Origin: Ancylomarina euxina | Lineage (GTDB): Bacteria > Bacteroidota > Bacteroidia > Bacteroidales > Marinifilaceae | DNA length: 64,000 nucleotides | NCBI RefSeq assembly: GCF_003863355.1 | Contig: NZ_QQWG01000002.1 | Location: 62,001-126,000 of the forward strand | Direction of reading: 5' to 3' | Part shown: one piece after another, positions 1 through 64,000 of the stretch | Layout: each line of letters starts with the position of its first letter | Position numbering within the stretch: position 1 is the first letter of the stretch | Notes under the pieces: model-generated | What the model was told of the DNA's origin: nothing | What the model saw: only the letters and a program-made list of their open reading frames with translations | The model's database searches: none | Made by a program: the position numbers and the translations under genes

Positions 1-1417
1 CTTTCAAGTCTTCTGGAGAAGTCTCGCGACGTACTAAAATTACTTTTTTACCTTCAGCAGCCCATTCTTCAGCAGCAGTTGCAGAGAATACGATTTGTCC
101 TGTAGCAGCACCTGGAGAAGCTGGAAGACCTTTAGAAAGTTCAACAGCAGAATCAATTGCAGATTGCTCGAATACTGGGTGAAGTAACTCATCCAATTTG
201 TTAGGCTCTTGACGTAAGATTGCAGTTTTCTCATCAATCATACCTTGCTCTAACATATCAACAGCCATTTTTACCATAGCTGCACCAGTACGCTTACCAG
301 AACGAGTTTGCAACATCCAAAGCTTACCATCCTGAATGGTGAACTCCATATCTTGCATATCTGAATAGTGATCTTCAAGTTTTTGTTGAATTGTATTCAA
401 TTCGTTGTATAATTCTGGCATAGCCTCTTCCATAGAAAGGAATTCAGCTTTACGAACTTCTTCAGAAGTACCGTTACGCTCAGCCCAACGAAGTGAACCA
501 ATAGTTGTAATTTCAAGAGGAGTACGAACACCAGACACAACATCTTCACCTTGTGCGTTGATCAAATACTCACCGTTGAATTGGTCTTCGCCAGTAGCAG
601 CATCACGAGAGAAACAAACTCCTGTAGCAGAAGTATCACCCATGTTACCATAAACCATAGCTTGTACGTTTACAGCAGTACCCCACTCAGATGGAATGTT
701 TTCCATACGACGGTAAAGGATTGCACGCTCAGTATTCCAAGAATCGAATACAGCACATACAGAACCCCAAAGTTGATCCCAAGGGTTAGTAGGGAAGTCA
801 ACACCAGCGTGCTCGCGTACAACTGCTTTGTAACCTTCAACAAGATTCTTAAGGTCTTCAACAGTTAGTTCAGTATCAACCTTGTATCCTTTAGCTGCTT
901 TTAATTCGTCAAGAACAACCTCGAATGGGTTATGATGTCCTTCTTCAGCCTCAACACCCATAACTACGTCACCATACATGTGGATGAAACGACGATATGA
1001 ATCGTAAGCAAATTTTTCGTTTCCTGATTTTTCAGCAATAATTTTTACTGTATCATCATTCATACCAAGGTTAAGAACAGTGTTCATCATACCTGGCATA
1101 GAAGCACGAGCTCCAGAACGAACTGATAATAACAATGGGAATGATCCATCCTTAGCATCAAATTTAGCGTTCATAGCTTCTTCAGTAGCTTTTACAGCTG
1201 CTTCAACTTGCTCTTTAATCATTGCTACAACAGCATCTTTTCCAAGATTGTTGTAATCAGTACAAACTTCAGTAGTGATAGTGAAACCTGCAGGAACAGG
1301 AACACCAATTAGGTTCATTTCAGCAAGGTTAGCACCTTTACCTCCAAGCAAATTCTTCATGTCTGCTTTACCTTCGGCCTTACCGTCACCAAAAGTATAA
1401 ACGTACTTCATACTCAT
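1..1417 (-). CDS. ppdK: Pyruvate, phosphate dikinase, N-terminal part (3' end outside the window)
   Basis: Interconverts pyruvate + ATP + Pi and phosphoenolpyruvate + AMP + PPi in the cytoplasm. The reading frame is open from an ATG at 1417 to the window edge, about 472 codons of a protein that is normally about 900 residues. It begins MSMKYVYTFGDGKAEGK and carries the nucleotide-binding signatures LLGGKGANLAEM, PAGFTITTEVC, LSVRSGARASMPGMMNTVLNLG, the segment GNMGDTSATGVCFSRDAATGE and the arginine-containing MLQTRSGKRTGAAMVKMA. The visible part stops at VRRETSPEDLK, just before the phosphohistidine loop expected in this family, so the catalytic His cannot be checked. A second ATG lies two codons downstream. 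With pyruvate:ferredoxin oxidoreductase a few kb away it fits PPi-linked fermentative pyruvate/PEP metabolism. Identification is very secure. Confidence 0.96.
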   Translation of the reverse strand, partial: MSMKYVYTFGDGKAEGKADMKNLLGGKGANLAEMNLIGVPVPAGFTITTEVCTDYNNLGKDAVVAMIKEQVEAAVKATEEAMNAKFDAKDGSFPLLLSVRSGARASMPGMMNTVLNLGMNDDTVKIIAEKSGNEKFAYDSYRRFIHMYGDVVMGVEAEEGHHNPFEVVLDELKAAKGYKVDTELTVEDLKNLVEGYKAVVREHAGVDFPTNPWDQLWGSVCAVFDSWNTERAILYRRMENIPSEWGTAVNVQAMVYGNMGDTSATGVCFSRDAATGEDQFNGEYLINAQGEDVVSGVRTPLEITTIGSLRWAERNGTSEEVRKAEFLSMEEAMPELYNELNTIQQKLEDHYSDMQDMEFTIQDGKLWMLQTRSGKRTGAAMVKMAVDMLEQGMIDEKTAILRQEPNKLDELLHPVFEQSAIDSAVELSKGLPASPGAATGQIVFSATAAEEWAAEGKKVILVRRETSPEDLK

Positions 1418-1554
1418 AATTATCGCTTTTTAGTTTTAATGTTATTCTGCTTTCTCAACTAAAGCATTCAATAACAATTATATATTAACTTATAATATTC
1501 TAGATCTTAAATTTACAAGGCTTTTTGTTTGTAGTCGGACTTGAAAATTGTACA

Positions 1555-1562
1555 CAAAAGTA
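1555..1562 (-). promoter_or_regulatory. Candidate -7 element of the ppdK promoter
   Basis: On the minus strand this reads TACTTTTG, a full match to the Bacteroidota -7 consensus TAnnTTTG. It lies about 140 bases upstream of the ppdK start, implying a long 5' leader. No clear TTTG -33 box is seen at the expected distance, so the call is tentative. Confidence 0.4.
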
Positions 1563-1690
1563 ATGTTCTTTTCTTTAAAATAAAAGCTATAAGCTGACAA
1601 TCTAACTGTCTTTTTTCAAATGATTTAGACTTTCTTTTTTCAAACGTTTGCAGGGCTTTAAATTCCTTTTTTTCATCATCATACACACGA

Positions 1691-1715
1691 AAAAAGCCGA
1701 TCGATCGATCAGCTT
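1691..1715 (-). terminator. Rho-independent terminator after the DHODH-like gene
   Basis: On the minus strand AAAGCTGATC/GATCGGCTTT forms a stem with a four-base GATC loop and is followed by a run of T. It lies 22 bases beyond the stop of the 1737-2750 gene. Confidence 0.75.
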
Positions 1716-1736
1716 TGTACCTGTTTAATCGTTAAA

Positions 1737-2750
1737 CTAGCGCATGGGATATTTGTTGATGATTTCTTCGGGTTTTAATAAAAAATCCAGATATTGAGCA
1801 CGATAATAGATGTCGGAGGATTTTAATTCGTTAGCAGAAAGTTTGCCTTTAAATTCATTAATAGACTTATAACCTTTAGTGTCCATCCAGTTTTCAAGCT
1901 CAGCTAGAACTTCTGCAATATAAGAAGGTTGGTTTTTGTAAATGGCACTTACCATTTGAACAACATCGGCTCCACTTAAAAGCATCTGAATAATATCTTC
2001 GTGTGTGTAGATGCCGTTTGTACCACAAAGAGCACCTTTTATTTTATTGTGTAACAAACCCACATAGCGAAGAGCAAGTTTAAAATCACCCCGGTTACTA
2101 AGGTTGAAACGAGTCATGTGGCATTCCTCATCAATATTTACTTCGGGTTGGAAAAGACGATTGAATAACGCAAAAGAAGAGGCCCCAGCTTTGTCAAGAC
2201 GACTTACAAAATTCATAGTGTTGGTATAGTAAGGACTCAATTTAATACAGAAAGGAATTTTTAGTCTCTTTTTTAAAGTCTGTACAATTTTCACCTTCTC
2301 TTCTTCAATTTCAGCCGCAGTTTTGTCCATACTTGTTGGCATGGAATAAAAGTTGAGCTCTAAGGCATCAACTCCTGCATCTTCGAGTTGTTTGGCATAA
2401 TCAAACCATGTTACATCATAAACACAATTTAGACTTGCAATTACAGGAATCGAAATATTCTTTTTGACATCAATTAATTTTATTATGTGAGCGGTTGGGC
2501 CTGCATGTTCCAATGTAGGAAATATGGAGACCATCTCTGCATTTCGCTCCGAATAAGCATCCATTTCATCATCAAGCTGAGCACGTTCCATTTGGATTTG
2601 CTCTTCGAAAAGCGATTTGTAAACAATTGCACCAGCGCCAGCTCGTTCTAATTCTCTTGCGCCTTCAACAGTTGCCGATAGGGTGCAAGCACCTACTATA
2701 ATGGGGTTTCTCAGCTTGAGCCCCATGAATTCAACATTTAAATTAGCCAT
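1737..2750 (-). CDS. Dihydroorotate dehydrogenase-like FMN protein
   Basis: A TIM-barrel flavoprotein of the PyrD/PreA type. The sequence starts MANLNVEFMGLKLRNPIIVGA and shows the FMN-barrel features NPIIVGACTLSATVEGARELERAGAGAIVYKSLFEEQI, PVIASLNCV, ALELNFYSMPTS, CIKLSPYYTN and the C-terminal phosphate-binding stretch LCGTNGIYTHEDIIQMLLSGADVVQMVSAIYKN. The ATG at 2750 is chosen because the upstream extension would need a TTG at 2810 and adds a segment unlike the family. The true pyrimidine enzyme usually has a catalytic Cys or Ser in its loop; here SLNCV is followed by an unusual ELNFYS, so the substrate is unknown. Proteins of this class are often found close to pyruvate:ferredoxin oxidoreductase genes in Bacteroidota (recalled, not checked), as here. 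It has its own terminator. Confidence 0.85.
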   Translation of the reverse strand: MANLNVEFMGLKLRNPIIVGACTLSATVEGARELERAGAGAIVYKSLFEEQIQMERAQLDDEMDAYSERNAEMVSIFPTLEHAGPTAHIIKLIDVKKNISIPVIASLNCVYDVTWFDYAKQLEDAGVDALELNFYSMPTSMDKTAAEIEEEKVKIVQTLKKRLKIPFCIKLSPYYTNTMNFVSRLDKAGASSFALFNRLFQPEVNIDEECHMTRFNLSNRGDFKLALRYVGLLHNKIKGALCGTNGIYTHEDIIQMLLSGADVVQMVSAIYKNQPSYIAEVLAELENWMDTKGYKSINEFKGKLSANELKSSDIYYRAQYLDFLLKPEEIINKYPMR

Positions 2751-2951
2751 ATGTTTTAGGATTAAAGTTTTCGGGTACCCTAAATTAATCAATCCAAGTG
2801 AATAATTCAATAGAAGAATAATGTCTTTAATTGTGTGGTAATCAGTATGAACGCGTGGTAGCTTTATGGATAAGAGATTACGAGGTCTTATTTGTGTGAT
2901 TTATTTTTAGATTAAAAAATTGATGGTTGTTAAATTTCACGGATTATAGGC

Positions 2952-2988
2952 AAAAAAAATGCCCAATTCTTTCGAATCAGGCTTTTTA
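2952..2988 (-). terminator. Terminator after the His-rich lipoprotein gene
   Basis: The minus strand reads GCCTGATTC-GAAA-GAATTGGGC followed by eight T, a GNRA-type tetraloop hairpin with a T tract just beyond the stop codon at 3001. Confidence 0.75.
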
Positions 2989-3000
2989 AAGTTTTATTGC

Positions 3001-3378
3001 TTACAATCTTTTATATGTGCTCATTTTGTCACCATGTCCCATTTTTAAAATCATTTCACTTTCAAGTACATAATCCATTTCATGATCTTCTGAATGTTTA
3101 TGTTCGTGATTGCAGTTATCATGTGCATGTTCTTCTTGAGCATGTTTTAAAAGGATATGACCTTCTTTAAGTTCGAAAACACCTTTTTCGAGTAAGTCAT
3201 CATTCTTGTAAAACATCCATTGCATATCCTTTGTAAACTCTACAATAATTTTTACATCGGAACTTCCATTGCTTTGCCACTTTCCGGTTATCAGCTCCGA
3301 ATCTGTCTTTGTAACACAAGAACTAGCTAATATTGCAGTTACAAAGAGAACTGCTAAAACTTTAAATAATGATTTCAT
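3001..3378 (-). CDS. Small histidine-rich lipoprotein, unknown function
   Basis: The protein from the ATG at 3378 is about 125 residues: a signal peptide MKSLFKVLAVLFVTAILASSC with a lipobox Cys, then a domain containing GKWQSNGSSDVKIIVEFTKDMQWMFYKND that looks like a small lipocalin-like beta-barrel. A His/Glu/Asp-rich stretch HEHKHSEDHEMD follows two-thirds of the way through and could bind a divalent metal (inference). An upstream TTG at 3405 would add nine residues ahead of the signal peptide and was rejected. It is transcribed in the same direction as the oxidoreductase gene at 3525 but separated from it by a strong terminator, so it probably has its own promoter. No family was recognised with certainty. 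Confidence 0.7.
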   Translation of the reverse strand: MKSLFKVLAVLFVTAILASSCVTKTDSELITGKWQSNGSSDVKIIVEFTKDMQWMFYKNDDLLEKGVFELKEGHILLKHAQEEHAHDNCNHEHKHSEDHEMDYVLESEMILKMGHGDKMSTYKRL

Positions 3379-3463
3379 AAATTTAACATATGGGTTAGTT
3401 ACCAAAGCTAACTAAATCCAGGAGACATTTAAGTTGATTTAGAAATAGAATCCTAAATATTTA

Positions 3464-3503
3464 TAAAAAAAAGGGTTAGTTCTTTAAAGAACCAACCCTT
3501 TCT
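3464..3503 (-). terminator. Terminator after nifJ
   Basis: A near-perfect inverted repeat, AAAGGGTTGGTTCTTT against AAAGAACTAACCCTTT on the minus strand, is followed by T8. It sits 22 bases beyond the nifJ stop. Confidence 0.85.
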
Positions 3504-3524
3504 TATCTATAAAGTGCAATAGAT

Positions 3525-6500
3525 TTACTCTTCAGTGAAATCTAAAGCAGCTTGACGCTTGTAAGATTTGTATCTCCATAAAGCATTCTCTTCAGCAGCT
3601 TTGAATAATTCCTTAGCACGCTCTGGGAATGATTTCTGTAATGAAGTATAACGAACTTCACCTAACAAGAAATCCTGGAATTTAGACCAATCTGGCTCTT
3701 TTGAGTCAAGTACAAATGGGTTCTTTCCTTCTTTTTCCAATAGTGGATTGTGACGGAATAAATGCCAGTATCCTGCTTCAACAGCTTTCTTCTCTTCTAG
3801 TTGAGATTTACCCATAGAAGCTTTCAAACCGTGAGAAATACATGGTGAATAAGCAATGATCAATGATGGTCCAGGGAAGGCCTCAGCCTCTTTAACCGCT
3901 TTCATGTATTGAGCGTGGTTTGCACCCATTGCAACCTGAGCTACATATACGTAACCGTAAGAAGCAGCCATCATACCAAGATCTTTCTTTCTGATAACTT
4001 TACCTGCAGCAGCAAATTTAGCTACAGCACCAACTGGAGTTGCTTTAGAAGCTTGTCCACCTGTGTTAGAGTAAATCTCAGTATCCATTACAAGAACATT
4101 CACATCTTCACCAGAAGCAAGAACGTGGTCTAGTCCACCGTATCCGATATCGTAAGCCCATCCGTCACCACCGAAAATCCACTGAGACTTCTTAATTAAG
4201 AAACTCTTAAGATCTTTGATTTCCTTAGCTACTTCGTGAGTTTCGTTTTCAAGAGCAGCAAGAACTTTGTCAGATGCAGCAATAGAAGCTTCACCATTAT
4301 CCTTATTCTCTAGCCACTCAGTGAATGCAGCTTTTGTATCAGCATTTACAGCATCAATAGCAGCGGTCATACGAAGCTCGATACGGTTACGCATTTTGCG
4401 AACACCTTCGTTCATACCGAAACCGAATTCCGCATTATCTTCGAATAATGAGTTAGCCCAAGCTGGACCTTTACCACTCTTATCGTTTTTACAGTAAGGT
4501 GTAGATGGAGCAGATCCACCATAAATAGAAGAACAACCAGTAGCATTAGATACCATCATTCTCTCACCAAACAATTGAGTGATTAATTTTATATATGGTG
4601 TTTCTCCACAACCCGCACAAGCTCCTGAGAACTCGAATAATGGCTGAGCAAATTGTGAATTTTTCACGTTGTTTTTAGGAAGTAATTCCTTATAACCAAC
4701 AGTTTGATCCATATAATGCCATCTTTCTTTCTCATCCAATTGAGTTTCAAGATGCTTCATCTCAAGAGCTTTCGCTTTTGGAGCAGGACAAACATCGGCA
4801 CAGTTACCACAACCAGTACAGTCTTCAACAGCAACCTGAATACGGAAATGCATTCCCTTAAGTTCTTTACCAGTTGCAGGCTTAACGGCAGTTCCAGCAG
4901 GAGCAGCAGCTAATTCTTCGTCAGTTAAGATGAAAGGACGGATAGCAGCGTGAGGACAAACGTAAGCACACTGGTTACACTGAATACAAGTTTCGTCTTG
5001 CCACTCAGGAACGTTAATAGCGATACCACGTTTCTCAAACTTAGTTGTTCCATTAGGGAAAGTACCATCTTCGCGACCAGAGAATGCAGAAACAGGAAGA
5101 TCATCACCTTTCTGAGCATTCATAGGGTCACAAACGTCAGCAACAAACTTAGGACGTTCCGATTTAGCAATTTCTTCTTGTGAATCAGAAAGTTTTTTCC
5201 AATCAGCAGAAACAGGAACTTCAATAACATTTTCCCCACCTGCATCAACAGCAGCAAAGTTCATGTTAACAACTTTTTCACCTTTATTACCATATGACTT
5301 AACAATGGCTTTCTTCATTTCTTCAGCAGCTTGCTCGAAAGGAATCACACCAGTAATTTTAAAGAAAGCAGCTTGCATAATCGCATTGGTACGGTTACCA
5401 AGGCCTAATTTCTCACCTAATTCAGTACCGTTGATAATGTAGAACTTAATCTCATTGTCAGCCATGTACTTCTTCATATGATCTGGAAGATGCTTGATAG
5501 TTTCTTCAGTATCATAAATAGAGTTCAATAGGAAAGAACCTCCCTTTTTCAAACCTTTCAATACGTCGTATAAATAAACGTAAGCAGGAACGTGACATGC
5601 AACGAAGTCAGGAGTCGTTACTAGGTAAGTAGAACGAATTGGCTCATCACCAAAACGTAGATGAGAAGCAGTGAATCCACCTGATTTCTTCGAATCGTAA
5701 GCGAAGTAAGCTTGACAATACTTATCAGTTGAACCACCAATAATTTTAATAGAGTTTTTGTTAGCACCAACGGTACCATCAGAACCTAAACCGTAGAATT
5801 TAGCTTCATAAAGAGACTCTGAGTTCATCTTTACTTCTGGTAATAATGGAAGAGAAGTGAAAGTCACATCATCAACAATACCTAAAGTGAATTGATTCTT
5901 AGGCTCGTTCATTGCAAGGTTTTTATAAACCGCAATAATCTGAGATGGAGTCACATCTTTAGAACCTAAACCGTAACGACCACCAATGATGATAGGAGCA
6001 TTTTCCTCACCATAGAAGATATCTCTTACGTCAAGGTACATTGGATCTCCGTTTGCACCCGTTTCCTTTGTACGATCAAGAACACAAATACGCTTAACAG
6101 ATGCAGGAATAACTGCTTTGAAATGTTTCGCTGAGAATGGACGATACAAGTGAACACATACCAAACCAACTTTTTCACCTTGAGCAATTTTATAATCAAC
6201 TGCTTCTTTAATTGTTTCGTTTACAGAGCCCATTGCGATGATGATATTCTCAGCATCTTCAGCACCATAATACATGAATGGCTTGTACTCACGACCAGTG
6301 ATTTTAGTCATTTCGTTCATGTACTCAGCGACCATATCCGGAACCGCATTGTAGAATGGGTTTGCAGCTTCACGAGCCTGGAAGTATACATCAGGATTCT
6401 GTGCAGTACCTCTTGTTACAGGAGATTCAGGGTTTAGAGCACGATCACGGAAAGCTTGAAGAGCTTCGTAATCAACTAAACCTCTCATGTCTTCCATATC

Positions 6501-7064
6501 GATTGCTTCGATTTTCTGAATTTCGTGAGACGTACGGAAACCATCGAAGAAGTTCATGAAAGGAACTCTTGATTTGATAGCAGTAAGATGAGATACAGCA
6601 GAAAGGTCCATAACCTCCTGAACTGATCCTGAAGCTAACATAGCGAATCCAGTCTGACGAGCTGAATATACGTCAGAGTGATCACCGAAGATTGATAATG
6701 CTTGAGCAGCAAGAGCACGAGCACTAATGTGGAATACACATGGTAATAACTCGCCAGCAATTTTATACATGTTAGGAATCATTAACAATAATCCCTGAGA
6801 TGCAGTATAAGTTGTTGTTAGAGCACCAGCTTGCAATGCACCGTGAACAGCACCTGCAGCACCCGCTTCTGATTGCATTTCTACAAGCTGAACGGTTTCA
6901 CCAAATAAATTTTTACGTCCTTGTGCAGCCCACTCGTCAACGTTCTCAGCCATAGGCGAAGAAGGTGTGATAGGGTAGATACACGACACCTCGCTAAACA
7001 TATAAGCTATATGTGCAGCAGCGGCATTACCGTCACAGGTAATGAATTTTTTCTCTTTTGCCAT
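3525..7064 (-). CDS. nifJ: Pyruvate:ferredoxin (flavodoxin) oxidoreductase, single-chain
   Basis: Oxidatively decarboxylates pyruvate with CoA to acetyl-CoA and CO2, reducing ferredoxin; a cytoplasmic enzyme of anaerobic metabolism. At 1179 residues it is the usual length of the fused homodimeric form. Domains in order: N-terminal pyrimidine-binding domain (YPITPSSPMAENVDEWA, about residue 30), transketolase-like domain II, gamma domain with LRFGDEPIRSTYL, two [4Fe-4S] ferredoxin motifs (CIQCNQCAYVCP near 691 and CTGCGNCADVCP near 748), then the thiamine-diphosphate domain with CAGCGETPY, GGDGWAYDIGYGGLDH (near 965) and MDTEIYSNTGGQ. The ATG at 7064 is preceded by GGAGGAG four bases upstream, one of the very few strong Shine-Dalgarno sequences here and a sign of high expression. 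Identification is certain. Confidence 0.98.
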   Translation of the reverse strand: MAKEKKFITCDGNAAAAHIAYMFSEVSCIYPITPSSPMAENVDEWAAQGRKNLFGETVQLVEMQSEAGAAGAVHGALQAGALTTTYTASQGLLLMIPNMYKIAGELLPCVFHISARALAAQALSIFGDHSDVYSARQTGFAMLASGSVQEVMDLSAVSHLTAIKSRVPFMNFFDGFRTSHEIQKIEAIDMEDMRGLVDYEALQAFRDRALNPESPVTRGTAQNPDVYFQAREAANPFYNAVPDMVAEYMNEMTKITGREYKPFMYYGAEDAENIIIAMGSVNETIKEAVDYKIAQGEKVGLVCVHLYRPFSAKHFKAVIPASVKRICVLDRTKETGANGDPMYLDVRDIFYGEENAPIIIGGRYGLGSKDVTPSQIIAVYKNLAMNEPKNQFTLGIVDDVTFTSLPLLPEVKMNSESLYEAKFYGLGSDGTVGANKNSIKIIGGSTDKYCQAYFAYDSKKSGGFTASHLRFGDEPIRSTYLVTTPDFVACHVPAYVYLYDVLKGLKKGGSFLLNSIYDTEETIKHLPDHMKKYMADNEIKFYIINGTELGEKLGLGNRTNAIMQAAFFKITGVIPFEQAAEEMKKAIVKSYGNKGEKVVNMNFAAVDAGGENVIEVPVSADWKKLSDSQEEIAKSERPKFVADVCDPMNAQKGDDLPVSAFSGREDGTFPNGTTKFEKRGIAINVPEWQDETCIQCNQCAYVCPHAAIRPFILTDEELAAAPAGTAVKPATGKELKGMHFRIQVAVEDCTGCGNCADVCPAPKAKALEMKHLETQLDEKERWHYMDQTVGYKELLPKNNVKNSQFAQPLFEFSGACAGCGETPYIKLITQLFGERMMVSNATGCSSIYGGSAPSTPYCKNDKSGKGPAWANSLFEDNAEFGFGMNEGVRKMRNRIELRMTAAIDAVNADTKAAFTEWLENKDNGEASIAASDKVLAALENETHEVAKEIKDLKSFLIKKSQWIFGGDGWAYDIGYGGLDHVLASGEDVNVLVMDTEIYSNTGGQASKATPVGAVAKFAAAGKVIRKKDLGMMAASYGYVYVAQVAMGANHAQYMKAVKEAEAFPGPSLIIAYSPCISHGLKASMGKSQLEEKKAVEAGYWHLFRHNPLLEKEGKNPFVLDSKEPDWSKFQDFLLGEVRYTSLQKSFPERAKELFKAAEENALWRYKSYKRQAALDFTEE

Positions 7065-7067
7065 TTT

Positions 7068-7075
7068 ACTCCTCC
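7068..7075 (-). promoter_or_regulatory. Strong Shine-Dalgarno sequence of nifJ
   Basis: The minus strand reads GGAGGAGT, then AAA, then ATG. Most start codons in this window have no such motif, as is normal for Bacteroidota, so this one both fixes the start and suggests efficient translation. Confidence 0.75.
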
Positions 7076-7163
7076 AATTAAAAAAATTATTTATGGTAGA
7101 TTTTATATATTTATTTTAATAAATATCAATTTTTAAAGACACATTTCTGAGTCAGTATTACAT

Positions 7164-8354
7164 TTAATAAAGAAAGCCGAATAACCACAAAGGAATTGTG
7201 TTGCCTTTACCACGTTCAATCATGTCAGCAGCAACAAAATAATCTTCGGTTCTAAATTTTGGCTCTATAGCAACTGAGCTTCCTTTTATTTCGAAGTTGA
7301 ATTTTTGATCAACTAAAAAATGTCCTCTATCTGTACTGGTTAAAACACTTCCTACACCAACTTGGTTGTAGAAGAACGTTTCGCGTAGGCTATTTTCTGA
7401 GACATTGTCAGGTGATATCGCATAAAGTAAATTCGTATTATGCAAATAAACGCGATTAGGTTTCTTGAGTTTTTCTTTATCCTCTTCAGATGTGTTTAAT
7501 AGATGAATTAATCGTGCATTTTTTAAATATCCAAGATAATTCATAATTGTAGCTCGTGATGTTTCAACATCGTTGGCTAGCTTGCTTACATTAGGCTGAA
7601 AAGGTACATTGCAAGCAATAATATATAGTAACTTCTTAAGTTTGGTCAGATACTTTAGTTCAATTTGATTTAAATAGGTGATATCGAACTCCAGCATTAA
7701 ATTGATAATCTTAAGCAGATTGTCAATAAAACTTTTCTCTTCAAGATAGCATGGGTAATACCCAAATCTTAAATAATCGTTGAAAAAAGCTAGAGGTCTA
7801 ACCTTCTTTAATACATCTTCAACAATCGATTCGTGATTCTCAATAATTTCTTCTAGAGTATAACGTTTGAAATCACAACCTGCTTCGTGATTTAAAAATT
7901 CTCGAAATGAAAGACCATCCAGATAGTAAATATTGACACAGTCTTTTAAATGTTCATTGGTTTTTACTCTTAGAATAGACGATGCTGTAAAAATGATCTG
8001 TAAATCTTGATAATTATTGTAACAGATTCGTAGATCTTGTGCCCATTCAGGGTATTTATGAATTTGATCAAGAAGTAGCGTCTTGCCACCTTTTTTGTAG
8101 AATTCGTCTACAAAGGAAACCAAACCCTTTTCTGTAAAAAATAGATTGTTAAGATTGATGTATAGGCAAGATTTATCGTTTTCACGATTGTTTTCTCTTA
8201 TATAGTCCAGAAGGAAAGTTGTTTTACCAACCCCTCTAGATCCTTTAATTGCAATTAAACGCTGACTCCAGTCAATTTCTTTCCCAAGTTCACGTTTAAT
8301 TGTGCTTCGTTTATTTTTGAGTAAACTACAATGAGTTTGTAAGAGAGTATTCAT
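7164..8354 (-). CDS. AAA-type ATPase with DUF4143 C-terminal domain
   Basis: A 396-residue predicted ATP-binding protein. The Walker A motif GSRGVGKTT is at residues 38-46, with a hydrophobic beta strand and acidic residue TLLLDQIHKYPEWAQDL acting as the Walker B region (KTLLLDQIHK). The second half contains a winged-helix segment (NVSKLANDVETSRATIMNYLGYLKNARLIHLL) and a C-terminal nuclease-like fold with FNFEIKGSS and the ending typical of ATPases carrying DUF4143. The biological role of these proteins is not established; they are numerous and variably present in Bacteroidota genomes. It reads in the same direction as rho but two terminator-like hairpins separate them, so it is probably transcribed alone. 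ATG at 8354, without a recognisable ribosome-binding site. Confidence 0.9.
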   Translation of the reverse strand: MNTLLQTHCSLLKNKRSTIKRELGKEIDWSQRLIAIKGSRGVGKTTFLLDYIRENNRENDKSCLYINLNNLFFTEKGLVSFVDEFYKKGGKTLLLDQIHKYPEWAQDLRICYNNYQDLQIIFTASSILRVKTNEHLKDCVNIYYLDGLSFREFLNHEAGCDFKRYTLEEIIENHESIVEDVLKKVRPLAFFNDYLRFGYYPCYLEEKSFIDNLLKIINLMLEFDITYLNQIELKYLTKLKKLLYIIACNVPFQPNVSKLANDVETSRATIMNYLGYLKNARLIHLLNTSEEDKEKLKKPNRVYLHNTNLLYAISPDNVSENSLRETFFYNQVGVGSVLTSTDRGHFLVDQKFNFEIKGSSVAIEPKFRTEDYFVAADMIERGKGNTIPLWLFGFLY

Positions 8355-8391
8355 TTTCTAAAAAAAATTGTGCCTTACAAATCTAGAAAAT

Positions 8392-8433
8392 AAAAAACCG
8401 TAATTGCAATCTTCAGATTACAATTACGGTTTT
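8392..8433 (-). terminator. Second terminator-like hairpin between rho and the ATPase gene
   Basis: CCGTAATTG and CAATTACGG form a stem with inner pairing ATC/GAT; on the minus strand it is followed by T6. It ends only about 40 bases before the ATPase start, so it could also act as an attenuator in the leader of that gene. Confidence 0.6.
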
Positions 8434-8460
8434 AAATTGGAATTTATACTTGATAAAAAT

Positions 8461-8497
8461 AAAAAAGGAACAATGCTGTTTAGCACTGTTCCTTTTT
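8461..8497 (-). terminator. Terminator after rho
   Basis: AAAAAGGAACAGTGC and GCATTGTTCCTTTTTT pair on the minus strand around a small CTAAACA loop, followed by T6. It lies about 115 bases beyond the rho stop. Confidence 0.8.
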
Positions 8498-8612
8498 ATG
8501 TAATAAGCTTAAAGCTTTATAGTTCAGTTAGGAAGCTTAAGAATCCCTGGTTTTAATGCTTAGTAGCTCCTTTTGGGAGTTGTATCTAACGGGAATCTTA
8601 GTTCAATGATAA

Positions 8613-10382
8613 TTAATTATCGTTCATTGAGATTAAGAACTCTTCATTCGAACGAGTCTTGCGCATTCTGTCACTAATAAACTGCATAGCTTCAACAGAG
8701 TTCATGTCAGTTAAGAAGTTTCTTAATACCCAAATACGGTTCAATTGAGCTTCGTCAAGCAATAGATCTTCACGACGAGTGCTTGATGCAGTAAGATCCA
8801 CAGCAGGGTAGATACGCTTATTAGATAGTTTACGATCTAATTGAAGTTCCATATTACCTGTTCCTTTAAATTCTTCGAAGATAACCTCATCCATCTTCGA
8901 TCCAGTTTCTGTTAATGCAGTAGCTAGAATCGTTAATGAACCACCATTTTCGATATTACGAGCAGCACCAAAGAAACGCTTAGGCTTGTGAAGTGCATTT
9001 GCATCAACACCACCAGAAAGGACTTTACCTGAAGCAGGAGATACTGTATTGTAAGCACGTGCTAAACGAGTAATTGAATCCAATAGGATAACCACATCGT
9101 GTCCACACTCCACCATACGCTTCGCTTTCTCTAAAACGATATTGGCAACACGTACATGTCGCTCTGCTGGCTCATCAAATGTAGAAGAAATAACTTCTGC
9201 ATTTACAGAACGTGCCATGTCTGTAACCTCTTCAGGACGCTCATCAATCAGTAAAATGATCATATAAGCTTCAGGATTGTTTGCAGCAATAGCGTTAGCA
9301 ATTTCTTTTAACAATACAGTTTTACCTGTTTTTGGTTGTGCAACGATCAAACCACGCTGACCTTTACCAATTGGGGCAAACATATCAACAACTCGAGTTG
9401 ATAGGGTGCTCTTTCCTTTTCCTGTTAAGTTGAATTTCTCATCAGGGAAAAGTGGAGTCAAGTGATCGAATGGTACACGATCCCGAATCACTTCAGGTAA
9501 ACGGCCGTTGATCTTCTCAACTTTAATCAATGGGAAATATTTCTCGCCTTCTTTTGGAGGACGGATTGTTCCTTGTACTGTATCACCTGTTTTTAAACCA
9601 AAAAGTTTAATTTGAGATTGTGACACATAAATATCGTCAGGAGAATTCAGGTAGTTGAAGTCAGATGAACGAAGGAAACCATAACCATCTTGCATGATTT
9701 CAAGAACACCAAAGTTACTGATGATACCATCAAATTCAAATGGTCTATCTTTTTCACGACGCTCAAAACGTTTTTTGCCTTGAGGTGCTCTATCTTGATG
9801 CGTTTTTTCTTGTGGAGCTTTTTCCTGAGTATTTATTTCCTGAGGAGTTGTTTCTTTTGAAGCAACAGCTTGAGGAGCTTTGGCTTCTTCAGTCTTTGTG
9901 TCCTGAAGTATAGACTCTGACTTTACGTGCTCATTAGAAATAGCGTCTTTTTTCTGAATAGCTTCACGTTGAGGTCTGTCCGTTGGTCGAGGATCTTCGC
10001 GTCTTCTGCGAGGATTTGGTTTACGAACCTCTCTGGTTTCAATCTTTTCAGTTGGAGCTGCTGCTGCTGGAGCTTCTGCAGTCTCAATTGTTTCGGCTAC
10101 TTTTTCGTCTTCAGGCTTTTCAGTAGGTTTTCTTTTTTTGTGCAGAATTGATTTTCGAGGTTCTTCTTTGGTCACCTGATCTTCGTCTTTTCTATTGCTG
10201 CGTTTGCGTATAGCTTTTTTATCAGAACTTTTCATTTCTGAAGCTACAATGGCTTGTTGGTCAAGAATTTTGTAGATTAAGTCTTGCTTTTTAAAGGACT
10301 CGATTTTTTTGATGTTAAGTTCTTTAGCAATCTCTTTCAATTCGGGCACAAGCTTCTTGTTTAATTCAAGAATGTCGTACAT
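8613..10382 (-). CDS. rho: Transcription termination factor Rho
   Basis: Hexameric RNA helicase that ends transcription. The N-terminal helical Rho_N domain ([25 protein letters not shown]) occupies about residues 1-45. A low-complexity insert rich in Lys, Glu, Pro, Ala and Gln with repeats such as APQEK/TPQE follows to about residue 215. Then come the cold-shock RNA-binding domain ([30 protein letters not shown]) and the ATPase domain with [18 protein letters not shown] (Walker A near 350), [13 protein letters not shown] and the Q-loop region [23 protein letters not shown]. The ATG at 10382 is preferred over a TTG two codons upstream. The insert is the disordered region typical of Bacteroidota Rho, which in Bacteroides thetaiotaomicron is reported to drive phase separation. 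Identification is certain. Confidence 0.98.
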
Positions 10383-10836
10383 AAACAATATTGTTATATA
10401 TTTTGGATTTTATAATTTGATAGAAATATTATCTTCTAGGGATTTGATTTGTCGATCTCAGAATTTGGAGATCTACTGGAATTCATCTGCAATATTACAC
10501 AATAACTTATAAAATACAAAAAAAGTAAGCCATAATCTTATTATTGAGTTATCTACACTTCATTAGTCTAGATAATTTGTACCTAATTATGCTTTATTCC
10601 AATTTTAGATGGGGATATATATGTCTGTTGTTTAGGTGGTTGAGGGTTTATTTGGGAATTGTAGGTTAGCTGTAAGACATTATGGTGACTATTGATAGTC
10701 TCTAATTCTAAATTAGCTAAAAAGGTGAAAATTATAGGTTTATGATTTTGATTTTCACAATAAAATCTATTTCTTTAAGATAGAGTTTAAAATATTTGAT
10801 GTTTTTTATCAGATGACCTAAATCCCCTAATCGAAT
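10383..10836. other. Divergent intergenic region between rho and the sigma factor gene
   Basis: About 450 AT-rich bases between two divergent housekeeping genes. It must contain both promoters. I see no full TAnnTTTG match in the useful positions, only a near match (AATATTTG, about 10791-10798) some 40 bases ahead of the sigma gene. No RNA gene, long repeat or convincing small open frame was found. Confidence 0.5.
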
Positions 10837-11700
10837 ATGAGACAGTTAAAAATTACAAAGCAAGTTACCAACAGAGAGACCCCTTCTTTGGATCGTTACT
10901 TGCAAGAAATTGGCAAGGTAGCCCTTGTGACTGCCGAAGAGGAAGTAGCATTAGCCCGACAAATAAGGAAAGGAAGTAAATCAGCTTTGAATCGTTTGAT
11001 TAAGGCTAACTTGAGATTTGTTGTTTCAGTATCAAAGCAGTATCAAAATCAAGGATTAAGTCTATCTGATTTGATTAATGAAGGCAATCTAGGTTTAATA
11101 AAAGCAGCTCAACGTTTCGATGAAACCCGTGGTTTTAAGTTTATATCTTATGCTGTTTGGTGGATTCGTCAGTCTTTATTACAAGCATTGGCAGAACAGT
11201 CTCGAATAGTAAGATTACCCTTGAATAAAATCGGATCGATAAATAAAATTAGTAAAACTCTTGCACTTCTCGAGCAGGAATATCAGCGTGAACCTTCACC
11301 CGATGAGGTCGCTAATGTGTTAGATATGAGTCCTAAGGATGTGAAAGAGGCAATTAAAGCTTCGGGCCGTCAGGTTTCGATGGATGCTCCTATTAATTCT
11401 GAAGAGGATAATACATTATATGATATTCTTTTAAGTACTGATGATGCTGGTCCGGATAAAACTTTACTGAGAGATTCGCTAATTATTGAAATTGAGCGTT
11501 CTCTTTCAACATTGTCTCATAGAGAAGCGACCATTATTCGAATGTATTTTGGGTTAAAGGGCAATCCTCCTTGTTCATTGGAAGAAATTGGTAAGGAATT
11601 TGATTTGACTCGAGAACGTGTACGTCAGATTAAGGAAAAGGCAATTAGGAAAATGAAATCGACTTTTAGATCTAAAATATTAAAAACTTATCTAGGCTAG
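10837..11700 (+). CDS. RpoD/SigA-type sigma-70 factor (primary or close paralogue)
   Basis: A 287-residue sigma factor of the short Bacteroidota RpoD type without region 1.1. It opens [26 protein letters not shown] (region 1.2), followed by region 2 ([81 protein letters not shown]), region 3 ([34 protein letters not shown]) and region 4 with the helix-turn-helix [25 protein letters not shown]. The core-binding and -7-recognising parts are very conserved, but region 3-4 residues ([25 protein letters not shown]) look more divergent than I expect for the housekeeping factor, so it may be a second copy. Divergent from rho; ends in its own terminator. ATG start without Shine-Dalgarno. Confidence 0.92.
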
Positions 11701-11736
11701 GCTGTTGAGTAAGGGGATAGGTCTGCAAAAAAACTG

Positions 11737-11779
11737 AAAGAAGTGTATCACAGTTTATTCCGTCGATACACTTCTTTTG
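11737..11779 (+). terminator. Terminator after the sigma factor gene
   Basis: GAAGTGTATC and GATACACTTC form a 10-bp stem with a 15-base loop, flanked by AAA and TTTT, 37 bases after the stop codon. Confidence 0.75.
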
Positions 11780-11836
11780 ATTTTCAAAATCAGGGGCTTT
11801 ATCTTAATTTAGAAAGCTAAGTTGGGTAAAATCTTT

Positions 11837-11844
11837 TATCTTTG
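11837..11844 (+). promoter_or_regulatory. -7 promoter element of rpe
   Basis: TATCTTTG matches the Bacteroidota -7 consensus TAnnTTTG exactly and sits 30 bases before the rpe ATG, giving a leader of roughly 20 bases. A -33 TTTG is not clear. Confidence 0.65.
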
Positions 11845-11874
11845 CTAGCTAACAAATAAAAGCCCCTTAAACAG

Positions 11875-12525
11875 ATGCAAACATTAATATCACCTTCATT
11901 ATTAGCGGCAGATTTCATGAATTTGAAAGCCGATATCGATATGGTAAACAACAGTGATGCCGATTGGTTTCACCTAGATATCATGGATGGCGTTTTTGTG
12001 CCAAATATTTCCTATGGTCTTCCTTTGGTTTCTCAAATCAGCAAGATTGCAAAGAAACCACTTGATGTACATTTGATGATTGTAGATCCTGATCGTTATA
12101 TCGAGGCTTTTAAAAAGGCGGGTTCTGATATTTTAACCGTACACTACGAAGCTTGTACACACTTGCACCGTACTGTTCAGAATATTCATTCTCATGGAAT
12201 GAAGGCTGGAGTTTCACTTAATCCACATACACCTATTTCTGTGCTTGAAGATATAATTCAAGATATCGATTTGGTTTTATTGATGAGTGTAAATCCAGGT
12301 TTTGGAGGTCAAAGCTTTATCGAGAACACTTATGCTAAGATTGAAAAACTTAAAGCCTTAATCGCTGAGAAGAATACGGATGTCATAATCGAAATTGATG
12401 GTGGCGTTAATCTTGAAACTGGAAAGAAATTGGTTGAAGCTGGAGCTGATGCTTTGGTTGCTGGTAGTTTTGTATTCAATTCAACTAATCCAACACAAAC
12501 TATTGCAGAATTAAAGCAATTATAA
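11875..12525 (+). CDS. rpe: Ribulose-phosphate 3-epimerase
   Basis: Interconverts ribulose 5-phosphate and xylulose 5-phosphate in the pentose phosphate pathway. The 216 residues form a complete TIM barrel of normal length with the family signatures SPSLLAADF, HLDIMDGVFVPN (catalytic Asp and metal His/Asp), VHLMI, MSVNPGFGGQSF (phosphate loop) and IDGGVN (second catalytic Asp), ending ALVAGSFVFN. The ATG at 11875 follows a short leader behind a good -7 element, so it is probably a single-gene transcript that stops at the hairpin shared with the convergent dehydrogenase gene. Identification is certain. Confidence 0.97.
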   Translation: MQTLISPSLLAADFMNLKADIDMVNNSDADWFHLDIMDGVFVPNISYGLPLVSQISKIAKKPLDVHLMIVDPDRYIEAFKKAGSDILTVHYEACTHLHRTVQNIHSHGMKAGVSLNPHTPISVLEDIIQDIDLVLLMSVNPGFGGQSFIENTYAKIEKLKALIAEKNTDVIIEIDGGVNLETGKKLVEAGADALVAGSFVFNSTNPTQTIAELKQL

Positions 12526-12546
12526 GCAATAATCGAAAGATATTTG

Positions 12547-12574
12547 AAAGCCCAATCTGTTATTGGGCTTTCTT
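12547..12574. terminator. Bidirectional terminator between rpe and the dehydrogenase gene
   Basis: AAAGCCCAAT-CTGT-TATTGGGCTTT with T-rich sequence on the right and A-rich sequence on the left. It lies between two convergent stop codons and can serve both, more strongly for rpe. Confidence 0.8.
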
Positions 12575-12578
12575 TTAA

Positions 12579-13799
12579 TTATTCTGATTTGTAAACGTAA
12601 TCTTGCAGATAACTAAAGGCAGGTGTGAGTCGACCATCCTTGGCAATACAAGCTCGTTCTATAATTTGATCATCAACATCGCCCAATAGAGCCGGGAAGA
12701 TATGCTCGGTTAAGGCTTTCCCAAAATCTTCAGAAGATTCGCGAGGTAATTCTCCAGGTAAATTATCTACAGCCATAACGGTTACATTTTTTTTGTCGAC
12801 AAAAGGTATTGTTTCCTCTCCTGTAAATCGGTCATATCCGTAAAAAGATGACGCAATTGTAGATGGGCGTAAGGTTGATGGGATTGGCCCGTTAACATCA
12901 CAACTAACATCAGCAATGATAGAAATATTGAAATCATCCTCCTTATAATCTTCAGGTTCAATAAATTTTGGTGATTTAGGGTCCCAGTAATGACAAGCTA
13001 TAAATAAATCGGTAACCTTGGTAAATGGCTTAAATGATGAACGATACATCTCTGGATAATCGTAGAAGTGTTGAAGGTTAAATTTACTTCCGTCAATTCG
13101 TTCAACGTAATTTTCCGGATCTATCCTGCAAACCACAGGTTCATTATACGTCTTGTGTAAAAAATCTTCGGGAGAAATTTCTTTAAGTTTTAATTCCCGA
13201 ATGGTTTGCATAGCTCCCTTTGCCACTCTACCACCACCGGTAATAAGAATTTTTATCGGTTTCAAACTAATCGTTTTCAGATGACTGTACATCTCTTCCA
13301 TATTAAGACACGATCTTGCTGGTGGCAAATCGAAAGAATCGGTACGCATACCCCGTGCACGTAATGCTTTATACGCTCCTACCACTCCTGCCCAATAACC
13401 AAAAGCTACAATACGTTTGCCATTATCATCACACAGGTATTCGTAATCGATAAGGGTGATGTTTCGTTTTAAAATTTCCTGAAGGAGCTTTCGATTATAA
13501 ATTTGTTTTTTTGCAGTATGTGAGAAGAAAAGGTATCTTTTGTTGGGGATGAGGGTTGGTATAGTCACCTCTTTAACACCAATTAGGATATCACATTCGC
13601 GTAAATCCTCAGTTAAAAAGAATCCTGCTTTACGGTATTCAGCATTGGTGTAACAGCGAATATCGCTGGGTTGAATAAAGATACTGACATTGGGATGTGA
13701 TTTTAATATATTCAAACCTTGTTGAGGCGTTATGGCTACTCTTCTGTCGGGTGGATTCTTGGTTTCGCGAAGCACTCCAATTCTTGTGGGTCTAATCAT
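12579..13799 (-). CDS. AlaDH/PNT-family NAD(P)-dependent dehydrogenase, saccharopine-dehydrogenase-like
   Basis: A 406-residue cytoplasmic oxidoreductase. The N-terminus IGVLRETKNPPDRRVAITPQQG is the alanine dehydrogenase / transhydrogenase-alpha substrate-domain signature, including the conserved RRVA. A Rossmann loop is visible at KILITGGGRVAKGAMQTI (about residue 185). FFSHTAKKQIYNRKLLQEILKRNITLIDYEYL and the C-terminal MAVDNLPGELPRESSEDFG are shared with the lysine-forming saccharopine dehydrogenase branch rather than with alanine dehydrogenase proper. A lysine, alanine or other amino-acid role cannot be settled from sequence. Convergent with rpe; the start at 13799 is an ATG preceded by an AT-rich leader toward ssrA. 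Confidence 0.85.
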   Translation of the reverse strand: MIRPTRIGVLRETKNPPDRRVAITPQQGLNILKSHPNVSIFIQPSDIRCYTNAEYRKAGFFLTEDLRECDILIGVKEVTIPTLIPNKRYLFFSHTAKKQIYNRKLLQEILKRNITLIDYEYLCDDNGKRIVAFGYWAGVVGAYKALRARGMRTDSFDLPPARSCLNMEEMYSHLKTISLKPIKILITGGGRVAKGAMQTIRELKLKEISPEDFLHKTYNEPVVCRIDPENYVERIDGSKFNLQHFYDYPEMYRSSFKPFTKVTDLFIACHYWDPKSPKFIEPEDYKEDDFNISIIADVSCDVNGPIPSTLRPSTIASSFYGYDRFTGEETIPFVDKKNVTVMAVDNLPGELPRESSEDFGKALTEHIFPALLGDVDDQIIERACIAKDGRLTPAFSYLQDYVYKSE

Positions 13800-13929
13800 T
13801 ATTCTTGTGTGTGGTTAAATTTGGATATAGAAAATCAATTATTAATAGGGATTTCCTTTAAGGAACACCAATTTAATAATAATAGATAAGTTTTCGAAGA
13901 AAAAACAAGCTTAATCCAGTTGAATTTCC

Positions 13930-13937
13930 TAGCTTTG
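13930..13937 (+). promoter_or_regulatory. -7 promoter element of ssrA
   Basis: TAGCTTTG is an exact TAnnTTTG match, 10 bases before the mature 5' end of the tmRNA, as expected for a transcript that starts close to its mature end. Confidence 0.7.
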
Positions 13938-13947
13938 TGCAAATTCT

Positions 13948-14347
13948 GGGGCTGACGTGGCTTTTGACAGCATGTAGAATTGGTATGTAAGCATGTCGAG
14001 CATTGTGTATCTGGCTCGTAAATATCAGGTCTCAAACTATGTAATTGGCGAAAATAACTACGCTCTTGCTGCTTAATCGAATTACAGTAGATTTTGCTTC
14101 ATCCTTTCTCTAGGAGTCAGGACGAGACATCCCGCTTATGGTTCCACCTTGTTCCGGTAAGCTTTTGGGGTGCTATCAATTCGAGGTTAGTCGGCTTCAA
14201 GCTTTGGGGAGTCGGCAAAATTAAGAAGATAAGGTCTAGTCTCGGGTGTCCTTTCCCAAACTAGATTCGAAAATTAATAAGGGAATAAACATGTAGAAAG
14301 CTTATTGATCGCATGTTTGGACCAGGGTTCGATCCCCTGCAGCTCCA
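13948..14347 (+). ncRNA. ssrA: tmRNA (transfer-messenger RNA)
   Basis: One-piece tmRNA of about 400 nt that rescues stalled ribosomes together with SmpB. The 5' end GGGGCUG pairs with CAGCUCC at 14340-14346 to form the 7-bp acceptor stem, followed by discriminator A at 14347. The T-arm sequence GGTTCGATCCCC lies just before it. The open reading frame is visible: resume codon GGC at 14047, then GAA AAT AAC TAC GCT CTT GCT GCT TAA, giving the tag GENNYALAA, closely like the GETNYALAA I recall for Bacteroides. The bases after the discriminator are CTT, so CCA is not encoded and must be added. Pseudoknot detail was not folded. A strong terminator follows. Confidence 0.95.
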
Positions 14348-14360
14348 CTTGTATTAAATA

Positions 14361-14396
14361 AAACTCCATTCAAACAAATTGTTTGAATGGAGTTTT
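14361..14396 (+). terminator. Terminator of ssrA
   Basis: AACTCCATTCAAAC and GTTTGAATGGAGTT form a perfect 14-bp stem around AAATT, followed by T-rich sequence, 14 bases after the tmRNA. Confidence 0.9.
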
Positions 14397-14402
14397 TTAT
14401 TC

Positions 14403-14611
14403 CCCCTATTTATATCTATTAGTCTTGTTAAGGCTTTGCTTTAACTGGCTTAACAAAAGAATACCATCGCATAAGAAGCCTCATTGTGGAACAGTAAATT
14501 AATGAGATTTATTTGATTGCACTTTTGCCTTATATCATTTACAATTAATAGAAATGACTTTTGTGCTTTTTATACCAGTTTTTTAGTTATTCTCTATCTA
14601 AGCGAGTTATA
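14403..14611. other. Intergenic stretch between ssrA and the symporter terminator
   Basis: About 210 AT-rich bases. The short motif TTGTTAAGGC...CTTAACAA can form a weak stem near 14427-14456. I see no tRNA, open frame or promoter that I would support. Confidence 0.4.
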
Positions 14612-14652
14612 TAAAAAACAAGGCTGATTCTTTTCAGAATCAGCCTTGTTTA
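14612..14652 (-). terminator. Terminator of the polysaccharide-utilisation operon
   Basis: AAACAAGGCTGATTC pairs with GAATCAGCCTTGTTT in a perfect 15-bp stem; on the minus strand T-rich sequence follows. It lies about 105 bases beyond the symporter stop and closes the long minus-strand cluster. Confidence 0.85.
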
Positions 14653-14756
14653 TATATATAAATTGAATGCGTATTTTATGAATAGGAATCAGAAATAGCT
14701 AGCCATAATTATTACTTTCTTCTCAATAAAGTGAATACTCATCCAATCTATGTTAT

Positions 14757-16418
14757 TTACCAGAACAACGCATATAAGGCCACAAGCACAATAACAATTG
14801 CATAGGATACGATATTAAACGTTTTACCGGTTTTAAAGGTTTCTCTACTTATCTCAATGCCTTTAGAATCGTCAGCACCCTTGTTTTGCTTATAACTTAG
14901 GACGACGATGAATAGCATTGAAATCAGGAAAGTCAGTCCCATTTGATCAAGGAAAGGCAGGTTAGGGAAGAAGCCTTCTACAGCCGTATTCTCAAGCCAG
15001 CCCTTAGGACCAAACTTGAAGAAGAGAGCTACAGGAATTGACATTAATGCACCCCAAATTGCAGCTTTATTGGTTGCTTTTTTCCAGAATAGACCCAAAA
15101 TGAAAACAGCCAAAATACCAGGGCTAACCATACCGGTATACTCCTGAATGTATTGGAAAGCTTGGTCTAACCCGCTAAGGAAAGGCGCTATCAAACAAGC
15201 AATAATTAGTGCTGCAGCTGCTGAAAGTCTACCCACATTCACCGTTCTTTTATCTGAAGCTTTAGGATCAAAATAAGGTTTATAAATATCCATTGTGAAA
15301 ATGGTAGAAGTTGAATTCAACATCGAAGCCAATGAAGAGACGATAGCTGCTGCAAGTGCGGCAAAGGCAACTCCCTTTAGTCCATTAGGTAAAAATTGTA
15401 ACAACCAGGGATAAGCTTTATCAGCAGCCTCCATCGTTGGCATATTATTTTGAGCTGCATCACCCAAGCGAGCCATAATTGAAGGATCGTTCACCATTAC
15501 ATAAGCTGCTATACCTGGAATCACTACTATTAAAGGAATAATTAGCTTTAATATACCAGCAAATACAATTCCTCTTTGCGACTCTTTTAGAGATTTTGCA
15601 GCAAGGGTTCTTTGAATGATATACTGATTAAAACCCCAGTAGTAAAGATTTGCTACCCACATACCGCCAATTAAAACACCAATACCCGGAAGATTCACAT
15701 ATTGATCATGTGCTTCATCCAAAATCATATGGAAACTATCTGGTGCTGCTTTATATATATGTTGGAAACCTGCCCAAACACCTTCTCCTCCAGAAACATG
15801 ATTAAGTGCTAAATATGTGGTCACGAGTCCACCTAAGGTTAGGAAAACAACTTGAATCACATCAGTCCAGGCTACTGCAGATAATCCCCCATAAAGGGAA
15901 TAACTGGCAGCAAAAAGTGCCAAGCCTAAAATACCATAAATCATGGGAACGCCCATGATGGTTTCCATAGCCAGCGCGCCAAGGTAAAGTACCGAGGTTA
16001 AATTCACAAAGATGTACAAGCCTAACCAAAAAATAGCCAAAATTGTTTTCAGATTGGTTGAATAACGTTTCTCGACAAATTCAGGAATGGTATAGAGTCC
16101 TTTTTCGATAAAAATCGGAAGGAAATATTTCCCTACAATAATAAGGGTAATGGCCGCCATCCATTCATAGGAAGCAATAGCCAAACCAATAGCAAAACCA
16201 GAACCCGACATGCCAATAAATTGCTCTGCCGATATATTGGCTGCAATCAGGGAAGCTCCAATAGCCCACCATGGCAATGACTTACTTGCAAGGAAATAGT
16301 CATCAGCATTTTTTTGATGTCCTGTCTTATCGCGAGATACCCATAAGCCAACGCCTAATATAACGATTCCATAAGTGATGAAAATCGCGTAATCTAAAAA
16401 TGAAAATGTATGATTCAT
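14757..16418 (-). CDS. Sodium:solute symporter, SGLT-like sugar transporter
   Basis: An inner-membrane sodium/sugar symporter of the SSS family, 553 residues with about 14 predicted membrane spans. Family signatures include ADDYFLASKSLPWWAIGASLIAANISAEQFIGMSGSGFAIGL in the first half, YGGLSAVAWTDVIQVVFLTLGG, and WGFNQYIIQRTLAAKSLKESQRG, which resembles the vSGLT glucose/galactose branch. It is the last gene of the PUL, 217 bases after the GH97 gene, and would import the monosaccharide released by the periplasmic GH3 and GH97 enzymes (inference from position). The last span ends IVLVALYALFW. ATG at 16418. Confidence 0.93.
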   Translation of the reverse strand: MNHTFSFLDYAIFITYGIVILGVGLWVSRDKTGHQKNADDYFLASKSLPWWAIGASLIAANISAEQFIGMSGSGFAIGLAIASYEWMAAITLIIVGKYFLPIFIEKGLYTIPEFVEKRYSTNLKTILAIFWLGLYIFVNLTSVLYLGALAMETIMGVPMIYGILGLALFAASYSLYGGLSAVAWTDVIQVVFLTLGGLVTTYLALNHVSGGEGVWAGFQHIYKAAPDSFHMILDEAHDQYVNLPGIGVLIGGMWVANLYYWGFNQYIIQRTLAAKSLKESQRGIVFAGILKLIIPLIVVIPGIAAYVMVNDPSIMARLGDAAQNNMPTMEAADKAYPWLLQFLPNGLKGVAFAALAAAIVSSLASMLNSTSTIFTMDIYKPYFDPKASDKRTVNVGRLSAAAALIIACLIAPFLSGLDQAFQYIQEYTGMVSPGILAVFILGLFWKKATNKAAIWGALMSIPVALFFKFGPKGWLENTAVEGFFPNLPFLDQMGLTFLISMLFIVVLSYKQNKGADDSKGIEISRETFKTGKTFNIVSYAIVIVLVALYALFW

Positions 16419-16635
16419 ACTTTCTTATTTTGAACTTTTAATTAGATGTGAGATTTCAGATCAGAGAAAAGAATAAGGGGCTATATGGTGAAGATTCTAA
16501 AGTTTTTATCACCATAGGTTTCCCTGTTCTGTTACATTGATTTCAATGTCTGTGTTAATTTTTAATATTCTATTTATTATTAATCCTTATAAGTGCAGCA
16601 AAGATTAACTACACCGTTTTTTATACCAAAAAGGA

Positions 16636-18639
16636 TTAGTCTTCTATTGGTGTTAATTCGATTGCCTGACCGCCACCAGCTGCCAAATGTATTTTTAATA
16701 TAGATTGTGAATCAACGTCCTTTTCTGAAATGGTATAGGGATAGGGGTTCTTTTTCCAATCAGTTTGAGCTGCATCGGCATATATTTTCGCAAGGTATTT
16801 TTTATTCGGATCCAAAAAGTCTAGAGAGACACTTAAGTCTCTTGCTTTTTCGTTGGTAATACTTCCCAAAAACCAGCGTTCACCTTTTCGTTCTTTACGA
16901 GCCATTGTAATGTATTGACCAATTTCACCGTTTACTGCGATGGATTGTTCCCAATCAATAGCCACACTTTTAATGAAATCGAAAGCGGGATGATTTGCGT
17001 AGTTTTCCTGAAGATCGGCAGCCATTTGAACAGGACTGTAAATGATGACATATAAGGCTAACTGTTTTGCCAAAGTGGTGTTGACTCTTTTATCCTTTAT
17101 GCCATATTTCTCGTAAGTAAGACTGAAAATACCAGGTGTGAAATCCATAGGACCTGCTAAAATCCTTGTAAAAGGAAGGATAGTGGTATGAGCAGGCGTA
17201 TTATTTACCGAAGACCAGGGGGCATTAAATTCCTGCCCTAAAGCGCCTTCACGAGAAAGAAAGTTAGGATAAGTACGTCGCAGTCCGGTTGGTTTAATCG
17301 GTTCGTGAGCCACAATACTGATGCCTCGTTCTGCCGCTTTCTCTACTACTTTCTGAAAGTGCTTAATCATCCATTGACCATGGTGATATTGCCCGTTTTT
17401 AATGGGACCTACATAGCCCGTTTTGATTGCGGGAATGCCATAGTGTTGATAATAATTCAAAGCTGAATCTAATTGGGATTCATAGAGTTCAACATTCCCG
17501 GATGTTTCATGATGCCCGACTAAGGCAACGTTCTTTTCTTGACTGTATTGAATGATCTTTTCCATGTTAAAATCAGGATAAGGTCTTTTAAAATCCCATT
17601 CTCCAAATTTCTTCCAATCGTAGTTCCAACCTTCGACTAAAATGCCATCGAAATGATGTTCTGATGCAAAGTCGATCAAATCCATCGTGTTTTTTGTTGT
17701 GGCTCCATGTTTAGGACCTGTAAACCAAGTTTGTTGTCCCAAATGCATGCCCCACCAAATACCCATGTATTTCATTGGTTTAATCCAACTGGTATTCTTC
17801 AATTTACAGGGCTCGTTAAGGTTGAGGATTAGTCGTGAATTGATCAGGTCTTTTGCCTTTTTACCCACTTGTATGCTTCGCCAAGGGGTTTTCATACTTT
17901 TGTGGGCTCTCACTTTAATCCCATCGGGCCAGGGCACTAAGTTGCACTCCAAAGAAAGATCTTGTTGCGTATTTCTCTTTAGTGTCATGGAAGCATAATC
18001 GACTAAAGCCGCTTCGTGAATACTCATGTAAACGCCCTTTGGACTGATTATCGTAAAAGGGGTTTGAACAGAATCAATTTCGCTAATAAGGTTCGACTGG
18101 TAAGGTTTTTCGTAACTGTCGTAGTCTACTGGGAACCACCATGCTTTATTATCAGAAACAAGATTGAATTGTGTCTTTTCATCGATTAATAAAAGGCTAT
18201 CGATTCCTTCTTGCTCGGGGAATATGTAGCGAAAACCAATACCGTCGTTAAAAACACGGAATTCCATCTCCAATTTTAGATTTGGACTTTGTGTTTGTTC
18301 AAAGTTTAGCTTTATATTATTAGACTTTTCCTTAATGAATTGATCTTCTCCCCAAACTGTTTCCCAAAGGGTATCGGTCTGACTGGTTTTAATGCTTTTT
18401 AATTTGAAATCCTGGCTTGCATTCAGATTAGCGAATTGTAAGCCTAGTTTGGAATTTTGGATAAGGGTATCCTTACTAAGTGTCAGGTTATAGTAGGGGA
18501 TTCCGTTTTCCTGACCAATTGTAACACTTATGTTCTCATCAGGCGATTTAACTGTTGTTGTTTGGGAGGTACATCCGCTGCCCAATAAAGCCAGTAGGGG
18601 AGCAAGATAAAAGAATCGTAGTCGTTTTAAAATCTTCAT
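16636..18639 (-). CDS. Glycoside hydrolase family 97, SusB-like alpha-glucosidase
   Basis: A 667-residue exported enzyme with a lipoprotein-type signal (MKILKRLRFFYLAPLLALLGSGC, Cys23). The N-terminal GH97 beta-sandwich is followed by a TIM barrel and a small C-terminal beta domain. Candidate calcium/catalytic glutamates of the inverting branch are present: HEA near 208, HHETSG at 376-381, AHEP near 446 and GQEFNA near 470, matching by recall the SusB pattern in which two Glu act as base and one as acid; the retaining branch instead uses an Asp nucleophile. This predicts an inverting alpha-glucosidase on the outer or periplasmic membrane face. Its presence beside beta-glucan enzymes is unexpected and may mean the glycan has alpha-linked branches. 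It follows the GH3 gene by 56 bases. Confidence 0.9.
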   Translation of the reverse strand: MKILKRLRFFYLAPLLALLGSGCTSQTTTVKSPDENISVTIGQENGIPYYNLTLSKDTLIQNSKLGLQFANLNASQDFKLKSIKTSQTDTLWETVWGEDQFIKEKSNNIKLNFEQTQSPNLKLEMEFRVFNDGIGFRYIFPEQEGIDSLLLIDEKTQFNLVSDNKAWWFPVDYDSYEKPYQSNLISEIDSVQTPFTIISPKGVYMSIHEAALVDYASMTLKRNTQQDLSLECNLVPWPDGIKVRAHKSMKTPWRSIQVGKKAKDLINSRLILNLNEPCKLKNTSWIKPMKYMGIWWGMHLGQQTWFTGPKHGATTKNTMDLIDFASEHHFDGILVEGWNYDWKKFGEWDFKRPYPDFNMEKIIQYSQEKNVALVGHHETSGNVELYESQLDSALNYYQHYGIPAIKTGYVGPIKNGQYHHGQWMIKHFQKVVEKAAERGISIVAHEPIKPTGLRRTYPNFLSREGALGQEFNAPWSSVNNTPAHTTILPFTRILAGPMDFTPGIFSLTYEKYGIKDKRVNTTLAKQLALYVIIYSPVQMAADLQENYANHPAFDFIKSVAIDWEQSIAVNGEIGQYITMARKERKGERWFLGSITNEKARDLSVSLDFLDPNKKYLAKIYADAAQTDWKKNPYPYTISEKDVDSQSILKIHLAAGGGQAIELTPIED

Positions 18640-18695
18640 GGATGCTTATTATTTGATAATAAAAAAGGGGGAATTGCTTCCCCCTGTTGTTTTGT

Positions 18696-20963
18696 TTATT
18701 TCTCCGCCAGGGGAGCCGTTTGCGTTAGTGTAAAGTGGGTTTCTTTAAGATCATCAGAATTGGTTCCGATGAAGAGTTTGAAATCTCCTGCCTCAACGCC
18801 GTAGCTCATGTCTTTACGATAGAAGGCCAGATCTTCAGCTGAAATTTTGAATTCCAGATCAACCGATTCGCCTTTAGCGATGAACACTTTTTTAAAGTGT
18901 TTTAATTCTTTAACCGGACGTGTTACACTTCCTACCAGGTCCTGAATATATAACTGTACAATTTCTTCACCATCAAAATTCCCTGTGTTTTTTACATTGA
19001 TTTTAGCAGTAATATAATCGTTAACACCCATTTCTTGAGTATCAAGTTTAATGTCAGAATATTCAAAAGTGGTATAACTTAAACCAAATCCAAATGGATA
19101 AAGAGGTGTGTTTGGGCTATCTAAATATTTCGATGTAAACTTTTGGTCTGGGTTCATAGGGCGACCTGTATGTTTCATGTTATAATAGATTGGAATTTGA
19201 CCCACACTTCTAGGGAATGTTACTGTTAGTTTTGCCGATGGGTTATAGTCACCAAACAAAACATCTGCGATAGCAGGACCGGCTTGTACACCTAAGTGCC
19301 ATGCTTCTACAATTGCAGGAACATTTGCTGCTTCCCAGTCAATGGTTAATGGACGACCGTTCATCATCACCATGATAACAGGTTTACCTGTTTCAACAAT
19401 AGCTTTGACCAATTCCGGCTGAACACCAGGCAACTCCAATTCTGTACGACTAGCAGCTTCGCCACTCCAATCGTGAGGTTCTCCTACCAATAAAACAACA
19501 GCATCAGCTTGATTGGCTGTCGCTACAGCTTCGGCAAATCCTGATTTATCTTCTCCAAATAATTTGCTACCTTCAGCATAAAGGATTTCTGTTTTTTTAG
19601 AAACAGCTTTCTCAATCCCTTCCATTACAGTTACAGCTTTCTCCCATTTACCAGCACCAGACCAGGTTCCAACTAAATCTCTGCGATTTTTAACGTAAGG
19701 TCCAATCAAGGCTAATTTCTTAATGTCTTTTTTCAAAGGAAGAATTTGCTTGTCGTTTTTCAACAAGACAATGCTTCGTTTGGCAAGTTCACGAGATGCT
19801 TTGATGAATTCTGGTTTCATCAAGGTTTTTTTTGCTCTTTTTACATTACTGTATCTATATGGATCTTCGAACAAACCTAAACGATATTTCATCTTTAGGA
19901 TTTGGATCACGGCTGTGTTTATACGAGATTCCAATACCTTACCCTCTTTTACCGATTGAGGTAGGTAATCGTTAAAGATGCCAGATTGCATATCCATATC
20001 GACACCCGCATTGATAGCGACTTCACCTGCTTCTTTCTCATCTTTCACATTGCCGTGTTCGGTCATCTCCATGATAGATGTGTAATCAGTTACCACGAAA
20101 CCATCAAAACCCCATTGTTTTCTTAAAACGTCATCCAATAAGTAATCATTACCGGTACAAGGCGTTCCATCCAATTCATTGAAAGAGGTCATAAATGTTG
20201 CGACACCTGCATTTAAGGCTGCCTTAAAAGGGGGCATGTAGGTATTCCATAATTCTCGGTTAGAAACGTCAACCGTATGGTAATCGCGACCCGCTTGAGC
20301 AACGCCATATGCTGCATAGTGCTTGGCACAGGCTAACATTGTGTTATCAAGACTTAGATCATCGCCCTGAAAACCGTGAACACGAGCCTTGGCAATTTCA
20401 CAACCTAAGAATACATCTTCACCAGCACCTTCAGCAATTCGTCCCCAACGAGGATCTCTTGCGATGTCAACCATAGGAGCAAATGTCCAGTGTAGACCTT
20501 CTGATGTTGCTTCTATTGCTGCAATTCGGGCACTCTTTTCGATCCAGTCCAAATCCCATGAACAAGATTCTGCCAAGGGGATTGGGAAAGTTGTCCAGTG
20601 ACCATGAATCACATCGTATCCAAAAAGCAAAGGAATACCAAGACGGGTATTCTCCATATTTTCTTTTTGAAGGCGAAGGGTGAAATCTGCGCTATATGCA
20701 TTAAATATGGCACCAACTTTTCCTTTCATCACATCTTCAACATAGTTATTGTTGGTGATGGGACCTGTAATATCCCAACTGCTTGAAAATAGAGTCAGTT
20801 GTCCTAATTTTTCCTCAAGAGTCATTTTTTTCAAAAGGGAATTTACAAAAGTTTCCATTTTGGCCTCTTTTTCCCAGGGAGTCTCTTTTTTATTGCCTTT
20901 CCCGAAAGAAGACAATGCTCCGCACATCACTAATCCTACAAGGAATACAGATTTTAATCGCAT
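18696..20963 (-). CDS. bglX: Glycoside hydrolase family 3 beta-glucosidase (BglX-like)
   Basis: A 755-residue periplasmic exo-beta-glucosidase. A signal peptide (MRLKSVFLVGLVMCGALSSFG) is followed by the GH3 N-terminal barrel (LGIPLLFGYDVIHGHWTTFPIPLAESCSWD, FAPMVDIARDPRWGRIAEGAGEDVFLG, CAKHYAAYG), the nucleophile Asp in GFVVTDYTSIMEM (residue 293), the GH3 C-terminal sandwich (RSIVLLKNDKQILPL, VGEPHDWSGEAASRTELELPG) and a fibronectin-III-like domain ending the protein. The usual motif is SDW; here the nucleophile lies in TDY. In Bacteroides thetaiotaomicron a GH3 next to a GH144 gene is specific for beta-1,2-gluco-oligosaccharides (recalled), which fits this neighbourhood. It lies 81 bases after the glycan-binding lipoprotein gene. 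Confidence 0.95.
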   Translation of the reverse strand: MRLKSVFLVGLVMCGALSSFGKGNKKETPWEKEAKMETFVNSLLKKMTLEEKLGQLTLFSSSWDITGPITNNNYVEDVMKGKVGAIFNAYSADFTLRLQKENMENTRLGIPLLFGYDVIHGHWTTFPIPLAESCSWDLDWIEKSARIAAIEATSEGLHWTFAPMVDIARDPRWGRIAEGAGEDVFLGCEIAKARVHGFQGDDLSLDNTMLACAKHYAAYGVAQAGRDYHTVDVSNRELWNTYMPPFKAALNAGVATFMTSFNELDGTPCTGNDYLLDDVLRKQWGFDGFVVTDYTSIMEMTEHGNVKDEKEAGEVAINAGVDMDMQSGIFNDYLPQSVKEGKVLESRINTAVIQILKMKYRLGLFEDPYRYSNVKRAKKTLMKPEFIKASRELAKRSIVLLKNDKQILPLKKDIKKLALIGPYVKNRRDLVGTWSGAGKWEKAVTVMEGIEKAVSKKTEILYAEGSKLFGEDKSGFAEAVATANQADAVVLLVGEPHDWSGEAASRTELELPGVQPELVKAIVETGKPVIMVMMNGRPLTIDWEAANVPAIVEAWHLGVQAGPAIADVLFGDYNPSAKLTVTFPRSVGQIPIYYNMKHTGRPMNPDQKFTSKYLDSPNTPLYPFGFGLSYTTFEYSDIKLDTQEMGVNDYITAKINVKNTGNFDGEEIVQLYIQDLVGSVTRPVKELKHFKKVFIAKGESVDLEFKISAEDLAFYRKDMSYGVEAGDFKLFIGTNSDDLKETHFTLTQTAPLAEK

Positions 20964-21043
20964 CTTAGTTTAATAGTTTTATGGTTATTATAATGGTTGA
21001 GTAAAACGGCGGTTGTTTGCCCGTTTTATTCAAGTTTTAAAGG

Positions 21044-22117
21044 TTATTCCCAACGGATGTTGTCCAGGTAATACTTATCTGTAGCAGTACCATCATCTTT
21101 ACCTGCATTGAAAAAGAGAACTAATTTGGTGTGGTTTTCATTTGCCTGGGAGCTGAAATTAACGGTATATTCAGTCCACTCACCAATTGTTGTAATATCA
21201 GTCCAAATCTCGTTAGCATTAGAGGTACCTCCTTCTAGCTTAGCTAAAAATTGAACTTTTTTATCTGAATGAATTAGAAGTTTAAGCTTGTTTTTTGTTG
21301 ACAGATCAATGGCTTGTCCGTAATCAATTAAAAGGTGATCCCATGCGTTGGTTCCATCATCAGTAAATTCACCAATTTTCTCACTTTCGTTAATACCACC
21401 CTTAAGTGAGTTATCGATAGTTATTAAGGTTTCTGGGAAATCATAGTTTTGTTGACATTCAAAATCAGAAATGATACTCATATCCTTTTCGGTTCCTTCG
21501 CAAGGGTCTGAAACGACAGGGAATGTGTTTTCAACAAATTTAATATCGTCGATGTAATAGATTTCTTCAGTTTCACCATCTTCAGCACCAGCATTAAAAA
21601 ACAGGATTAGTTTGGTATTTCCCATATCAACAGCTTCTCTGAAATTAAAAGCATATTCCACCCATTCACTGGTTTTTTCTATTTGAACTTGTTGCTCTAC
21701 AGCTTGAGTGCCACCTTCGAGTTTTGCGATAAGCAGACCTGTATGCTCCGAATAGATTTTTATCTTTAGTTCACTACGGTTTGTTAAGTCGTAGGCAGTT
21801 GAAAAGTCGATGACCATATTGTCCCATGCCTGGGTCGCGTTATCAATATATTTCCCTGTTTTTTCACTCTCGTTGGCATCTGTTTTATCTGGGTTGTCCA
21901 CTACCATGGCCTGAGTCTCCAATTTTGCATCAGCTCCAATAAAGTAGTTCTGCTGGCACTCAAAGTCAGAAACGATGCTCATATCTTTTGCAACATCCGC
22001 ACAGGGATCAATGGGTTCAATAATGATTTCTTCTTCTTTATCAGAAGAACTACAGGAGATTGCAAATGCTGAAAATACTGTTAGAATTAGGCTTATAGAT
22101 CTTGTTCTTAGTCTCAT
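21044..22117 (-). CDS. Surface lipoprotein with a duplicated beta-sandwich module
   Basis: A 357-residue lipoprotein (MRLRTRSISLILTVFSAFAISC, lipobox Cys22) with an acidic linker and two copies of one module. Copy 1 runs from about residue 38 to 195 and copy 2 from about 203 to the end. Each begins with a Cys and the block KDMSI(V/I)SDFECQQNY and shares NESEK(T/I)G, AWD(N/H)(M/L)(V/L)IDY, LAKLEGGT, EW(V/T)EY and TKL(I/V)LFFNAG. The pattern is that of a galactose-binding-like carbohydrate-binding module. Its position between the GH144 and GH3 genes of a PUL suggests a glycan-binding protein on the cell surface, like SusE/SusF, but no exact family was recognised. Confidence 0.8.
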   Translation of the reverse strand: MRLRTRSISLILTVFSAFAISCSSSDKEEEIIIEPIDPCADVAKDMSIVSDFECQQNYFIGADAKLETQAMVVDNPDKTDANESEKTGKYIDNATQAWDNMVIDFSTAYDLTNRSELKIKIYSEHTGLLIAKLEGGTQAVEQQVQIEKTSEWVEYAFNFREAVDMGNTKLILFFNAGAEDGETEEIYYIDDIKFVENTFPVVSDPCEGTEKDMSIISDFECQQNYDFPETLITIDNSLKGGINESEKIGEFTDDGTNAWDHLLIDYGQAIDLSTKNKLKLLIHSDKKVQFLAKLEGGTSNANEIWTDITTIGEWTEYTVNFSSQANENHTKLVLFFNAGKDDGTATDKYYLDNIRWE

Positions 22118-22207
22118 AGGGTTTGTGTTTTTATTCGGGTTTAGGCAATAAGAGTCTAATACAAGGGCATTATGCCCTTGTATGTTCTTATTGTGAGTAA
22201 AAAATAA

Positions 22208-23548
22208 TTACTTGGTTTTGGTCATTCCTGCTTTATCAAGAGCGGTTTGTATTTCAGGGTTTTTCATGAAGGTATCCCATATTAAACCGGTACGATAGTT
22301 TTCAATCATAACAACGATTGGTCCCTGATCAATAGCCAGGTAAGATTTGGCTACCCAGTTTCTACTAATATTAAAAGCATCCTTAAAACCATACTTACCA
22401 AACAGGTTTATCTCATCCAGATCTTCGTAGAAGAATCGCATGGCTTTTAGAGAAAACTCTGGTGAGTAAACAATAGAGGATAAGGCGGCCGTTGGTGAGA
22501 TCGTTCCATTATCATTATTAGGTGCATGAGCCATATAGCCGTATTGAGGATCATCACTAGCCGTTAAGCCCCAACAATTATCGCCATAGTAGGCATATTT
22601 ACTTTGATTGGATTTACACCATTCACGGTTTAGGTCAGTTTGCTTTTTATGACGTTCAAAATATGAAGCGTAACCCGCTAAAGCCATGTGTTTATCAGTG
22701 ACGTGTGGCGTGAATCCTAAATAGGAATAATGGGTGAAGAATAAAGGTCCTCCATAATCGCCTCTACTGGTTGGATTTAATTCTTTCACGTAGTTGTTAC
22801 CAACCCATCCTTTTTCGTAAACAGTCTTATCGATAGGATGAGTAGGAGAGGCTAGTGCTAATATATAGCAAATTTGTGTTTCGTTGAAAGCGCGCAATGG
22901 CATATTCATTTCAAACTGATAGTTAGGTGACCAGTGCCAAAGCAAGTATTCTCCGGATTGTGCAAACCAATCCCATTCAACACCCTCCCAAAGGCGGGTA
23001 ATGGTAGCTCTTAATTTTTGTTCCTCAGCATTGTCGGCATCGAAATACTCGCGAGCTGTTAAAAGGCCTTGTACCAAAAACGCAGTTTCAACAAGGTCGG
23101 CACCATTATCTTTGTTCGAAAAAGGAACTGTTTTACCAGTCGATCCACTTAACCAGTGTGACCAAGCCCCATGATAACGGGTGGTTTTATTTTCCAGAAA
23201 ATCAGTCATCTTTACCAAACGTTTAGCAGCTTGTTGACGCGTAATGAAATTTCTTTCCACTCCCACAACGATAGACATGATTCCAAAACCTGTTCCTCCT
23301 GTAGTTACTGTATCAAGTTTTTCATTGCTTCTTTCACGACTAAGTCCTGAAACAGGGTGAGCAAAATCCCAGAAGTAGGCAAAATTTGCCTCTTGAACTT
23401 TGTCCATAAGCTGATCGTCTGTGAGTTTCACCTCAGGTGTTTTTTCTTCCTCAGGAGTAAAATCGTCCGGAGAGGCACTGGAACACCCAAATAAAAGGGG
23501 GATGATGGATAATAAGTAATATTTGAAAAATAGGTGTAACATTATCAT
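22208..23548 (-). CDS. GH144-type beta-1,2-glucanase (glucoamylase-like lipoprotein)
   Basis: A 446-residue lipoprotein (LLSIIPLLFGC) with an (alpha/alpha)6-barrel domain of the PF10091 glycoamylase-like family. Diagnostic segments are FAYFWDFAHPVSGLSRERSN, TGGTGFGIMSIVVGVERNFITR, YHGAWSHWLSGSTGKTVPFSNKDNGADLVETAFLVQGLL, WHWSPNYQFEMNMPLRAFNETQICYILALASPTHPI, PLFFTHYSYLGFTPH and NNDNGTISPTAALSSIVYSPE. The characterised bacterial members of this fold, GH144, cleave beta-1,2-glucan to sophorose-type oligosaccharides, so the gene points to that substrate (family knowledge; other activities are possible). It follows susD by 60 bases. Start at 23548; a second ATG two codons later is equally possible. 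Confidence 0.88.
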   Translation of the reverse strand: MIMLHLFFKYYLLSIIPLLFGCSSASPDDFTPEEEKTPEVKLTDDQLMDKVQEANFAYFWDFAHPVSGLSRERSNEKLDTVTTGGTGFGIMSIVVGVERNFITRQQAAKRLVKMTDFLENKTTRYHGAWSHWLSGSTGKTVPFSNKDNGADLVETAFLVQGLLTAREYFDADNAEEQKLRATITRLWEGVEWDWFAQSGEYLLWHWSPNYQFEMNMPLRAFNETQICYILALASPTHPIDKTVYEKGWVGNNYVKELNPTSRGDYGGPLFFTHYSYLGFTPHVTDKHMALAGYASYFERHKKQTDLNREWCKSNQSKYAYYGDNCWGLTASDDPQYGYMAHAPNNDNGTISPTAALSSIVYSPEFSLKAMRFFYEDLDEINLFGKYGFKDAFNISRNWVAKSYLAIDQGPIVVMIENYRTGLIWDTFMKNPEIQTALDKAGMTKTK

Positions 23549-23608
23549 TTTCTATTTAAGTTGGGAGACTAGAGGAAGAGAATTCCTATAGCCTCCAATT
23601 TGTTTAAA

Positions 23609-25081
23609 TTAATAACCTGAGTTCTGGATCAATTTGCCTTCACTCAATTCAATTTGACGTTGTGGAATTGGGAAAACTTCATGTTTCCCATCAACAAAGT
23701 TTTTCCCATGTGCGCGTAATACTTCTCCTGCTCGGCCTTGACGTACTAAATCGAAGAAACGATCATGCTCCATAGCTAATTCGACTCTTCTCTCGTGCCA
23801 AATTTTTGCTTTTAAGTTATCGGCTGTTGCATTGTCTAAACCAACTCTTGATCTGACTTCATTTAGAGACGTTAATGCTGTGCCATTCTGGCCTAGTTCA
23901 TTGGCTGCCTCTGCATTAATTAAAAGCACTTCGGCATAACGGAAAATTCGGATGTTTTTATTTGATTCCCATGCGTTTCCATCGTAGGTTTCTTTAGTCT
24001 TACTGAAGTAAGCTTTTTCGTTGTAGCGTGGATTAGGGGTCTCATTATTAATCACGACTCCATCCCACAAAGTTTCACCTGGGTAAATAATCGTGGCATC
24101 TTTACGAGGGTCACCGGCTTCATAGCTGTTCTCAAGGTCTTCAGATGGAGAGTTAAATCCCCATCCTAATTGACCTCTTACGCCTTGTACTTCAGAATAA
24201 CCACCAATACCTTTATGAGGTTTTTCTCCCTTTGCTTGAACTTCAAAAATTGACTCCTGATTATTCTCGCCTGCTTCTCTCCAAATCATAGCGTAATCAT
24301 TTGTTAAAGCATATTCATTTGAAAGAATAACTTCATTACTTAGACGTAGAGCTTCCTTCCAATTTTTCTGATACATATAAACTTTAGCCAGAAATGTCTT
24401 GGCAGCTCCCTTAGTTGCACGTCCTAAGTCAGCCGAATTCATTTGACTTCTCTCTTTTAAGTTCTCAATTCCAAATTGAAGATCTGCGATAATCAACTCG
24501 TAAATGGCTTCTTTTGTTGCTCTGGTTCTCGCATTCGTTAAGTCATCTGCATTCAGAGGGTCCGGAACTTTGTCAATTTTTGGAACACCTCCAAAGCATC
24601 TTACTAAATTCCAGTAGAAATAAGCACGTAGAAATTTAACTTCTCCTTCAATTCGCTTTTTGGAGTCATTACTATCATCCATTTTTGCAACGACATCGAG
24701 CGCTTTATTGGCAGACATGATTCCACTGTAATTGGCAGCCCAAATACCGTCAAAGGAAATACTGCTGGCACTAAAGGTGAAATTGTCCAATTCATGTTTG
24801 TCTGTTCCGGTATCTCCCGGGTCACTACCTTTATCTGCATCGTCAGAGGTGATGCTGGAAACTCCAATCCATGGAAATACATGTTCATCCCAGCTTTGAA
24901 GATTGCTATATACAGAAGTGGCCAATTCTGAAGCAGCATTATCCGATGCTGAGAAATAATCTTCAGGTGTCTGGTTCACCTGAGAGTCAATTTCAAGGAA
25001 ATCGTCCTGGCAGGATGTGTGAAGGAATCCACTGGAAATAAGTAGTCCAGGAATCAATATATTTAAGATACGTTTATTCAT
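23609..25081 (-). CDS. SusD/RagB-family outer-membrane glycan-binding lipoprotein
   Basis: Cell-surface partner of the SusC porin; it captures glycan and caps the transporter. The start chosen is the ATG at 25081 (MNKRILNILIPGLLISSGFLHTSC, lipobox Cys) because the ATG 33 bases upstream would place eleven residues ahead of the signal peptide. Family features are present throughout: LEIDSQVNQTPEDYFSA, the TPR-like helices, EGEVKFLRAYFYWNLVRCFGGVP, KTFLAKVYMYQKNWKEALRLSNEVI, and the C-terminal RYAEVLLINAEAANELGQ...LNEVRSRVGL and WHERRVELAMEHDRFFDLVRQGRA, ending in VFPIPQRQIELSEGKLIQNSGY. About 490 residues, normal length. It lies 58 bases downstream of the susC stop. Confidence 0.96.
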   Translation of the reverse strand: MNKRILNILIPGLLISSGFLHTSCQDDFLEIDSQVNQTPEDYFSASDNAASELATSVYSNLQSWDEHVFPWIGVSSITSDDADKGSDPGDTGTDKHELDNFTFSASSISFDGIWAANYSGIMSANKALDVVAKMDDSNDSKKRIEGEVKFLRAYFYWNLVRCFGGVPKIDKVPDPLNADDLTNARTRATKEAIYELIIADLQFGIENLKERSQMNSADLGRATKGAAKTFLAKVYMYQKNWKEALRLSNEVILSNEYALTNDYAMIWREAGENNQESIFEVQAKGEKPHKGIGGYSEVQGVRGQLGWGFNSPSEDLENSYEAGDPRKDATIIYPGETLWDGVVINNETPNPRYNEKAYFSKTKETYDGNAWESNKNIRIFRYAEVLLINAEAANELGQNGTALTSLNEVRSRVGLDNATADNLKAKIWHERRVELAMEHDRFFDLVRQGRAGEVLRAHGKNFVDGKHEVFPIPQRQIELSEGKLIQNSGY

Positions 25082-25139
25082 TTTTTCTAAGTTTTTACTA
25101 TTGATAAAAGGCATGCTTAAAATGCAGCGTTTTCTATAA

Positions 25140-28109
25140 CTAGAATGTAATGTTTACACCCAAAAGGTAAGTTGCTGCAGTTGGGTAGGCATTTAACTCA
25201 ATACCTGAATTTAGAGTCCCACCTGGTAATTCTGGTGTATAACCGCTATAATCTTGCCAAATAACAGGGTTCACAGCCGTCATATAGCATCTTACTTTTT
25301 CTAGGCCAACCGTATTTAACCATGTTCTAGGTAGTGAATAACCCAAAGTAATATTGTTGATTTTAAGATAAGAACCTGATTCAACATAGTATGAAGATGC
25401 AACAGGCACATTATTTGATGCTCTAGGAATGGTATTCGACGGATTATTTACTGTCCATCTGCCAGCTAATGAAGCCTCAATATTCTCATTACCCCAGCGT
25501 TGTGCTTTTTTACCATTGTAAATTTTATTACCAGCATTGCCATAGAAATCAATTTGGAAATCGAAGTTTTTATAATTCACTCCCGCATTAAACCCGTAAT
25601 AGAATTTAGGTTGGTATGATCCCATGTATTCACGGTCTTCGTCATTCAGTTGGCCATCACCATTGGTGTCTTTTAATCTGAAATCACCCGGTTTAGCGTC
25701 AGCTTGAATCTTCTCTCCATTTTCATTGGTATAAGCATCAATCTCGGCCTGTGACTGGAAAATACCATCGGTTTTGTATACCCAGAAACTACCCAGTTCT
25801 TCACCTTCTTCAGTTCGTGTTGTCACTTGTCCGTTACCTAAATCTCCTGATGTGATAGGAAGTCCACCAGCAATATTTTCAAGACTATTCTTATTATGTG
25901 TAAGATTGACTCCTACTGTGAAGTTGAGGTCGCTATTGATCTCTTCCCTCCAATTCACTGCTATTTCAAAGCCTTGGTTACGAATGTCAGCTTTGTTTGT
26001 AAGGATGGCACCTTTTCCAAATATAACGTCAATAGGCGCATCAATTAAAGCATCGGTAGTCAGCTTGTTGTAATAGTCAATTTCACCAGTTATTTTGTTG
26101 TTTAAGAAAGAAAATTCTAATCCTAAATCATATTCGCTTGTCACTTCCCACTTTAAGCCCAGGTCTTTGATGCTATCAACATTTCGTCCTGCTGTATAGG
26201 TTTGTGTATCGCCAAATACATAATCAGCATTATACATGTTCACAATAAAAGCACCCGATGGGATATTATCATTTCCTAATTTACCCCAACTGGTTCTTAA
26301 TTTTAAATTATCAAGCCATTGAATATCTTGCATAAATGATTCTTCAGATATTCTCCAGCCTAAACCTACCGAAGGAAATGTACCCCAACGTTCATCAGGA
26401 GATATTTTAGAAGATCCATCTCTACGAAGGGTAGCCGTTAGTAAATACTTGTTATCGAAAGCATAATTTAAACGTCCCAGGTATGAATTTCTACTGAAGA
26501 TGTCGCCACCATTACCATTTGTAGCCGTCTTAATATCACCCGCATCCAGGTACCAGTATTGTGATTGTTCAGGTATATTTTGTCTTGAACCACCTAACCA
26601 GCTTGTTTCAGTTTTTTCAGCAGTTGTTCCTGCCATCAATTTAAAGTCGTGTTTTTCATTAAATTTAAACGAGTAGCTCAAAATATTATCCCAGATCCAA
26701 GTGGCATATTCTCCTCGACCAGTTGACAGACTGGAATTTTCACTTTTTTGATTAGATGATACTTCATAAACAGGCGTGTAAGATCTGTCTTTTGAATAAG
26801 AAGCATCAACACTAATTGTTGTTTTGAAAGTCAATCTCTTTAAAGGTTTTAATTCAGCAAACACAGATCCCTGAATACGGGTTCCCCAAGCTTCACTGTT
26901 GGTGTAATCAAGACTAGCTACAGGGTTTCCGACATTGTTTCTAATGCTAAAACCATACTTGCCATCTTCATCGTGAACAGGAACGGTAGGCGATTGACGG
27001 TAAGCATCCGTAAAAGCGGAGTAAGGTGCATTGTTCGATTTGTATCTTGAGAGACTTAAATTATTTCCAACTTTTACCTTATCACTCAACTTGTAGGTGT
27101 TGTTTAATCTTATCGATAACCTGCTGTAATCATTATTTTTAAGGATTCCCTGATCCTCCATATAACCCAAAGAAAAGAAGTATGTGTTTTTATCACTTCC
27201 ACCGTTAATGGAAAGGTTGTGTTCTTGAGTAAAGCTTTGTCTTGTGATGGCATCCATCCAATCTGTATTGTATTTGATTTTCGACAGATCGTATGGTGCT
27301 TCCTGATTGTCGTAAGCAGCAGCTTCATTTGAATAATCAGCAAATAACTTACTATTAGCCATCTTTACATCATTGATGATGGAATGTACTCCAACTTTTG
27401 AACTTAGGTTTACCTCCATTTTTCCTTTGGTACCTGATTTGGTTGTAATGATGATGACACCATTAGCACCTCGAACTCCATAAATTGATGCTGATGAAGC
27501 ATCCTTAAGGATATCCACAGATACAATATCGGCTTGATTGATATTACGTACATCTCCTGTGATGATCCCATCAACGACATAAAGAGGATCAGCTCCACCT
27601 TTCATAGTACCTGCACCTCTGATTCGTATTGTTGGTGCCGAACCCGGTGCACTTGAATTTACAATCTGAACACCAGCAAGTTTTCCCTGTATCGATTGCA
27701 TGGGTGATAAAGAGCTTGAATTTTTTAGTTGATCACCTTTAACTCCAACGATAGAACCGGTAATATCACTTTTGGTTTGTACGCCATAACCTACCACGAC
27801 AACTTCATCTAAGCCTGTTGTTGAAGACAGAAGTGTGACATTGATCGGATTTTGATTGTTTACGGCAACTTCTTGCGTCGTCATCCCAACAAAACTGAAA
27901 ACCAGTATCGATGCTGGGTTTGTATTTATGGAGTAATTTCCGTTTATATCTGTTGTTGTTCCATGAGTTGTGCCTTTTATAGTGACACTCACACCTGGAA
28001 TGCCTGCTATATCTTCCCGGGAACTTACTTTCCCGGTTACGGTAAAGTCTTGTGCCCAAAGAACATTACAAAGCAATGTTGCTAATAGAATCAAAAAAAA
28101 TCTTTTCAT
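25140..28109 (-). CDS. SusC/RagA-family TonB-dependent outer-membrane transporter
   Basis: A 989-residue TonB-linked porin for oligosaccharide uptake. In order: signal peptide (MKRFFLILLATLLCNVLWAQ), carboxypeptidase-regulatory-like domain (VTGKVSSREDIAGIPGVSVTIKGTTHGTTTDINGNYSI), the conserved segment GLDEVVVVGYGVQTKSDITGS leading into the plug, plug domain (SIQGKLAGVQIVNSSAPGSAPTIRIRGAGTMKGGADPLYVVDGII, VDILKDASSASIYGVRGANGVIIITTKSG) and a 22-strand barrel ending TAATYLLGVNITF with terminal Phe. The GxxPLYVVDG and SIYGVRGANG motifs are diagnostic. Together with SusD it defines the locus as a polysaccharide-utilisation system. Confidence 0.97.
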   Translation of the reverse strand: MKRFFLILLATLLCNVLWAQDFTVTGKVSSREDIAGIPGVSVTIKGTTHGTTTDINGNYSINTNPASILVFSFVGMTTQEVAVNNQNPINVTLLSSTTGLDEVVVVGYGVQTKSDITGSIVGVKGDQLKNSSSLSPMQSIQGKLAGVQIVNSSAPGSAPTIRIRGAGTMKGGADPLYVVDGIITGDVRNINQADIVSVDILKDASSASIYGVRGANGVIIITTKSGTKGKMEVNLSSKVGVHSIINDVKMANSKLFADYSNEAAAYDNQEAPYDLSKIKYNTDWMDAITRQSFTQEHNLSINGGSDKNTYFFSLGYMEDQGILKNNDYSRLSIRLNNTYKLSDKVKVGNNLSLSRYKSNNAPYSAFTDAYRQSPTVPVHDEDGKYGFSIRNNVGNPVASLDYTNSEAWGTRIQGSVFAELKPLKRLTFKTTISVDASYSKDRSYTPVYEVSSNQKSENSSLSTGRGEYATWIWDNILSYSFKFNEKHDFKLMAGTTAEKTETSWLGGSRQNIPEQSQYWYLDAGDIKTATNGNGGDIFSRNSYLGRLNYAFDNKYLLTATLRRDGSSKISPDERWGTFPSVGLGWRISEESFMQDIQWLDNLKLRTSWGKLGNDNIPSGAFIVNMYNADYVFGDTQTYTAGRNVDSIKDLGLKWEVTSEYDLGLEFSFLNNKITGEIDYYNKLTTDALIDAPIDVIFGKGAILTNKADIRNQGFEIAVNWREEINSDLNFTVGVNLTHNKNSLENIAGGLPITSGDLGNGQVTTRTEEGEELGSFWVYKTDGIFQSQAEIDAYTNENGEKIQADAKPGDFRLKDTNGDGQLNDEDREYMGSYQPKFYYGFNAGVNYKNFDFQIDFYGNAGNKIYNGKKAQRWGNENIEASLAGRWTVNNPSNTIPRASNNVPVASSYYVESGSYLKINNITLGYSLPRTWLNTVGLEKVRCYMTAVNPVIWQDYSGYTPELPGGTLNSGIELNAYPTAATYLLGVNITF

Positions 28110-28287
28110 GAGTTTGTGTTTTTAATTTATCCTCCCGGTAATTATTGGAAAGAAGTGGCCATCCAGTCTGTTATCCTTTCAGATTTCATTTCGGTAATGG
28201 CTTGTTTCATCAGGTTATTGTTATTTAATGATCGGATATTTAATTGCAAAGTATCCTTTTTTCTTTATCGGTCTTCTGATTTAGCTT

Positions 28288-29148
28288 TTAATTGATGTAA
28301 AAATCAAAAAATATAGGGTCACCTATCGGTTGATCAATGACAGTTATATTTAAACCTGCTTTAGCACTGCTTTTAATTGATAATTTGTATTTATGGTTAG
28401 CCGTAAATTCTTCAGTCCAGAATTCTTGTGTTTTTTCAGGGTTTACATTGTTTGTATCAGTGAATTTTATGGTGATTTTATAATTCACCTTGCCATAATC
28501 GGTTGCTGTTGTTGCATCAACAAAAGTTAAGGGAGCAATAAAATGCCCTGTGCGGGTTTCTTCTGAAGTGTATACCAGATATCTGTTAGCATCATTACCT
28601 GCTTCTACTTTTGCTTCTATTTTATCGTATCCGGCAGGCATATTTGTTTTGATACTTGTAAAATCAAGGTCTATTAAAATGGTATTTTGAATAACCGAGA
28701 ACTCTAGGTTTGTTGTTTGTCCTTCTGATATCGTGAAAGGACTATAAGCTCCAATATAATAATAGGTGTCCCAATTGGCTCCTCCCCATCTGATTCCTCC
28801 GTTCCCATCATCTACGCCCAGATAGTTTGAACTAACCTCTACAGCATAGTCACTGGCTGCGGGTAATGAAATACCATTGTCTGTAACGTCTCCCAGTCTG
28901 TGAGAACTGTTGTAATCTGCTGTCGTTCTTCTCAGTCTGACTTCGAAATCATCGGTATTATAACCTAACAAAGTGATCGCTTTTGTTTGTCCTGCTTCTG
29001 TAACATCTAATGAAACGCTTGGATTGAGTTTTAATGTACCATTTTCAAACTCATTATTGTCTTCATTCGAAGAACAAGATGTTGCAATTATGCTTGCAGC
29101 TATTAAAAGAGTATTGACTAGTTTGAGGTAAATCTGTTTTTTTTTCAT
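28288..29148 (-). CDS. DUF4493-like lipoprotein, first gene of the PUL
   Basis: A 286-residue lipoprotein (LVNTLLIAASIIATSC, lipobox Cys) with an acidic linker followed by GTLKLNPSVSLDVTEAGQTKAITLLGYNTDDFEVRLRRTTADY and an Ig-like beta-rich body (SDYAVEVSS, GAYSPFTISEGQTTNLEFSVIQNTILIDLDFT). This resembles DUF4493/fimbrillin-like surface lipoproteins that often accompany SusCD systems, but the family assignment is from general appearance only. It is the promoter-proximal gene, 178 bases ahead of susC, and divergent from the regulator at 29589. A role in glycan binding at the cell surface is inferred. Confidence 0.7.
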   Translation of the reverse strand: MKKKQIYLKLVNTLLIAASIIATSCSSNEDNNEFENGTLKLNPSVSLDVTEAGQTKAITLLGYNTDDFEVRLRRTTADYNSSHRLGDVTDNGISLPAASDYAVEVSSNYLGVDDGNGGIRWGGANWDTYYYIGAYSPFTISEGQTTNLEFSVIQNTILIDLDFTSIKTNMPAGYDKIEAKVEAGNDANRYLVYTSEETRTGHFIAPLTFVDATTATDYGKVNYKITIKFTDTNNVNPEKTQEFWTEEFTANHKYKLSIKSSAKAGLNITVIDQPIGDPIFFDFYIN

Positions 29149-29588
29149 GAGTGTGGGCTATTAGGTTTAGGTATTATTTAAAACGTTTGCTTCTAACTTT
29201 AAAGCTATTTCTCGGATACAAATATTGGGGTGCAAACGGTTAAAAAAAAAGAATAGACTACTACTTAGACTGTACAAGGTTTTTATTTCAGTGTTGTGGT
29301 GTTTAACATACATTCTAACAAGGTGTTGGGCTGTTTGTTTTTCTTTATTTTTTTTTGTGTTTTTTTACAATGTTGTGGTAATGTTGTAGTTCTTTTTTGT
29401 GATTGCAAAGCTTTTCGACCTATATTTGACATCTATATGATATCACTTTCTTACTTGCAGTAGTGAATTTTTAGATATTCTTATTTTTTATTTTCGGAGA
29501 TAAGATTTCTGTAACTACCCAATACTAATCGTGCTATTCTTATCATAAATTTTAAATCGCTTTTATTGCATACATAGTATTTTGAGAT
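29149..29588. promoter_or_regulatory. Divergent control region of the PUL
   Basis: This 440-bp gene-free segment separates the PUL operon from its likely regulator. It contains an inverted pair AAACGTTTGC (29181) and GCAAACGGTT (29232), and direct copies of TGTTGTGGT (about 29292 and 29371) and TGTTGTAGT (29382). A plausible minus-strand -7 (AATATTTG, one mismatch) is at 29219-29226. These are candidate operators; none is proven. Confidence 0.5.
29396..29428 (+). promoter_or_regulatory. Promoter of the PUL regulator
   Basis: TTTG at 29396-29399, a 21-base spacer and TATATTTG at 29421-29428 match the Bacteroidota -33/-7 pattern well. The start of transcription would leave a leader of about 150 bases before the ATG at 29589. 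Confidence 0.6.
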
Positions 29589-32468
29589 ATGACGATTCGT
29601 TTCTTTATTTTAAATTTCATTTTTATATTTTTTTATTTTTCTGGTTTTTGTCTGACCAATAAGATTGATCAAGAGAGCTTGTTAGTGCCTTTCGTTAAAA
29701 ATTATCATAAACTGGATTACCAAGGGGCAAATCAGAATTGGGATGTGTGTCAGGCAAATAATGGGATCATGTATTTTGCAAACTCAGATGGTTTAATTGA
29801 GTATGATGGTGCCTCATGGAAGCTTTTCTCCCTTCCAGGTAAGCAAATAGCTCGTTCGGTAGCTGTGGATTCGCTTGGGAGAGTTTATGTGGGCGCTCAT
29901 GAAGAATTTGGTTATTGGGAACGGAATTCAAAGGGGCAGTTTGAATATTTTTCTCTTGTTCATTTGGTATCGGATGAATCAATAAGAAACCAGGATATTT
30001 GGAAGATTTGTGTTTTAAACGATCGGGTATATTTTCAATCTTTTGCTGGCATTTTTTCTTATGATGGTACAGAGATTAAAGAGATTGAGACCCCGGCTAA
30101 TGTATTTACACTTTTTAAGATTAAGGACCGTTTGCTGGTTAGTATACAACAAATGGGTTTGTATGAACTTGAGAATGATTCTTTGTTTTTGTTAAAGGGT
30201 TCTGATCAATTGGCTCCACAAACAATTAACGTGCTTATGCCGTATTCAGATGAAGAGTTGTTGGTGGGCACAGAATCGGGAGGTTTATACCTTTATAATA
30301 ATGATAAGTTAAGCTCATGGAAGAATGATGCTGATGGTATTATAAAGAGTTCTCAGCTTAATAAGGCTGCTTCTGTAGAGGTAGGCGGTCATTCCTATTT
30401 CATTTTGGGAACCATTACTCAAGGACTTTTAGTATTGGATAGAAATGGTGAAATTTATAGCCATTTAACGAAGGGAAGTGGATTACAGAATAATACCATT
30501 CTTGGAATTCAAGTCGATCAGCATAAGAACCTTTGGTTAAGTTTGGATAATGGTATTGATTTTATTAATCTGAATTCTACCTTTCGTTATTTTCAGGATA
30601 GGAGTGGTGAACTAGGGACTGTATATAGTTCCGCAGTTTTTCAAGATAAGTTGTATCTGGGAACTAATCATGGCTTGTTTTGTGCTGATTGGGATGTAAA
30701 TCACTTTAGGTTGCTTGGGGATTTCTCTCTAGTAGAGAATACTCAAGGACAGGTTTGGGAGTTGAAGCTTGTTGATGACGTTTTATTTTGTGGTCATAAT
30801 AGTGGTACTTTTATTATTTCAGATCTAGGGACTCAAAAGATATCGGACGTTTCAGGGGGCTGGTCTTTGAAGTCGGTTCCCAATCAACCCGATATCTTAA
30901 TTCAAGGGACTTATATTGGTTTGGTGATTTACAAAAAGGAGCATGGGAATTGGTTCATGTCTCATATGATATATGGTTATCACGAGCCCACTGAGTTTCT
31001 GGAATTCGACTTTAAAGGTAATTTATGGGCGAGCCATGCTTATAAAGGTTTGTATAAATTGCAGCTGAATTCAGATTATAGTTCTGTCTTGAATATGGAT
31101 TATTATGGGAGTAAAGAAGGCTTAACTGAGGATCTAAATGTTAATGTTTTTAAATTCGATCAACAAGTCGTGTTTTCAACAGGTAAGCAGCTTTTTTCCT
31201 ATGATTATAATAAAGAAATACTAGCACCCTATCAGAAACTGAACCATGAACTTAAAAGTTTCCAGAAAGCCCATAAAATATTATCTATCGACAGGCAAAA
31301 CTACTGGTTTTTTAACAAAGGTAAATGTGCCAAAGTCGAAATGGAACAGGGGAAGCTGAAGCGGATAGATGCCCTTTCATTTCAACTTCTCAGAGGAAAT
31401 ACACTTGATGGCTATGAAAATATTGTGAATTTAGGCGACAATCAATTTCTTATTTGTCTGGATGATGGCTTTTCTATTTTCACTGATCAGGGGAGTGAAA
31501 CCTCAGCATCATTGGATGATCATCGGGTTATCCTTCAGAAAATCAGCTGTAATTCGCAAAATTCAAGACAGCAAGTTGATTTGAATCTGGAAAACCCTTT
31601 AGAAATTAATAATTCAAATAATAATTTAAGTTTTGAGTTTGCATTACCTGTCTATCGTTTTGGTGCCATGAAATATCAGTGGAAGCTTGATGGCTATGAT
31701 TCGTTTTGGTCCGAGCCTGTTGAACGAAATCAAATGCATTATTCCAAATTGCCTCATGGCGACTATACATTTAATGTACGAGCGACTGATAGTTACGGTA
31801 ACTTATCATCCATTACTGAATATCAGTTTACTATTCTTCCTCCCTGGTACCTTTCTAAACTGGCTAAACTATGTTATTTAGTTATTTTGTTTGTTTTGAT
31901 TGGTTTGTTTCGAGTGATCTACCACAGTAAGCTCGATAAACAGAAAAAGAGGTATTACTTAAAACTACAGGCCGAGAATGAAGAACAAATTATAAAGCTG
32001 AAGAATGACCACTTACGTACCGAAATTGAGAGTAAATCGAAAGAGATTGCTAATTATACGATGATGGTGACTAAGAAAAATGAATTACTCATTCAATTAA
32101 AGGAGCAATTGGAGAAATTAGAAAAGTATGTTGTTGCTGCTGCTGCTAAGAAACGATTGGCTGATCTTAATAAGCTTATTCATGCTGGAATAAATAGTCA
32201 GGATCAATGGGCCATTTTTAATGAAAACTTTGATAAAGCCAATGAAAGCTTTCTTTTAAATCTCCGAAAATCATTCCCAGAATTAACACCCAACGACCTT
32301 CGTTTTTGTGCCTTCTTAAAAATGAATATGACGACCAAGGAGATTGCTTCGCTTTTAAATATCTCACCTCGTAGTGTTGAGGTAAAACGCTATCGCCTTC
32401 GTAAGAAATTGAATATGGAACATGAAGAAAATCTGGTAACTTTTCTAATGGCTATGAATGCGGAGTAG
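29589..32468 (+). CDS. Membrane-spanning PUL regulator: beta-propeller, Y_Y_Y domain, LuxR-type HTH
   Basis: A 959-residue one-component transmembrane regulator. It has an N-terminal signal/anchor (MTIRFFILNFIFIFFYFSGFCL), a long periplasmic beta-propeller sensor (repeats such as LGRVYVGAHEEFGYW, LLVGTESGGLYLYNN, LWLSLDNGIDFINL), a Y_Y_Y Ig-like domain (FEFALPVYRFGAMKYQWKLDGYDSFWSEPVERNQMHYSKLPHGDYTFNVRATDSYGN), a membrane span near 757-777 (YLVILFVLIGLFRVIY), a coiled coil, and a C-terminal HTH (LTPNDLRFCAFLKMNMTTKEIASLLNISPRSVEVKRYRLRKKLNM, about 898-945). It has no histidine kinase or receiver domain, so it is not a hybrid two-component protein; the DNA-binding domain would act from the membrane. 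It is transcribed away from the PUL and presumably activates it when glycan fragments bind the propeller. Confidence 0.92.
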   Translation: MTIRFFILNFIFIFFYFSGFCLTNKIDQESLLVPFVKNYHKLDYQGANQNWDVCQANNGIMYFANSDGLIEYDGASWKLFSLPGKQIARSVAVDSLGRVYVGAHEEFGYWERNSKGQFEYFSLVHLVSDESIRNQDIWKICVLNDRVYFQSFAGIFSYDGTEIKEIETPANVFTLFKIKDRLLVSIQQMGLYELENDSLFLLKGSDQLAPQTINVLMPYSDEELLVGTESGGLYLYNNDKLSSWKNDADGIIKSSQLNKAASVEVGGHSYFILGTITQGLLVLDRNGEIYSHLTKGSGLQNNTILGIQVDQHKNLWLSLDNGIDFINLNSTFRYFQDRSGELGTVYSSAVFQDKLYLGTNHGLFCADWDVNHFRLLGDFSLVENTQGQVWELKLVDDVLFCGHNSGTFIISDLGTQKISDVSGGWSLKSVPNQPDILIQGTYIGLVIYKKEHGNWFMSHMIYGYHEPTEFLEFDFKGNLWASHAYKGLYKLQLNSDYSSVLNMDYYGSKEGLTEDLNVNVFKFDQQVVFSTGKQLFSYDYNKEILAPYQKLNHELKSFQKAHKILSIDRQNYWFFNKGKCAKVEMEQGKLKRIDALSFQLLRGNTLDGYENIVNLGDNQFLICLDDGFSIFTDQGSETSASLDDHRVILQKISCNSQNSRQQVDLNLENPLEINNSNNNLSFEFALPVYRFGAMKYQWKLDGYDSFWSEPVERNQMHYSKLPHGDYTFNVRATDSYGNLSSITEYQFTILPPWYLSKLAKLCYLVILFVLIGLFRVIYHSKLDKQKKRYYLKLQAENEEQIIKLKNDHLRTEIESKSKEIANYTMMVTKKNELLIQLKEQLEKLEKYVVAAAAKKRLADLNKLIHAGINSQDQWAIFNENFDKANESFLLNLRKSFPELTPNDLRFCAFLKMNMTTKEIASLLNISPRSVEVKRYRLRKKLNMEHEENLVTFLMAMNAE

Positions 32469-32697
32469 TATAATCTTTGTCGCCTGTTTCCAATAAAGAT
32501 CCATAGAATATTTCTCTTAATTAGATCCGTTTAGTGAACTAGGTGGATATAATAGAATGTATAACGATGAAGTTATGCAAACAAACATATTACACTGGAT
32601 CGAATTGTCTTATTTTTCAAATAGAAATCTGTCTTTTCTTCTCAGTTTCATTGGGATAAATCTAATTCCAGCTTCCAATGAATTCGATTTGTTCTGT

Positions 32698-32705
32698 TAC
32701 CTTTG
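32698..32705 (+). promoter_or_regulatory. -7 promoter element of the FUSC gene
   Basis: TACCTTTG matches TAnnTTTG exactly, 30 bases upstream of the ATG at 32735. No obvious -33 box. Confidence 0.55.
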
Positions 32706-32734
32706 AAGCCTAATTAAGATTTAATTGTCTGCAA

Positions 32735-34879
32735 ATGGGTGTCGAGAGTAAAAGGAGATTTAAAATTAAGGGATTGCAAGAGTTTTGGGTGAGTACGTTT
32801 TGGCGTTATCCGAATCGATTGTTTGCTTTAAAGGCAGCTATTGCCTTGTCTGTTTTATTGATTCCTTTTGTATCCTTAAACCTTTCATTTATTGGTGTAA
32901 CACTAGCCTTGGGAGCCTTGGCTGGAGCTTTATCTGAAACGGATGACCATCCTAAAGGGAGGATAAAAGCTTTAATTCTCACTCTAATCAGCTTTGGCAT
33001 ATCAAGTGCATCTGTCGAATTATTACGTCCTTTCCCAATTCTATTTGGTGTGGGATTAGTGGGCTCTACACTCACTTTTATCATATTGGGCGGACTTGGA
33101 GAACGATATAGAGGCGTTACATTTGGAGCCTTATTGGTGGCCATTTACACCATGTTGGGAGCAGATCATAGTCCTCAGTGGTATTGGCAACCTCTATTGT
33201 TGCCTGCGGGAGCCTTATGCTATGGTATCCTTTCTTTATCATTGCTAGCCTATCGTCCCTGGCGTTTGTTGGAGGAACAGTTGGCTCAGGGATTTGAGGA
33301 TTTATCCTTATACATGAAAAAGAAATCGGAACTTTTCCCTAGCGAAGCAGAGGCTCAGGAAAAATTGATTAACCGATTATCTCTTCAGAATATACAAGTG
33401 GTTAACTCCCTTGAGCGTTGTAAAAATGTATTGAATTCCTATGCTGACGCTCTGGATGATCAGACTTTACTTCGCCCATACTTGCATCAGTTTCTGTTGT
33501 TGCAGAGTCTTCACGAAAGAGCAGCTTCGAGTCACGAGCGCTACGATTTATTGAGCAAGGACACCGATAATCATGAAATGCTAGAAGGATTAGGGCAGCT
33601 TCTTTTGCAACTATCGCAAGCCTGTCATCAACTTTCGAAAAGCATGCTGACGGGGACTAGTTATCAGCATCCGGTTGCACTAAAATGGACTATTTCAGCC
33701 TTAAATGATCAAATCAAAAGACAGCTATCCAAACATGAGACGAATAACTTATCTCTATTATTGAAAAACCTGACTCAGTCACATGTTTCTCTGCAGAATT
33801 TGAATTTTAATGTTGAAACGGGCTTGTTGCCACGTGTTGACAGAGATCACCGATCGCTTTGGGAACGTTTTACCGAACAATTGAATTGGAATCATCCTCG
33901 TTTACGCTATGCCATTCGCCTGAGTGCTTGCTTTTTAATTGGCTATGTGCTGATGTTAGTTTTAAATATTGAAAAGGGAGAATGGATTTTGCTGACCAGT
34001 TTATTTGTATGTCAGCCCAGTTATAGTGAAACTCGCAGACGATTATTCCAGAGAGTATTAGGAACTTTAACGGGTGTACTTGCTGGGGTGTTTATTGTTC
34101 AGCTATTACCAACTATGGCGGGACAAACCCTATTGATGCTTGTTGCGACCTATGCTTTTTTCGTTTGGTTGCGTAAAAACTATGCGGTCTCGGTGGTCTT
34201 TGTGACCATCTTTGTTATCGCAGCTTTTAATGTGACTGCGGGTAAAGGCCTGATTATTTTGGGGCCTCGTATTATGGATACCATCATTGGTGCCGTATTG
34301 GCCATTGCAGCGGTTCGTTTTTTATGGCCTGATTGGCAACAGAAACGCCTACCTGGCTTGTTGACAGTTGCTTTGGAGAGGAATAAAATCTATTTTAGTT
34401 CTATTCTGTCGGAATATCAGGAGCACCAAACTGATGATTTGAATTATCGCATAGCCAGGCATAAGGCGCATTTAGCTGATAATGCTTTAGTTTTGGCTTG
34501 GAAGAGTATGAAGTTGGAACCTAAGAATCAACAGAAATTCCAGAAACATGCTTTCTCCTTAACCTATCTTAATCATGCTCTTTTGTCTTACCTATCTGCT
34601 TTAGGGGCTCATAAAAATACAGATAAGTATATCAGTAAAGAACAGCAGGAGATGTTTTTGCAAATTGAAAAGGTTTTGGCTCAAGCGGTATCAGCCTTGC
34701 ACGAAAATGAACCTTGCGATCCATCCATTGGTTTGCACAGTTTTCTGGATGAATTGTCGACCTTGCTTAACTCCTGCGAAAAAGGAGTCGAACGTCAAAA
34801 ACTCGTTTTAATCTACAATATTGCAGAGGTGAGCGAGCAGTTGCTACGAGAAGCAAGCCTTATCGCCAAAGAAACTTAA
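32735..34879 (+). CDS. FUSC-family (YccS/YhfK-like) inner-membrane protein
   Basis: A 714-residue membrane protein with two clusters of about six spans (roughly residues 28-165 and 395-540) separated by a helical soluble domain and ending in a soluble C-terminal domain. The second cluster has the FUSC signature: RLRYAIRLSACFLIGYVLMLVLNIEKGEWILLTSLFVCQPSYSETRRRLFQRVLGTLTGVLAGVFI and VSVVFVTIFVIAAFN...LGPRIMDTIIGAVLAIAAVRFLWPDWQ. Members such as YccS and the aromatic-acid exporter AaeB have been linked to efflux, but the substrate here is unknown. It is a single gene between the PUL regulator and the ECF sigma operon, which is convergent with it. Confidence 0.9.
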   Translation: MGVESKRRFKIKGLQEFWVSTFWRYPNRLFALKAAIALSVLLIPFVSLNLSFIGVTLALGALAGALSETDDHPKGRIKALILTLISFGISSASVELLRPFPILFGVGLVGSTLTFIILGGLGERYRGVTFGALLVAIYTMLGADHSPQWYWQPLLLPAGALCYGILSLSLLAYRPWRLLEEQLAQGFEDLSLYMKKKSELFPSEAEAQEKLINRLSLQNIQVVNSLERCKNVLNSYADALDDQTLLRPYLHQFLLLQSLHERAASSHERYDLLSKDTDNHEMLEGLGQLLLQLSQACHQLSKSMLTGTSYQHPVALKWTISALNDQIKRQLSKHETNNLSLLLKNLTQSHVSLQNLNFNVETGLLPRVDRDHRSLWERFTEQLNWNHPRLRYAIRLSACFLIGYVLMLVLNIEKGEWILLTSLFVCQPSYSETRRRLFQRVLGTLTGVLAGVFIVQLLPTMAGQTLLMLVATYAFFVWLRKNYAVSVVFVTIFVIAAFNVTAGKGLIILGPRIMDTIIGAVLAIAAVRFLWPDWQQKRLPGLLTVALERNKIYFSSILSEYQEHQTDDLNYRIARHKAHLADNALVLAWKSMKLEPKNQQKFQKHAFSLTYLNHALLSYLSALGAHKNTDKYISKEQQEMFLQIEKVLAQAVSALHENEPCDPSIGLHSFLDELSTLLNSCEKGVERQKLVLIYNIAEVSEQLLREASLIAKET

Positions 34880-34912
34880 GCTTGAGACTGATTTTGTAAA
34901 CTTGAAAAACAA

Positions 34913-34940
34913 GAATGCCCTTCCATTACGAGAGGGCATC
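34913..34940. terminator. Hairpin between convergent FUSC and ECF-operon genes
   Basis: ATGCCCT and AGGGCAT form a 7-bp stem with an 11-base loop. The T-rich tail is better on the minus strand, so it more likely ends the ECF sigma operon. Confidence 0.5.
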
Positions 34941-34963
34941 TGTATTAGATTTTCCTTTTTGAA

Positions 34964-35503
34964 CTATTCCCCTTCAATTTCGGCAATCAACCTTTTTGAG
35001 TTATCGTAGAGAGGTTTGTATTTAAAGTACCAAATAATGAGTCCTACAATTACCGATGCTAAAAAGATAGCAAGCACATAGATTTGTTTGTCTACAACAC
35101 GATCTTTGAAACTTGAACTAAGATAAAAGCCTGCATCCATTAAAAAGAAAGCGGCAACTGCCCACAAGGCTTTAGGACGGAATGGCTTGTATCTGTCAAA
35201 GGCTTTTTTTAGCATGTTTAGAGTTGGTAGAGAATAATCAACCGAATTGTATTCTTTTTGAAAGTCGCCCATGATGATTGCAAATATTAGAAATGAGCCA
35301 ACAAACAGAAGTCCTGCAAAAAGATCGATTAGTTCTTTAGTATCTATATAAGTATCAATTGCTATTAAAGAATAAATTGGAATTAATACCCAGTATACGA
35401 CCTTAAGACCTTTACATATGTTGGCGTATCTGTTATCCTCTTTTTGAAGTTTCCCAACTAACTGATCGAGATTTATATTATCGTTTTTTCTTTTAAAATT
35501 CAT
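34964..35503 (-). CDS. Four-span membrane protein co-transcribed with the ECF sigma factor
   Basis: A 179-residue protein with a charged N-terminus (MNFKRKNDNINLDQLVGKLQKEDNRY) and four predicted spans: VVYWVLIPIYSLIAI, LIDLFAGLLFVGSFLIFAII, ALWAVAAFFLMDAGFYL and YVLAIFLASVIVGLIIWYF. Its start overlaps the end of the sigma gene by 11 bases, so the two are translationally coupled. The position is where an anti-sigma factor normally sits, and a membrane protein with a cytoplasmic N-terminal segment would suit that role, but I see no known anti-sigma domain (no zinc HxxxCxxC motif and no FecR domain). Confidence 0.75.
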   Translation of the reverse strand: MNFKRKNDNINLDQLVGKLQKEDNRYANICKGLKVVYWVLIPIYSLIAIDTYIDTKELIDLFAGLLFVGSFLIFAIIMGDFQKEYNSVDYSLPTLNMLKKAFDRYKPFRPKALWAVAAFFLMDAGFYLSSSFKDRVVDKQIYVLAIFLASVIVGLIIWYFKYKPLYDNSKRLIAEIEGE

Positions 35504-36035
35504 ATGTAACTCCTCCTGTCAGTTTGGTTTTGAGCTGTGCTTTAATTCTATGGATTTTGACCTTTACGTTTGGTTCAGTTATGCCGATGACATCTCCAAT
35601 TTCTTTCATTGATAGACCCTCAAGCATTAGTGAAATTAAGGCTTTGTCGATTACCGATAGTTGATTCAGTTCATTCTGAAGCTGATTGAATTGGGCTTCT
35701 TCTTTATGCTTTGTTTCCAGGCTTTCGTCATCCAGAATAGAACTCAGGTTTTGCGTATCGGTGTTGACTATCAGTTTCATTTGCTTAAAGGTCTTGCCCG
35801 TGAAACTTAATGATGTGTTTACTGCAACCCGATAAACCCAGGTGCTGATAGCCGAGTCGCCCCGGAAATTATCCAGACTCTTCCAAATATTCACCAACAC
35901 CTCCTGGTACATGTCTTTCTGATCCTCGGTATTCGAATTGTAGTAGCGGCATATCCTCTGTATCCGTTCACTATTTTCCGATAGTATCTGATTAAAATGC
36001 TCTTCTTTTTTCAATGTATAAGTTTTTGTTCTCAT
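35493..36035 (-). CDS. ECF-subfamily RNA polymerase sigma factor
   Basis: A 180-residue sigma factor with regions 2 and 4 only. Region 2: ERIQRICRYYNSNTEDQKDMYQEVLVNIWKSLDNFRGDSAISTWVYRVAVNTSLSF, including the DMYQEV and STWVYRVAVN signatures. Region 4: LNQLSVIDKALISLMLEGLSMKEIGDVIGITEPNVKVKIHRIKAQLKTKL with the helix-turn-helix. It heads a two-gene operon with the overlapping membrane protein. A near-consensus -7 element (TATCTTTA on the minus strand, 36054-36061) lies about 20 bases before the ATG. The regulon and signal are unknown. Confidence 0.92.
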   Translation of the reverse strand: MRTKTYTLKKEEHFNQILSENSERIQRICRYYNSNTEDQKDMYQEVLVNIWKSLDNFRGDSAISTWVYRVAVNTSLSFTGKTFKQMKLIVNTDTQNLSSILDDESLETKHKEEAQFNQLQNELNQLSVIDKALISLMLEGLSMKEIGDVIGITEPNVKVKIHRIKAQLKTKLTGGVTYEF

Positions 36036-36117
36036 CTATTTAGTAAGGGGAAATAAAGATAGTTACATTATTAGTTTACTTTTTCTCAAAAAAAATGATT
36101 CATACATTTTAAGCCAT

Positions 36118-36156
36118 AAAAAAAACATCTCTTGTTTTTGTGCAAGAGATGTTTTG
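36118..36156 (-). terminator. Terminator after the PD40 gene
   Basis: AACATCTCTTG and CAAGAGATGTT form an 11-bp stem; on the minus strand it is followed by T8. It is 25 bases beyond the stop at 36181. Confidence 0.85.
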
Positions 36157-36180
36157 TTGTCTAAAATAGATTTGAGATAA

Positions 36181-37197
36181 CTATTCTTTAGTCTGAGGTC
36201 TTAAGTTCTCAATAATCTTAGCATCCACCCAGTAAATATCTGAATTTCCATTTTGAGGCATTTCGGAGAATCTATGTAGAAAGTCCACACTTAAAGTTTC
36301 TGGATGATTTTCCTTAGCTAATGGCTTTGTTGCCATATAGAAGATATACTTCATATCAGGAGACATATAGAATGACCAGCCAGTTCCCATAGGCGTATTA
36401 ATTTCAGAGCTCAATGCAAGAGGTTCCTGCCAGGTATCATCTTCGTTTCTAAAAACAATATAGTAGTGCACACCTCTGTAATCTTTTTCGACACCCACAG
36501 CCGGTACAACCACAAAGCTTTCGTCGGGAGAAACATAGGCATTAAAACGAGTCGTACCACAATTAATCTGTGCTGGTAATTTCTCAGGGCTGCTATACTT
36601 GCCATCCACAAGGCGTGATCGGTATATATTGCTAATTCGTCCTTCCAGCTCGTTTCTGGTGAAGTAAAGCGTACCATCTTTTGTGAGTGATGGGAAAAAA
36701 TCCCCGCCTTCGAAATTGACAGGTGCACCTATATTATAGGGTTCTCCCCAGCTGTCGTTTTTTCTGTCAACTACCCAAATATCTTCGGCTACGGGTTCAT
36801 TGCTTCCATCCATAGGTCTATCAGATACGAAAAACAGTTTCTGACCATCGTAGCTTAAAGCGGGTTCCAAATATTTATAACGAGAGTCAGTTGCGAAGGG
36901 CACAATTTCGGGACGTGTCCAACGGCCGTTTACCAGTTTGGAACAAACGATTATGGCATATTCAAACTTAGCTGTGTGCAGGGTGAAATACATCTCTTTC
37001 CCATCAGGAGATATGGCTACATCTCGGTTTGCCAAGCCATTGGATATAATGTTTGGTGCGAAAAGCTCAGGGCTTAATCCAGGCAGCTTTTGTCCCATAT
37101 ATTGGCCTTTTAAAACAGGGAAGGTTTCGGTTTTGCTTTGTGCGAATAGGGAATTGCATAGTGCTAGCAAACTTAAAATGAGTAGGGTCTTTTTCAT
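36181..37197 (-). CDS. Exported PD40/TolB-like beta-propeller protein
   Basis: About 338 residues from the ATG at 37197, which gives a clean signal peptide (MKKTLLILSLLALCNSLFAQ); the frame is open further upstream to 37269 but that would bury the signal. The body has several WD40-like PD40 repeats: DVAISPDGKEMYFTLHTAKFEYAI, EPALSYDGQKLFFVSDRPMDG, FPSLTKDGTLYFTRNELEGRISNIYRS, NAYVSPDESFVVVPAVGV and SFYMSPDMKYIFYMATKP. Such domains bind proteins or peptidoglycan-associated partners. No catalytic domain was recognised. The gene lies downstream of the BlaI/BlaR pair in the same direction, but a terminator separates them, so co-regulation is uncertain. Confidence 0.8.
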   Translation of the reverse strand: MKKTLLILSLLALCNSLFAQSKTETFPVLKGQYMGQKLPGLSPELFAPNIISNGLANRDVAISPDGKEMYFTLHTAKFEYAIIVCSKLVNGRWTRPEIVPFATDSRYKYLEPALSYDGQKLFFVSDRPMDGSNEPVAEDIWVVDRKNDSWGEPYNIGAPVNFEGGDFFPSLTKDGTLYFTRNELEGRISNIYRSRLVDGKYSSPEKLPAQINCGTTRFNAYVSPDESFVVVPAVGVEKDYRGVHYYIVFRNEDDTWQEPLALSSEINTPMGTGWSFYMSPDMKYIFYMATKPLAKENHPETLSVDFLHRFSEMPQNGNSDIYWVDAKIIENLRPQTKE

Positions 37198-37280
37198 ATC
37201 GGTTATAGCTTTTTGTCGTGCATAGTGGTTTGACTTTAAGGCTAAATTTAATAAAAGTTCTGACGTCATCTTAAATAAAT

Positions 37281-37321
37281 AAGTGCTGTTCCCTCTTTTT
37301 TAAGTAGTAACAGCACTTATT
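37281..37321 (-). terminator. Terminator after the BlaR-like gene
   Basis: AAGTGCTGTT and AACAGCACTT form a 10-bp stem with a 21-base loop, followed by ATTTATTT on the minus strand, 25 bases after the stop at 37346. Confidence 0.7.
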
Positions 37322-37345
37322 TGTTAGTCTTGTATCGAACTCCTT

Positions 37346-38929
37346 TTAGAATTCCAATTCCATTGCAAAATCAACAGGAACAGTCTTTCCTCGTTGCGAG
37401 CCTGGTTTCCAATTTTCCATTCCACTTGCAATTTTTGTAGCAGCCTTTGCAGCGATATCATTGCTTTTGTCAAGAATTTGAATGTTGGTGACTTTACCAG
37501 TTGCATCAACAGTAAACCCAACGGTTGCTTTACCATTTAGCTTGTTACCAAATTTATTCTGTAGCTTACTTTTTTGTTTTTTTACATACTGCGATAAGCC
37601 GTAAAAGCCTTGCTTGTATTCTGGCATATCCTCAACAATAAAAAAAACGGGCTTGTCTGAGTTTTTTTCAAATTCAGGAGCGGGTGGTGGTGGTGGAACA
37701 TCTCCAGCATTCATTAGATCTTTTGAATCAATTGATATGACTTCACGTTCCATGGTGAAACTATGTTCCCATTCAGTACTTGCAGATGGTTCTACTATTA
37801 GCGTATTGGCAACCGTTTCATAACCAACGAAAGAAACGATCAAGCCACACTCACCTTCTTTAGGAAGTTCAATTTCATAAGTTCCATCACGATCAACAAC
37901 AGTTCCGGTTGTAGTACCTTGAAGAATAACTGATGCTCCGGTCATTGGGTTTCCCTTATTGTCTTTTACTGTTCCCGTTACCTTTATGGATTTACTCTTA
38001 TTAATAATTTCGGACTTAGTTTCAACTGTAGATTTGTTAGTAGTCGTTTTATACTCTGGCTTAGCGAAAGCCATTAATAGAATTGCCAATACTGGTATTC
38101 CCCATATCATTCGAAACAATTTACGTTTCGCTGTCTTTTCTTTTGTCATCATCTTAAATCGGGTTAGGCCGAGAGACGAATTAAAGTGATTGGCCAAACC
38201 AATTACTTCTGTCCCCATTAGCCGGTTAATTAATAATGCCTGATACCTGACAGGTGAGTGGCCCCGGGAAATTACACCTTCGTCGGCCAGGTATTCATGG
38301 TTTTGTTTAATTGCTCGTTCAAAGAACCATATAAATGGATTGAACCAGAAAAACACTGTTAACAGCTCTATAATGAACAGATCGATCCAATGACGCTCCT
38401 GAATGTGCACTTTTTCATGAGTTAAGATATCATATAGTTCGTCCTGCTTAAAATATTCAGGGTTGATTAATATGCGATTGAAAAACGAAAAGGGTGATTT
38501 GAATACCTTGTTTTCGTGTATCAAACAATCGTGAATTTTTTTAGGTTTCGATTTGGAAATAATCAGTATCGGTTTTCTGCATTGTACCAGTAAGCGTAGC
38601 AATACAACAGCAGCCCCAATGCTATAAATAAAGAGCAAAGTACCATATAAACCAATGCCATTTGAATCTTGAACATCGTTTGTTGTGTTTGCAATATCAC
38701 GATTAAAAATACCATTGTAATCATTCAAAACAGGTGATGAAGGAGTTGGTATCAATACTTGATATTGAATGGGAACCACTGCTAGTACGACTGAAATGAG
38801 TAGGCTTATCAGTAGAAAAAGACGATTAGCATTAAAATGAGTCGATTGTCTTAAAAGCATCCAGTACAGCGCATAGAATAGAGCTATACCGATTGAAGCG
38901 CGAATTAATATTTCTAATAATACTTCCAT
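37346..38929 (-). CDS. BlaR1/MecR1-like M56 metallopeptidase with TonB-type C-terminus
   Basis: A 527-residue membrane sensor-peptidase. It has N-terminal spans (SIGIALFYALYWMLL, LFLLISLLISVVLAVV, TLLFIYSIGAAVVLLRLLV), the M56 zinc motif HEKVH (His171, Glu172, His175) with the third-ligand region NHEYLADE at 210-217, and a fourth span (MIWGIPVLAILLMAFA). A carboxypeptidase-regulatory-like domain (VTGTVKDNKGNPMTGASVILQGTTTGTVVDRDGTYEIELPKEG) takes the place of the penicillin-binding sensor of true BlaR1, followed by a Pro-rich linker and a TonB C-terminal-like domain (GKATVGFTVDATGKVTNIQILDKSNDIAAKAATKIASGM). It starts 4 bases after the repressor gene ends, so they form one operon. On sensing a signal it would cleave BlaI (family knowledge). 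Confidence 0.92.
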   Translation of the reverse strand: MEVLLEILIRASIGIALFYALYWMLLRQSTHFNANRLFLLISLLISVVLAVVPIQYQVLIPTPSSPVLNDYNGIFNRDIANTTNDVQDSNGIGLYGTLLFIYSIGAAVVLLRLLVQCRKPILIISKSKPKKIHDCLIHENKVFKSPFSFFNRILINPEYFKQDELYDILTHEKVHIQERHWIDLFIIELLTVFFWFNPFIWFFERAIKQNHEYLADEGVISRGHSPVRYQALLINRLMGTEVIGLANHFNSSLGLTRFKMMTKEKTAKRKLFRMIWGIPVLAILLMAFAKPEYKTTTNKSTVETKSEIINKSKSIKVTGTVKDNKGNPMTGASVILQGTTTGTVVDRDGTYEIELPKEGECGLIVSFVGYETVANTLIVEPSASTEWEHSFTMEREVISIDSKDLMNAGDVPPPPPAPEFEKNSDKPVFFIVEDMPEYKQGFYGLSQYVKKQKSKLQNKFGNKLNGKATVGFTVDATGKVTNIQILDKSNDIAAKAATKIASGMENWKPGSQRGKTVPVDFAMELEF

Positions 38930-38933
38930 CTTT

Positions 38934-39320
38934 CTAATTTTTCGCTTGATCTTTCTTCATTTCCTTCTCTGCTTCTTTCAACACTTTTTCTAAGTCGGAA
39001 ATGTCCATATCGTTTTCTTTGGCAAAAAAGCTAGCCATTTTAGGGAACGATCCGCCAAAGTAGTTTCCCAATAAAGAGGTAAACTGGAATTTGGTATACT
39101 CAGCTTTGCTTATTACAGGCGTAAATAGCTTGGAGTTTCCAATTTTACGATGCGAAACAAAACCTTTTTTCTCCAATACGATTAAAACGGTTGCAATAGT
39201 CGTATAGGCAGGTTTCGTTCCTTCAAATTCTGCAAGTATATCCTTAACAATAGCTTCGCGCAATTTCCAGATAATTTGCATGATTTGTTCTTCTGCTTTT
39301 GTCAATGATTTTAAGTCCAT
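38934..39320 (-). CDS. BlaI/MecI/CopY-family winged-helix repressor
   Basis: The start is taken as the ATG at 39320 (MDLKSLTKAEEQIMQIIWKLREAIVKDILAEF); a TTG 30 bases upstream adds a lysine-rich extension not seen in the family. The winged helix runs LTKAEEQIMQIIW...AYTTIATVLIVLEKKGFVSHRKIGNSKLFTPVISKAEY, containing the signature in which a BlaR-type protease is expected to cut between Asn and the following hydrophobic residue; the C-terminal helices dimerise. It would bind the three operators upstream and repress its own operon, which contains the M56 sensor. Bacteroidota genomes carry many such pairs; the inducing signal is usually unknown. Confidence 0.93.
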   Translation of the reverse strand: MDLKSLTKAEEQIMQIIWKLREAIVKDILAEFEGTKPAYTTIATVLIVLEKKGFVSHRKIGNSKLFTPVISKAEYTKFQFTSLLGNYFGGSFPKMASFFAKENDMDISDLEKVLKEAEKEMKKDQAKN

Positions 39321-39347
39321 AGAGTTCTTGATTATTAATTTATACTC

Positions 39348-39432
39348 CAAATGTAATCGTTTATTTTTAATTCGTACTATATTTATAGTAATTAATACTA
39401 TAAATGTAGTAATAATTACTACATCTATAGTA
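39348..39432 (-). promoter_or_regulatory. blaI promoter with three phased 16-bp operators
   Basis: TACATTTG on the minus strand (39348-39355) is an exact -7 element 28 bases before the ATG. Upstream are three near-identical palindromes: TACTATATTTATAGTA (39375-39390), TACTATAAATGTAGTA (39396-39411) and TACTACATCTATAGTA (39417-39432). They share TACTAnannTnTAGTA and begin exactly 21 bases apart. The first covers the expected -33 region, so binding should block transcription. The palindromes resemble the TACA/TGTA operators of BlaI/MecI repressors. Confidence 0.85.
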
Positions 39433-39538
39433 TGGTGATTGTTTTAAGGCCGCTAAGTGTCACGTTTGTAGGCTTTTGATCTTGTTTTTGTGATTGGTTT
39501 TTTTGTAAGTGCAAATCGTTTAATGCTTATGTCTGATT

Positions 39539-39596
39539 ACCCCAAACCCCTAAAGGGGCTTACGGCTAGAAGTTTTAAAATTCCCCTTTAGGGGTG
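39539..39596. repeat. Solo copy of the CCCCTAAAGGGG inverted-repeat element
   Basis: ACCCC plus AAACCCCTAAAGGGGCTT (39544-39561), 21 unrelated bases, then CCCCTTTAGGGG (39583-39594). The left arm is identical to that of the DUF559-carrying element at 42.6 kb and the overall structure equals its empty copies, but the inner bases differ. It lies in a 370-base gene-free stretch that also contains a small hairpin CCCCGAATTATCGGGG near 39660. Confidence 0.75.
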
Positions 39597-39768
39597 GAGA
39601 AAAGTATCGAATCGAAACCGAATGAAGTTCATTAAGCGTCATGCTCTGACTGTAAGCACCCCGAATTATCGGGGTTAAATGTCAGGGTATGACTAGTCGA
39701 TAGTTTTTTGTTGACTGCATACGCAGAGCACGAGCTAGCGGACAGTAGCCAACATGCCCACATTTTAC

Positions 39769-39776
39769 TATATTTG
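39769..39776 (+). promoter_or_regulatory. -7 promoter element of the FKBP gene
   Basis: TATATTTG, an exact TAnnTTTG match, 24 bases before the ATG at 39800. Confidence 0.6.
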
Positions 39777-39799
39777 TTTTTCAATAAAAACGGATAAAA

Positions 39800-40252
39800 A
39801 TGAAGTATAGCTTATTAGCCATCATCTGTGCCTTTTTAGTTTCTTGCTCGAGTGGGCCTGAGAAAGATTTCTCGACTATAAATGAGAAACAAATTACCGA
39901 TTATATAAAAGCCAATAATTTGGAGGCAACAAAGTGTGAGTCGGGTTTATATTATACCGTTGATGAGGCAGGAGAGGGCGTGAAACCTACAAGTGCTTCA
40001 ACTGTGCAGGTGGCTTATAGAGGCTCTTATTTAAATGGAGAGGTTTTCGACGAGAGTAGTGAGAGAGGTATTTCGTTTCCACTGAAAAGAGTGATAAAAG
40101 GATGGACCGAAGGTATCACTTATTTTAAAGAGGGCGGAAAAGGCATGCTTTTAGTTCCTTCGCACTTGGGCTATGGCCCTTACGATACAAGAGGCATACC
40201 AGGTGGTTCTGTCTTGCTTTTCGATATTCATTTAATAGAAGTAAAGAAGTAA
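39800..40252 (+). CDS. FKBP-type peptidyl-prolyl cis-trans isomerase lipoprotein
   Basis: A 150-residue lipoprotein (MKYSLLAIICAFLVSC, lipobox Cys16) with one FKBP domain. The domain shows VQVAYRGSYLNGEVFDESSERGISFPLKRVIKGWTEGITYFKEGGKGMLLVPSHLGYGPYDTRGIPGGSVLLFDIHLIEV, including the active-site residues Tyr, Phe-Asp, Val-Ile, Trp, Tyr and the terminal Phe of the family. It would assist protein folding in the periplasm, attached to a membrane. It is a single-gene transcription unit with a clear promoter and terminator and marks the left part of the repeat-rich accessory region. Confidence 0.94.
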   Translation: MKYSLLAIICAFLVSCSSGPEKDFSTINEKQITDYIKANNLEATKCESGLYYTVDEAGEGVKPTSASTVQVAYRGSYLNGEVFDESSERGISFPLKRVIKGWTEGITYFKEGGKGMLLVPSHLGYGPYDTRGIPGGSVLLFDIHLIEVKK

Positions 40253-40273
40253 GCAGCTTCAAATAAAATACAG

Positions 40274-40302
40274 AAAGGAACCTGAAAGGGCTCCTTTTTT
40301 TT
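40274..40302 (+). terminator. Terminator of the FKBP gene
   Basis: AAAGGAaCC and GGgcTCCTTT pair around a short GAAA-containing loop, followed by T8. Confidence 0.75.
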
Positions 40303-40318
40303 GTGCTGTATTCTCGCT

Positions 40319-40595
40319 ATGGTTCCTGAGCGGAGTCGAAGGACAAGGGAGATAGAGAGGCTCTTTTCCTTTTCGCTCAAGCCGCTGGGCTCATACTTTT
40401 TTCTTCGATAAAAAAGTATGCAAAAAATCAAGTCAGTCTGATCCTTGTTTGCTCTTTGTGGCTAAAACGGTAGCACGCCTCACGGCAGACTGACAAAGCC
40501 CGAACAAAACCTTTTGATTTAAAAAAAAACTAACAGTTTCCCCTCCTTATTTTTGAGGAGGGGTGCCGAACTTGTTCGGTGGGGTGGTGTAAATG
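40319..40595. repeat. Block of palindromic repeat-like sequences
   Basis: No gene is seen here. The block holds TTCCTGAGCGGAGTCGAAGG (40322), an 11-bp hairpin CATACTTTTTT/AAAAAAGTATG (40392-40420), a 9-bp inverted pair GTCAGTCTG/CAGACTGAC (40432-40440 and 40486-40494), and CCCCTCCT...GAGGAGGGG followed by GCCGAACTTGTTCGGTGGGG (40541-40588). I recognise these as the kind of dispersed repeats seen in many Bacteroidota genomes, but copy number cannot be judged from one window. Confidence 0.6.
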
Positions 40596-40611
40596 GTTCT
40601 TTATTTTTCTG

Positions 40612-40644
40612 CTTGAAGATAACTGTTAAGGCATATTATGTTTG
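40612..40644 (+). promoter_or_regulatory. Promoter of the two-gene unknown operon
   Basis: CTTG at 40612-40615, a 21-base spacer and TATGTTTG at 40637-40644 (exact -7 match). It leaves a leader of about 105 bases before the ATG at 40756. Confidence 0.5.
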
Positions 40645-40755
40645 CGTTTAACTTGCGATTGTAGTAATATTGTTATCATTAATTTAATTAAGCTGCTGGG
40701 AGTGGGGAAACGTTGAAACAAAATAATTACGAATTTATTTAATCAAAAAAATGAA

Positions 40756-41469
40756 ATGATTAACCCAAAAGAACATCCATTAGCATTTGTACAAAATATA
40801 CAGTCAATTTTTACACAAATTAGAGGTAGAGTTAAAAACTACTCATCTATCATTAGGATCGTAAAAGATCAAGACTTTAAAATTGTTATGGAAGATCTAG
40901 ATCCTTCATCTAATTTTTCATTTGAAATTTTTGAGCCTGAATTTCCCAATAACAGGGTTGTTTTTCAGATAAAACAGACCCCTGCTAATAACATAAACCT
41001 GGATTCTAAAGAACACGCTCTTTTTTCCGAACAAATATTAAGGAACTTAGATGGATGGATAAGCTTAATAACACAATACAATAATATCCAAATCTCTTCT
41101 GAGGATAAAATATTAAAGGCTTATGAAGATGAGTATTACGATAGTTTCAAACTAACTGAAGATGACGCAAACGATAAGCCTTATGAAGTTGGGAAGCAAT
41201 TAATGCTTGCGGAATTTCTTGATTCAGCAATTGTTGCTTTAAGTAATCATGAAACTATTCATGAGGATTTAATTATTGAAGCAACAGCAATCAAGGAAGA
41301 ACTTCCAAACCTCACCAAGCAAGCTACAGTTAAAAGACTTAGCAGATTTTTTGCACTTGTCCGTAAAAAAGGAATTGAATTTTTAAAGTCCCTAATCATT
41401 GCAGCTAAAGATGAAGCCATTAAGCAAGTTGTAAGTGGAGGATTTGACTTAGTGAAAGGAATACTTTGA
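40756..41469 (+). CDS. Unknown 237-residue soluble protein, first of a pair
   Basis: I do not recognise a family. The protein has no signal peptide. The N-terminal half is beta-rich (DFKIVMEDLDPSSNFSFEIFEPEFPNNRVVFQIKQTP), the middle is mixed (SEQILRNLDGWISLITQYNNI) and acidic, and the C-terminal half is helical and more basic (TKQATVKRLSRFFALVRKKGIEFLKSLIIAAKDEAIKQVVSGGFDLVKGIL), ending in an amphipathic helix that could touch the membrane or a partner. The gene is 42 bases upstream of a membrane protein gene in the same direction and shares its promoter. Its position in a repeat-rich, gene-poor region suggests accessory content; a defence or stress role is only a guess. Confidence 0.75.
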   Translation: MINPKEHPLAFVQNIQSIFTQIRGRVKNYSSIIRIVKDQDFKIVMEDLDPSSNFSFEIFEPEFPNNRVVFQIKQTPANNINLDSKEHALFSEQILRNLDGWISLITQYNNIQISSEDKILKAYEDEYYDSFKLTEDDANDKPYEVGKQLMLAEFLDSAIVALSNHETIHEDLIIEATAIKEELPNLTKQATVKRLSRFFALVRKKGIEFLKSLIIAAKDEAIKQVVSGGFDLVKGIL

Positions 41470-41511
41470 AAAATTCATCAATAATATCCAAAACTAATAA
41501 TATAAAATTAG

Positions 41512-42246
41512 ATGATAGAAGAACTTAAAGATACGGTTGTCAGAGATACAACTGTTACTATAGTTGACAGTGTACACACGATAGTTAATATAACAGAAAC
41601 CAGAATTATTCATTTGCAGGATACAATTGTAACTCATGTTTACGATACAATTCAGCCTGATTTGATTACGGTTTATGAGAGGCTAATTACTGCCCAAGAT
41701 GATAAGTTTGAATTTACACTTTATGCTATAGCAATCATCGTGACAGTTCTGGTAGTACTTGTTACATTATCAAATATTCTATTAAGCAAAAAACTAATCA
41801 AGTATGATTTTGAAAAATCATTTAAGAAAGAAAAAAAGGAGATAAGGGATACTCTAGATGAATTGAATCGAAAATATCATCGTGTTAAAGGAGAGAGTGC
41901 GCGGTTGTTTGCAATTAGAGATGATAAAGATCTTTCAAATATGGCTGGACGATTGGGATGGTGGACGGAATGTGTTAAAGAATACTCATTAGCAGAGAGG
42001 GAGAAAGCAATATTGGGATCATGTAAAAGCTTAATATATTATTTAAATGCAGCAATTGAATTTAAAGATGTATTCATAGGAAGTTTTGAAGATACTGATT
42101 TCACATTCGAAAATATGAGGGAGAACGTGAGCTGTGTTCCTAGTATTGTTTCTGAGAAAGTAGAGATTGTTAGGCTACTTGATGAATTAGAGGATTATTA
42201 CAAGGAAGTTGAAGGAGTAATTGAGGAGGCTGAGGTTGTAGAATAA
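41512..42246 (+). CDS. Unknown single-span membrane protein with coiled coil, second of a pair
   Basis: A 244-residue protein of no recognised family. The first 60 residues are a Thr/Val/Asp-rich extended segment with repeated DT(V/I)V patterns (LKDTVVRDTTVTIVDSVHTIV, LQDTIVTHVYDTIQ). A single span follows at about residues 63-90 (FTLYAIAIIVTVLVVLVTLSNILLS), then a charged coiled coil (FEKSFKKEKKEIRDTLDELNRKYHRVKGESARLF) and a helical C-terminal domain ending in an acidic tail. With no cleavable signal the orientation is uncertain. Coupling to the soluble gene upstream suggests that the two products work together. It ends at the terminator whose right arm is copied in the downstream tandem array. 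Confidence 0.75.
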   Translation: MIEELKDTVVRDTTVTIVDSVHTIVNITETRIIHLQDTIVTHVYDTIQPDLITVYERLITAQDDKFEFTLYAIAIIVTVLVVLVTLSNILLSKKLIKYDFEKSFKKEKKEIRDTLDELNRKYHRVKGESARLFAIRDDKDLSNMAGRLGWWTECVKEYSLAEREKAILGSCKSLIYYLNAAIEFKDVFIGSFEDTDFTFENMRENVSCVPSIVSEKVEIVRLLDELEDYYKEVEGVIEEAEVVE

Positions 42247-42304
42247 CTCGCGCTAATGCGAGCTCGTAGTTCCTACTATGCGCAGGCAGAAATAAAAACA
42301 ATAC

Positions 42305-42334
42305 AAAACCCAAGCCCTCCCAAGCTTGGGTTTT
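42305..42334 (+). terminator. Terminator of the two-gene unknown operon
   Basis: AAACCCAAGC and GCTTGGGTTT form a 10-bp stem around CCTCCCAA, followed by TCTCATT. The right arm and the bases after it are repeated at 42518, 43152 and 43348 as the start of each tandem unit. Confidence 0.75.
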
Positions 42335-42586
42335 CTCATTAAAAAAACGCTTACGATAGCATTTAAGGCCTAGACGTGCGTAACGTATTAACCCCAAACC
42401 CCTAAAGGGGCTTATAGGTATTGTTTGTGAAAGTCCCCTTTAGGGGATTTAGGGGTTGCGAAGCGGAACTCAACGAAGTCCATTTAGGGGTAGAGGATTG
42501 TAGCTCAATACTTAATTCAAGCTTGGGTTTTCTCATTAAAAAACGCTTACGATAGCATTTAAGGCCTAGACGTGCGTAACGTATTA

Positions 42587-43090
42587 ACCCCAAACCCCTA
42601 AAGGGGCTTCTGTTAGTCTTTTTTAGTACATTTAGTTGGGAATTGAGATAGTAATTTAAATATGGAATTATGGCCATTAGTGATCAAGTATCTATGTTTT
42701 ATAATGCAAAGCCTGATATTTTTGAGAAAGCAAAAGCTCTTAGAAAAAATATGACTTTTGCAGAACTAAAGCTTTGGGAGTTATTAAAAAACAAACAAGT
42801 TCAAGGTTTACGTTTTAGGGCACAGCATCCAATTGATATTTTTATTGCTGACTTTTATTGTCACTCATTAAAATTGGTTATTGAGCTTGATGGGGGAGTA
42901 CATCTATCCCCTGAGCAAAAAGAGTATGATATTGGAAGAGAAGCAGAAATAAGCCATTGGGGGATAAAAATAATCCGTTTTACCAATGATAAAATTGAAA
43001 AGGAAATAGATGAAGTTCTTAATACAATTAATATAATGTGTAATCACCGTAAATTGGAGATGGCAAGTTCCCTTTAGGGGATTTAGGGGT
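42587..43090 (+). mobile_element. Putative DUF559 nuclease element with terminal inverted repeats
   Basis: About 504 bp bounded by ACCCC-AAACCCCTAAAGGGGCTT on the left and its imperfect inverse AAGTTCCCTTTAGGGGATTT-AGGGGT on the right. Each arm is itself a small palindrome (CCCC-TAAA-GGGG). The only gene inside encodes a DUF559 nuclease, and its stop codon lies within the right arm. Identical ends with a short filler occur at 42391, 43221 and 39539, consistent with an occupied and several empty forms. No transposase is present. Calling it mobile is an inference. Confidence 0.5.
42670..43077 (+). CDS. DUF559 (Vsr-like PD-(D/E)XK) endonuclease domain protein
   Basis: A 135-residue protein with the whole DUF559 pattern: FYNAKPDIFEKAKALRKNMTFAELKLWELLKNKQVQGLRFRAQHPIDIFIADFYCHSLKLVIELDGGVHLSPEQKEYDIGREAEISHWGIKIIRFTNDKIEKEIDEVLNTI. 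The candidate active-site residues are the Asp in FIADFYC and the Glu-x-Asp in VIELDGG, arranged as in Vsr-type PD-(D/E)XK nucleases. Function of the family is not established. The last codons (MASSL) are encoded by the right inverted repeat and the stop TAG lies in its CCCTTTAGGGG core; the ATG is about 60 bases inside the left repeat. A weak -7-like TACATTTA is at 42627. It is intact, with no frameshift. Confidence 0.92.
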   Translation: MAISDQVSMFYNAKPDIFEKAKALRKNMTFAELKLWELLKNKQVQGLRFRAQHPIDIFIADFYCHSLKLVIELDGGVHLSPEQKEYDIGREAEISHWGIKIIRFTNDKIEKEIDEVLNTINIMCNHRKLEMASSL

Positions 43091-43400
43091 AGCGAAGCGG
43101 AACTCAACGAAGTCCATTTAGGGGTAGAGGATTGTAGCTCAATACTTAATTCAAGCTTGGGTTTTCTCATTAAAAAGCTGGGGAATGCTGCACCAAGGCT
43201 AAAAAGTGCGTAATGTATTAACCCCAAACCCCTAAAGGGGCTTATAGGTATTGTTTGTGAAAGTCCTCTTTAGGGGATTTAGGGGTTGCGAAGCGGAACT
43301 CAACGAAGTCCATTTAGGGGTAGAGGATTGTAGCTCAATACTTAATTCAAGCTTGGGTTTTCTCATTAAAAAACGCTTACGATAGCACCAAGGGTGAAAA

Positions 43401-43605
43401 GTGCGCGTAATTTTGCTTACGCGTGCTTTTAAGGCCTTAGTAGCACACAAAATTTGCGTGTAATGCGCTACTAAGGCATTAATTCACAATTAGCCCGTAG
43501 TGTAAAGGTGAATTAAGGCATAAAAAGCAGACTACCCCGCGAGGTCGTCTGCTTTTAATGCTGAAAAGGTCGCTACACGCAAATGTAGAACCGATTTAAT
43601 GCCTT
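43401..43605. other. Cluster of four consecutive hairpins
   Basis: A gene-free stretch with back-to-back stems: 43401-43426 (10 bp including two G-U, loop TTTTGC), 43434-43477 (GCCTTAGTAGC/GCTACTAAGGC with inner ACAC/GTGT), 43479-43516 (TTAATTCAC/GTGAATTAA) and 43523-43556 (AAAAGCAGAC/GTCTGCTTTT, inner ACC/GGT, terminator-like). A longer-range inverted pair AAGGCATTAA (43473) and TTAATGCCTT (43596) brackets part of it. This may be a structured RNA, a nest of palindromic repeats, or stacked terminators. Confidence 0.55.
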
Positions 43606-43639
43606 AAATGCTGACTACACCCAAGTTTAGTCAGCATTT
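43606..43639 (-). terminator. Terminator-like hairpin after the orphan gene at 43656
   Basis: AAATGCTGACTA and TAGTCAGCATTT form a perfect 12-bp stem with a 10-base loop, 17 bases beyond the minus-strand stop codon. The T tract is short. Confidence 0.65.
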
Positions 43640-43655
43640 GTCAGTAAGAATTCTG

Positions 43656-44321
43656 CTATTCTGTTATAACTTCTTCAGGAAGCTCTTCTTTTTTAGACTT
43701 TGGTGTTTTAGGAAACAGGCGGTTGGCATATTTCTTACCAAATAGTTTGGCGGCATCTAAGTAGTTAAACTCATATTGTCTAATCACATCATCTTTAGCT
43801 GATGCTTCAACCTCTAAAGCCATTTTTTCGTTGATTTTAGCCGTATTGTAGGCTGCAATTACAGTTCGTGCTTCGGCAATAGCCGCTGTTAAGGGCGCTT
43901 TGTAAGCTAGCAAGCTGTTGCCTTCTTCAAACTTGTCGAAACGCAATAGTAGTTTGTCTGCTTCGTCAGGCTCTTTGCTAAGCGACACATTGGTAATTGA
44001 TGTGGTTTTGCCATCAGGAAATAGGGTGGTGTAAATGCCACGGCCCACATTATTACGATCGTATTGCTTGGCAGCGTCCGAAATATCGCGAACCACATCG
44101 TCGAGTATGGTGTCTTTTAGCACCACATTGTCGTAAGCCGTGCCTTTGTCTTCAAGTGCAGTATGGCTTATCGCGCACTTCTCTATCAAATTGTCGATAA
44201 ATGACTGTATAGCCGCAGCCAAATTTTCGGCGCCTACCACTTGCTTGCACAAGCGTTGATGTCTTTTTGCATTGCTTAAAATTGATTCACTCGACATGCG
44301 AATACTTAGCATTTTTGCCAT
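43656..44321 (-). CDS. Unknown 221-residue helical protein
   Basis: No family recognised. The protein is predicted to be mostly helical and soluble, with an N-terminal helix (MAKMLSIRMSSESILSNAKRHQRLCKQVVGAENLAAAIQSFIDNLIEKCAISHTALEDKGTAYDNVVLKDTILDDVVRDISDAAKQYDRNNVGRG), a short beta-hairpin-like centre (IYTTLFPDGKTTSITNVSLSKEPDEADKLLLRFDKF), a second long helix pair (LTAAIAEARTVIAAYNTAKINEKMALEVEASAKDDVIRQYEFNYLDAAKLFGKKYANRLFPK) and a charged tail. It has no signal peptide or membrane span. The layout recalls small structural or cytoskeletal-like proteins, but that is impression only. It stands alone, facing the hairpin cluster, with a GC content slightly above its neighbours. ATG at 44321. 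Confidence 0.7.
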   Translation of the reverse strand: MAKMLSIRMSSESILSNAKRHQRLCKQVVGAENLAAAIQSFIDNLIEKCAISHTALEDKGTAYDNVVLKDTILDDVVRDISDAAKQYDRNNVGRGIYTTLFPDGKTTSITNVSLSKEPDEADKLLLRFDKFEEGNSLLAYKAPLTAAIAEARTVIAAYNTAKINEKMALEVEASAKDDVIRQYEFNYLDAAKLFGKKYANRLFPKTPKSKKEELPEEVITE

Positions 44322-44826
44322 TGCTCTATAGTTTTATGGTTAATAATCGTTCGCCTTGCGAACTTTAGAAAAACTGATTGGAATTATTCAGTTAGCACTT
44401 GGGTACTATCACTTGTTTTCTCTTTTATTTTATCAGTTTATAGGTGTTTGTAATTTCTTTTTCATTTTTTATGATCAAATATGAAATTAGGAATTATTTC
44501 TTTATTCTCCAAAGGGTAAATCATGATTACGTGCTGTATCTCTCTGATTGTTAGCTCGTGTCTGGTTGTTTTAACAAGATTTTAATTTTCGATATATAGC
44601 TGCATCTCTATATTTAATTGGGGTTTTAAATATTATGACAGTATTAGGTGTGAGTTATTTTGAAGCCTATATTTTTTTTAAAAAAAATAATAAAACAAAA
44701 AAAATAAAAGCTATGTAAAGCAGGTTTGCCAATAATTTATAACTTAAGGCTGTTGTTTTGAAATGTAAAGTTAATTTTTTGATAAGTACACTATTTCTGG
44801 TTTGAAACTCTAAAAATTCGAATGCA
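44322..44826. other. Gene-poor AT-rich stretch
   Basis: About 500 bases between divergent orphan genes. A very A/T-rich tract (T9 then A8-rich sequence, about 44670-44710) stands out. Open frames here on the minus strand are low-complexity Phe/Leu/Lys and not convincing. I see no RNA gene, repeat arm or exact promoter motif. Confidence 0.45.
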
Positions 44827-45318
44827 ATGAGTCGAAAAAGGATTAAGAAAAAGAAGTTGCCGCAAAAGCAGAATAGCAATAAACAGGCTATGAATCGCTT
44901 TAAAGTTTTATTTTGTGGGGCTTTGAAGGAAATAGGGCAAGACAAGCATTTTCATTTATTAAAGCATTCAGAATTACAGCGAATATTTCTGTATACAATA
45001 CAGGTTATACGTCCACGGGCTAAGTTTGGTTTTAATATCGCATCAAAGGATTTGCAAGAAATCAACGATCATATTCAGCATTATTTACGGAAACCTTTAG
45101 TTCTATTAGGTGAAAATACGATATCAACGAATGCCTATAGTTGTCTTTACGCCTTTGTTTATGTGAGAGAACGAATTATTCAAAACGAGGAGCGTCAGTT
45201 ATTCTTAAAAGAGCAGTTTAATATTGATATCGATTTGGATGATGAAAGTAAGGATATTATGCGATTTTTGCATAGCGCTTATTTGAAGGCTATTATAGCT
45301 TTAGGTAACCCAAGGTAA
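44827..45318 (+). CDS. Unknown basic 163-residue protein
   Basis: No family recognised. The first 20 residues are strongly basic (MSRKRIKKKKLPQKQNSNKQ), suggesting nucleic-acid or ribosome contact. The rest is mixed alpha/beta with hydrophobic helices (LKHSELQRIFLYTIQVIRPRAKFGFNIASKDLQEINDHIQHYLRKPL, YSCLYAFVYVRERIIQNEERQLFLKEQFNIDIDLDDESKDIMRFLHSAYLKAIIALGNPR). No signal peptide or membrane span. It lies about 100 bases upstream of another unknown gene in the same direction; they may form an operon. Codon use looks like the rest of the window, and the frame is intact over its whole length, which supports it as a real gene. Confidence 0.7.
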   Translation: MSRKRIKKKKLPQKQNSNKQAMNRFKVLFCGALKEIGQDKHFHLLKHSELQRIFLYTIQVIRPRAKFGFNIASKDLQEINDHIQHYLRKPLVLLGENTISTNAYSCLYAFVYVRERIIQNEERQLFLKEQFNIDIDLDDESKDIMRFLHSAYLKAIIALGNPR

Positions 45319-45417
45319 AAGTATTATTCTTACGACAATTGTTTTCTTAAACAAGATATCAATCAGCTTGCCCGCCTAGATTCTCCTCTAATATCGAACT
45401 TCCCAGCGAAGAGTAAA

Positions 45418-46056
45418 ATGATGCTGATTAAGGATAAATATCGCCCTGTCTTTAGTTTGCGAGTTCCTTATGGAAATGGTGGAGTTAAGAATCTTTCAAT
45501 TTCAACAGACCTGCTTGGCGACTTTTATCGAGGTACTGAGTCGAAGATCGATTTATTTGTTCAGTCTCATGCTCTAAATCGCTTTCAGGAACGTTTGGAT
45601 GTTTTAGGTCCATCGGCAATTAATTTTGAGTTTTGGATGAATACCTGTGCGATAACTGAATTTGTATTCTATAAAAACTATTTGCTTTTACCTGTAACGG
45701 TTCAAGAAATAAGGGTTGGTTATTTCTTAACACATTTAGTCGGCGACGAGTTGGTGTTTCGTACCTTTTTGTTTATTACACATAGCTGTACGCCCGAAGG
45801 TGATAAGCTAAAAGAGATTACTGGGCTGGAAAAAAATGATATTAAATACTGGCATATCGATAGACTGAGTACAATTATAGAAGCTGATAAGTACCCCAAA
45901 ATTCAGGAGTTATTTAATGAAGCAGGCATTGGTGAGTTGCTTGGTTTTAGGGATGATTTCTGTGATCCTGAATCAATGCCGAATATCAATATGGATGGAT
46001 TGATGTCTTATATTGAGAGAGGAAAGGAAATGGTAGGTGAGGCTGAATTGAATTAA
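45418..46056 (+). CDS. Unknown 212-residue soluble protein
   Basis: No family recognised. It has no signal peptide or membrane span. The N-terminal half is beta-rich (YRPVFSLRVPYGNGGVKNLSISTDLLGDFYRGTESKIDLFVQSHALNRFQERLDVLGPSAINFEFWMNTCAITEFVFYKNYLLLPVTVQEIRVGYFLTHLVGDELVFRTFLFITHSCTPEGDKLKEITGLEKNDIKYWHIDRLS) and includes SHALNRFQERL, a motif with a conserved-looking His and Arg that recalls RNase-toxin folds of the BrnT/HigB type only loosely. The C-terminal part is helical and acidic. Two ATG codons stand in tandem at the start. Probably linked with the basic protein upstream. Confidence 0.7.
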   Translation: MMLIKDKYRPVFSLRVPYGNGGVKNLSISTDLLGDFYRGTESKIDLFVQSHALNRFQERLDVLGPSAINFEFWMNTCAITEFVFYKNYLLLPVTVQEIRVGYFLTHLVGDELVFRTFLFITHSCTPEGDKLKEITGLEKNDIKYWHIDRLSTIIEADKYPKIQELFNEAGIGELLGFRDDFCDPESMPNINMDGLMSYIERGKEMVGEAELN

Positions 46057-46117
46057 GAATGAACTCTTTGTTTCAGTCTATCATCTATGAATAAGCATAT
46101 ATTGATAATAATTAAAC

Positions 46118-47218
46118 CTAAATCTCAAACCGATCGATACTGAAGAGCTTCACTTTCTCTTTTTTGCCTTTTAGCTGGATGGTCTCCAATTCGATAAAAT
46201 CAGCATGATTCGTTTTAAGGATATCCTTAACCACTTTCTCGGAAAGTAGAATGTCGCGTTCGAACTGATTGCACTCCCCCTGTATGCGGGCAGCCGTGTT
46301 AATAGCATCGCCATGGTAGGCTATAGATCGTTTTAAATAGCCTACTTCGGCTACCATAATCCTGCCTCCATGTATCCCAGCCTTAAACTCGGGTACAAAG
46401 CCATAGGTTTCATGATAATACTCAGAGCGAGTCTTGAGTATGGATTTGAAATGGAAAAAGACGCGGACGCAATCGGCACGTTCAATGCCTTTGTTGTACT
46501 TCCAGCTGAGTACAGCTTCGTCTCCTACATATTGGTATATTTTGGCATGGCAAGCCGACACGGCTGGCGTTAAATCTGAAAAGCAATCCTGAATCAGCTC
46601 ACTGTACTTACGGTGTCCCAACAGTTCTGCATAAGTGGTCGACGATTTTAAATCCATAAAAAGGAAGAGCAAACGATCCTCTTTGGGCTGACGGTACTTG
46701 CCCATAATTAGATTCCACAAAACCCCTTCGCCCAATTTTTTATTGATGACTTTAACCAGAAAAATGCAGACACTTAAGATGTAGGTGTAAACCAGAATAC
46801 TTAGCAGGTTTTTTGATAGAAAAAAATCTGCAATTCGTTCTAGGTTATCTCGGTTTACTGTTTCCGAAAAGATAGACACCGATAGTACGGCCACAATGGT
46901 CAGGACAGTGAAAACAAGGATGATATGCACCACCGAGTAGGTGACGATGATATAACCATATGATTTTGATCGGAGTCTGCTGGTGTTGCGCTGAATGTAG
47001 AGGTTGATAAAACCAAAGAGCGTACCCAGAACCAGACTGCTGAATATCAGGTTGAAACCCTTTATCTTTTGAAGAAGAAGATCTCTGGGGATTTGAATAT
47101 AGCTATCTATCTCGGTGAGTTGGAGGAAAGTAAAGAAATGGAAACCTATGATCCACACCAAATCGATGATTAAAAAATCCTTGATGATTTTCTTATTCTG
47201 TGAACTGATTCTCATCAT
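46118..47218 (-). CDS. Membrane-bound class III adenylate/guanylate cyclase
   Basis: About 366 residues from the ATG at 47218; an upstream TTG at 47305 would add 29 residues lacking family character. Four spans fill the first half (FLIIDLVWIIGFHFFTFL, FNLIFSSLVLGTLFGFINLYI, IIVTYSVVHIILVFTVLTIVAVLSV, LLSILVYTYILSVCIFLVKVI). The C-terminal catalytic domain has the metal Asp in LFLFMDLKSSTTYAELLGH, the second metal-site region KIYQYVGDEAVLSWK (GDE) and the hinge GIHGGRIMVAEVGYLKRSIAYHGDAINTAARIQGECNQ with the transition-state Asn and Arg (NTAAR). It is therefore probably active and makes cyclic AMP or GMP at the inner membrane. It is a single gene, convergent with 45418-46056. Confidence 0.92.
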   Translation of the reverse strand: MMRISSQNKKIIKDFLIIDLVWIIGFHFFTFLQLTEIDSYIQIPRDLLLQKIKGFNLIFSSLVLGTLFGFINLYIQRNTSRLRSKSYGYIIVTYSVVHIILVFTVLTIVAVLSVSIFSETVNRDNLERIADFFLSKNLLSILVYTYILSVCIFLVKVINKKLGEGVLWNLIMGKYRQPKEDRLLFLFMDLKSSTTYAELLGHRKYSELIQDCFSDLTPAVSACHAKIYQYVGDEAVLSWKYNKGIERADCVRVFFHFKSILKTRSEYYHETYGFVPEFKAGIHGGRIMVAEVGYLKRSIAYHGDAINTAARIQGECNQFERDILLSEKVVKDILKTNHADFIELETIQLKGKKEKVKLFSIDRFEI

Positions 47219-47463
47219 TTTGTTACTTATAGAATGCCTATTGGAATTGATATCAATCAAGAAAGGCCATCTTGTAATGGCCTTTCCCGAGTGATAGTTA
47301 TACAAATGTATTTAAAAAAGAGATTGAAAGTTCAACAGTTCTATAGAAGTTATCATCCAAATTAAAATCTGAAACAACTTTACTTCCCTTATTAAATTCG
47401 AATTTACGAGCGAAGGTATAAGCACCTGCAAATTTCAGCTGCCTCTATACATATTTTATTTAT

Positions 47464-50400
47464 CTAGTCTTTAAATAAAGCTATGTTGAAACTGTAGTTT
47501 TTGTAATCGACCTTATAAAGAATACTGTAGAATGCCGGTATAAACACAAGGGTGATTATGGTTCCAAACAGAAGACCGATCATGATTGATGCTGCCATGG
47601 GTTCCCACATTAAACCACCACCCAAATACAAAGGAATTAAGCCCAAGGACGTGGTGAAGGTGGTTAAAAGAATAGGACGGAAACGCTGCAAACAGGCTGC
47701 TATGATGGCATCCTGAGGCGTTCGTTTTAATTCGGTTATCTCAATTTCTATTCTATCGATGAGGACGATGGCATTGTTGATGACAATTCCGGCAAGAGAA
47801 ATGACACCAAGGAAGGCCATGAAACCAAAGTAGGAGCGAAGCACAATCAAGCCAATTACAACACCAATCACACCTAATGGAATCGTACTGACCACCATTA
47901 ATGTTTTTCGGAACGAATTGAACTGAATAACCAGTAGAAGTAGAATGATGAAGGCCGATAGAGGTAAATAGTCAATTACGGCTCCCATATTATCAGCGGT
48001 ACTCTTACTGTCACCACCCAATTCGTAGACGTAACCCTCTGGCCAATTTTGTGTTTGTTCGGCCAGCCATGGATTAAGTTCTGCCATTATTTCTGAAGCA
48101 TTACCGTCTTCGTTTAGTTCGCTCGAAACGTTGATGCTTCGAATCAGGTTCAAACGCTTGATTTTAGCATATTGCCATTGAGGGATAATAGACGCAACTT
48201 GCGATAAGGGTACCGATCGTCCAGAGTTTTGCGAGAACACATTCATGGTTTCGATTGATTCATAAGTCTGTTCCTGACTATCGAATCCTCTCAGCAGAAT
48301 CGGAATGTTTTGGTTATTTTCACGGTATTCACCAGTTTTGAATCCATCCAATACTGTTTTTAGAGAGGTGGCAATATCCTGATTGGTTATACCTGCTGCT
48401 TGTGCATTGTTTTGATTGATATCAATAATGAATTTTTTGGTTTTAGGTCCCCAATCATCCTTAACATTCTTGGTTCCCTTAATCGTAGAGAGCCTAGATT
48501 TGATTTGCTCCGATAATACGGATAATACATCAGGATCATTACCTGAAACTTTAATTTCGATGGGTGTACCTCCGCCACCTGCAGCCAGTGGTCCCACTTT
48601 AATATCGGCATTGGGGAAGTTCAGATAACAATAGTCATCCAAACGGGCGATCATTTCATTATTCACTTCAAATGTGCTGGTGTTGACTAAAATATGGGCA
48701 TAGCTCGAATTAGCTTCGTCTTGTCTGTATCCCAAATCGTATGAATTGGGACCTTGTCCAATAAAAGAAGACCAATCGGCTATACCTTCTGATCGGGAAG
48801 CGTTTACCAATAGCTCATCGGCAATAAAGCTTTCTATTTTCTTGACAACCTTTTCAGTTCGCTCAATCTTTGTTCCTAAGGGTAGATTGATATTGATGGT
48901 GATCATGTTACGATCGCTATCGGGGAAGAAGTCGAAAGGGACCAGACCAAATCCGAAAAGAGATAAGAAGAATAAAGTGAAAATGCCTAGAATAACACTG
49001 CGTTTGTAATCTAAAGCGACTAGTATCAAAGATTTATAATACACCTTTAAGGTATCGAACATACGATCCATTAAAGCGGGTTTGCTTTCTCCTTTGGGTT
49101 TTATTTTCAGGAAAAGGTAACACATCATGGTAATGACGGTTAAGGAAACGATCCACGAAGAAATTAAAGCCAGGGTAATCACAACAAAAATAGGCCCCAT
49201 AATATCACCCATAACCGAGTCGGCCAGGAAGAACGAAAGGAAAGCGACCGAAGTGGTTAATGTTGATATTAAAAGAGGAATGATGAGTTCAGAACAGGAA
49301 GAAACGGCTGCCTCTTTAGCGGAGACTCCTTTTTCCATTTTAACCATAATCGATTCGGAAACCACAATGGCATTATCTACCATCATACCCAAAGCCATAA
49401 TCAGGGCTGCTAGTGTTACCTGATTCAATCCCATATCAATAAGGCCCATCAACATGAGGGTCATAATGGTAACAAGAGGGATCAAACTCGCAACGATCAA
49501 TCCGGTTCTTAAGCCCAGAAAGATCAACATCACAAGCAAAACAATCACAATGGATTGAACCAAATTACCGATGAAATTACCAATACTCTTATCGACAAAA
49601 GTATCCAGAGATGAAAGTCGCTGAATTTTTAAACCAATAGGAAGTTCCTGATTCCACTTGTCCACAACTTTATCCACTTGCTCGCCAAGTTTAATAATGT
49701 TTGCTCCCTCAATTAATGAAATTGACATAGATATGGCCGGTTGTCCATTAACATGAACAATAGAAGTTGCTGGTTCGATATAGGCTTTTCTAATGCTTGC
49801 GATGTCGCGAAGTTGAACGACCTGTTTGCCATCACCAATTGGGATGAGGGTATTCTCAATATCTTTCAAGGAATTGTAATTCCCCGTGGGTTCCAAAATG
49901 ATTTTCTCATCTTCGAGATTAACTTCACCACCTGAATCTAATATATTGGTGGCAGCAATGATATTCTGAAGACTAGTTGAGGTTAAACCATATTCTTTTA
50001 GCTGTGATTCATTAAATTCGATAAAAATTCTTTCTGCCTGAACACCACCAAATTCCACTTTTGCGGCATCATCCAGATTAATCAAATCGTCGCGAAGGTC
50101 ATCAGCAATATCTTTCATTTCCTTATAGGAATAGCCATCGCTTATTAAGCCTACAATAATACCATAAACAACACCAACATCATCGTCGTTCAAATCAGGC
50201 TTCACTCCCTTAGGTAAGTCGCGAATACCATCGAGTTTACGTCTTAATTTATCCCAAATGCTTTGGAGTTGCTCAGGACCAACTTCATCTTTAAGTTTAA
50301 CTGAAACAATGGATAATCCAGTTCTTGATGTACTGTTTATTTCTTTTACTTCAGGAATCTCCTGAGCTTTTTTCTCAATTTTATCAGTGACCAGAAGCTC

Positions 50401-50577
50401 AACACGTTCGGGACTAGCACCTGGAAATGAGGAGACAATTGTCGCAACCCTAACCGTGTAAGGTGGCATACTATCTCGCGGTAATGATTTGTATATCGTT
50501 AATCCCATAATCACCACTACAGCTAGCAGGGTAAAAGTAATTCGGCTTTTTTCTATTGCGAATTTCGTAAGATTCAT
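47464..50577 (-). CDS. RND-family efflux pump, inner-membrane permease
   Basis: A 1037-residue AcrB-like proton antiporter with 12 spans in two homologous halves and two large periplasmic loops. Features: MNLTKFAIEKSRITFTLLAVVVIMGLTIYKSLPRDSMPPYTV, the porter domain FPGASPERVELLVTDKIEKKAQEIPEVKEI, TM4 with LIMALGMMVDNAIVVSESI (one Asp followed by Asn where AcrB has two Asp), and the second half QFNSFRKTLMVVSTIPLGVIGVVIGLIVLRSYFGFMAFLGVISLAGIVINNAIVLIDRIE and RPILLTTFTTSLGLIPLYLGGGLMWEPMAASIMIGLLFGTIITLVFIPAFYSIL. It lies 23 bases after the adaptor gene in a tripartite operon. The substrate, drug or metabolite, cannot be told from sequence. Confidence 0.95.
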   Translation of the reverse strand: MNLTKFAIEKSRITFTLLAVVVIMGLTIYKSLPRDSMPPYTVRVATIVSSFPGASPERVELLVTDKIEKKAQEIPEVKEINSTSRTGLSIVSVKLKDEVGPEQLQSIWDKLRRKLDGIRDLPKGVKPDLNDDDVGVVYGIIVGLISDGYSYKEMKDIADDLRDDLINLDDAAKVEFGGVQAERIFIEFNESQLKEYGLTSTSLQNIIAATNILDSGGEVNLEDEKIILEPTGNYNSLKDIENTLIPIGDGKQVVQLRDIASIRKAYIEPATSIVHVNGQPAISMSISLIEGANIIKLGEQVDKVVDKWNQELPIGLKIQRLSSLDTFVDKSIGNFIGNLVQSIVIVLLVMLIFLGLRTGLIVASLIPLVTIMTLMLMGLIDMGLNQVTLAALIMALGMMVDNAIVVSESIMVKMEKGVSAKEAAVSSCSELIIPLLISTLTTSVAFLSFFLADSVMGDIMGPIFVVITLALISSWIVSLTVITMMCYLFLKIKPKGESKPALMDRMFDTLKVYYKSLILVALDYKRSVILGIFTLFFLSLFGFGLVPFDFFPDSDRNMITININLPLGTKIERTEKVVKKIESFIADELLVNASRSEGIADWSSFIGQGPNSYDLGYRQDEANSSYAHILVNTSTFEVNNEMIARLDDYCYLNFPNADIKVGPLAAGGGGTPIEIKVSGNDPDVLSVLSEQIKSRLSTIKGTKNVKDDWGPKTKKFIIDINQNNAQAAGITNQDIATSLKTVLDGFKTGEYRENNQNIPILLRGFDSQEQTYESIETMNVFSQNSGRSVPLSQVASIIPQWQYAKIKRLNLIRSINVSSELNEDGNASEIMAELNPWLAEQTQNWPEGYVYELGGDSKSTADNMGAVIDYLPLSAFIILLLLVIQFNSFRKTLMVVSTIPLGVIGVVIGLIVLRSYFGFMAFLGVISLAGIVINNAIVLIDRIEIEITELKRTPQDAIIAACLQRFRPILLTTFTTSLGLIPLYLGGGLMWEPMAASIMIGLLFGTIITLVFIPAFYSILYKVDYKNYSFNIALFKD

Positions 50578-50600
50578 ATCTGCTGATTTAAAGTGTGATA

Positions 50601-51686
50601 TTATTTAAGACTAACTTTTTGTCCATCGAGCAAGGTTTGCAAACCCGCTGTAGCAACAATTTGTCCGGACTTCAGTCCATTTTTTACTTCGAATCCAACG
50701 GGTGATAGTTCTCCAATTGTAAAATGTTGTTTTTTTATCACTCCAACCGCATCATTTTGTTTCTCGATCACATAAACAAAGTTCCCTTTACTGTCTTCGC
50801 CTACTGCTGAAATTGGAACAATTAAAACTTCTTGATTATCTGTTTTTGGAAAGGTGAATGTGATATTGGCAGCCATTCCTGATTTTACGTCGGATGTTTC
50901 CCCTAAAAGTTTAATTCGTACAGGGTATGTGGCAGACCCACTTTCAACTGAAGGGGCAATTTCGTTAATTACACCATCAAAAGTTTTGCCTTGAAGAGCA
51001 GGAAATTTTGCCCTAACCTTCATGCCTTTGTGCACACGGTTAATGACATTCTCTGGCATCCCAAGGCTAATCTCCATAGAACGTCCAGCATTTAGAACTG
51101 CAATAAGGCTACCCGCACTTACATTTTCGTTGTTTTCTACATTTTTTGAAGCTATAATACCATCAGCAGGTGCGTAAATAATGCCGTAACCGACCTGTTT
51201 TTTCTGTATTTCAACGCTTCGTTTGGCTGACTCGAAGTTGGCTTCAGCCGAAGCAAATGAGGATTTAGCATTTTCATAATCACTTAGCGAAGCTGATCCT
51301 TTTTCGAATAAGGTTTTGGTTCTTTCCAGTGTAGATGTGCTGGTGTTTAAATTGGCTTTAGAACTATTTAAAGATGAAAGTGATTGTTCTAAAGACAGGC
51401 GAGCTTCTGAATTGTCAATTTGAGCAAGTAATTCTCCTTTTAAAACTTTTTGGCCTGCTGAAATATTCAAAGTGGTCAGAATACCACTGGTTCTGAAACT
51501 TAGGTTAATTTCTTTGTCAGATCTGGCGGTTCCATTAAAAGATCTAACCTGACCAATGCCTGAATAGGTTACCTCAGCATATTTTACCGGGCGTAATTTT
51601 TCTTTTTGTACGGGCTCTTTTTTGTTGGAGCAAGCCGAGGCAAATATCGAAATAGACAGAATTAATGTGTAATATATTGTTTTCAT
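50601..51686 (-). CDS. RND efflux periplasmic adaptor (membrane-fusion) lipoprotein
   Basis: A 361-residue lipoprotein (MKTIYYTLILSISIFASAC, lipobox Cys19) with the HlyD/AcrA layout: beta-barrel strand, lipoyl halves (SFRTSGILTTLNISAGQKVLKGELLAQIDNSEARLSLEQSL and YGIIYAPADGIIASKNVENNENVSAGSLIAVL) around an alpha-hairpin (SSLNSSKANLNTSTSTLERTKTLFEKGSASLSDYENAKSSFASAEANFESAKRSVEIQKKQ), then beta-barrel and membrane-proximal domains (VLIVPISAVGEDSKGNFVYVIE, LKSGQIVATAGLQTLLDGQKVSL). It bridges the permease downstream and the outer-membrane protein encoded upstream. The hairpin is short, as in many Bacteroidota adaptors. Confidence 0.95.
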   Translation of the reverse strand: MKTIYYTLILSISIFASACSNKKEPVQKEKLRPVKYAEVTYSGIGQVRSFNGTARSDKEINLSFRTSGILTTLNISAGQKVLKGELLAQIDNSEARLSLEQSLSSLNSSKANLNTSTSTLERTKTLFEKGSASLSDYENAKSSFASAEANFESAKRSVEIQKKQVGYGIIYAPADGIIASKNVENNENVSAGSLIAVLNAGRSMEISLGMPENVINRVHKGMKVRAKFPALQGKTFDGVINEIAPSVESGSATYPVRIKLLGETSDVKSGMAANITFTFPKTDNQEVLIVPISAVGEDSKGNFVYVIEKQNDAVGVIKKQHFTIGELSPVGFEVKNGLKSGQIVATAGLQTLLDGQKVSLK

Positions 51687-51795
51687 AAGATTATAATTTT
51701 ATGTTTTTGTCTTACGGAACTTACCATTTAATCATTTTCTTGTATTCAGAAAGTTTTATAAATGGACGTTTCATATGCTTATGATTTTAATTTTT

Positions 51796-54132
51796 TTATC
51801 GAACAATTTTTTCTTTCACACGATTGATAAAAGCCTGATTTTCTTCTTCTGAATGGAGTATAAAGAAGTAGGACATGATTCTTTCAAGTTGCAAAATACT
51901 TAATTGAAAATTATAAGTTGCATTGGCTTGTTGCTGTTGAGCCTGAAAATAGGCTTGCTGCGAATCAATCAGGGAGGTAATGCCTATAGCTCCATTTGTA
52001 TAGGAAACCTGCATTAATTCAAGACTCTCTTTAGCTGCTTCAGTCGAAACTTTTGATAGCTCAATACTAGAATATTGACTAATGATAGACAAGATAACAT
52101 CATGCACATTTCTCTTGATTGAGACAATTGCATCGTCTTTTTGGATATTCAATTGTTCTCTTTGAATGAAGGATTTCTGTCTTTTAATGTTCCTCTGGTT
52201 TTTCTGAAAAATAGGAAGACTCAACTGTACACCAACATTATAATAGCCATCAGGTGCTCCTGTAAAGCCAGTTGGGTAGTTGGTTCCTTTTCCGTCTCTT
52301 GAAAAGGTGTGATTGTATTGTCCTTGTAAACCGATTGTGGGTAAAAACTTACTTCTTTGGTAAAGAAGCTCAGTTCGTTTACTTGCACTAATATTGTGTT
52401 GTAACGATTTTAACTCATGAGCATTTTCAATGGCAGTATCTTCAATAAAATGAGTGAATCTTTCCCTCAAAAAGGGATCGTCGAGCAGGTTAAAGAATTT
52501 AATATGACCTTCTTTATGATTTTTGGATTCAAAATCGATCACATCAATTCTAAGATCTATAGGATTATTTAAGATTTGATTCAATTCGTTGAAAGATTGG
52601 TTCAATGAAGTGTATCCATTAACAATGTTTTGTGTAGCTCTTGCCAATTCGCTCTTCCATCTTAAAACATCTGATTTTCCCGTTTGTCCGGCATCGTATT
52701 TTTGTTGTGCTATTTCGTAATTCTGACGCGTAACTCTTAAGTTTTCATCGTTAATTAAGAAGTTGGCTTTTGAGATAAGAGCGTTGTAGTACGCATATCC
52801 AGCATTAAAAATGGCATCTTTTTCTTTTGAATTATAATTTTCTTTACTGGCCTTCTCAATCTCTTTCTGAATCTTGATATTGGCACTTGCCTGCTCCGAA
52901 AAGATAAGTTGTTCAAAAGTTACTTTGCCAGATGTGGAGTACTCTGGATTTGATCCATTGGAAACTTTAGCAAGATCAGGATCGAGATGTGTTGCACTTG
53001 CCGAAGTAGACAGATCAGGAAGGTATTCACTCTTTGATAGCTTAACTTCTTGCGAAGCCAATTCGATATTTTTCTGTTCTGCTTTTAAGCCCAGATTCTG
53101 ATCCAAAACTTGGTTCATAACTTCGGGGAGTGTATATCTCTTTTGATAAGAAATACGTTTGGCATTTCCTACTATATTAGTTCGTAGCAAGAAACTGTAT
53201 TTTAGAGGGAAGTTGATTTGAAAAGCCGTTTCGATATTCAGTGATAGTTTTGCATCAATGTCCATATAAATGGGTAATTGTGATAAATTATCACCATTTA
53301 CAGCCGCTTCTATATTCAAGGCGATGCGTCTGAAAAATTGTTCCAGATTATTAATAGGTTGTGAGGTTAGCAAAACGCCATAATTAGAAAAATGTTCATC
53401 CATAGAGGTGAATGTTGGTAGCTTCTTTGCATTGAATTTTTCGACTAAAGCGAGCTGCTCATCCTTGGTGAAAAATATGCCTCCAGATAAATAAATAGCA
53501 TCCAAGTCTTCCAGTTTACCATCAATATCAGATGCCTTATCGATAGGGATAAGTTGATATTCGGCAGTAATATCATTGAATATCTGATCCAAGGTATTTT
53601 TTACAGGATAGATATCCATGAGATATTTATCGATGACGATTCCGATTTTGCGATAGGGGAATATTTCTTTGAATTGCAATAAATCTCTTTTATACGACTG
53701 TGGAGTCAGAATATAAGTCAGATTCGGAATGTTTGATGCAACTTGACTTTCGGGAAAACTAATGAAGTCATCGTTGATAACCCCAAAAAGAATCACAGGC
53801 TTTGGGAAGGTTTTATTTTTTGCAATAACCAGATTATTGATTGAGCCGAAAGAAAGAATCAGATCCACATCCTTGGCTGCAAGCATCTCTTCGTAATTGC
53901 TTTTGGCTTTATCAAGATTCAAATCATTGAGTAAAATGAATGAGTCTTTAAAAATGATATTCGCCGATTGACCAACAACTGACTTGATTTCATCTTTAAG
54001 TTGAACGAGAATTTGATCTGTTTCAGGTATAAGCTTATCGCCCAAAATAGCGATATGGTAATCTTTCTGTTGCTGAGCAAAACCAGCAAAAGAAGAGATT
54101 ACTAAAATAAGTAGGATGAACTTTTTCTTCAT
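51796..54132 (-). CDS. Fusion of an ABC-substrate-binding-like domain and a TolC outer-membrane channel
   Basis: About 778 residues from the ATG at 54132 (an ATG four codons upstream is possible); a signal peptide MKKKFILLILVISSFAGFAQ is clear. Residues about 20-320 look like a two-lobed periplasmic binding fold of the ABC_sub_bind (PF04392) type: YHIAILGDKLIPETDQILVQLKDEI, VDLILSFGSINNLVIAKN, PVILFGVINDDF, YRKIGIVIDKYL, LDAIYLSGGIFF, LPTFTSMDEHFSNYGVLLTSQP. Residues about 345-778 are TolC/OEP helical repeats (EVMNQVLDQNLGLKAEQKNIELASQEVKLSKSEYLPDLSTSA; VGVQLSLPIFQ; LIDSQQAYFQAQQQQANATYNFQLSILQLERIM). A normal TolC is 430-490 residues. It is the first gene of the efflux operon. The fusion is unusual; a sensing or cargo-presenting role is inferred. 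Confidence 0.88.
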   Translation of the reverse strand: MKKKFILLILVISSFAGFAQQQKDYHIAILGDKLIPETDQILVQLKDEIKSVVGQSANIIFKDSFILLNDLNLDKAKSNYEEMLAAKDVDLILSFGSINNLVIAKNKTFPKPVILFGVINDDFISFPESQVASNIPNLTYILTPQSYKRDLLQFKEIFPYRKIGIVIDKYLMDIYPVKNTLDQIFNDITAEYQLIPIDKASDIDGKLEDLDAIYLSGGIFFTKDEQLALVEKFNAKKLPTFTSMDEHFSNYGVLLTSQPINNLEQFFRRIALNIEAAVNGDNLSQLPIYMDIDAKLSLNIETAFQINFPLKYSFLLRTNIVGNAKRISYQKRYTLPEVMNQVLDQNLGLKAEQKNIELASQEVKLSKSEYLPDLSTSASATHLDPDLAKVSNGSNPEYSTSGKVTFEQLIFSEQASANIKIQKEIEKASKENYNSKEKDAIFNAGYAYYNALISKANFLINDENLRVTRQNYEIAQQKYDAGQTGKSDVLRWKSELARATQNIVNGYTSLNQSFNELNQILNNPIDLRIDVIDFESKNHKEGHIKFFNLLDDPFLRERFTHFIEDTAIENAHELKSLQHNISASKRTELLYQRSKFLPTIGLQGQYNHTFSRDGKGTNYPTGFTGAPDGYYNVGVQLSLPIFQKNQRNIKRQKSFIQREQLNIQKDDAIVSIKRNVHDVILSIISQYSSIELSKVSTEAAKESLELMQVSYTNGAIGITSLIDSQQAYFQAQQQQANATYNFQLSILQLERIMSYFFILHSEEENQAFINRVKEKIVR

Positions 54133-54144
54133 GTTTAAATACAT

Positions 54145-54453
54145 TTAGAACTTTTTTATAGTTGGGTGAATATTTTGCAAAAATACTGTCTAGTAATATA
54201 CTAAAAAATTATAGTTGCTTAATCTCATTGAATTATTGGTAAATGAGTATAATAAGTAGGTGAATTTTATTTTTTTAGGCATTTCTTAAAAGCGGAAGCT
54301 TTATTTACAATTAAATCGTATTTGAAGTAGGGGATGGTTTTAAACTTCAATAGTTTGGAATTATAAGGGTAAGGATACGATTATAAGGTCTTTGAGTTTA
54401 TGCTTCCATTAAGTTTTTCTATCTTTGCCCACTAAATAAAAAAAATACGACCC
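54145..54453. promoter_or_regulatory. Divergent region between the efflux operon and ruvX, with ruvX promoter
   Basis: About 310 bases with no gene. TATCTTTG at 54420-54427 is an exact -7 element 27 bases ahead of the ruvX start. No equally clear minus-strand motif for the efflux operon and no repeat was seen. Confidence 0.55.
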
Positions 54454-54876
54454 TTGGCACGACTTTTAGCTATAGATTACGGTAGAAAACGAGTAGGTTT
54501 AGCTGTAAGCGACCCAATGCAAATTATTGCAAACGGTTTGGATACGGTTCATGCCAAAGATGTTTTGGATTACCTTCAAAAGTATATGGAGACTGAAGAG
54601 GTTGAGTGTATTGTGGTAGGTTATCCTAAGCAACTGAATAATGAGGATAGTGAATCGATGAAGTATTTGAAACCTTTTCTTGGGCAGTTGAAGAAGCGAT
54701 TCCCGGAAATGCCTATAGAAATGGTTGATGAGCGTTTTACATCTAAGTTAGCTTTTCAGACGATGATTGATGGTGGAATGACCAAAAAGCAGAGACAGAA
54801 CAAGGCAATTATCGATCAAATTAGTGCGACCATTATACTGCAATCGTATATGGAAGCAAAAAGAAACATGTTTTAA
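54454..54876 (+). CDS. ruvX: Holliday-junction resolvase-like / pre-16S rRNA nuclease YqgF
   Basis: A 140-residue RNase-H-fold protein of normal length. [29 protein letters not shown] carries the first catalytic Asp, [19 protein letters not shown] the second acidic region, and [14 protein letters not shown] and [13 protein letters not shown] (third acidic residue) complete the site. The family matures the 5' end of 16S rRNA in E. coli. The start codon is TTG (54454): no ATG or GTG lies in frame before the stop upstream, the family N-terminus begins exactly here and the promoter is 27 bases away. It is 45 bases upstream of def, with which it may be co-transcribed. Confidence 0.94.
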
Positions 54877-54920
54877 TAAATTACCAATTGACTTTGATCA
54901 GTTGATTTAAGCAGTAAAGA

Positions 54921-55475
54921 ATGATATTACCTATTACAATATACGGGCATCCAGTTTTACGAAAAGTAGCGAAGGATATCGATAAGGATTATCCAGATTT
55001 GGAGAAATTTATGGCAGATATGTGGCAAACCATGTATTTTGCTGATGGTGTTGGTTTAGCAGCTCCACAAGTTGGACGATCAATTCGTATGTTTGTGCTC
55101 GATTGCTCAAACTTTGCTGATGAGGAGCCTGAATTGGAAGGTTTCAAAAAGATGTTTATTAATGCTCATATTACGGAACGTACTGGTGAAGAGTGGAGCA
55201 TGTCAGAAGGCTGCTTGAGTATTCCTGGTTTAAACGAAGATGTCACTCGACCTGAGACAATCCGAATTGAATATTACGATGAAAACTGGGAGTTTCATGA
55301 TGAAGAATATTCAGGCTTCGCGGCTCGAGTTATTCAGCACGAGTACGATCACTTAGACGGTATCATGTTTACTGACCATTGTTCTCCACTTCGTAAGCGT
55401 CTTTTAAAATCGAAGCTGACTGGTATTTCTAAGGGTAAATTCGACGCTAAATACCGTTTTAATCTAGCAAAATAA
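54921..55475 (+). CDS. def: Peptide deformylase
   Basis: Removes the formyl group from the initiator methionine of new proteins. All three motifs are present: GVGLAAPQ (43-50), EGCLSIPG (96-103, Cys98 metal ligand) and HEYDH (140-144, catalytic Glu141). At 184 residues it is complete. The N-terminus MILPITIYGHPVLRKVAKDI is typical. It follows ruvX by 45 bases and ends in its own terminator, so ruvX-def form a small housekeeping operon. Identification is certain. Confidence 0.98.
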   Translation: MILPITIYGHPVLRKVAKDIDKDYPDLEKFMADMWQTMYFADGVGLAAPQVGRSIRMFVLDCSNFADEEPELEGFKKMFINAHITERTGEEWSMSEGCLSIPGLNEDVTRPETIRIEYYDENWEFHDEEYSGFAARVIQHEYDHLDGIMFTDHCSPLRKRLLKSKLTGISKGKFDAKYRFNLAK

Positions 55476-55526
55476 TAAGACAGCAGAACTTAGTTTTCTA
55501 AGAAAATACGCTTAATATAAAATTTA

Positions 55527-55566
55527 AAATCCTCTTACTCTTCTGAGTATGAGGATTTTTTTTTTG
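55527..55566 (+). terminator. Terminator after def
   Basis: AAATCCTCTTACTC and GAGTATGAGGATTT pair around TTCT and are followed by T9 in total. Confidence 0.85.
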
Positions 55567-55619
55567 ATTTAATCAGCTTGCTTTACTAATTTAATATTTC
55601 TTTAAATATAGATAGTAAG

Positions 55620-57662
55620 ATGTATTTCAGGGAATTCCTACACACTGTACCTTTTATTCGACTCCTATTACCTTTCAGTTTGGGAATAGTTTTGTCGGAG
55701 TTTTTTGTCGTGGAAAATGGGTTGATATATATTTCAATTATTCTCTCATTTATATCGCTCTTTGTTTTTCAAACGCTCCCTTTTTTCAGAAAATCATATG
55801 CGTACAGCTTTATTTATGGCATCTTCATTTTTCTTTTTTGTATAAGTTCTGGATATATAAGAGTCAATCACTCTAATGAAAAAATGGCATTATCATCGGT
55901 TGATTCTATTACCGCCTTTAAAGGAAGTTTAAAAAGGAGTCCTGACGAAAAAGCAAAATCGATGGCTTGTGTTATAGAACTAAAAGGGCTTTATAAAAAT
56001 GATAGATGGGAAAAGGCTAATGCTCAGGCTTTATTATATCTGGCTAAAGACTCCTTATCCAAAGAATTAGAAATGGGAGATGAAATTTTGGTGTGGTCTA
56101 TGCTCGAAAGAGTGAGGAATAATGGTAATCCCAACGAATTCGACTATGCGAAATATCTACAACATCGTTATATTTTATATTCGACCTATGTACGAGCTTC
56201 ATCCTGGAAGTTGATAGAGAAAAATCAAAGTTTCAATTTTAAGCATCTAGCAGTTGTTTGGAGACAGAGGCTTTTAAATATCTATAAAAGGGCAGGCTTG
56301 AAGAATGAAGCCTATGAGATTTTAGCAGCTCTCACCTTAGGTGCTCGGGACGAAGTTTCGGAGGATGTAAAAACGGTTTGGTCGGCTGCAGGTGCAACTC
56401 ATGTTTTGGCCGTTTCTGGCTTGCATGTTGGAATCATATTTGGCGTGATGCAATTTCTGCTTAGTTTTCTTGCAGGCTCCAAGCTTGGACGGTTTTTTAG
56501 AGGTGTGATACTCCTGGCCTGTTTGTGGTCATATGCTTTATTAACAGGCTTGTCTCCATCGGTAATGCGAGCTGCAAGTATGTTTTCTATTCTTGCTATT
56601 GCACTCATGATTAACCGAAAGGGAACCATTTATAATTCTTTGGCCATATCAGCTCTGCTATTGCTACTCATTAATCCTTTTGTTTTGTTCGATGTCGGTT
56701 TTCAGTTTTCATATTTAGCCGTTGTAAGTATTGTTTATTTCCAGCCCAAATTTGAAAATATGATTAAGCTAAATTCTTTTGTTTTGCGATGGACATGGCG
56801 ATTATTTACGGTCTCTTTAGCAGCACAAATAGGAACGTTTCCTCTAGCTATCTATTACTTTCATCAGTTTCCTGCTTATTTTTTCTTATCAAATTTTGTG
56901 ATTATACCTGTTGCTGGTTTATTGATTTATAGTTCAGCTTTATTGCTTATTTTCTCGGAAATCGATTTCATTACAAAATGGTTCACTTATTTGTTACAGC
57001 ATTTTGTCGAATTGATTCACGGGTTGATTTATCAGATTCAAGCTTTGCCAGGTGCTTTAGTTGAAAGAATCACATTTACATCCTTACAGGTTGTACTTCT
57101 CTATGGTTTAATCATTGGATTAACATTCAGTATTCTTGGGAAAAGAAAGAAAGCTCTATTTGCTAGCTTAATAATTTTAATAGCCTTTCAGCTGATCAAT
57201 ATTTATGATCTGCATCAAAGTCAATCGTGCGAAATGCTTGTTTTTAACGCAAGCAAACAAACTGTTATTTGTATTCGGGATGGTCAGTCTGTATTAGTGT
57301 TGAGTGATACCCTACTTAATGAAAAACAGAAGAATCGTTTGGTTTACCCTTATGCTATGGCAAAAGGCGTGAAGAATTATTCTTATGAAGTTTTAAAAGA
57401 TAACGACTTGCGTGTCATAAATGATAAAGTGATTGCAGTTCTTGGAGAATCTTCTCTAAAAGAACATGTCAAGGAACTGAATGCAGATTATATAATTTTG
57501 CGTAATAATGCTTTGAGAAAAGATAGGTATTTATCAGAAATCAATTGTGGAATGATTATTCGTGATGCTAGTAATTATAAAATGAAAAAAGAGAGAATGG
57601 CTGAGAATGTTTGGGATACCGAAAAGTTGGGAGCATGTATTATTTTTCTGGGGCAAAAATAA
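55620..57662 (+). CDS. comEC: ComEC/Rec2-family DNA-uptake channel, without beta-lactamase domain
   Basis: A 680-residue inner-membrane protein. The N-terminal DUF4131 region has spans and an OB-like soluble part (DSITAFKGSLKRSPDEKAKSMACVIELKG, WSMLERVRNNGNPNEFDYAKYLQHRYILYSTYV). The Competence domain follows: EILAALTLGARDEVSEDVKTVWSAAGATHVLAVSGLHVGIIFGVMQFLLSF, TGLSPSVMRAASMFSILAIALMINRKGTIYNSLAISALLLLLINPFVLFDVGFQFSYLAVVSIVYF, SLAAQIGTFPLAIYYFHQFPAYFFLSNFVIIPVAGLLIY. The C-terminal soluble part lacks the HxHxDH zinc motif of the metallo-beta-lactamase domain found in many ComEC proteins; it is only about 140 residues with no recognisable nuclease residues. Likely role: DNA transport across the inner membrane. 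Confidence 0.93.
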   Translation: MYFREFLHTVPFIRLLLPFSLGIVLSEFFVVENGLIYISIILSFISLFVFQTLPFFRKSYAYSFIYGIFIFLFCISSGYIRVNHSNEKMALSSVDSITAFKGSLKRSPDEKAKSMACVIELKGLYKNDRWEKANAQALLYLAKDSLSKELEMGDEILVWSMLERVRNNGNPNEFDYAKYLQHRYILYSTYVRASSWKLIEKNQSFNFKHLAVVWRQRLLNIYKRAGLKNEAYEILAALTLGARDEVSEDVKTVWSAAGATHVLAVSGLHVGIIFGVMQFLLSFLAGSKLGRFFRGVILLACLWSYALLTGLSPSVMRAASMFSILAIALMINRKGTIYNSLAISALLLLLINPFVLFDVGFQFSYLAVVSIVYFQPKFENMIKLNSFVLRWTWRLFTVSLAAQIGTFPLAIYYFHQFPAYFFLSNFVIIPVAGLLIYSSALLLIFSEIDFITKWFTYLLQHFVELIHGLIYQIQALPGALVERITFTSLQVVLLYGLIIGLTFSILGKRKKALFASLIILIAFQLINIYDLHQSQSCEMLVFNASKQTVICIRDGQSVLVLSDTLLNEKQKNRLVYPYAMAKGVKNYSYEVLKDNDLRVINDKVIAVLGESSLKEHVKELNADYIILRNNALRKDRYLSEINCGMIIRDASNYKMKKERMAENVWDTEKLGACIIFLGQK

Positions 57663-57692
57663 GACCCCATCTATATGCTTAGATGAGGTCAA
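57663..57692. terminator. Bidirectional terminator between comEC and the barrel protein gene
   Basis: GACC-CC-ATCTA and TAGAT-GA-GGTC pair around TATGCT immediately after the comEC stop, between two convergent genes. Confidence 0.65.
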
Positions 57693-57699
57693 AATAAAT

Positions 57700-58782
57700 T
57701 TAAAGCTTAAGAATTAGACCTAAAGATAATGTTTCATGTGTTTTTTCACTAGGAATAATTACAGTTTTGTCTGCTTCGAAGTCAAGATCGTAATTAAAAC
57801 TCAGACCTACGTTTTTGTGAAAATCAATATTAAAGCCTAACATTGCTCCAACTGTCTGTTTAAAAGGTTTAAGGATATTAATACCATATGCAAGTTTGGG
57901 TTTAATTTTCCATTTGGGAAATACATATTCCAATTGCAAGGGGATTTTATAACCATGTTTATTTGATAAGTATCCAGTTCTTAAATAAAGTTTTTCATTT
58001 AAACGGGGAAGCCAAATGTGGGCATAAATACCATATTGGTAATATTTCTCTTCATCTATTAAAATTTTGTGATTTACTAAGAGAGGTATATTATTATTAC
58101 CGAGTTCATACATTGGAACAGTTTTTATAAAGGCCAATCGATTTACTTTTCCTCCAGCAACTTCAATATTTACTTTGATCGTTGGTGATTTTTTTTTGTA
58201 GGCCAAACATACACCTTCTCCACAAACAATGTTATTGTAGTCGGTAGCAAGTTTTATTAAACTTTTATGTGAAAGCTCTTTTAAACGTGAAATTCGAGAT
58301 TTTAGGCTAGGCGCATCTTGCATATAGATATTGAAAATACCAATGTGTTTTGTTGATCCGTAAGAATAGATTTTATCGCCTTGATATTTTAAATTTTCTT
58401 CATAAGTAATCTTTCTAATTCCTAAACCATCTTTTTCTATATAGTAGTGGCGGCCTTTTAGATTTTTGTGAAAATAGATGCTGACTTGTCCTTTAATAAG
58501 GAATTCAAAGAATGATTTTTCCCCCTGAAAGTTTTTGGATACAAAATATTTACCATCAATAAATTTATAAGCAGAAATATCATCAGGTGTATAAGTAACC
58601 AAATTATCACCGTTTTTAAATCGGCATTTCTTATTCATGGAAATATCACCACGATAATCAATTTCTCCTTGAATTGTATCATTTGAATTTGTTATAACAA
58701 ATCCTTTTTTAAAATTAGATTGAGCATTTAATATGCTATTGAGGCATAAAAATACCAATAGCATCATATTTTTTAATTTCAT
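57700..58782 (-). CDS. Exported protein with predicted C-terminal outer-membrane beta-barrel, unknown
   Basis: A 360-residue protein with a signal peptide (MKLKNMMLLVFLCLNSILNAQ). The N-terminal third (KGFVITNSNDTIQGEIDYRGDISMNKKCRFKNGDNLVTYTPDDISAYKFIDGKYFVSK) is a pattern I have seen in many Bacteroidota exported proteins of unknown function. A helical middle (SLKSRISRLKELSHKSLIKLATDYNNIVC) contains a CGEGVC pair of cysteines, and the C-terminal part alternates as amphipathic strands (YGIYAHIWLPRLNEKLYLRTGYL, IPLQLEYVFPKWKIKPKLAYGINILKPF, AMLGFNIDFHKNVGLSFNYDLDF, LSLGLILKL) consistent with a small barrel. Single gene, divergent from trkA. Confidence 0.75.
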   Translation of the reverse strand: MKLKNMMLLVFLCLNSILNAQSNFKKGFVITNSNDTIQGEIDYRGDISMNKKCRFKNGDNLVTYTPDDISAYKFIDGKYFVSKNFQGEKSFFEFLIKGQVSIYFHKNLKGRHYYIEKDGLGIRKITYEENLKYQGDKIYSYGSTKHIGIFNIYMQDAPSLKSRISRLKELSHKSLIKLATDYNNIVCGEGVCLAYKKKSPTIKVNIEVAGGKVNRLAFIKTVPMYELGNNNIPLLVNHKILIDEEKYYQYGIYAHIWLPRLNEKLYLRTGYLSNKHGYKIPLQLEYVFPKWKIKPKLAYGINILKPFKQTVGAMLGFNIDFHKNVGLSFNYDLDFEADKTVIIPSEKTHETLSLGLILKL

Positions 58783-59073
58783 TTAATTAGTCGTTAGATT
58801 AGTTTTATTGGTCTTTGGGGGCGATAAATGTAGATAATTAATTTTAATCATTTGAACCACTATTTAAGATAAATGTTTCTATTTGGTTTTTTTTTTTCGC
58901 TTAAATAGTCAGGTTTTTAAGGCTGTGTATCGATTTGTCAAATACCCAATACATTATTTTTGGCATATATACCGTATATTTAAATGATATTGTTTTATTT
59001 TGCCCATTCATTTTTGGTCTATCTATATAAGTAGCTACTCTTTGATCAAAGAAGTGTCAAATTAAATACCGTT

Positions 59074-60414
59074 ATGAAGATTGTAATTGCTGGAGCAGGC
59101 GCAGTAGGAACTCACCTGGCAAAAATGTTAAGTCATCAAGATCATGAAATTGTTTTGATTGACAGCGATGAAGAAAAACTAAAAATGATTGATTCTCACC
59201 TGGATCTCTTAACCATTGTAGGATCAAGTTCTTCTATAAAAGATCTAAAAGAAGCCAACGTTAAGAAGGCAGATCTGTTTATAGCTGTAACACAGTCAGA
59301 AGAAACCAATATCACTTCGAGTCTGCTAGCTAAGAAACTTGGTGCAAAACGTACTATTGCACGTATTAATAATCAAGAATACTTAATCCCCGAAAATAAG
59401 GAATTTCTAAAGAGTTTAGGAATAGATGAATTCGTTTATCCTGAACGATTGGCTGCAAAGGAAGTCATCAACTATTTATCACGTTCTGGAACGCGTCAGA
59501 TGTACGAGTTTTCAGGTGGTAAATTATTGCTGTATGGTATTAAAATAAGCAGTAAGTCTGTGATTATGGATAAAACCTTAGCTGAGGTTGCGCAGATGAC
59601 AGGTGATAATGATTATAGAGCTGTGGCTATTAAGCGTGATGGACAAACTATTATTCCACGTGGTCATAATCGATTTACAAGAGGCGACTTGGTTTTTGTA
59701 ATCAGTAAAGCTGAAAGTATCGATAGAGTGATGGAACTTGCCGGGAAACAGAAATACAAAATTAAAAAAGCTATGATTCTTGGAGGAAGCCGTATCGGTC
59801 AGAAAACCGCCAGCGAATTGGAAAATAGCTTGGATCTTAAGTTGCTTGAGATTGATAAAAATAAAAGTATCAAACTTGCTGATGCTCTTGAAAGAACCTT
59901 GGTTATTAATGGTGACGGTCGTGATATGGATTTGTTGCGAGAAGAAGGAATTCAGAAGATGGATGCCTTTGTTGCCGTTACTGGAAATTCAGAGACTAAT
60001 ATTCTGGCCTGCTTGTTGGCAAGTAAGATGGGCGTGAAACGTACCATTGCTGAAGTTGAAAATATAGATTATATTGATTTGGCTGATAGTATTGGTGTGG
60101 GGGCTATGATTAATAAAAAGCTTCTAGCTGCGAGTTATATTTACCGATTCACCATGGATGCTAATGTTCAGCACTGCAAGTGGCTAACCGTTTCAGATGC
60201 TGAGGTTATTGAACTTGTAGTACAACCAAATTCCAAAATCACAATGGGTAAGTTGAAAGATATTGACTTTCCTGAGGATGCTAATATTGGAGGTATCATA
60301 CGAGGAGATCAAGGCATTATTGCTATGGGTGATACTCAGATTCAGGAAGGTGATCAAGTTGTTGTCTTTACCTTGCCCTCAGCCATTAAGAAAGTTGAAA
60401 AGATTTTTAAATAG
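59074..60414 (+). CDS. trkA: Trk potassium-uptake regulatory subunit TrkA
   Basis: A 446-residue peripheral membrane protein with two RCK units. The first NAD-binding loop is IVIAGAGAVGTHLAKML (residues 3-19), with the acidic acceptor VLIDSDEEKL; a TrkA_C domain follows (YGIKISSKSVIMDKTLAEVAQMTGDNDYRAVAIKRDGQTIIPRGHNRFTRGDLVFVISK). The second unit begins KAMILGGSRIGQKTASEL near residue 232 and ends in a second TrkA_C domain (VVQPNSKITMGKLKDIDFPED...GDQVVVFTLPSAIKKVEKIF). It gates the TrkH channel in response to nucleotides. The gene is 26 bases upstream of trkH. ATG at 59074. Confidence 0.96.
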   Translation: MKIVIAGAGAVGTHLAKMLSHQDHEIVLIDSDEEKLKMIDSHLDLLTIVGSSSSIKDLKEANVKKADLFIAVTQSEETNITSSLLAKKLGAKRTIARINNQEYLIPENKEFLKSLGIDEFVYPERLAAKEVINYLSRSGTRQMYEFSGGKLLLYGIKISSKSVIMDKTLAEVAQMTGDNDYRAVAIKRDGQTIIPRGHNRFTRGDLVFVISKAESIDRVMELAGKQKYKIKKAMILGGSRIGQKTASELENSLDLKLLEIDKNKSIKLADALERTLVINGDGRDMDLLREEGIQKMDAFVAVTGNSETNILACLLASKMGVKRTIAEVENIDYIDLADSIGVGAMINKKLLAASYIYRFTMDANVQHCKWLTVSDAEVIELVVQPNSKITMGKLKDIDFPEDANIGGIIRGDQGIIAMGDTQIQEGDQVVVFTLPSAIKKVEKIFK

Positions 60415-60440
60415 TTTGATATTGAATTTAAGTTTGAACT

Positions 60441-61889
60441 GTGATTAGAAAAAAAATAATATTCAACATCCTTGGAAAACTATTGGTTGGAGAAAGTGTC
60501 TTTCTGTTTCTTTCTTTATTGGTTTCTCTTATCTATCAAGAATCCGATACAATAGCTTTTCTTTATTCTGGTCTGATCACTTTTGCAGTGGGAGGATTGA
60601 GTTATTTGTCCTCGAAAGGCGTCAAAAAAGATATGGGAAAGCGTGAAGGCTACATCATTGTTAGTCTTGTATGGGTTGTATTTTCGATTTTTGGGTGTTT
60701 ACCCTATTTGTTTGGTGGATATATTCCATCGGTTACGGATGCTTTTTTCGAAACCATGTCTGGTTTTACTACCACAGGTTCATCTATTTTAAATAATATT
60801 GAGGCATTGCCACATGGTATTTTGTTTTGGCGATCTTTAACTCAGTGGCTCGGAGGAATGGGAATTATTGTGATGTTCTTAGCCATTCTACCAACCCTTG
60901 GTATTGGTGGTCGTGAGCTTTTTATTGCAGAAGTTCCTGGACCTGCTCCTGATAAATTGACACCTAGAATTAAAGAAACTGCTCGCAATCTTTGGGGGTT
61001 ATATGCCTTTTTTACTCTTGTTGAATGTATTTTATTGATGCTTGGTGGCATGACCTTTTTCGATGCGATAAACCATTCATTAACAACGATGGCAACTGGT
61101 GGTTATTCAACCAAACAGGCTAGTGTTGGTTATTTCGATTCAGCTTATCTTCAGTATGTTATTATTGCTTTCATGTTTATTGCTGGAACCAACTTCACTC
61201 TGTCTTATGCGGTGGTTACGGGTCGATTTCGTAAGGTGTTAAAGGATGAAGAATTCCGATTTTATTCCTATGTCGTTTTGTTATTCACGGTCATAATTAC
61301 AACTGGAATCCTTATAACGTCAAATATGGGTTACGAGCAAGCTTTTCGTGATGCTCTATTTACTGTCGTATCTATTATAACAACAACCGGTTATGCAACG
61401 GCTGATTATTTGTTATGGATGCCCTTTTTAGGTATGCTAATTTTTGTATTGATGTTTGTAGGTGGCTCTGCTGGCTCTACGGGTGGAGGTGTGAAAGTTG
61501 TGAGAATACTACTTTTATTCAAGAACAGTTTTTATGAGTTAAAGCGATTGATTCATCCCAATGCTGTTATTCCAACACGATATAATCAGCGAGTAGTTGA
61601 CGAACGTACGGTGACAAATATCCTTGCCTTTTTTGTTTTTTATATCATCATCTTCATGTTTTCAACTGTGGTGATGTCTTTTTGGAGTGCAGATATTTTC
61701 TCAGCCTTAAGTGCTGTGGCAACCACCTTAGGAAATATTGGCCCTGGATTTAGTGAGATTGGTCCGATGGAAAATTTTTCAAAATTGCCAGATTTTGCGA
61801 AATGGTTCCTCTCTTTCCTAATGCTATTGGGTCGATTAGAACTCTTTACTGTTTTGGTATTATTCTCGCCTTCTTTTTGGAAAGAATAG
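60441..61889 (+). CDS. trkH: Trk/Ktr-family potassium transporter TrkH
   Basis: A 482-residue inner-membrane potassium transporter with four repeated M1-P-M2 units. Selectivity-filter-type loops are seen at ETMSGFTTTGSSIL, TTMATGGYSTKQASVGY, SIITTTGYATADY and VATTLGNIGPGFSEIG, each with the conserved Gly, and GGSAGSTGGGVKVVRILLLFKNS in the intramembrane loop. It starts with GTG at 60441 (MIRKKIIFNILGKLLVGESVF); no nearby ATG gives the same complete N-terminus. It is coupled to trkA and ends in a terminator. Identification is certain. Confidence 0.96.
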   Translation: MIRKKIIFNILGKLLVGESVFLFLSLLVSLIYQESDTIAFLYSGLITFAVGGLSYLSSKGVKKDMGKREGYIIVSLVWVVFSIFGCLPYLFGGYIPSVTDAFFETMSGFTTTGSSILNNIEALPHGILFWRSLTQWLGGMGIIVMFLAILPTLGIGGRELFIAEVPGPAPDKLTPRIKETARNLWGLYAFFTLVECILLMLGGMTFFDAINHSLTTMATGGYSTKQASVGYFDSAYLQYVIIAFMFIAGTNFTLSYAVVTGRFRKVLKDEEFRFYSYVVLLFTVIITTGILITSNMGYEQAFRDALFTVVSIITTTGYATADYLLWMPFLGMLIFVLMFVGGSAGSTGGGVKVVRILLLFKNSFYELKRLIHPNAVIPTRYNQRVVDERTVTNILAFFVFYIIIFMFSTVVMSFWSADIFSALSAVATTLGNIGPGFSEIGPMENFSKLPDFAKWFLSFLMLLGRLELFTVLVLFSPSFWKE

Positions 61890-61911
61890 ATAATGTTAAA
61901 TCTAGAATATA

Positions 61912-61942
61912 AAAAATGCAGCTCAATAGGCTGCATTTTTGG
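61912..61942 (+). terminator. Terminator of trkA-trkH
   Basis: AAAATGCAGC and GCTGCATTTT pair around TCAATAG, followed by T. Placed between convergent genes, it may also serve the methyltransferase gene at 61962. Confidence 0.8.
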
Positions 61943-61961
61943 ATTATAATAGTTTTCAATT

Positions 61962-62729
61962 TTATAATTGACGCCTTCTGAATTCAGAGCAAACAATAGA
62001 ACAGGCTACTGATACGTTTAATGATTCTGATGTAGCTTGATCGCTAGGGAAATTTGGAATAAATAATTTTTGGCTCACAAGGGGTTTCAATACCGCAGAG
62101 ATACCTTTGCCTTCGTTGCCCATAATAATAAAACCTTTTGTACTGAGATCACTTTTATAAATTGTTTCTCCTTCAAGAAAAGTCCCATATACAGGGAAAT
62201 TTGAAGATCCGAATTCATCTACAAGTAGTTGTAAATCTGTGTAGATGACTTTGACACGAGCTAATGCCCCCATAGTCGCTTGAATAACTTTTGGGTTGTA
62301 TAAATCGACTGTATTTTTGGAGCAGAAAATATGCTGAATACCAAACCAATCAGCGATTCGAACAATCGTTCCTAAATTACCAGGGTCTTGCACATCATCA
62401 AGCAAAATAGATAAAGACTGATTAATCTCTTTTTTATCAAAGTCTGAATTTGGAATCTTGAAAACCCCGATGATATCAGAAGGTGTTTTTAGACTACTAA
62501 TTTTTTTAAGATCTGAAGCATCACATTCAATGATTTCAGTTTTTATATTGTACTCTGGAAGATCACTTATAATCGCTTGTTTAGTGTGAATGATATACTT
62601 GGTTTCAAGTTTCGATTCTAATAAATCTGTGATTAATTTATATCCCTCAGCAACAAAAAGTTGATGTTGATCTCTAAATTTCTTTTTCTGTAAACTACTA
62701 ATGAGTTTAATCTGATTTTTTGAAAGCAC
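61962..62729 (-). CDS. SpoU/TrmH-family rRNA 2'-O-methyltransferase (RlmB-like)
   Basis: A 255-residue SPOUT methyltransferase. It has an N-terminal RNA-binding substrate domain (KLISSLQKKKFRDQHQLFVAEGYKLITDLLES) and the trefoil-knot domain with motif 1 LLDDVQDPGNLGTIVRIADWFGI (conserved Asn and Arg), motif 2 FIIMGNEGKGIS and motif 3 SLNVSVACSIVCSEFRRRQ. These bind S-adenosylmethionine in the deep knot. The exact RNA target is not predictable; a 23S rRNA ribose is likely by family. It is divergent from the BamA/TamA-family gene and convergent with trkH. ATG at 62729. Confidence 0.94.
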   Translation of the reverse strand: MLSKNQIKLISSLQKKKFRDQHQLFVAEGYKLITDLLESKLETKYIIHTKQAIISDLPEYNIKTEIIECDASDLKKISSLKTPSDIIGVFKIPNSDFDKKEINQSLSILLDDVQDPGNLGTIVRIADWFGIQHIFCSKNTVDLYNPKVIQATMGALARVKVIYTDLQLLVDEFGSSNFPVYGTFLEGETIYKSDLSTKGFIIMGNEGKGISAVLKPLVSQKLFIPNFPSDQATSESLNVSVACSIVCSEFRRRQL

Positions 62730-62748
62730 AATAATTGGATTGAATTTT

Positions 62749-62797
62749 TATCTTTGAAATACGATTCAGGCTAAAATGTTCTTGAAGATAAGTATCT
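62749..62797 (+). promoter_or_regulatory. Two -7 elements upstream of the BamA/TamA-family gene
   Basis: TATCTTTG occurs twice on the plus strand, at 62749-62756 and 62790-62797, both exact TAnnTTTG matches. The second leaves a leader of about 30 bases before the TTG start at 62833. Neither has an obvious -33 box. Confidence 0.55.
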
Positions 62798-62832
62798 TTG
62801 TAAAATTCGTAACTACTAATACAATACTCTAC

Positions 62833-64000
62833 TTGAAACCTAATCATAAATACAAAAATAGTTATTTTTTTCTATCCTTAATCTTTGCCATATTTTTACT
62901 TATGGGAGCCGTGTCTTGCTCTACCACTAAGTATGTGGGGGATAATGAATATCTTTTAAGTAAGGTGAGTGTTAAAGTTGATGATAAAAATATTTCATCA
63001 AGCGAACTTAATCAAAATATTAAACAACAACCGAATATTAAGATTCTTGGTATCTGGAAGTTCCATCTGGGTTTATATAATCTTTCCGGGAAAAATAAAA
63101 AGAAAGGCATTAATAAGTGGTTAAGTCGAATTGGAGAGGAACCCGTTATTTATGAAGACTATCAAACTCAGAGATCAAAAGTTCAACTGGGTATTTATTT
63201 GAGAAAAAAAGGGTACTATAATGCAACTATTGAAGATACTGTAGTTTTTCGCAGAAAAAAGGCTAAGCTAAGATTCAAAATTACATCAGGAGAACCTTAT
63301 CGATTTGGAAGTATTTTCAATGAAAAGGCAGCTTTACCTCGTAATTTTATTTCTCCATATCAAAATATTAAAGAAATAAGTGATAGTTCGCTCATTAGAC
63401 AATATTTGGTTGCAGCCTCTGTTAATAGTAAAATTAAAACTGGGCAGAACGTAGATTCTGATATTTTGGGAAAAGAACGCGATCGCATTTCAAAGTTAAT
63501 GAAGAATAAAGGGTATTTCAACTTTTCAAAGGAATACATCCATTTTATGATGGATAGTGTGGGGAAGGATCATCAGATGGATGTTTTTGTTGGGATTAAG
63601 AAGCCTCAGTCTTCCAATGTTGAGCGTAAGTACCGCATTAGATCTATCATCGTTAATTCCGATTACGATCCTAAGCCTATGTTATTGAACGACTCAGTAT
63701 ATTTAAGTAAGCTTGATACATTGAATCTAGGTAATTGCCAATTTATTTATACAGAGAAACTGAATATTAAACCCGATGTTATTATTAACTCATTGGGCTT
63801 TCAACCTGGCAGTCTCTATAATTTATCAGAGGTTGAGTACTCATACAGAAGATTGCAGGCCTTAAATCAATACAAGTTTGTAAATATTCGATTTGAAGTT
63901 GATACTGAAGCGGAAAATGAACTTGAAGGTAGTTTGAACTGTTTTATTCAACTATCGCCTCATAAAAGACAAGCTTATACGGTTGAACTTGAAGGAACCA
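62833..64000 (+). CDS. BamA/TamA-family outer-membrane assembly lipoprotein, N-terminal part (cut by window end)
   Basis: The frame is open to the window end. From the TTG at 62833 it reads MKPNHKYKNSYFFLSLIFAIFLLMGAVSC, a good lipoprotein signal, then CSTTKYVGDNEYLLSKVSVKVDDKNI, the typical opening of Bacteroidota BamA/TamA-like lipoproteins, and POTRA-like units (RKKGYYNATIEDTVVFRRKKAKLRFKITSGEPYRFGSI; LMKNKGYFNFSKEYIHF; LGFQPGSLYNLSEVEYSYRRLQALNQYKFVNIRFEV). An in-frame ATG at 62776 is possible but would add 19 residues and overlap the second promoter element. About 390 codons are visible; the barrel lies outside. Expected role: insertion or export of outer-membrane proteins. Confidence 0.88.
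   Translation, partial: MKPNHKYKNSYFFLSLIFAIFLLMGAVSCSTTKYVGDNEYLLSKVSVKVDDKNISSSELNQNIKQQPNIKILGIWKFHLGLYNLSGKNKKKGINKWLSRIGEEPVIYEDYQTQRSKVQLGIYLRKKGYYNATIEDTVVFRRKKAKLRFKITSGEPYRFGSIFNEKAALPRNFISPYQNIKEISDSSLIRQYLVAASVNSKIKTGQNVDSDILGKERDRISKLMKNKGYFNFSKEYIHFMMDSVGKDHQMDVFVGIKKPQSSNVERKYRIRSIIVNSDYDPKPMLLNDSVYLSKLDTLNLGNCQFIYTEKLNIKPDVIINSLGFQPGSLYNLSEVEYSYRRLQALNQYKFVNIRFEVDTEAENELEGSLNCFIQLSPHKRQAYTVELEGT

Follow-up and report, generated by a model that had tools for sequence, protein, structure and literature searches.

What does a single small nuclease gene do between two palindromes that are imperfect inverted copies of one another, when the same palindromes recur nearby with no gene between them? 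The question is raised by the window analysed here, a stretch of 64,000 nucleotides of Ancylomarina euxina (contig C25, positions 62001-126000; the genome comprises 4.4 Mb in 77 contigs). The first-pass annotation had read this locus as a minimal mobile element whose sole protein is a Vsr-like nuclease, with no transposase. This reading is supported by the recurrence of the unit elsewhere, by a common design of the arms and by filled and empty alleles of leuS. We give a probability of roughly two in three to the interpretation that the locus is a transposase-free mobile element, composed of an arm, a DUF559 nuclease gene and the inverted arm, which spreads in a homing-like manner and whose gene-less derivatives are REPIN-like repeats.

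The nuclease gene and its arms in Ancylomarina

The protein encoded in the window belongs to DUF559 (PF04480, E = 1.2e-32 with Pfam). As annotated, its gene lies between imperfect inverted palindromic arms and ends inside the right one, on which the sequence and the open reading frames agree (Table 1). The left arm reads ACCCC AAA CCCC TAAA GGGG CTT, with the stem facing the gene and the third block outward. The right arm contains the TAG stop codon of the gene (43075-43077) and has one mismatch in its stem; taken alone, it gave no match at ≥4 with the motif scorer described below. The window arms are weak examples of the triplex motif, with scores of 4.7-5.4 and the right arm of the gene unscored.

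The gene-carrying unit is the middle one of three tandem units (family D4 spacing), and the outer two are empty. The units differ mainly in what the arm pair encloses, either the gene or a short spacer, of 17 nt in unit 1. Units 1 and 2 share an identical stretch of 72 nt on the left of the gene (family D3), and to its right they differ, as judged by eye, at few positions. According to the ORF list, the unit encodes no transposase. The gene-less arm pairs reported near the gene are present, and the arm core CCCCTAAAGGGG occurs eight times in the window with at most one mismatch, compared with 0.11 expected; the maximum in 100 dinucleotide shuffles of the window was two.

Table 1. Features of the element and its surroundings, in window coordinates
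Feature	Position	Strand	Remarks
DUF559/Vsr-fold nuclease gene	42670..43077	+	135 aa; ORF list and Pfam
Left arm ACCCCAAACCCCTAAAGGGGCTT	42587..42609	.	read from the sequence
Right arm AAGTTCCCTTTAGGGGATTTAGGGGT	43065..43090	.	inverted, third block outward
Gene-less (REPIN-like) arm pair	42391..42456	.	17-nt spacer
Gene-less (REPIN-like) arm pair	43221..43286	.	
Gene-less (REPIN-like) arm pair	39539..39595	.	about 2.9 kb away
Tandem unit 1, empty	42321..42517	.	terminator-like hairpin at its start
Tandem unit 2, gene-carrying	42518..43151	.	family D4 spacing
Tandem unit 3, empty	43152..43347	.	
Second arm type CCCCTCCTT..GAGGAGGGG..hairpin..GGGGTGGT	40540..40588	+	also borders the C10 copy of DUF559 in this genome

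Elsewhere in the window, A-T-rich dyad repeats (39375-39433) lie directly upstream of a gene that we take to be penicillinase-repressor-like (38934-39350), and they are probably its operator. A tmRNA gene with the tag GENNYALAA occupies positions 13948-14348.

In the whole genome, the exact core CCCCTAAAGGGG was found 10 times, as against none for the reversed control, and a longer left-arm pattern (up to three mismatches) gave nine matches on five contigs (genome G000). Gene-less arm pairs were read on contigs C47 and C36, and the match of the longer pattern on C4 held no motif at ≥4.4. PF04480 was detected in four places of this genome. The copy on C73 carries an in-frame stop (TAG) and lies between two arm pairs of the window type, one arm being degenerate. 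The copy on C10 is bordered by inverted arms of another sequence in a similar layout (CCCCTCCTTA..TAAGGAGGGG, hairpin, GGGGTGGT), and its type of stem is present in three genomic places, one of which is the second arm type of the window. No arm at a score of ≥4.4 was found for the copy on C11, where 142 nt separate the gene from the upstream end of the contig. Near the C36 arm pair (L142, 4401-4439) we also observed a second repeat type (CTTTCCCTTTTAGGGAAAG...), and arms resembling it flank the DUF559 genes of L031 and L032.

Among 58 relatives, the exact core was present in 15 of the 22 genomes with a DUF559 match versus 6 of the 36 without one (Fisher p = 1.6e-4, uncorrected for kinship). 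The annotation had considered that arms unlinked to DUF559 genes would point to a chance association. Such arms do occur in genomes with no DUF559 match, namely G016 (25 copies, on a single contig), G043 (7), G008 (6), G010 (3), G039 (2) and G014 (1), and this speaks in part for such a refutation.

Arm design and its association with DUF559 genes

The design of the arms was read from the flanks of 32 DUF559 loci, four of them from the same genome and 28 from relatives. Most of the stand-alone genes in this set are bordered by palindromes of varied sequence built on a common plan, in which a pyrimidine stem, a loop, a purine stem, a spacer and a third block follow one another, and the third block mirrors the purine stem (G opposite G; T or A opposite A). 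The flanks of L014, L033, L034 and L035, among others, do not have this plan. It corresponds to the intrastrand triplex motif of class II known from the BoxC/PIT repeats (PMC4666352).

A motif scorer of our own, shaped on these first 32 loci, was applied to 80 DUF559 loci, the best of the 569 confirmed in a genome scan. This set favours close relatives, covers several phyla and includes three genes already among the 32. At a score of ≥4.7, an arm was found upstream of 60/80 genes, downstream of 44/80 and on both sides of 37/80, compared with 21, 26 and 5 of the 688 control ORFs in those loci (6, 7 and 3 of the 197 controls of ≤200 aa). Derived from these counts, at least one side carried an arm in 67/80 DUF559 loci versus 42/688 controls. 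When intergenic DNA of the same loci was considered, for stand-alone DUF559 genes only, the density of arms was 4.17 per kb near the gene and 0.21 far off, a 19.5-fold difference.

A later sample consisted of 30 loci from 296 Bacteroidota genomes (169 over the family cut-off); these were high-scoring matches, mostly one per genome, and one of their genes is also among the 80, none among the first 32. An arm at ≥4.7 accompanied 17/18 stand-alone genes and 12/12 long-frame copies (29/30), and arms on both sides were found for 12/18 and 10/12, respectively. The idea that other DUF559 genes share flanking palindromes proved mostly right, with one design in several phyla. In a set from a plasmid collection (17 fetched of 40 matching records), an arm was detected in 15/17 at ≥4.0 and in 14/17 at ≥4.7; for L182 and L191 the scorer returned none at ≥4.0. 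Over 117 DUF559 genes, 13 had no arm at a score of ≥4.4. In L182, the plasmid DUF559 gene lies directly upstream of a BREX PglX gene, an arm-like sequence missed by the scorer is located at its stop codon, and its place beside PglX is possibly another insertion.

Small GIY-YIG genes served as a comparison. None of 14 small-frame loci, from 20 fetched after excluding six of UvrC size, had a triplex-type arm at ≥4.4. Several of these genes (among L233-L245 and L252) lie between other inverted palindromes, for example GTCATCCTGA..TTCAGGATCTC, perhaps a second pairing of a nuclease with repeats.

Where the arms on each side had a single clear orientation (29 genes), they were inverted in 27 (p = 1.6e-6), with the third block outward in 20 and inward in 7. 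For the 104 of 117 genes with an arm at ≥4.4 (the 13 arm-less genes were dropped), arm similarity correlated with protein identity (Mantel r = 0.457; largest of 2000 permutations, 0.154), and r was 0.43 once GC content was removed. Divergent DUF559 pairs of the same genome (<45% identity, n = 5) showed a mean arm similarity of 0.20, which may be compared with 0.24 for pairs of <45% identity from different genomes (n = 4016) and 0.62 for pairs of ≥60% identity from different genomes (n = 100). Because similar nucleases of different genomes have similar arms and divergent ones of the same genome do not, the arms track the nuclease rather than the host. At the level of sequence, and with host kinship partly controlled, arm sequence appears to follow the DUF559 lineage more than the host.

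Changes of place and insertions into coding genes

The region 42580..43090 (+) is 86.9% identical at the DNA level to positions 9912-10422 of an Ancylomarina salipaludis locus (L059). It was the sole long match when positions 30001-56000 of the window were compared with 20 kb around that copy; the other matches were arm copies and near flanks only. The two copies are non-syntenic and their homology stops at the arms, which bears out the view that arms and gene form a unit. Comparison of the two genes (dN 0.065, dS 0.61) indicates, for this one pair, that the protein is under purifying selection. The genus comparison was confined to the right side of the array; there, in a further relative (G004), homology begins at 43347, exactly at the array end, and no arm at ≥4.4 was found in the 3.66 kb beyond it.

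In Deinococcus, the element occupies different places of one operon. In D. proteolyticus it has hpaB on one side and an oxidoreductase gene on the other, and in Deinococcus sp. NW-56 it is found between that oxidoreductase gene and hpaE; the oxidoreductase gene and hpaE adjoin in D. proteolyticus, and each place is empty in the other species. In D. aetherius the element precedes hpaE, and a third place of insertion was not considered secure, since the separating oxidoreductase gene is absent there. Further small hairpins were seen directly outside the arms in L185, L188 and L196, and the Deinococcus element may extend past the arms. Together, these sequence comparisons indicate that the arms and the gene have relocated together as a single unit.

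The DUF559 domain was also found within coding genes, in a frame of >200 aa at 13/80 loci. At eight loci it is N-terminal to HisF, with the HisF motif in 8/8 and a Pfam assignment for L092; other hosts are HrpA (L132), HsdR (L125) and, by Pfam, HsdM (L109). A methylase (L136) and a glycoside-hydrolase-like protein (L119) were recognised by eye only. The alignment of the HrpA protein of L132 with PDB 6zwx breaks off at chain residue 241 and continues from 243, with 171 extra residues in between, and the HsdR of L125 is interrupted in like manner. In the later sample, Pfam named LeuRS (L205), MetH (L213), HsdR (L225), HsdM (L224), three DNA methylases (L203, L204, L206) and, with DUF559 placed C-terminally, a glutamine amidotransferase/PurL-like protein (L219), and the long-frame hosts of L208, L210, L212 and L216 were named by eye. 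In the LeuRS, HrpA, HsdR and MetH cases that were read, insert and host protein form one open frame; the frame of L206 looks shifted past the insert. We recognised no intron or intein in the in-frame inserts.

Restriction-modification genes are often the hosts (L109, L125, L136, L203, L204, L206, L210, L212, L216, L224 and L225), and they comprise HsdR, HsdM, and Mod-like and type IIG-like methylases. By eye, and unscored, nuclease-less arm-like peptides were noted in Mod and HsdR frames of L204, L212 and L216; the methylase frame of L204 seemingly holds two such stretches together with one DUF559 insert. In L225, a GIY-YIG domain (Pfam E = 1.3e-14) lies in frame in the same HsdR as the DUF559 insert. 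Palindromes in frame in coding genes are also known from the Rickettsia palindromic elements, which are not known to carry a nuclease gene.

Filled and empty alleles could be compared in leuS, where the insert lies between the motifs NWIGxS and FTTRxDT. Of 31 rows, 7 were filled and 24 had the native loop; for these rows, 30 of 58 matches were fetched, and several of the other 28 are also long-framed. Within one genus, LeuRS is filled in G052, G063 and G091 and empty in G115, whose LeuRS is 91% identical to that of G052 over the 135-aa query. The seven filled rows need seven changes on the LeuRS tree, forced by well-supported branches. On the DUF559 trees, which have few alignment columns and weak deep branches, the seven LeuRS inserts form one group (SH-aLRT 94), they still group when joined by two more LeuRS inserts, with one MetH insert among them (SH-aLRT 88), and the HsdR inserts of Bacteroidota and Acaryochloris, at two HsdR sites, also form one (SH-aLRT 92). 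Scattered inserts of one nuclease lineage, with seven changes for seven filled rows, are as expected of homing; loss through allele replacement could produce the same pattern as repeated gain. The trees suggest that the link of a nuclease lineage to a host gene is clearer than its link to a single site. The annotation had proposed looking for filled and empty sites with target duplications. The leuS alleles provided the former; as to the latter, the insertion replaces about 24-36 nt of the host loop, and no clear duplication was seen in the leuS sister pair G115/G091 or in the Deinococcus operons, at the few sites read.

The DUF559 gene of E. coli, ycjD, has a triplex-type motif about 175 nt past its 3' end. 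It was found at 3,371 places in 3,365 of 5,426 E. coli genomes, five of these places being on plasmids, and 2,061 of the 5,426 had no match. Because it is nearly always single, it looks like a settled gene in this species. The ycjD loci examined were L052 and L177-L179. The fabI-sapF place was rejected as a clean empty site, since it is occupied in E. coli A20, followed to sapF, by a TetR-RND-MFS efflux operon, whose first genes are also at this place in a second strain.

Other descriptions of the element were tried and set aside. A plasmid-borne nature was rejected, as only 40 of 72,556 plasmid records matched the window protein (E ≤ 1e-5), several of them chromosome-sized. A role as a defence gene was rejected because for the same protein PADLOC gave weak partial matches only (mREase_II, 4.1e-6; DpdF, 6.4e-5).

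Explanations for the pairing of nuclease and repeats

The BoxC/PIT repeats were found in the 1990s, with no function or class of neighbouring genes known for them (Holder et al. 2015, PMC4666352). The triplex motifs described in that article are intergenic, occur in more than 260 genomes and are linked to genome instability; E. coli MG1655 has five close inverted pairs, and the E. coli motif (TMECO) folds as a triplex in vitro. The arms described here share with them the pyrimidine stem, the purine stem and the third, G-rich strand of class II. They differ in that we propose DUF559 as a partner, whereas the main text of that article reports no protein partner and contains no words beginning with "duf", "nuclease" or "endonuclease". 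Arms of the window type can presumably fold in single-stranded DNA.

In the mechanism that we propose, the arms would be BoxC/PIT-type repeats foldable in single-stranded DNA, and the DUF559 nuclease would recognise its cognate arm or the unoccupied target and cut one or both strands, either at the empty target or at arms exposed as single strands. Host repair would then copy the element, or an arms-only REPIN, into the break, and the gene-less arm pairs would be small offspring moved in trans. We infer the DNA cutting, the arm recognition, the copying by repair and the movement of gene-less arms in trans, as well as the self-propagation of the element. The likeliest arrangement combines the working of a homing endonuclease with the organisation of REPIN/RAYT.

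The likeness to REPIN/RAYT had been pointed out in the annotation and is borne out by the inverted palindrome doublets, the dispersed gene-less copies and the low-copy nuclease gene beside its cognate repeat (Bertels and Rainey 2011, PMC3116915), although REPs usually number more than 100 per genome (PMC2817692) and the window-type arms are few by comparison. It also favours the explanation that a RAYT/IS200-type HUH enzyme or another transposase moves the arms in trans and that DUF559 is cargo, and the genome does hold six Y1_Tnp (RAYT-like) matches. However, none of these six loci has such an arm within 1.5 kb (≥4.0), on which ground RAYT was rejected as the partner of the arms, and the arm sequence tracks the DUF559 lineage even inside one genome. 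Moreover, the RAYT protein is an HUH Y1 tyrosine transposase (PF01797), in contrast to the Vsr/EDxHD fold of DUF559, and unlike RAYT genes some DUF559 copies lie inside the doublet and inside coding genes. We therefore consider it unlikely that the nuclease is a passenger.

Equally unlikely, in our estimation, is a homing endonuclease pure and simple, for which the arms would merely be the usual target, a terminator or a translation-neutral linker. The AlphaFold2 model of the window protein (pLDDT 83.8; conserved residues T29, E32, W36, Q52, D61, E72, D74, H78, D87 and R103) was closest in Foldseek to 3hrl (NGO0050, E = 6.6e-7), followed by 3r3p, the homing endonuclease I-Bth0305I (E = 6.5e-4), with E. 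coli Vsr lower (E = 0.2); profile searches gave 3.8e-32 for 3hrl, and 6.5e-7 and 6.1e-7 for 3r3p. I-Bth0305I, an EDxHD/Vsr-fold enzyme (PMC3943268), thus resembles DUF559 in fold and sequence and is among its nearest solved relatives, and the filled and empty alleles and the LeuRS and HsdR insert lineages, tied to a host gene, resemble those of homing endonucleases. In contrast to these, the DUF559 insert shares the open frame of its host, with no intron or intein recognised, and the unit includes inverted repeat arms. Long-frame copies keep at least one arm in 12/12 cases and both in 10/12, where a terminator would be useless; the homology of the unit stops at the arms; and gene-less arm pairs are dispersed, in addition to the nuclease-less arm-like peptides seen by eye in Mod and HsdR frames. 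These observations argue for arms that are part of the element.

A resident Vsr-like repair or restriction nuclease that processes breaks at triplex-forming repeats, with the repeats gathered near it for regulation and nothing mobile involved, seems to us clearly less probable still. In its favour, a DUF559 protein of Caulobacter (VsrA) is reported to be Vsr-like and to cause an SOS response in cells that lack a methylase (PMC12907096), and the repeats have the link to genome instability mentioned above. VsrA and NGO0050 of N. gonorrhoeae (PDB 3hrl) belong to the same family and were studied as single proteins, and the available text on VsrA describes no element around its gene (PMC12907096); a gonococcal DUF559 gene, maybe other than NGO0050, has arm motifs downstream. 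Against such a guardian of the genome stand the in-frame insertions in unrelated enzymes, the patchy filled and empty alleles, the non-syntenic unit and the different places in one operon. Finally, that G/C-rich hairpins are simply common in intergenic DNA is very improbable, even though the scorer was shaped on early examples and one arm core is short and palindromic, given the 19.5-fold excess over intergenic DNA of the same loci, the absence of such arms from the GIY-YIG (0/14) and Y1_Tnp (0/6) loci and their presence in 29/30 of the later sample. Chance was likewise rejected as the cause of the arms on the count in the window (eight versus 0.11), the enrichment of DUF559 loci over controls and the later sample.

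The transposase-free element with DUF559 as its nuclease is therefore the reading that we prefer. We rate this kind of element as new, each of its halves, DUF559 and the BoxC-type repeats, being already known; in the open-licence PMC literature, where 14 papers contain the name DUF559, no paper listed by the searches linked it to repeats in title or abstract, and a preprint or subscription report is possible. With somewhat less assurance, we also lean towards a broader proposal, in which the BoxC/PIT/triplex repeats of bacteria in general would be the termini of a large and so far unrecognised class of transposase-free elements, powered by homing-like DUF559 nucleases with their own cognate arms in each lineage; the whole element could be carried in frame through essential proteins such as LeuRS, with the gene-less repeats as non-autonomous offspring.

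The element may explain a class of bacterial DNA repeats of previously unknown origin, and a partner nuclease makes the purpose of the BoxC/PIT repeats directly testable in E. coli K-12, through ycjD. The matched lineages of arms and nucleases would offer a natural set of candidate hairpin-specific nucleases. If our reading is true, LeuRS, HrpA, MetH and several restriction-modification enzymes harbour, in frame, a mobile element that has no transposase or recombinase and no intron or intein, and this would represent a new route of persistence for DNA in dense genomes.
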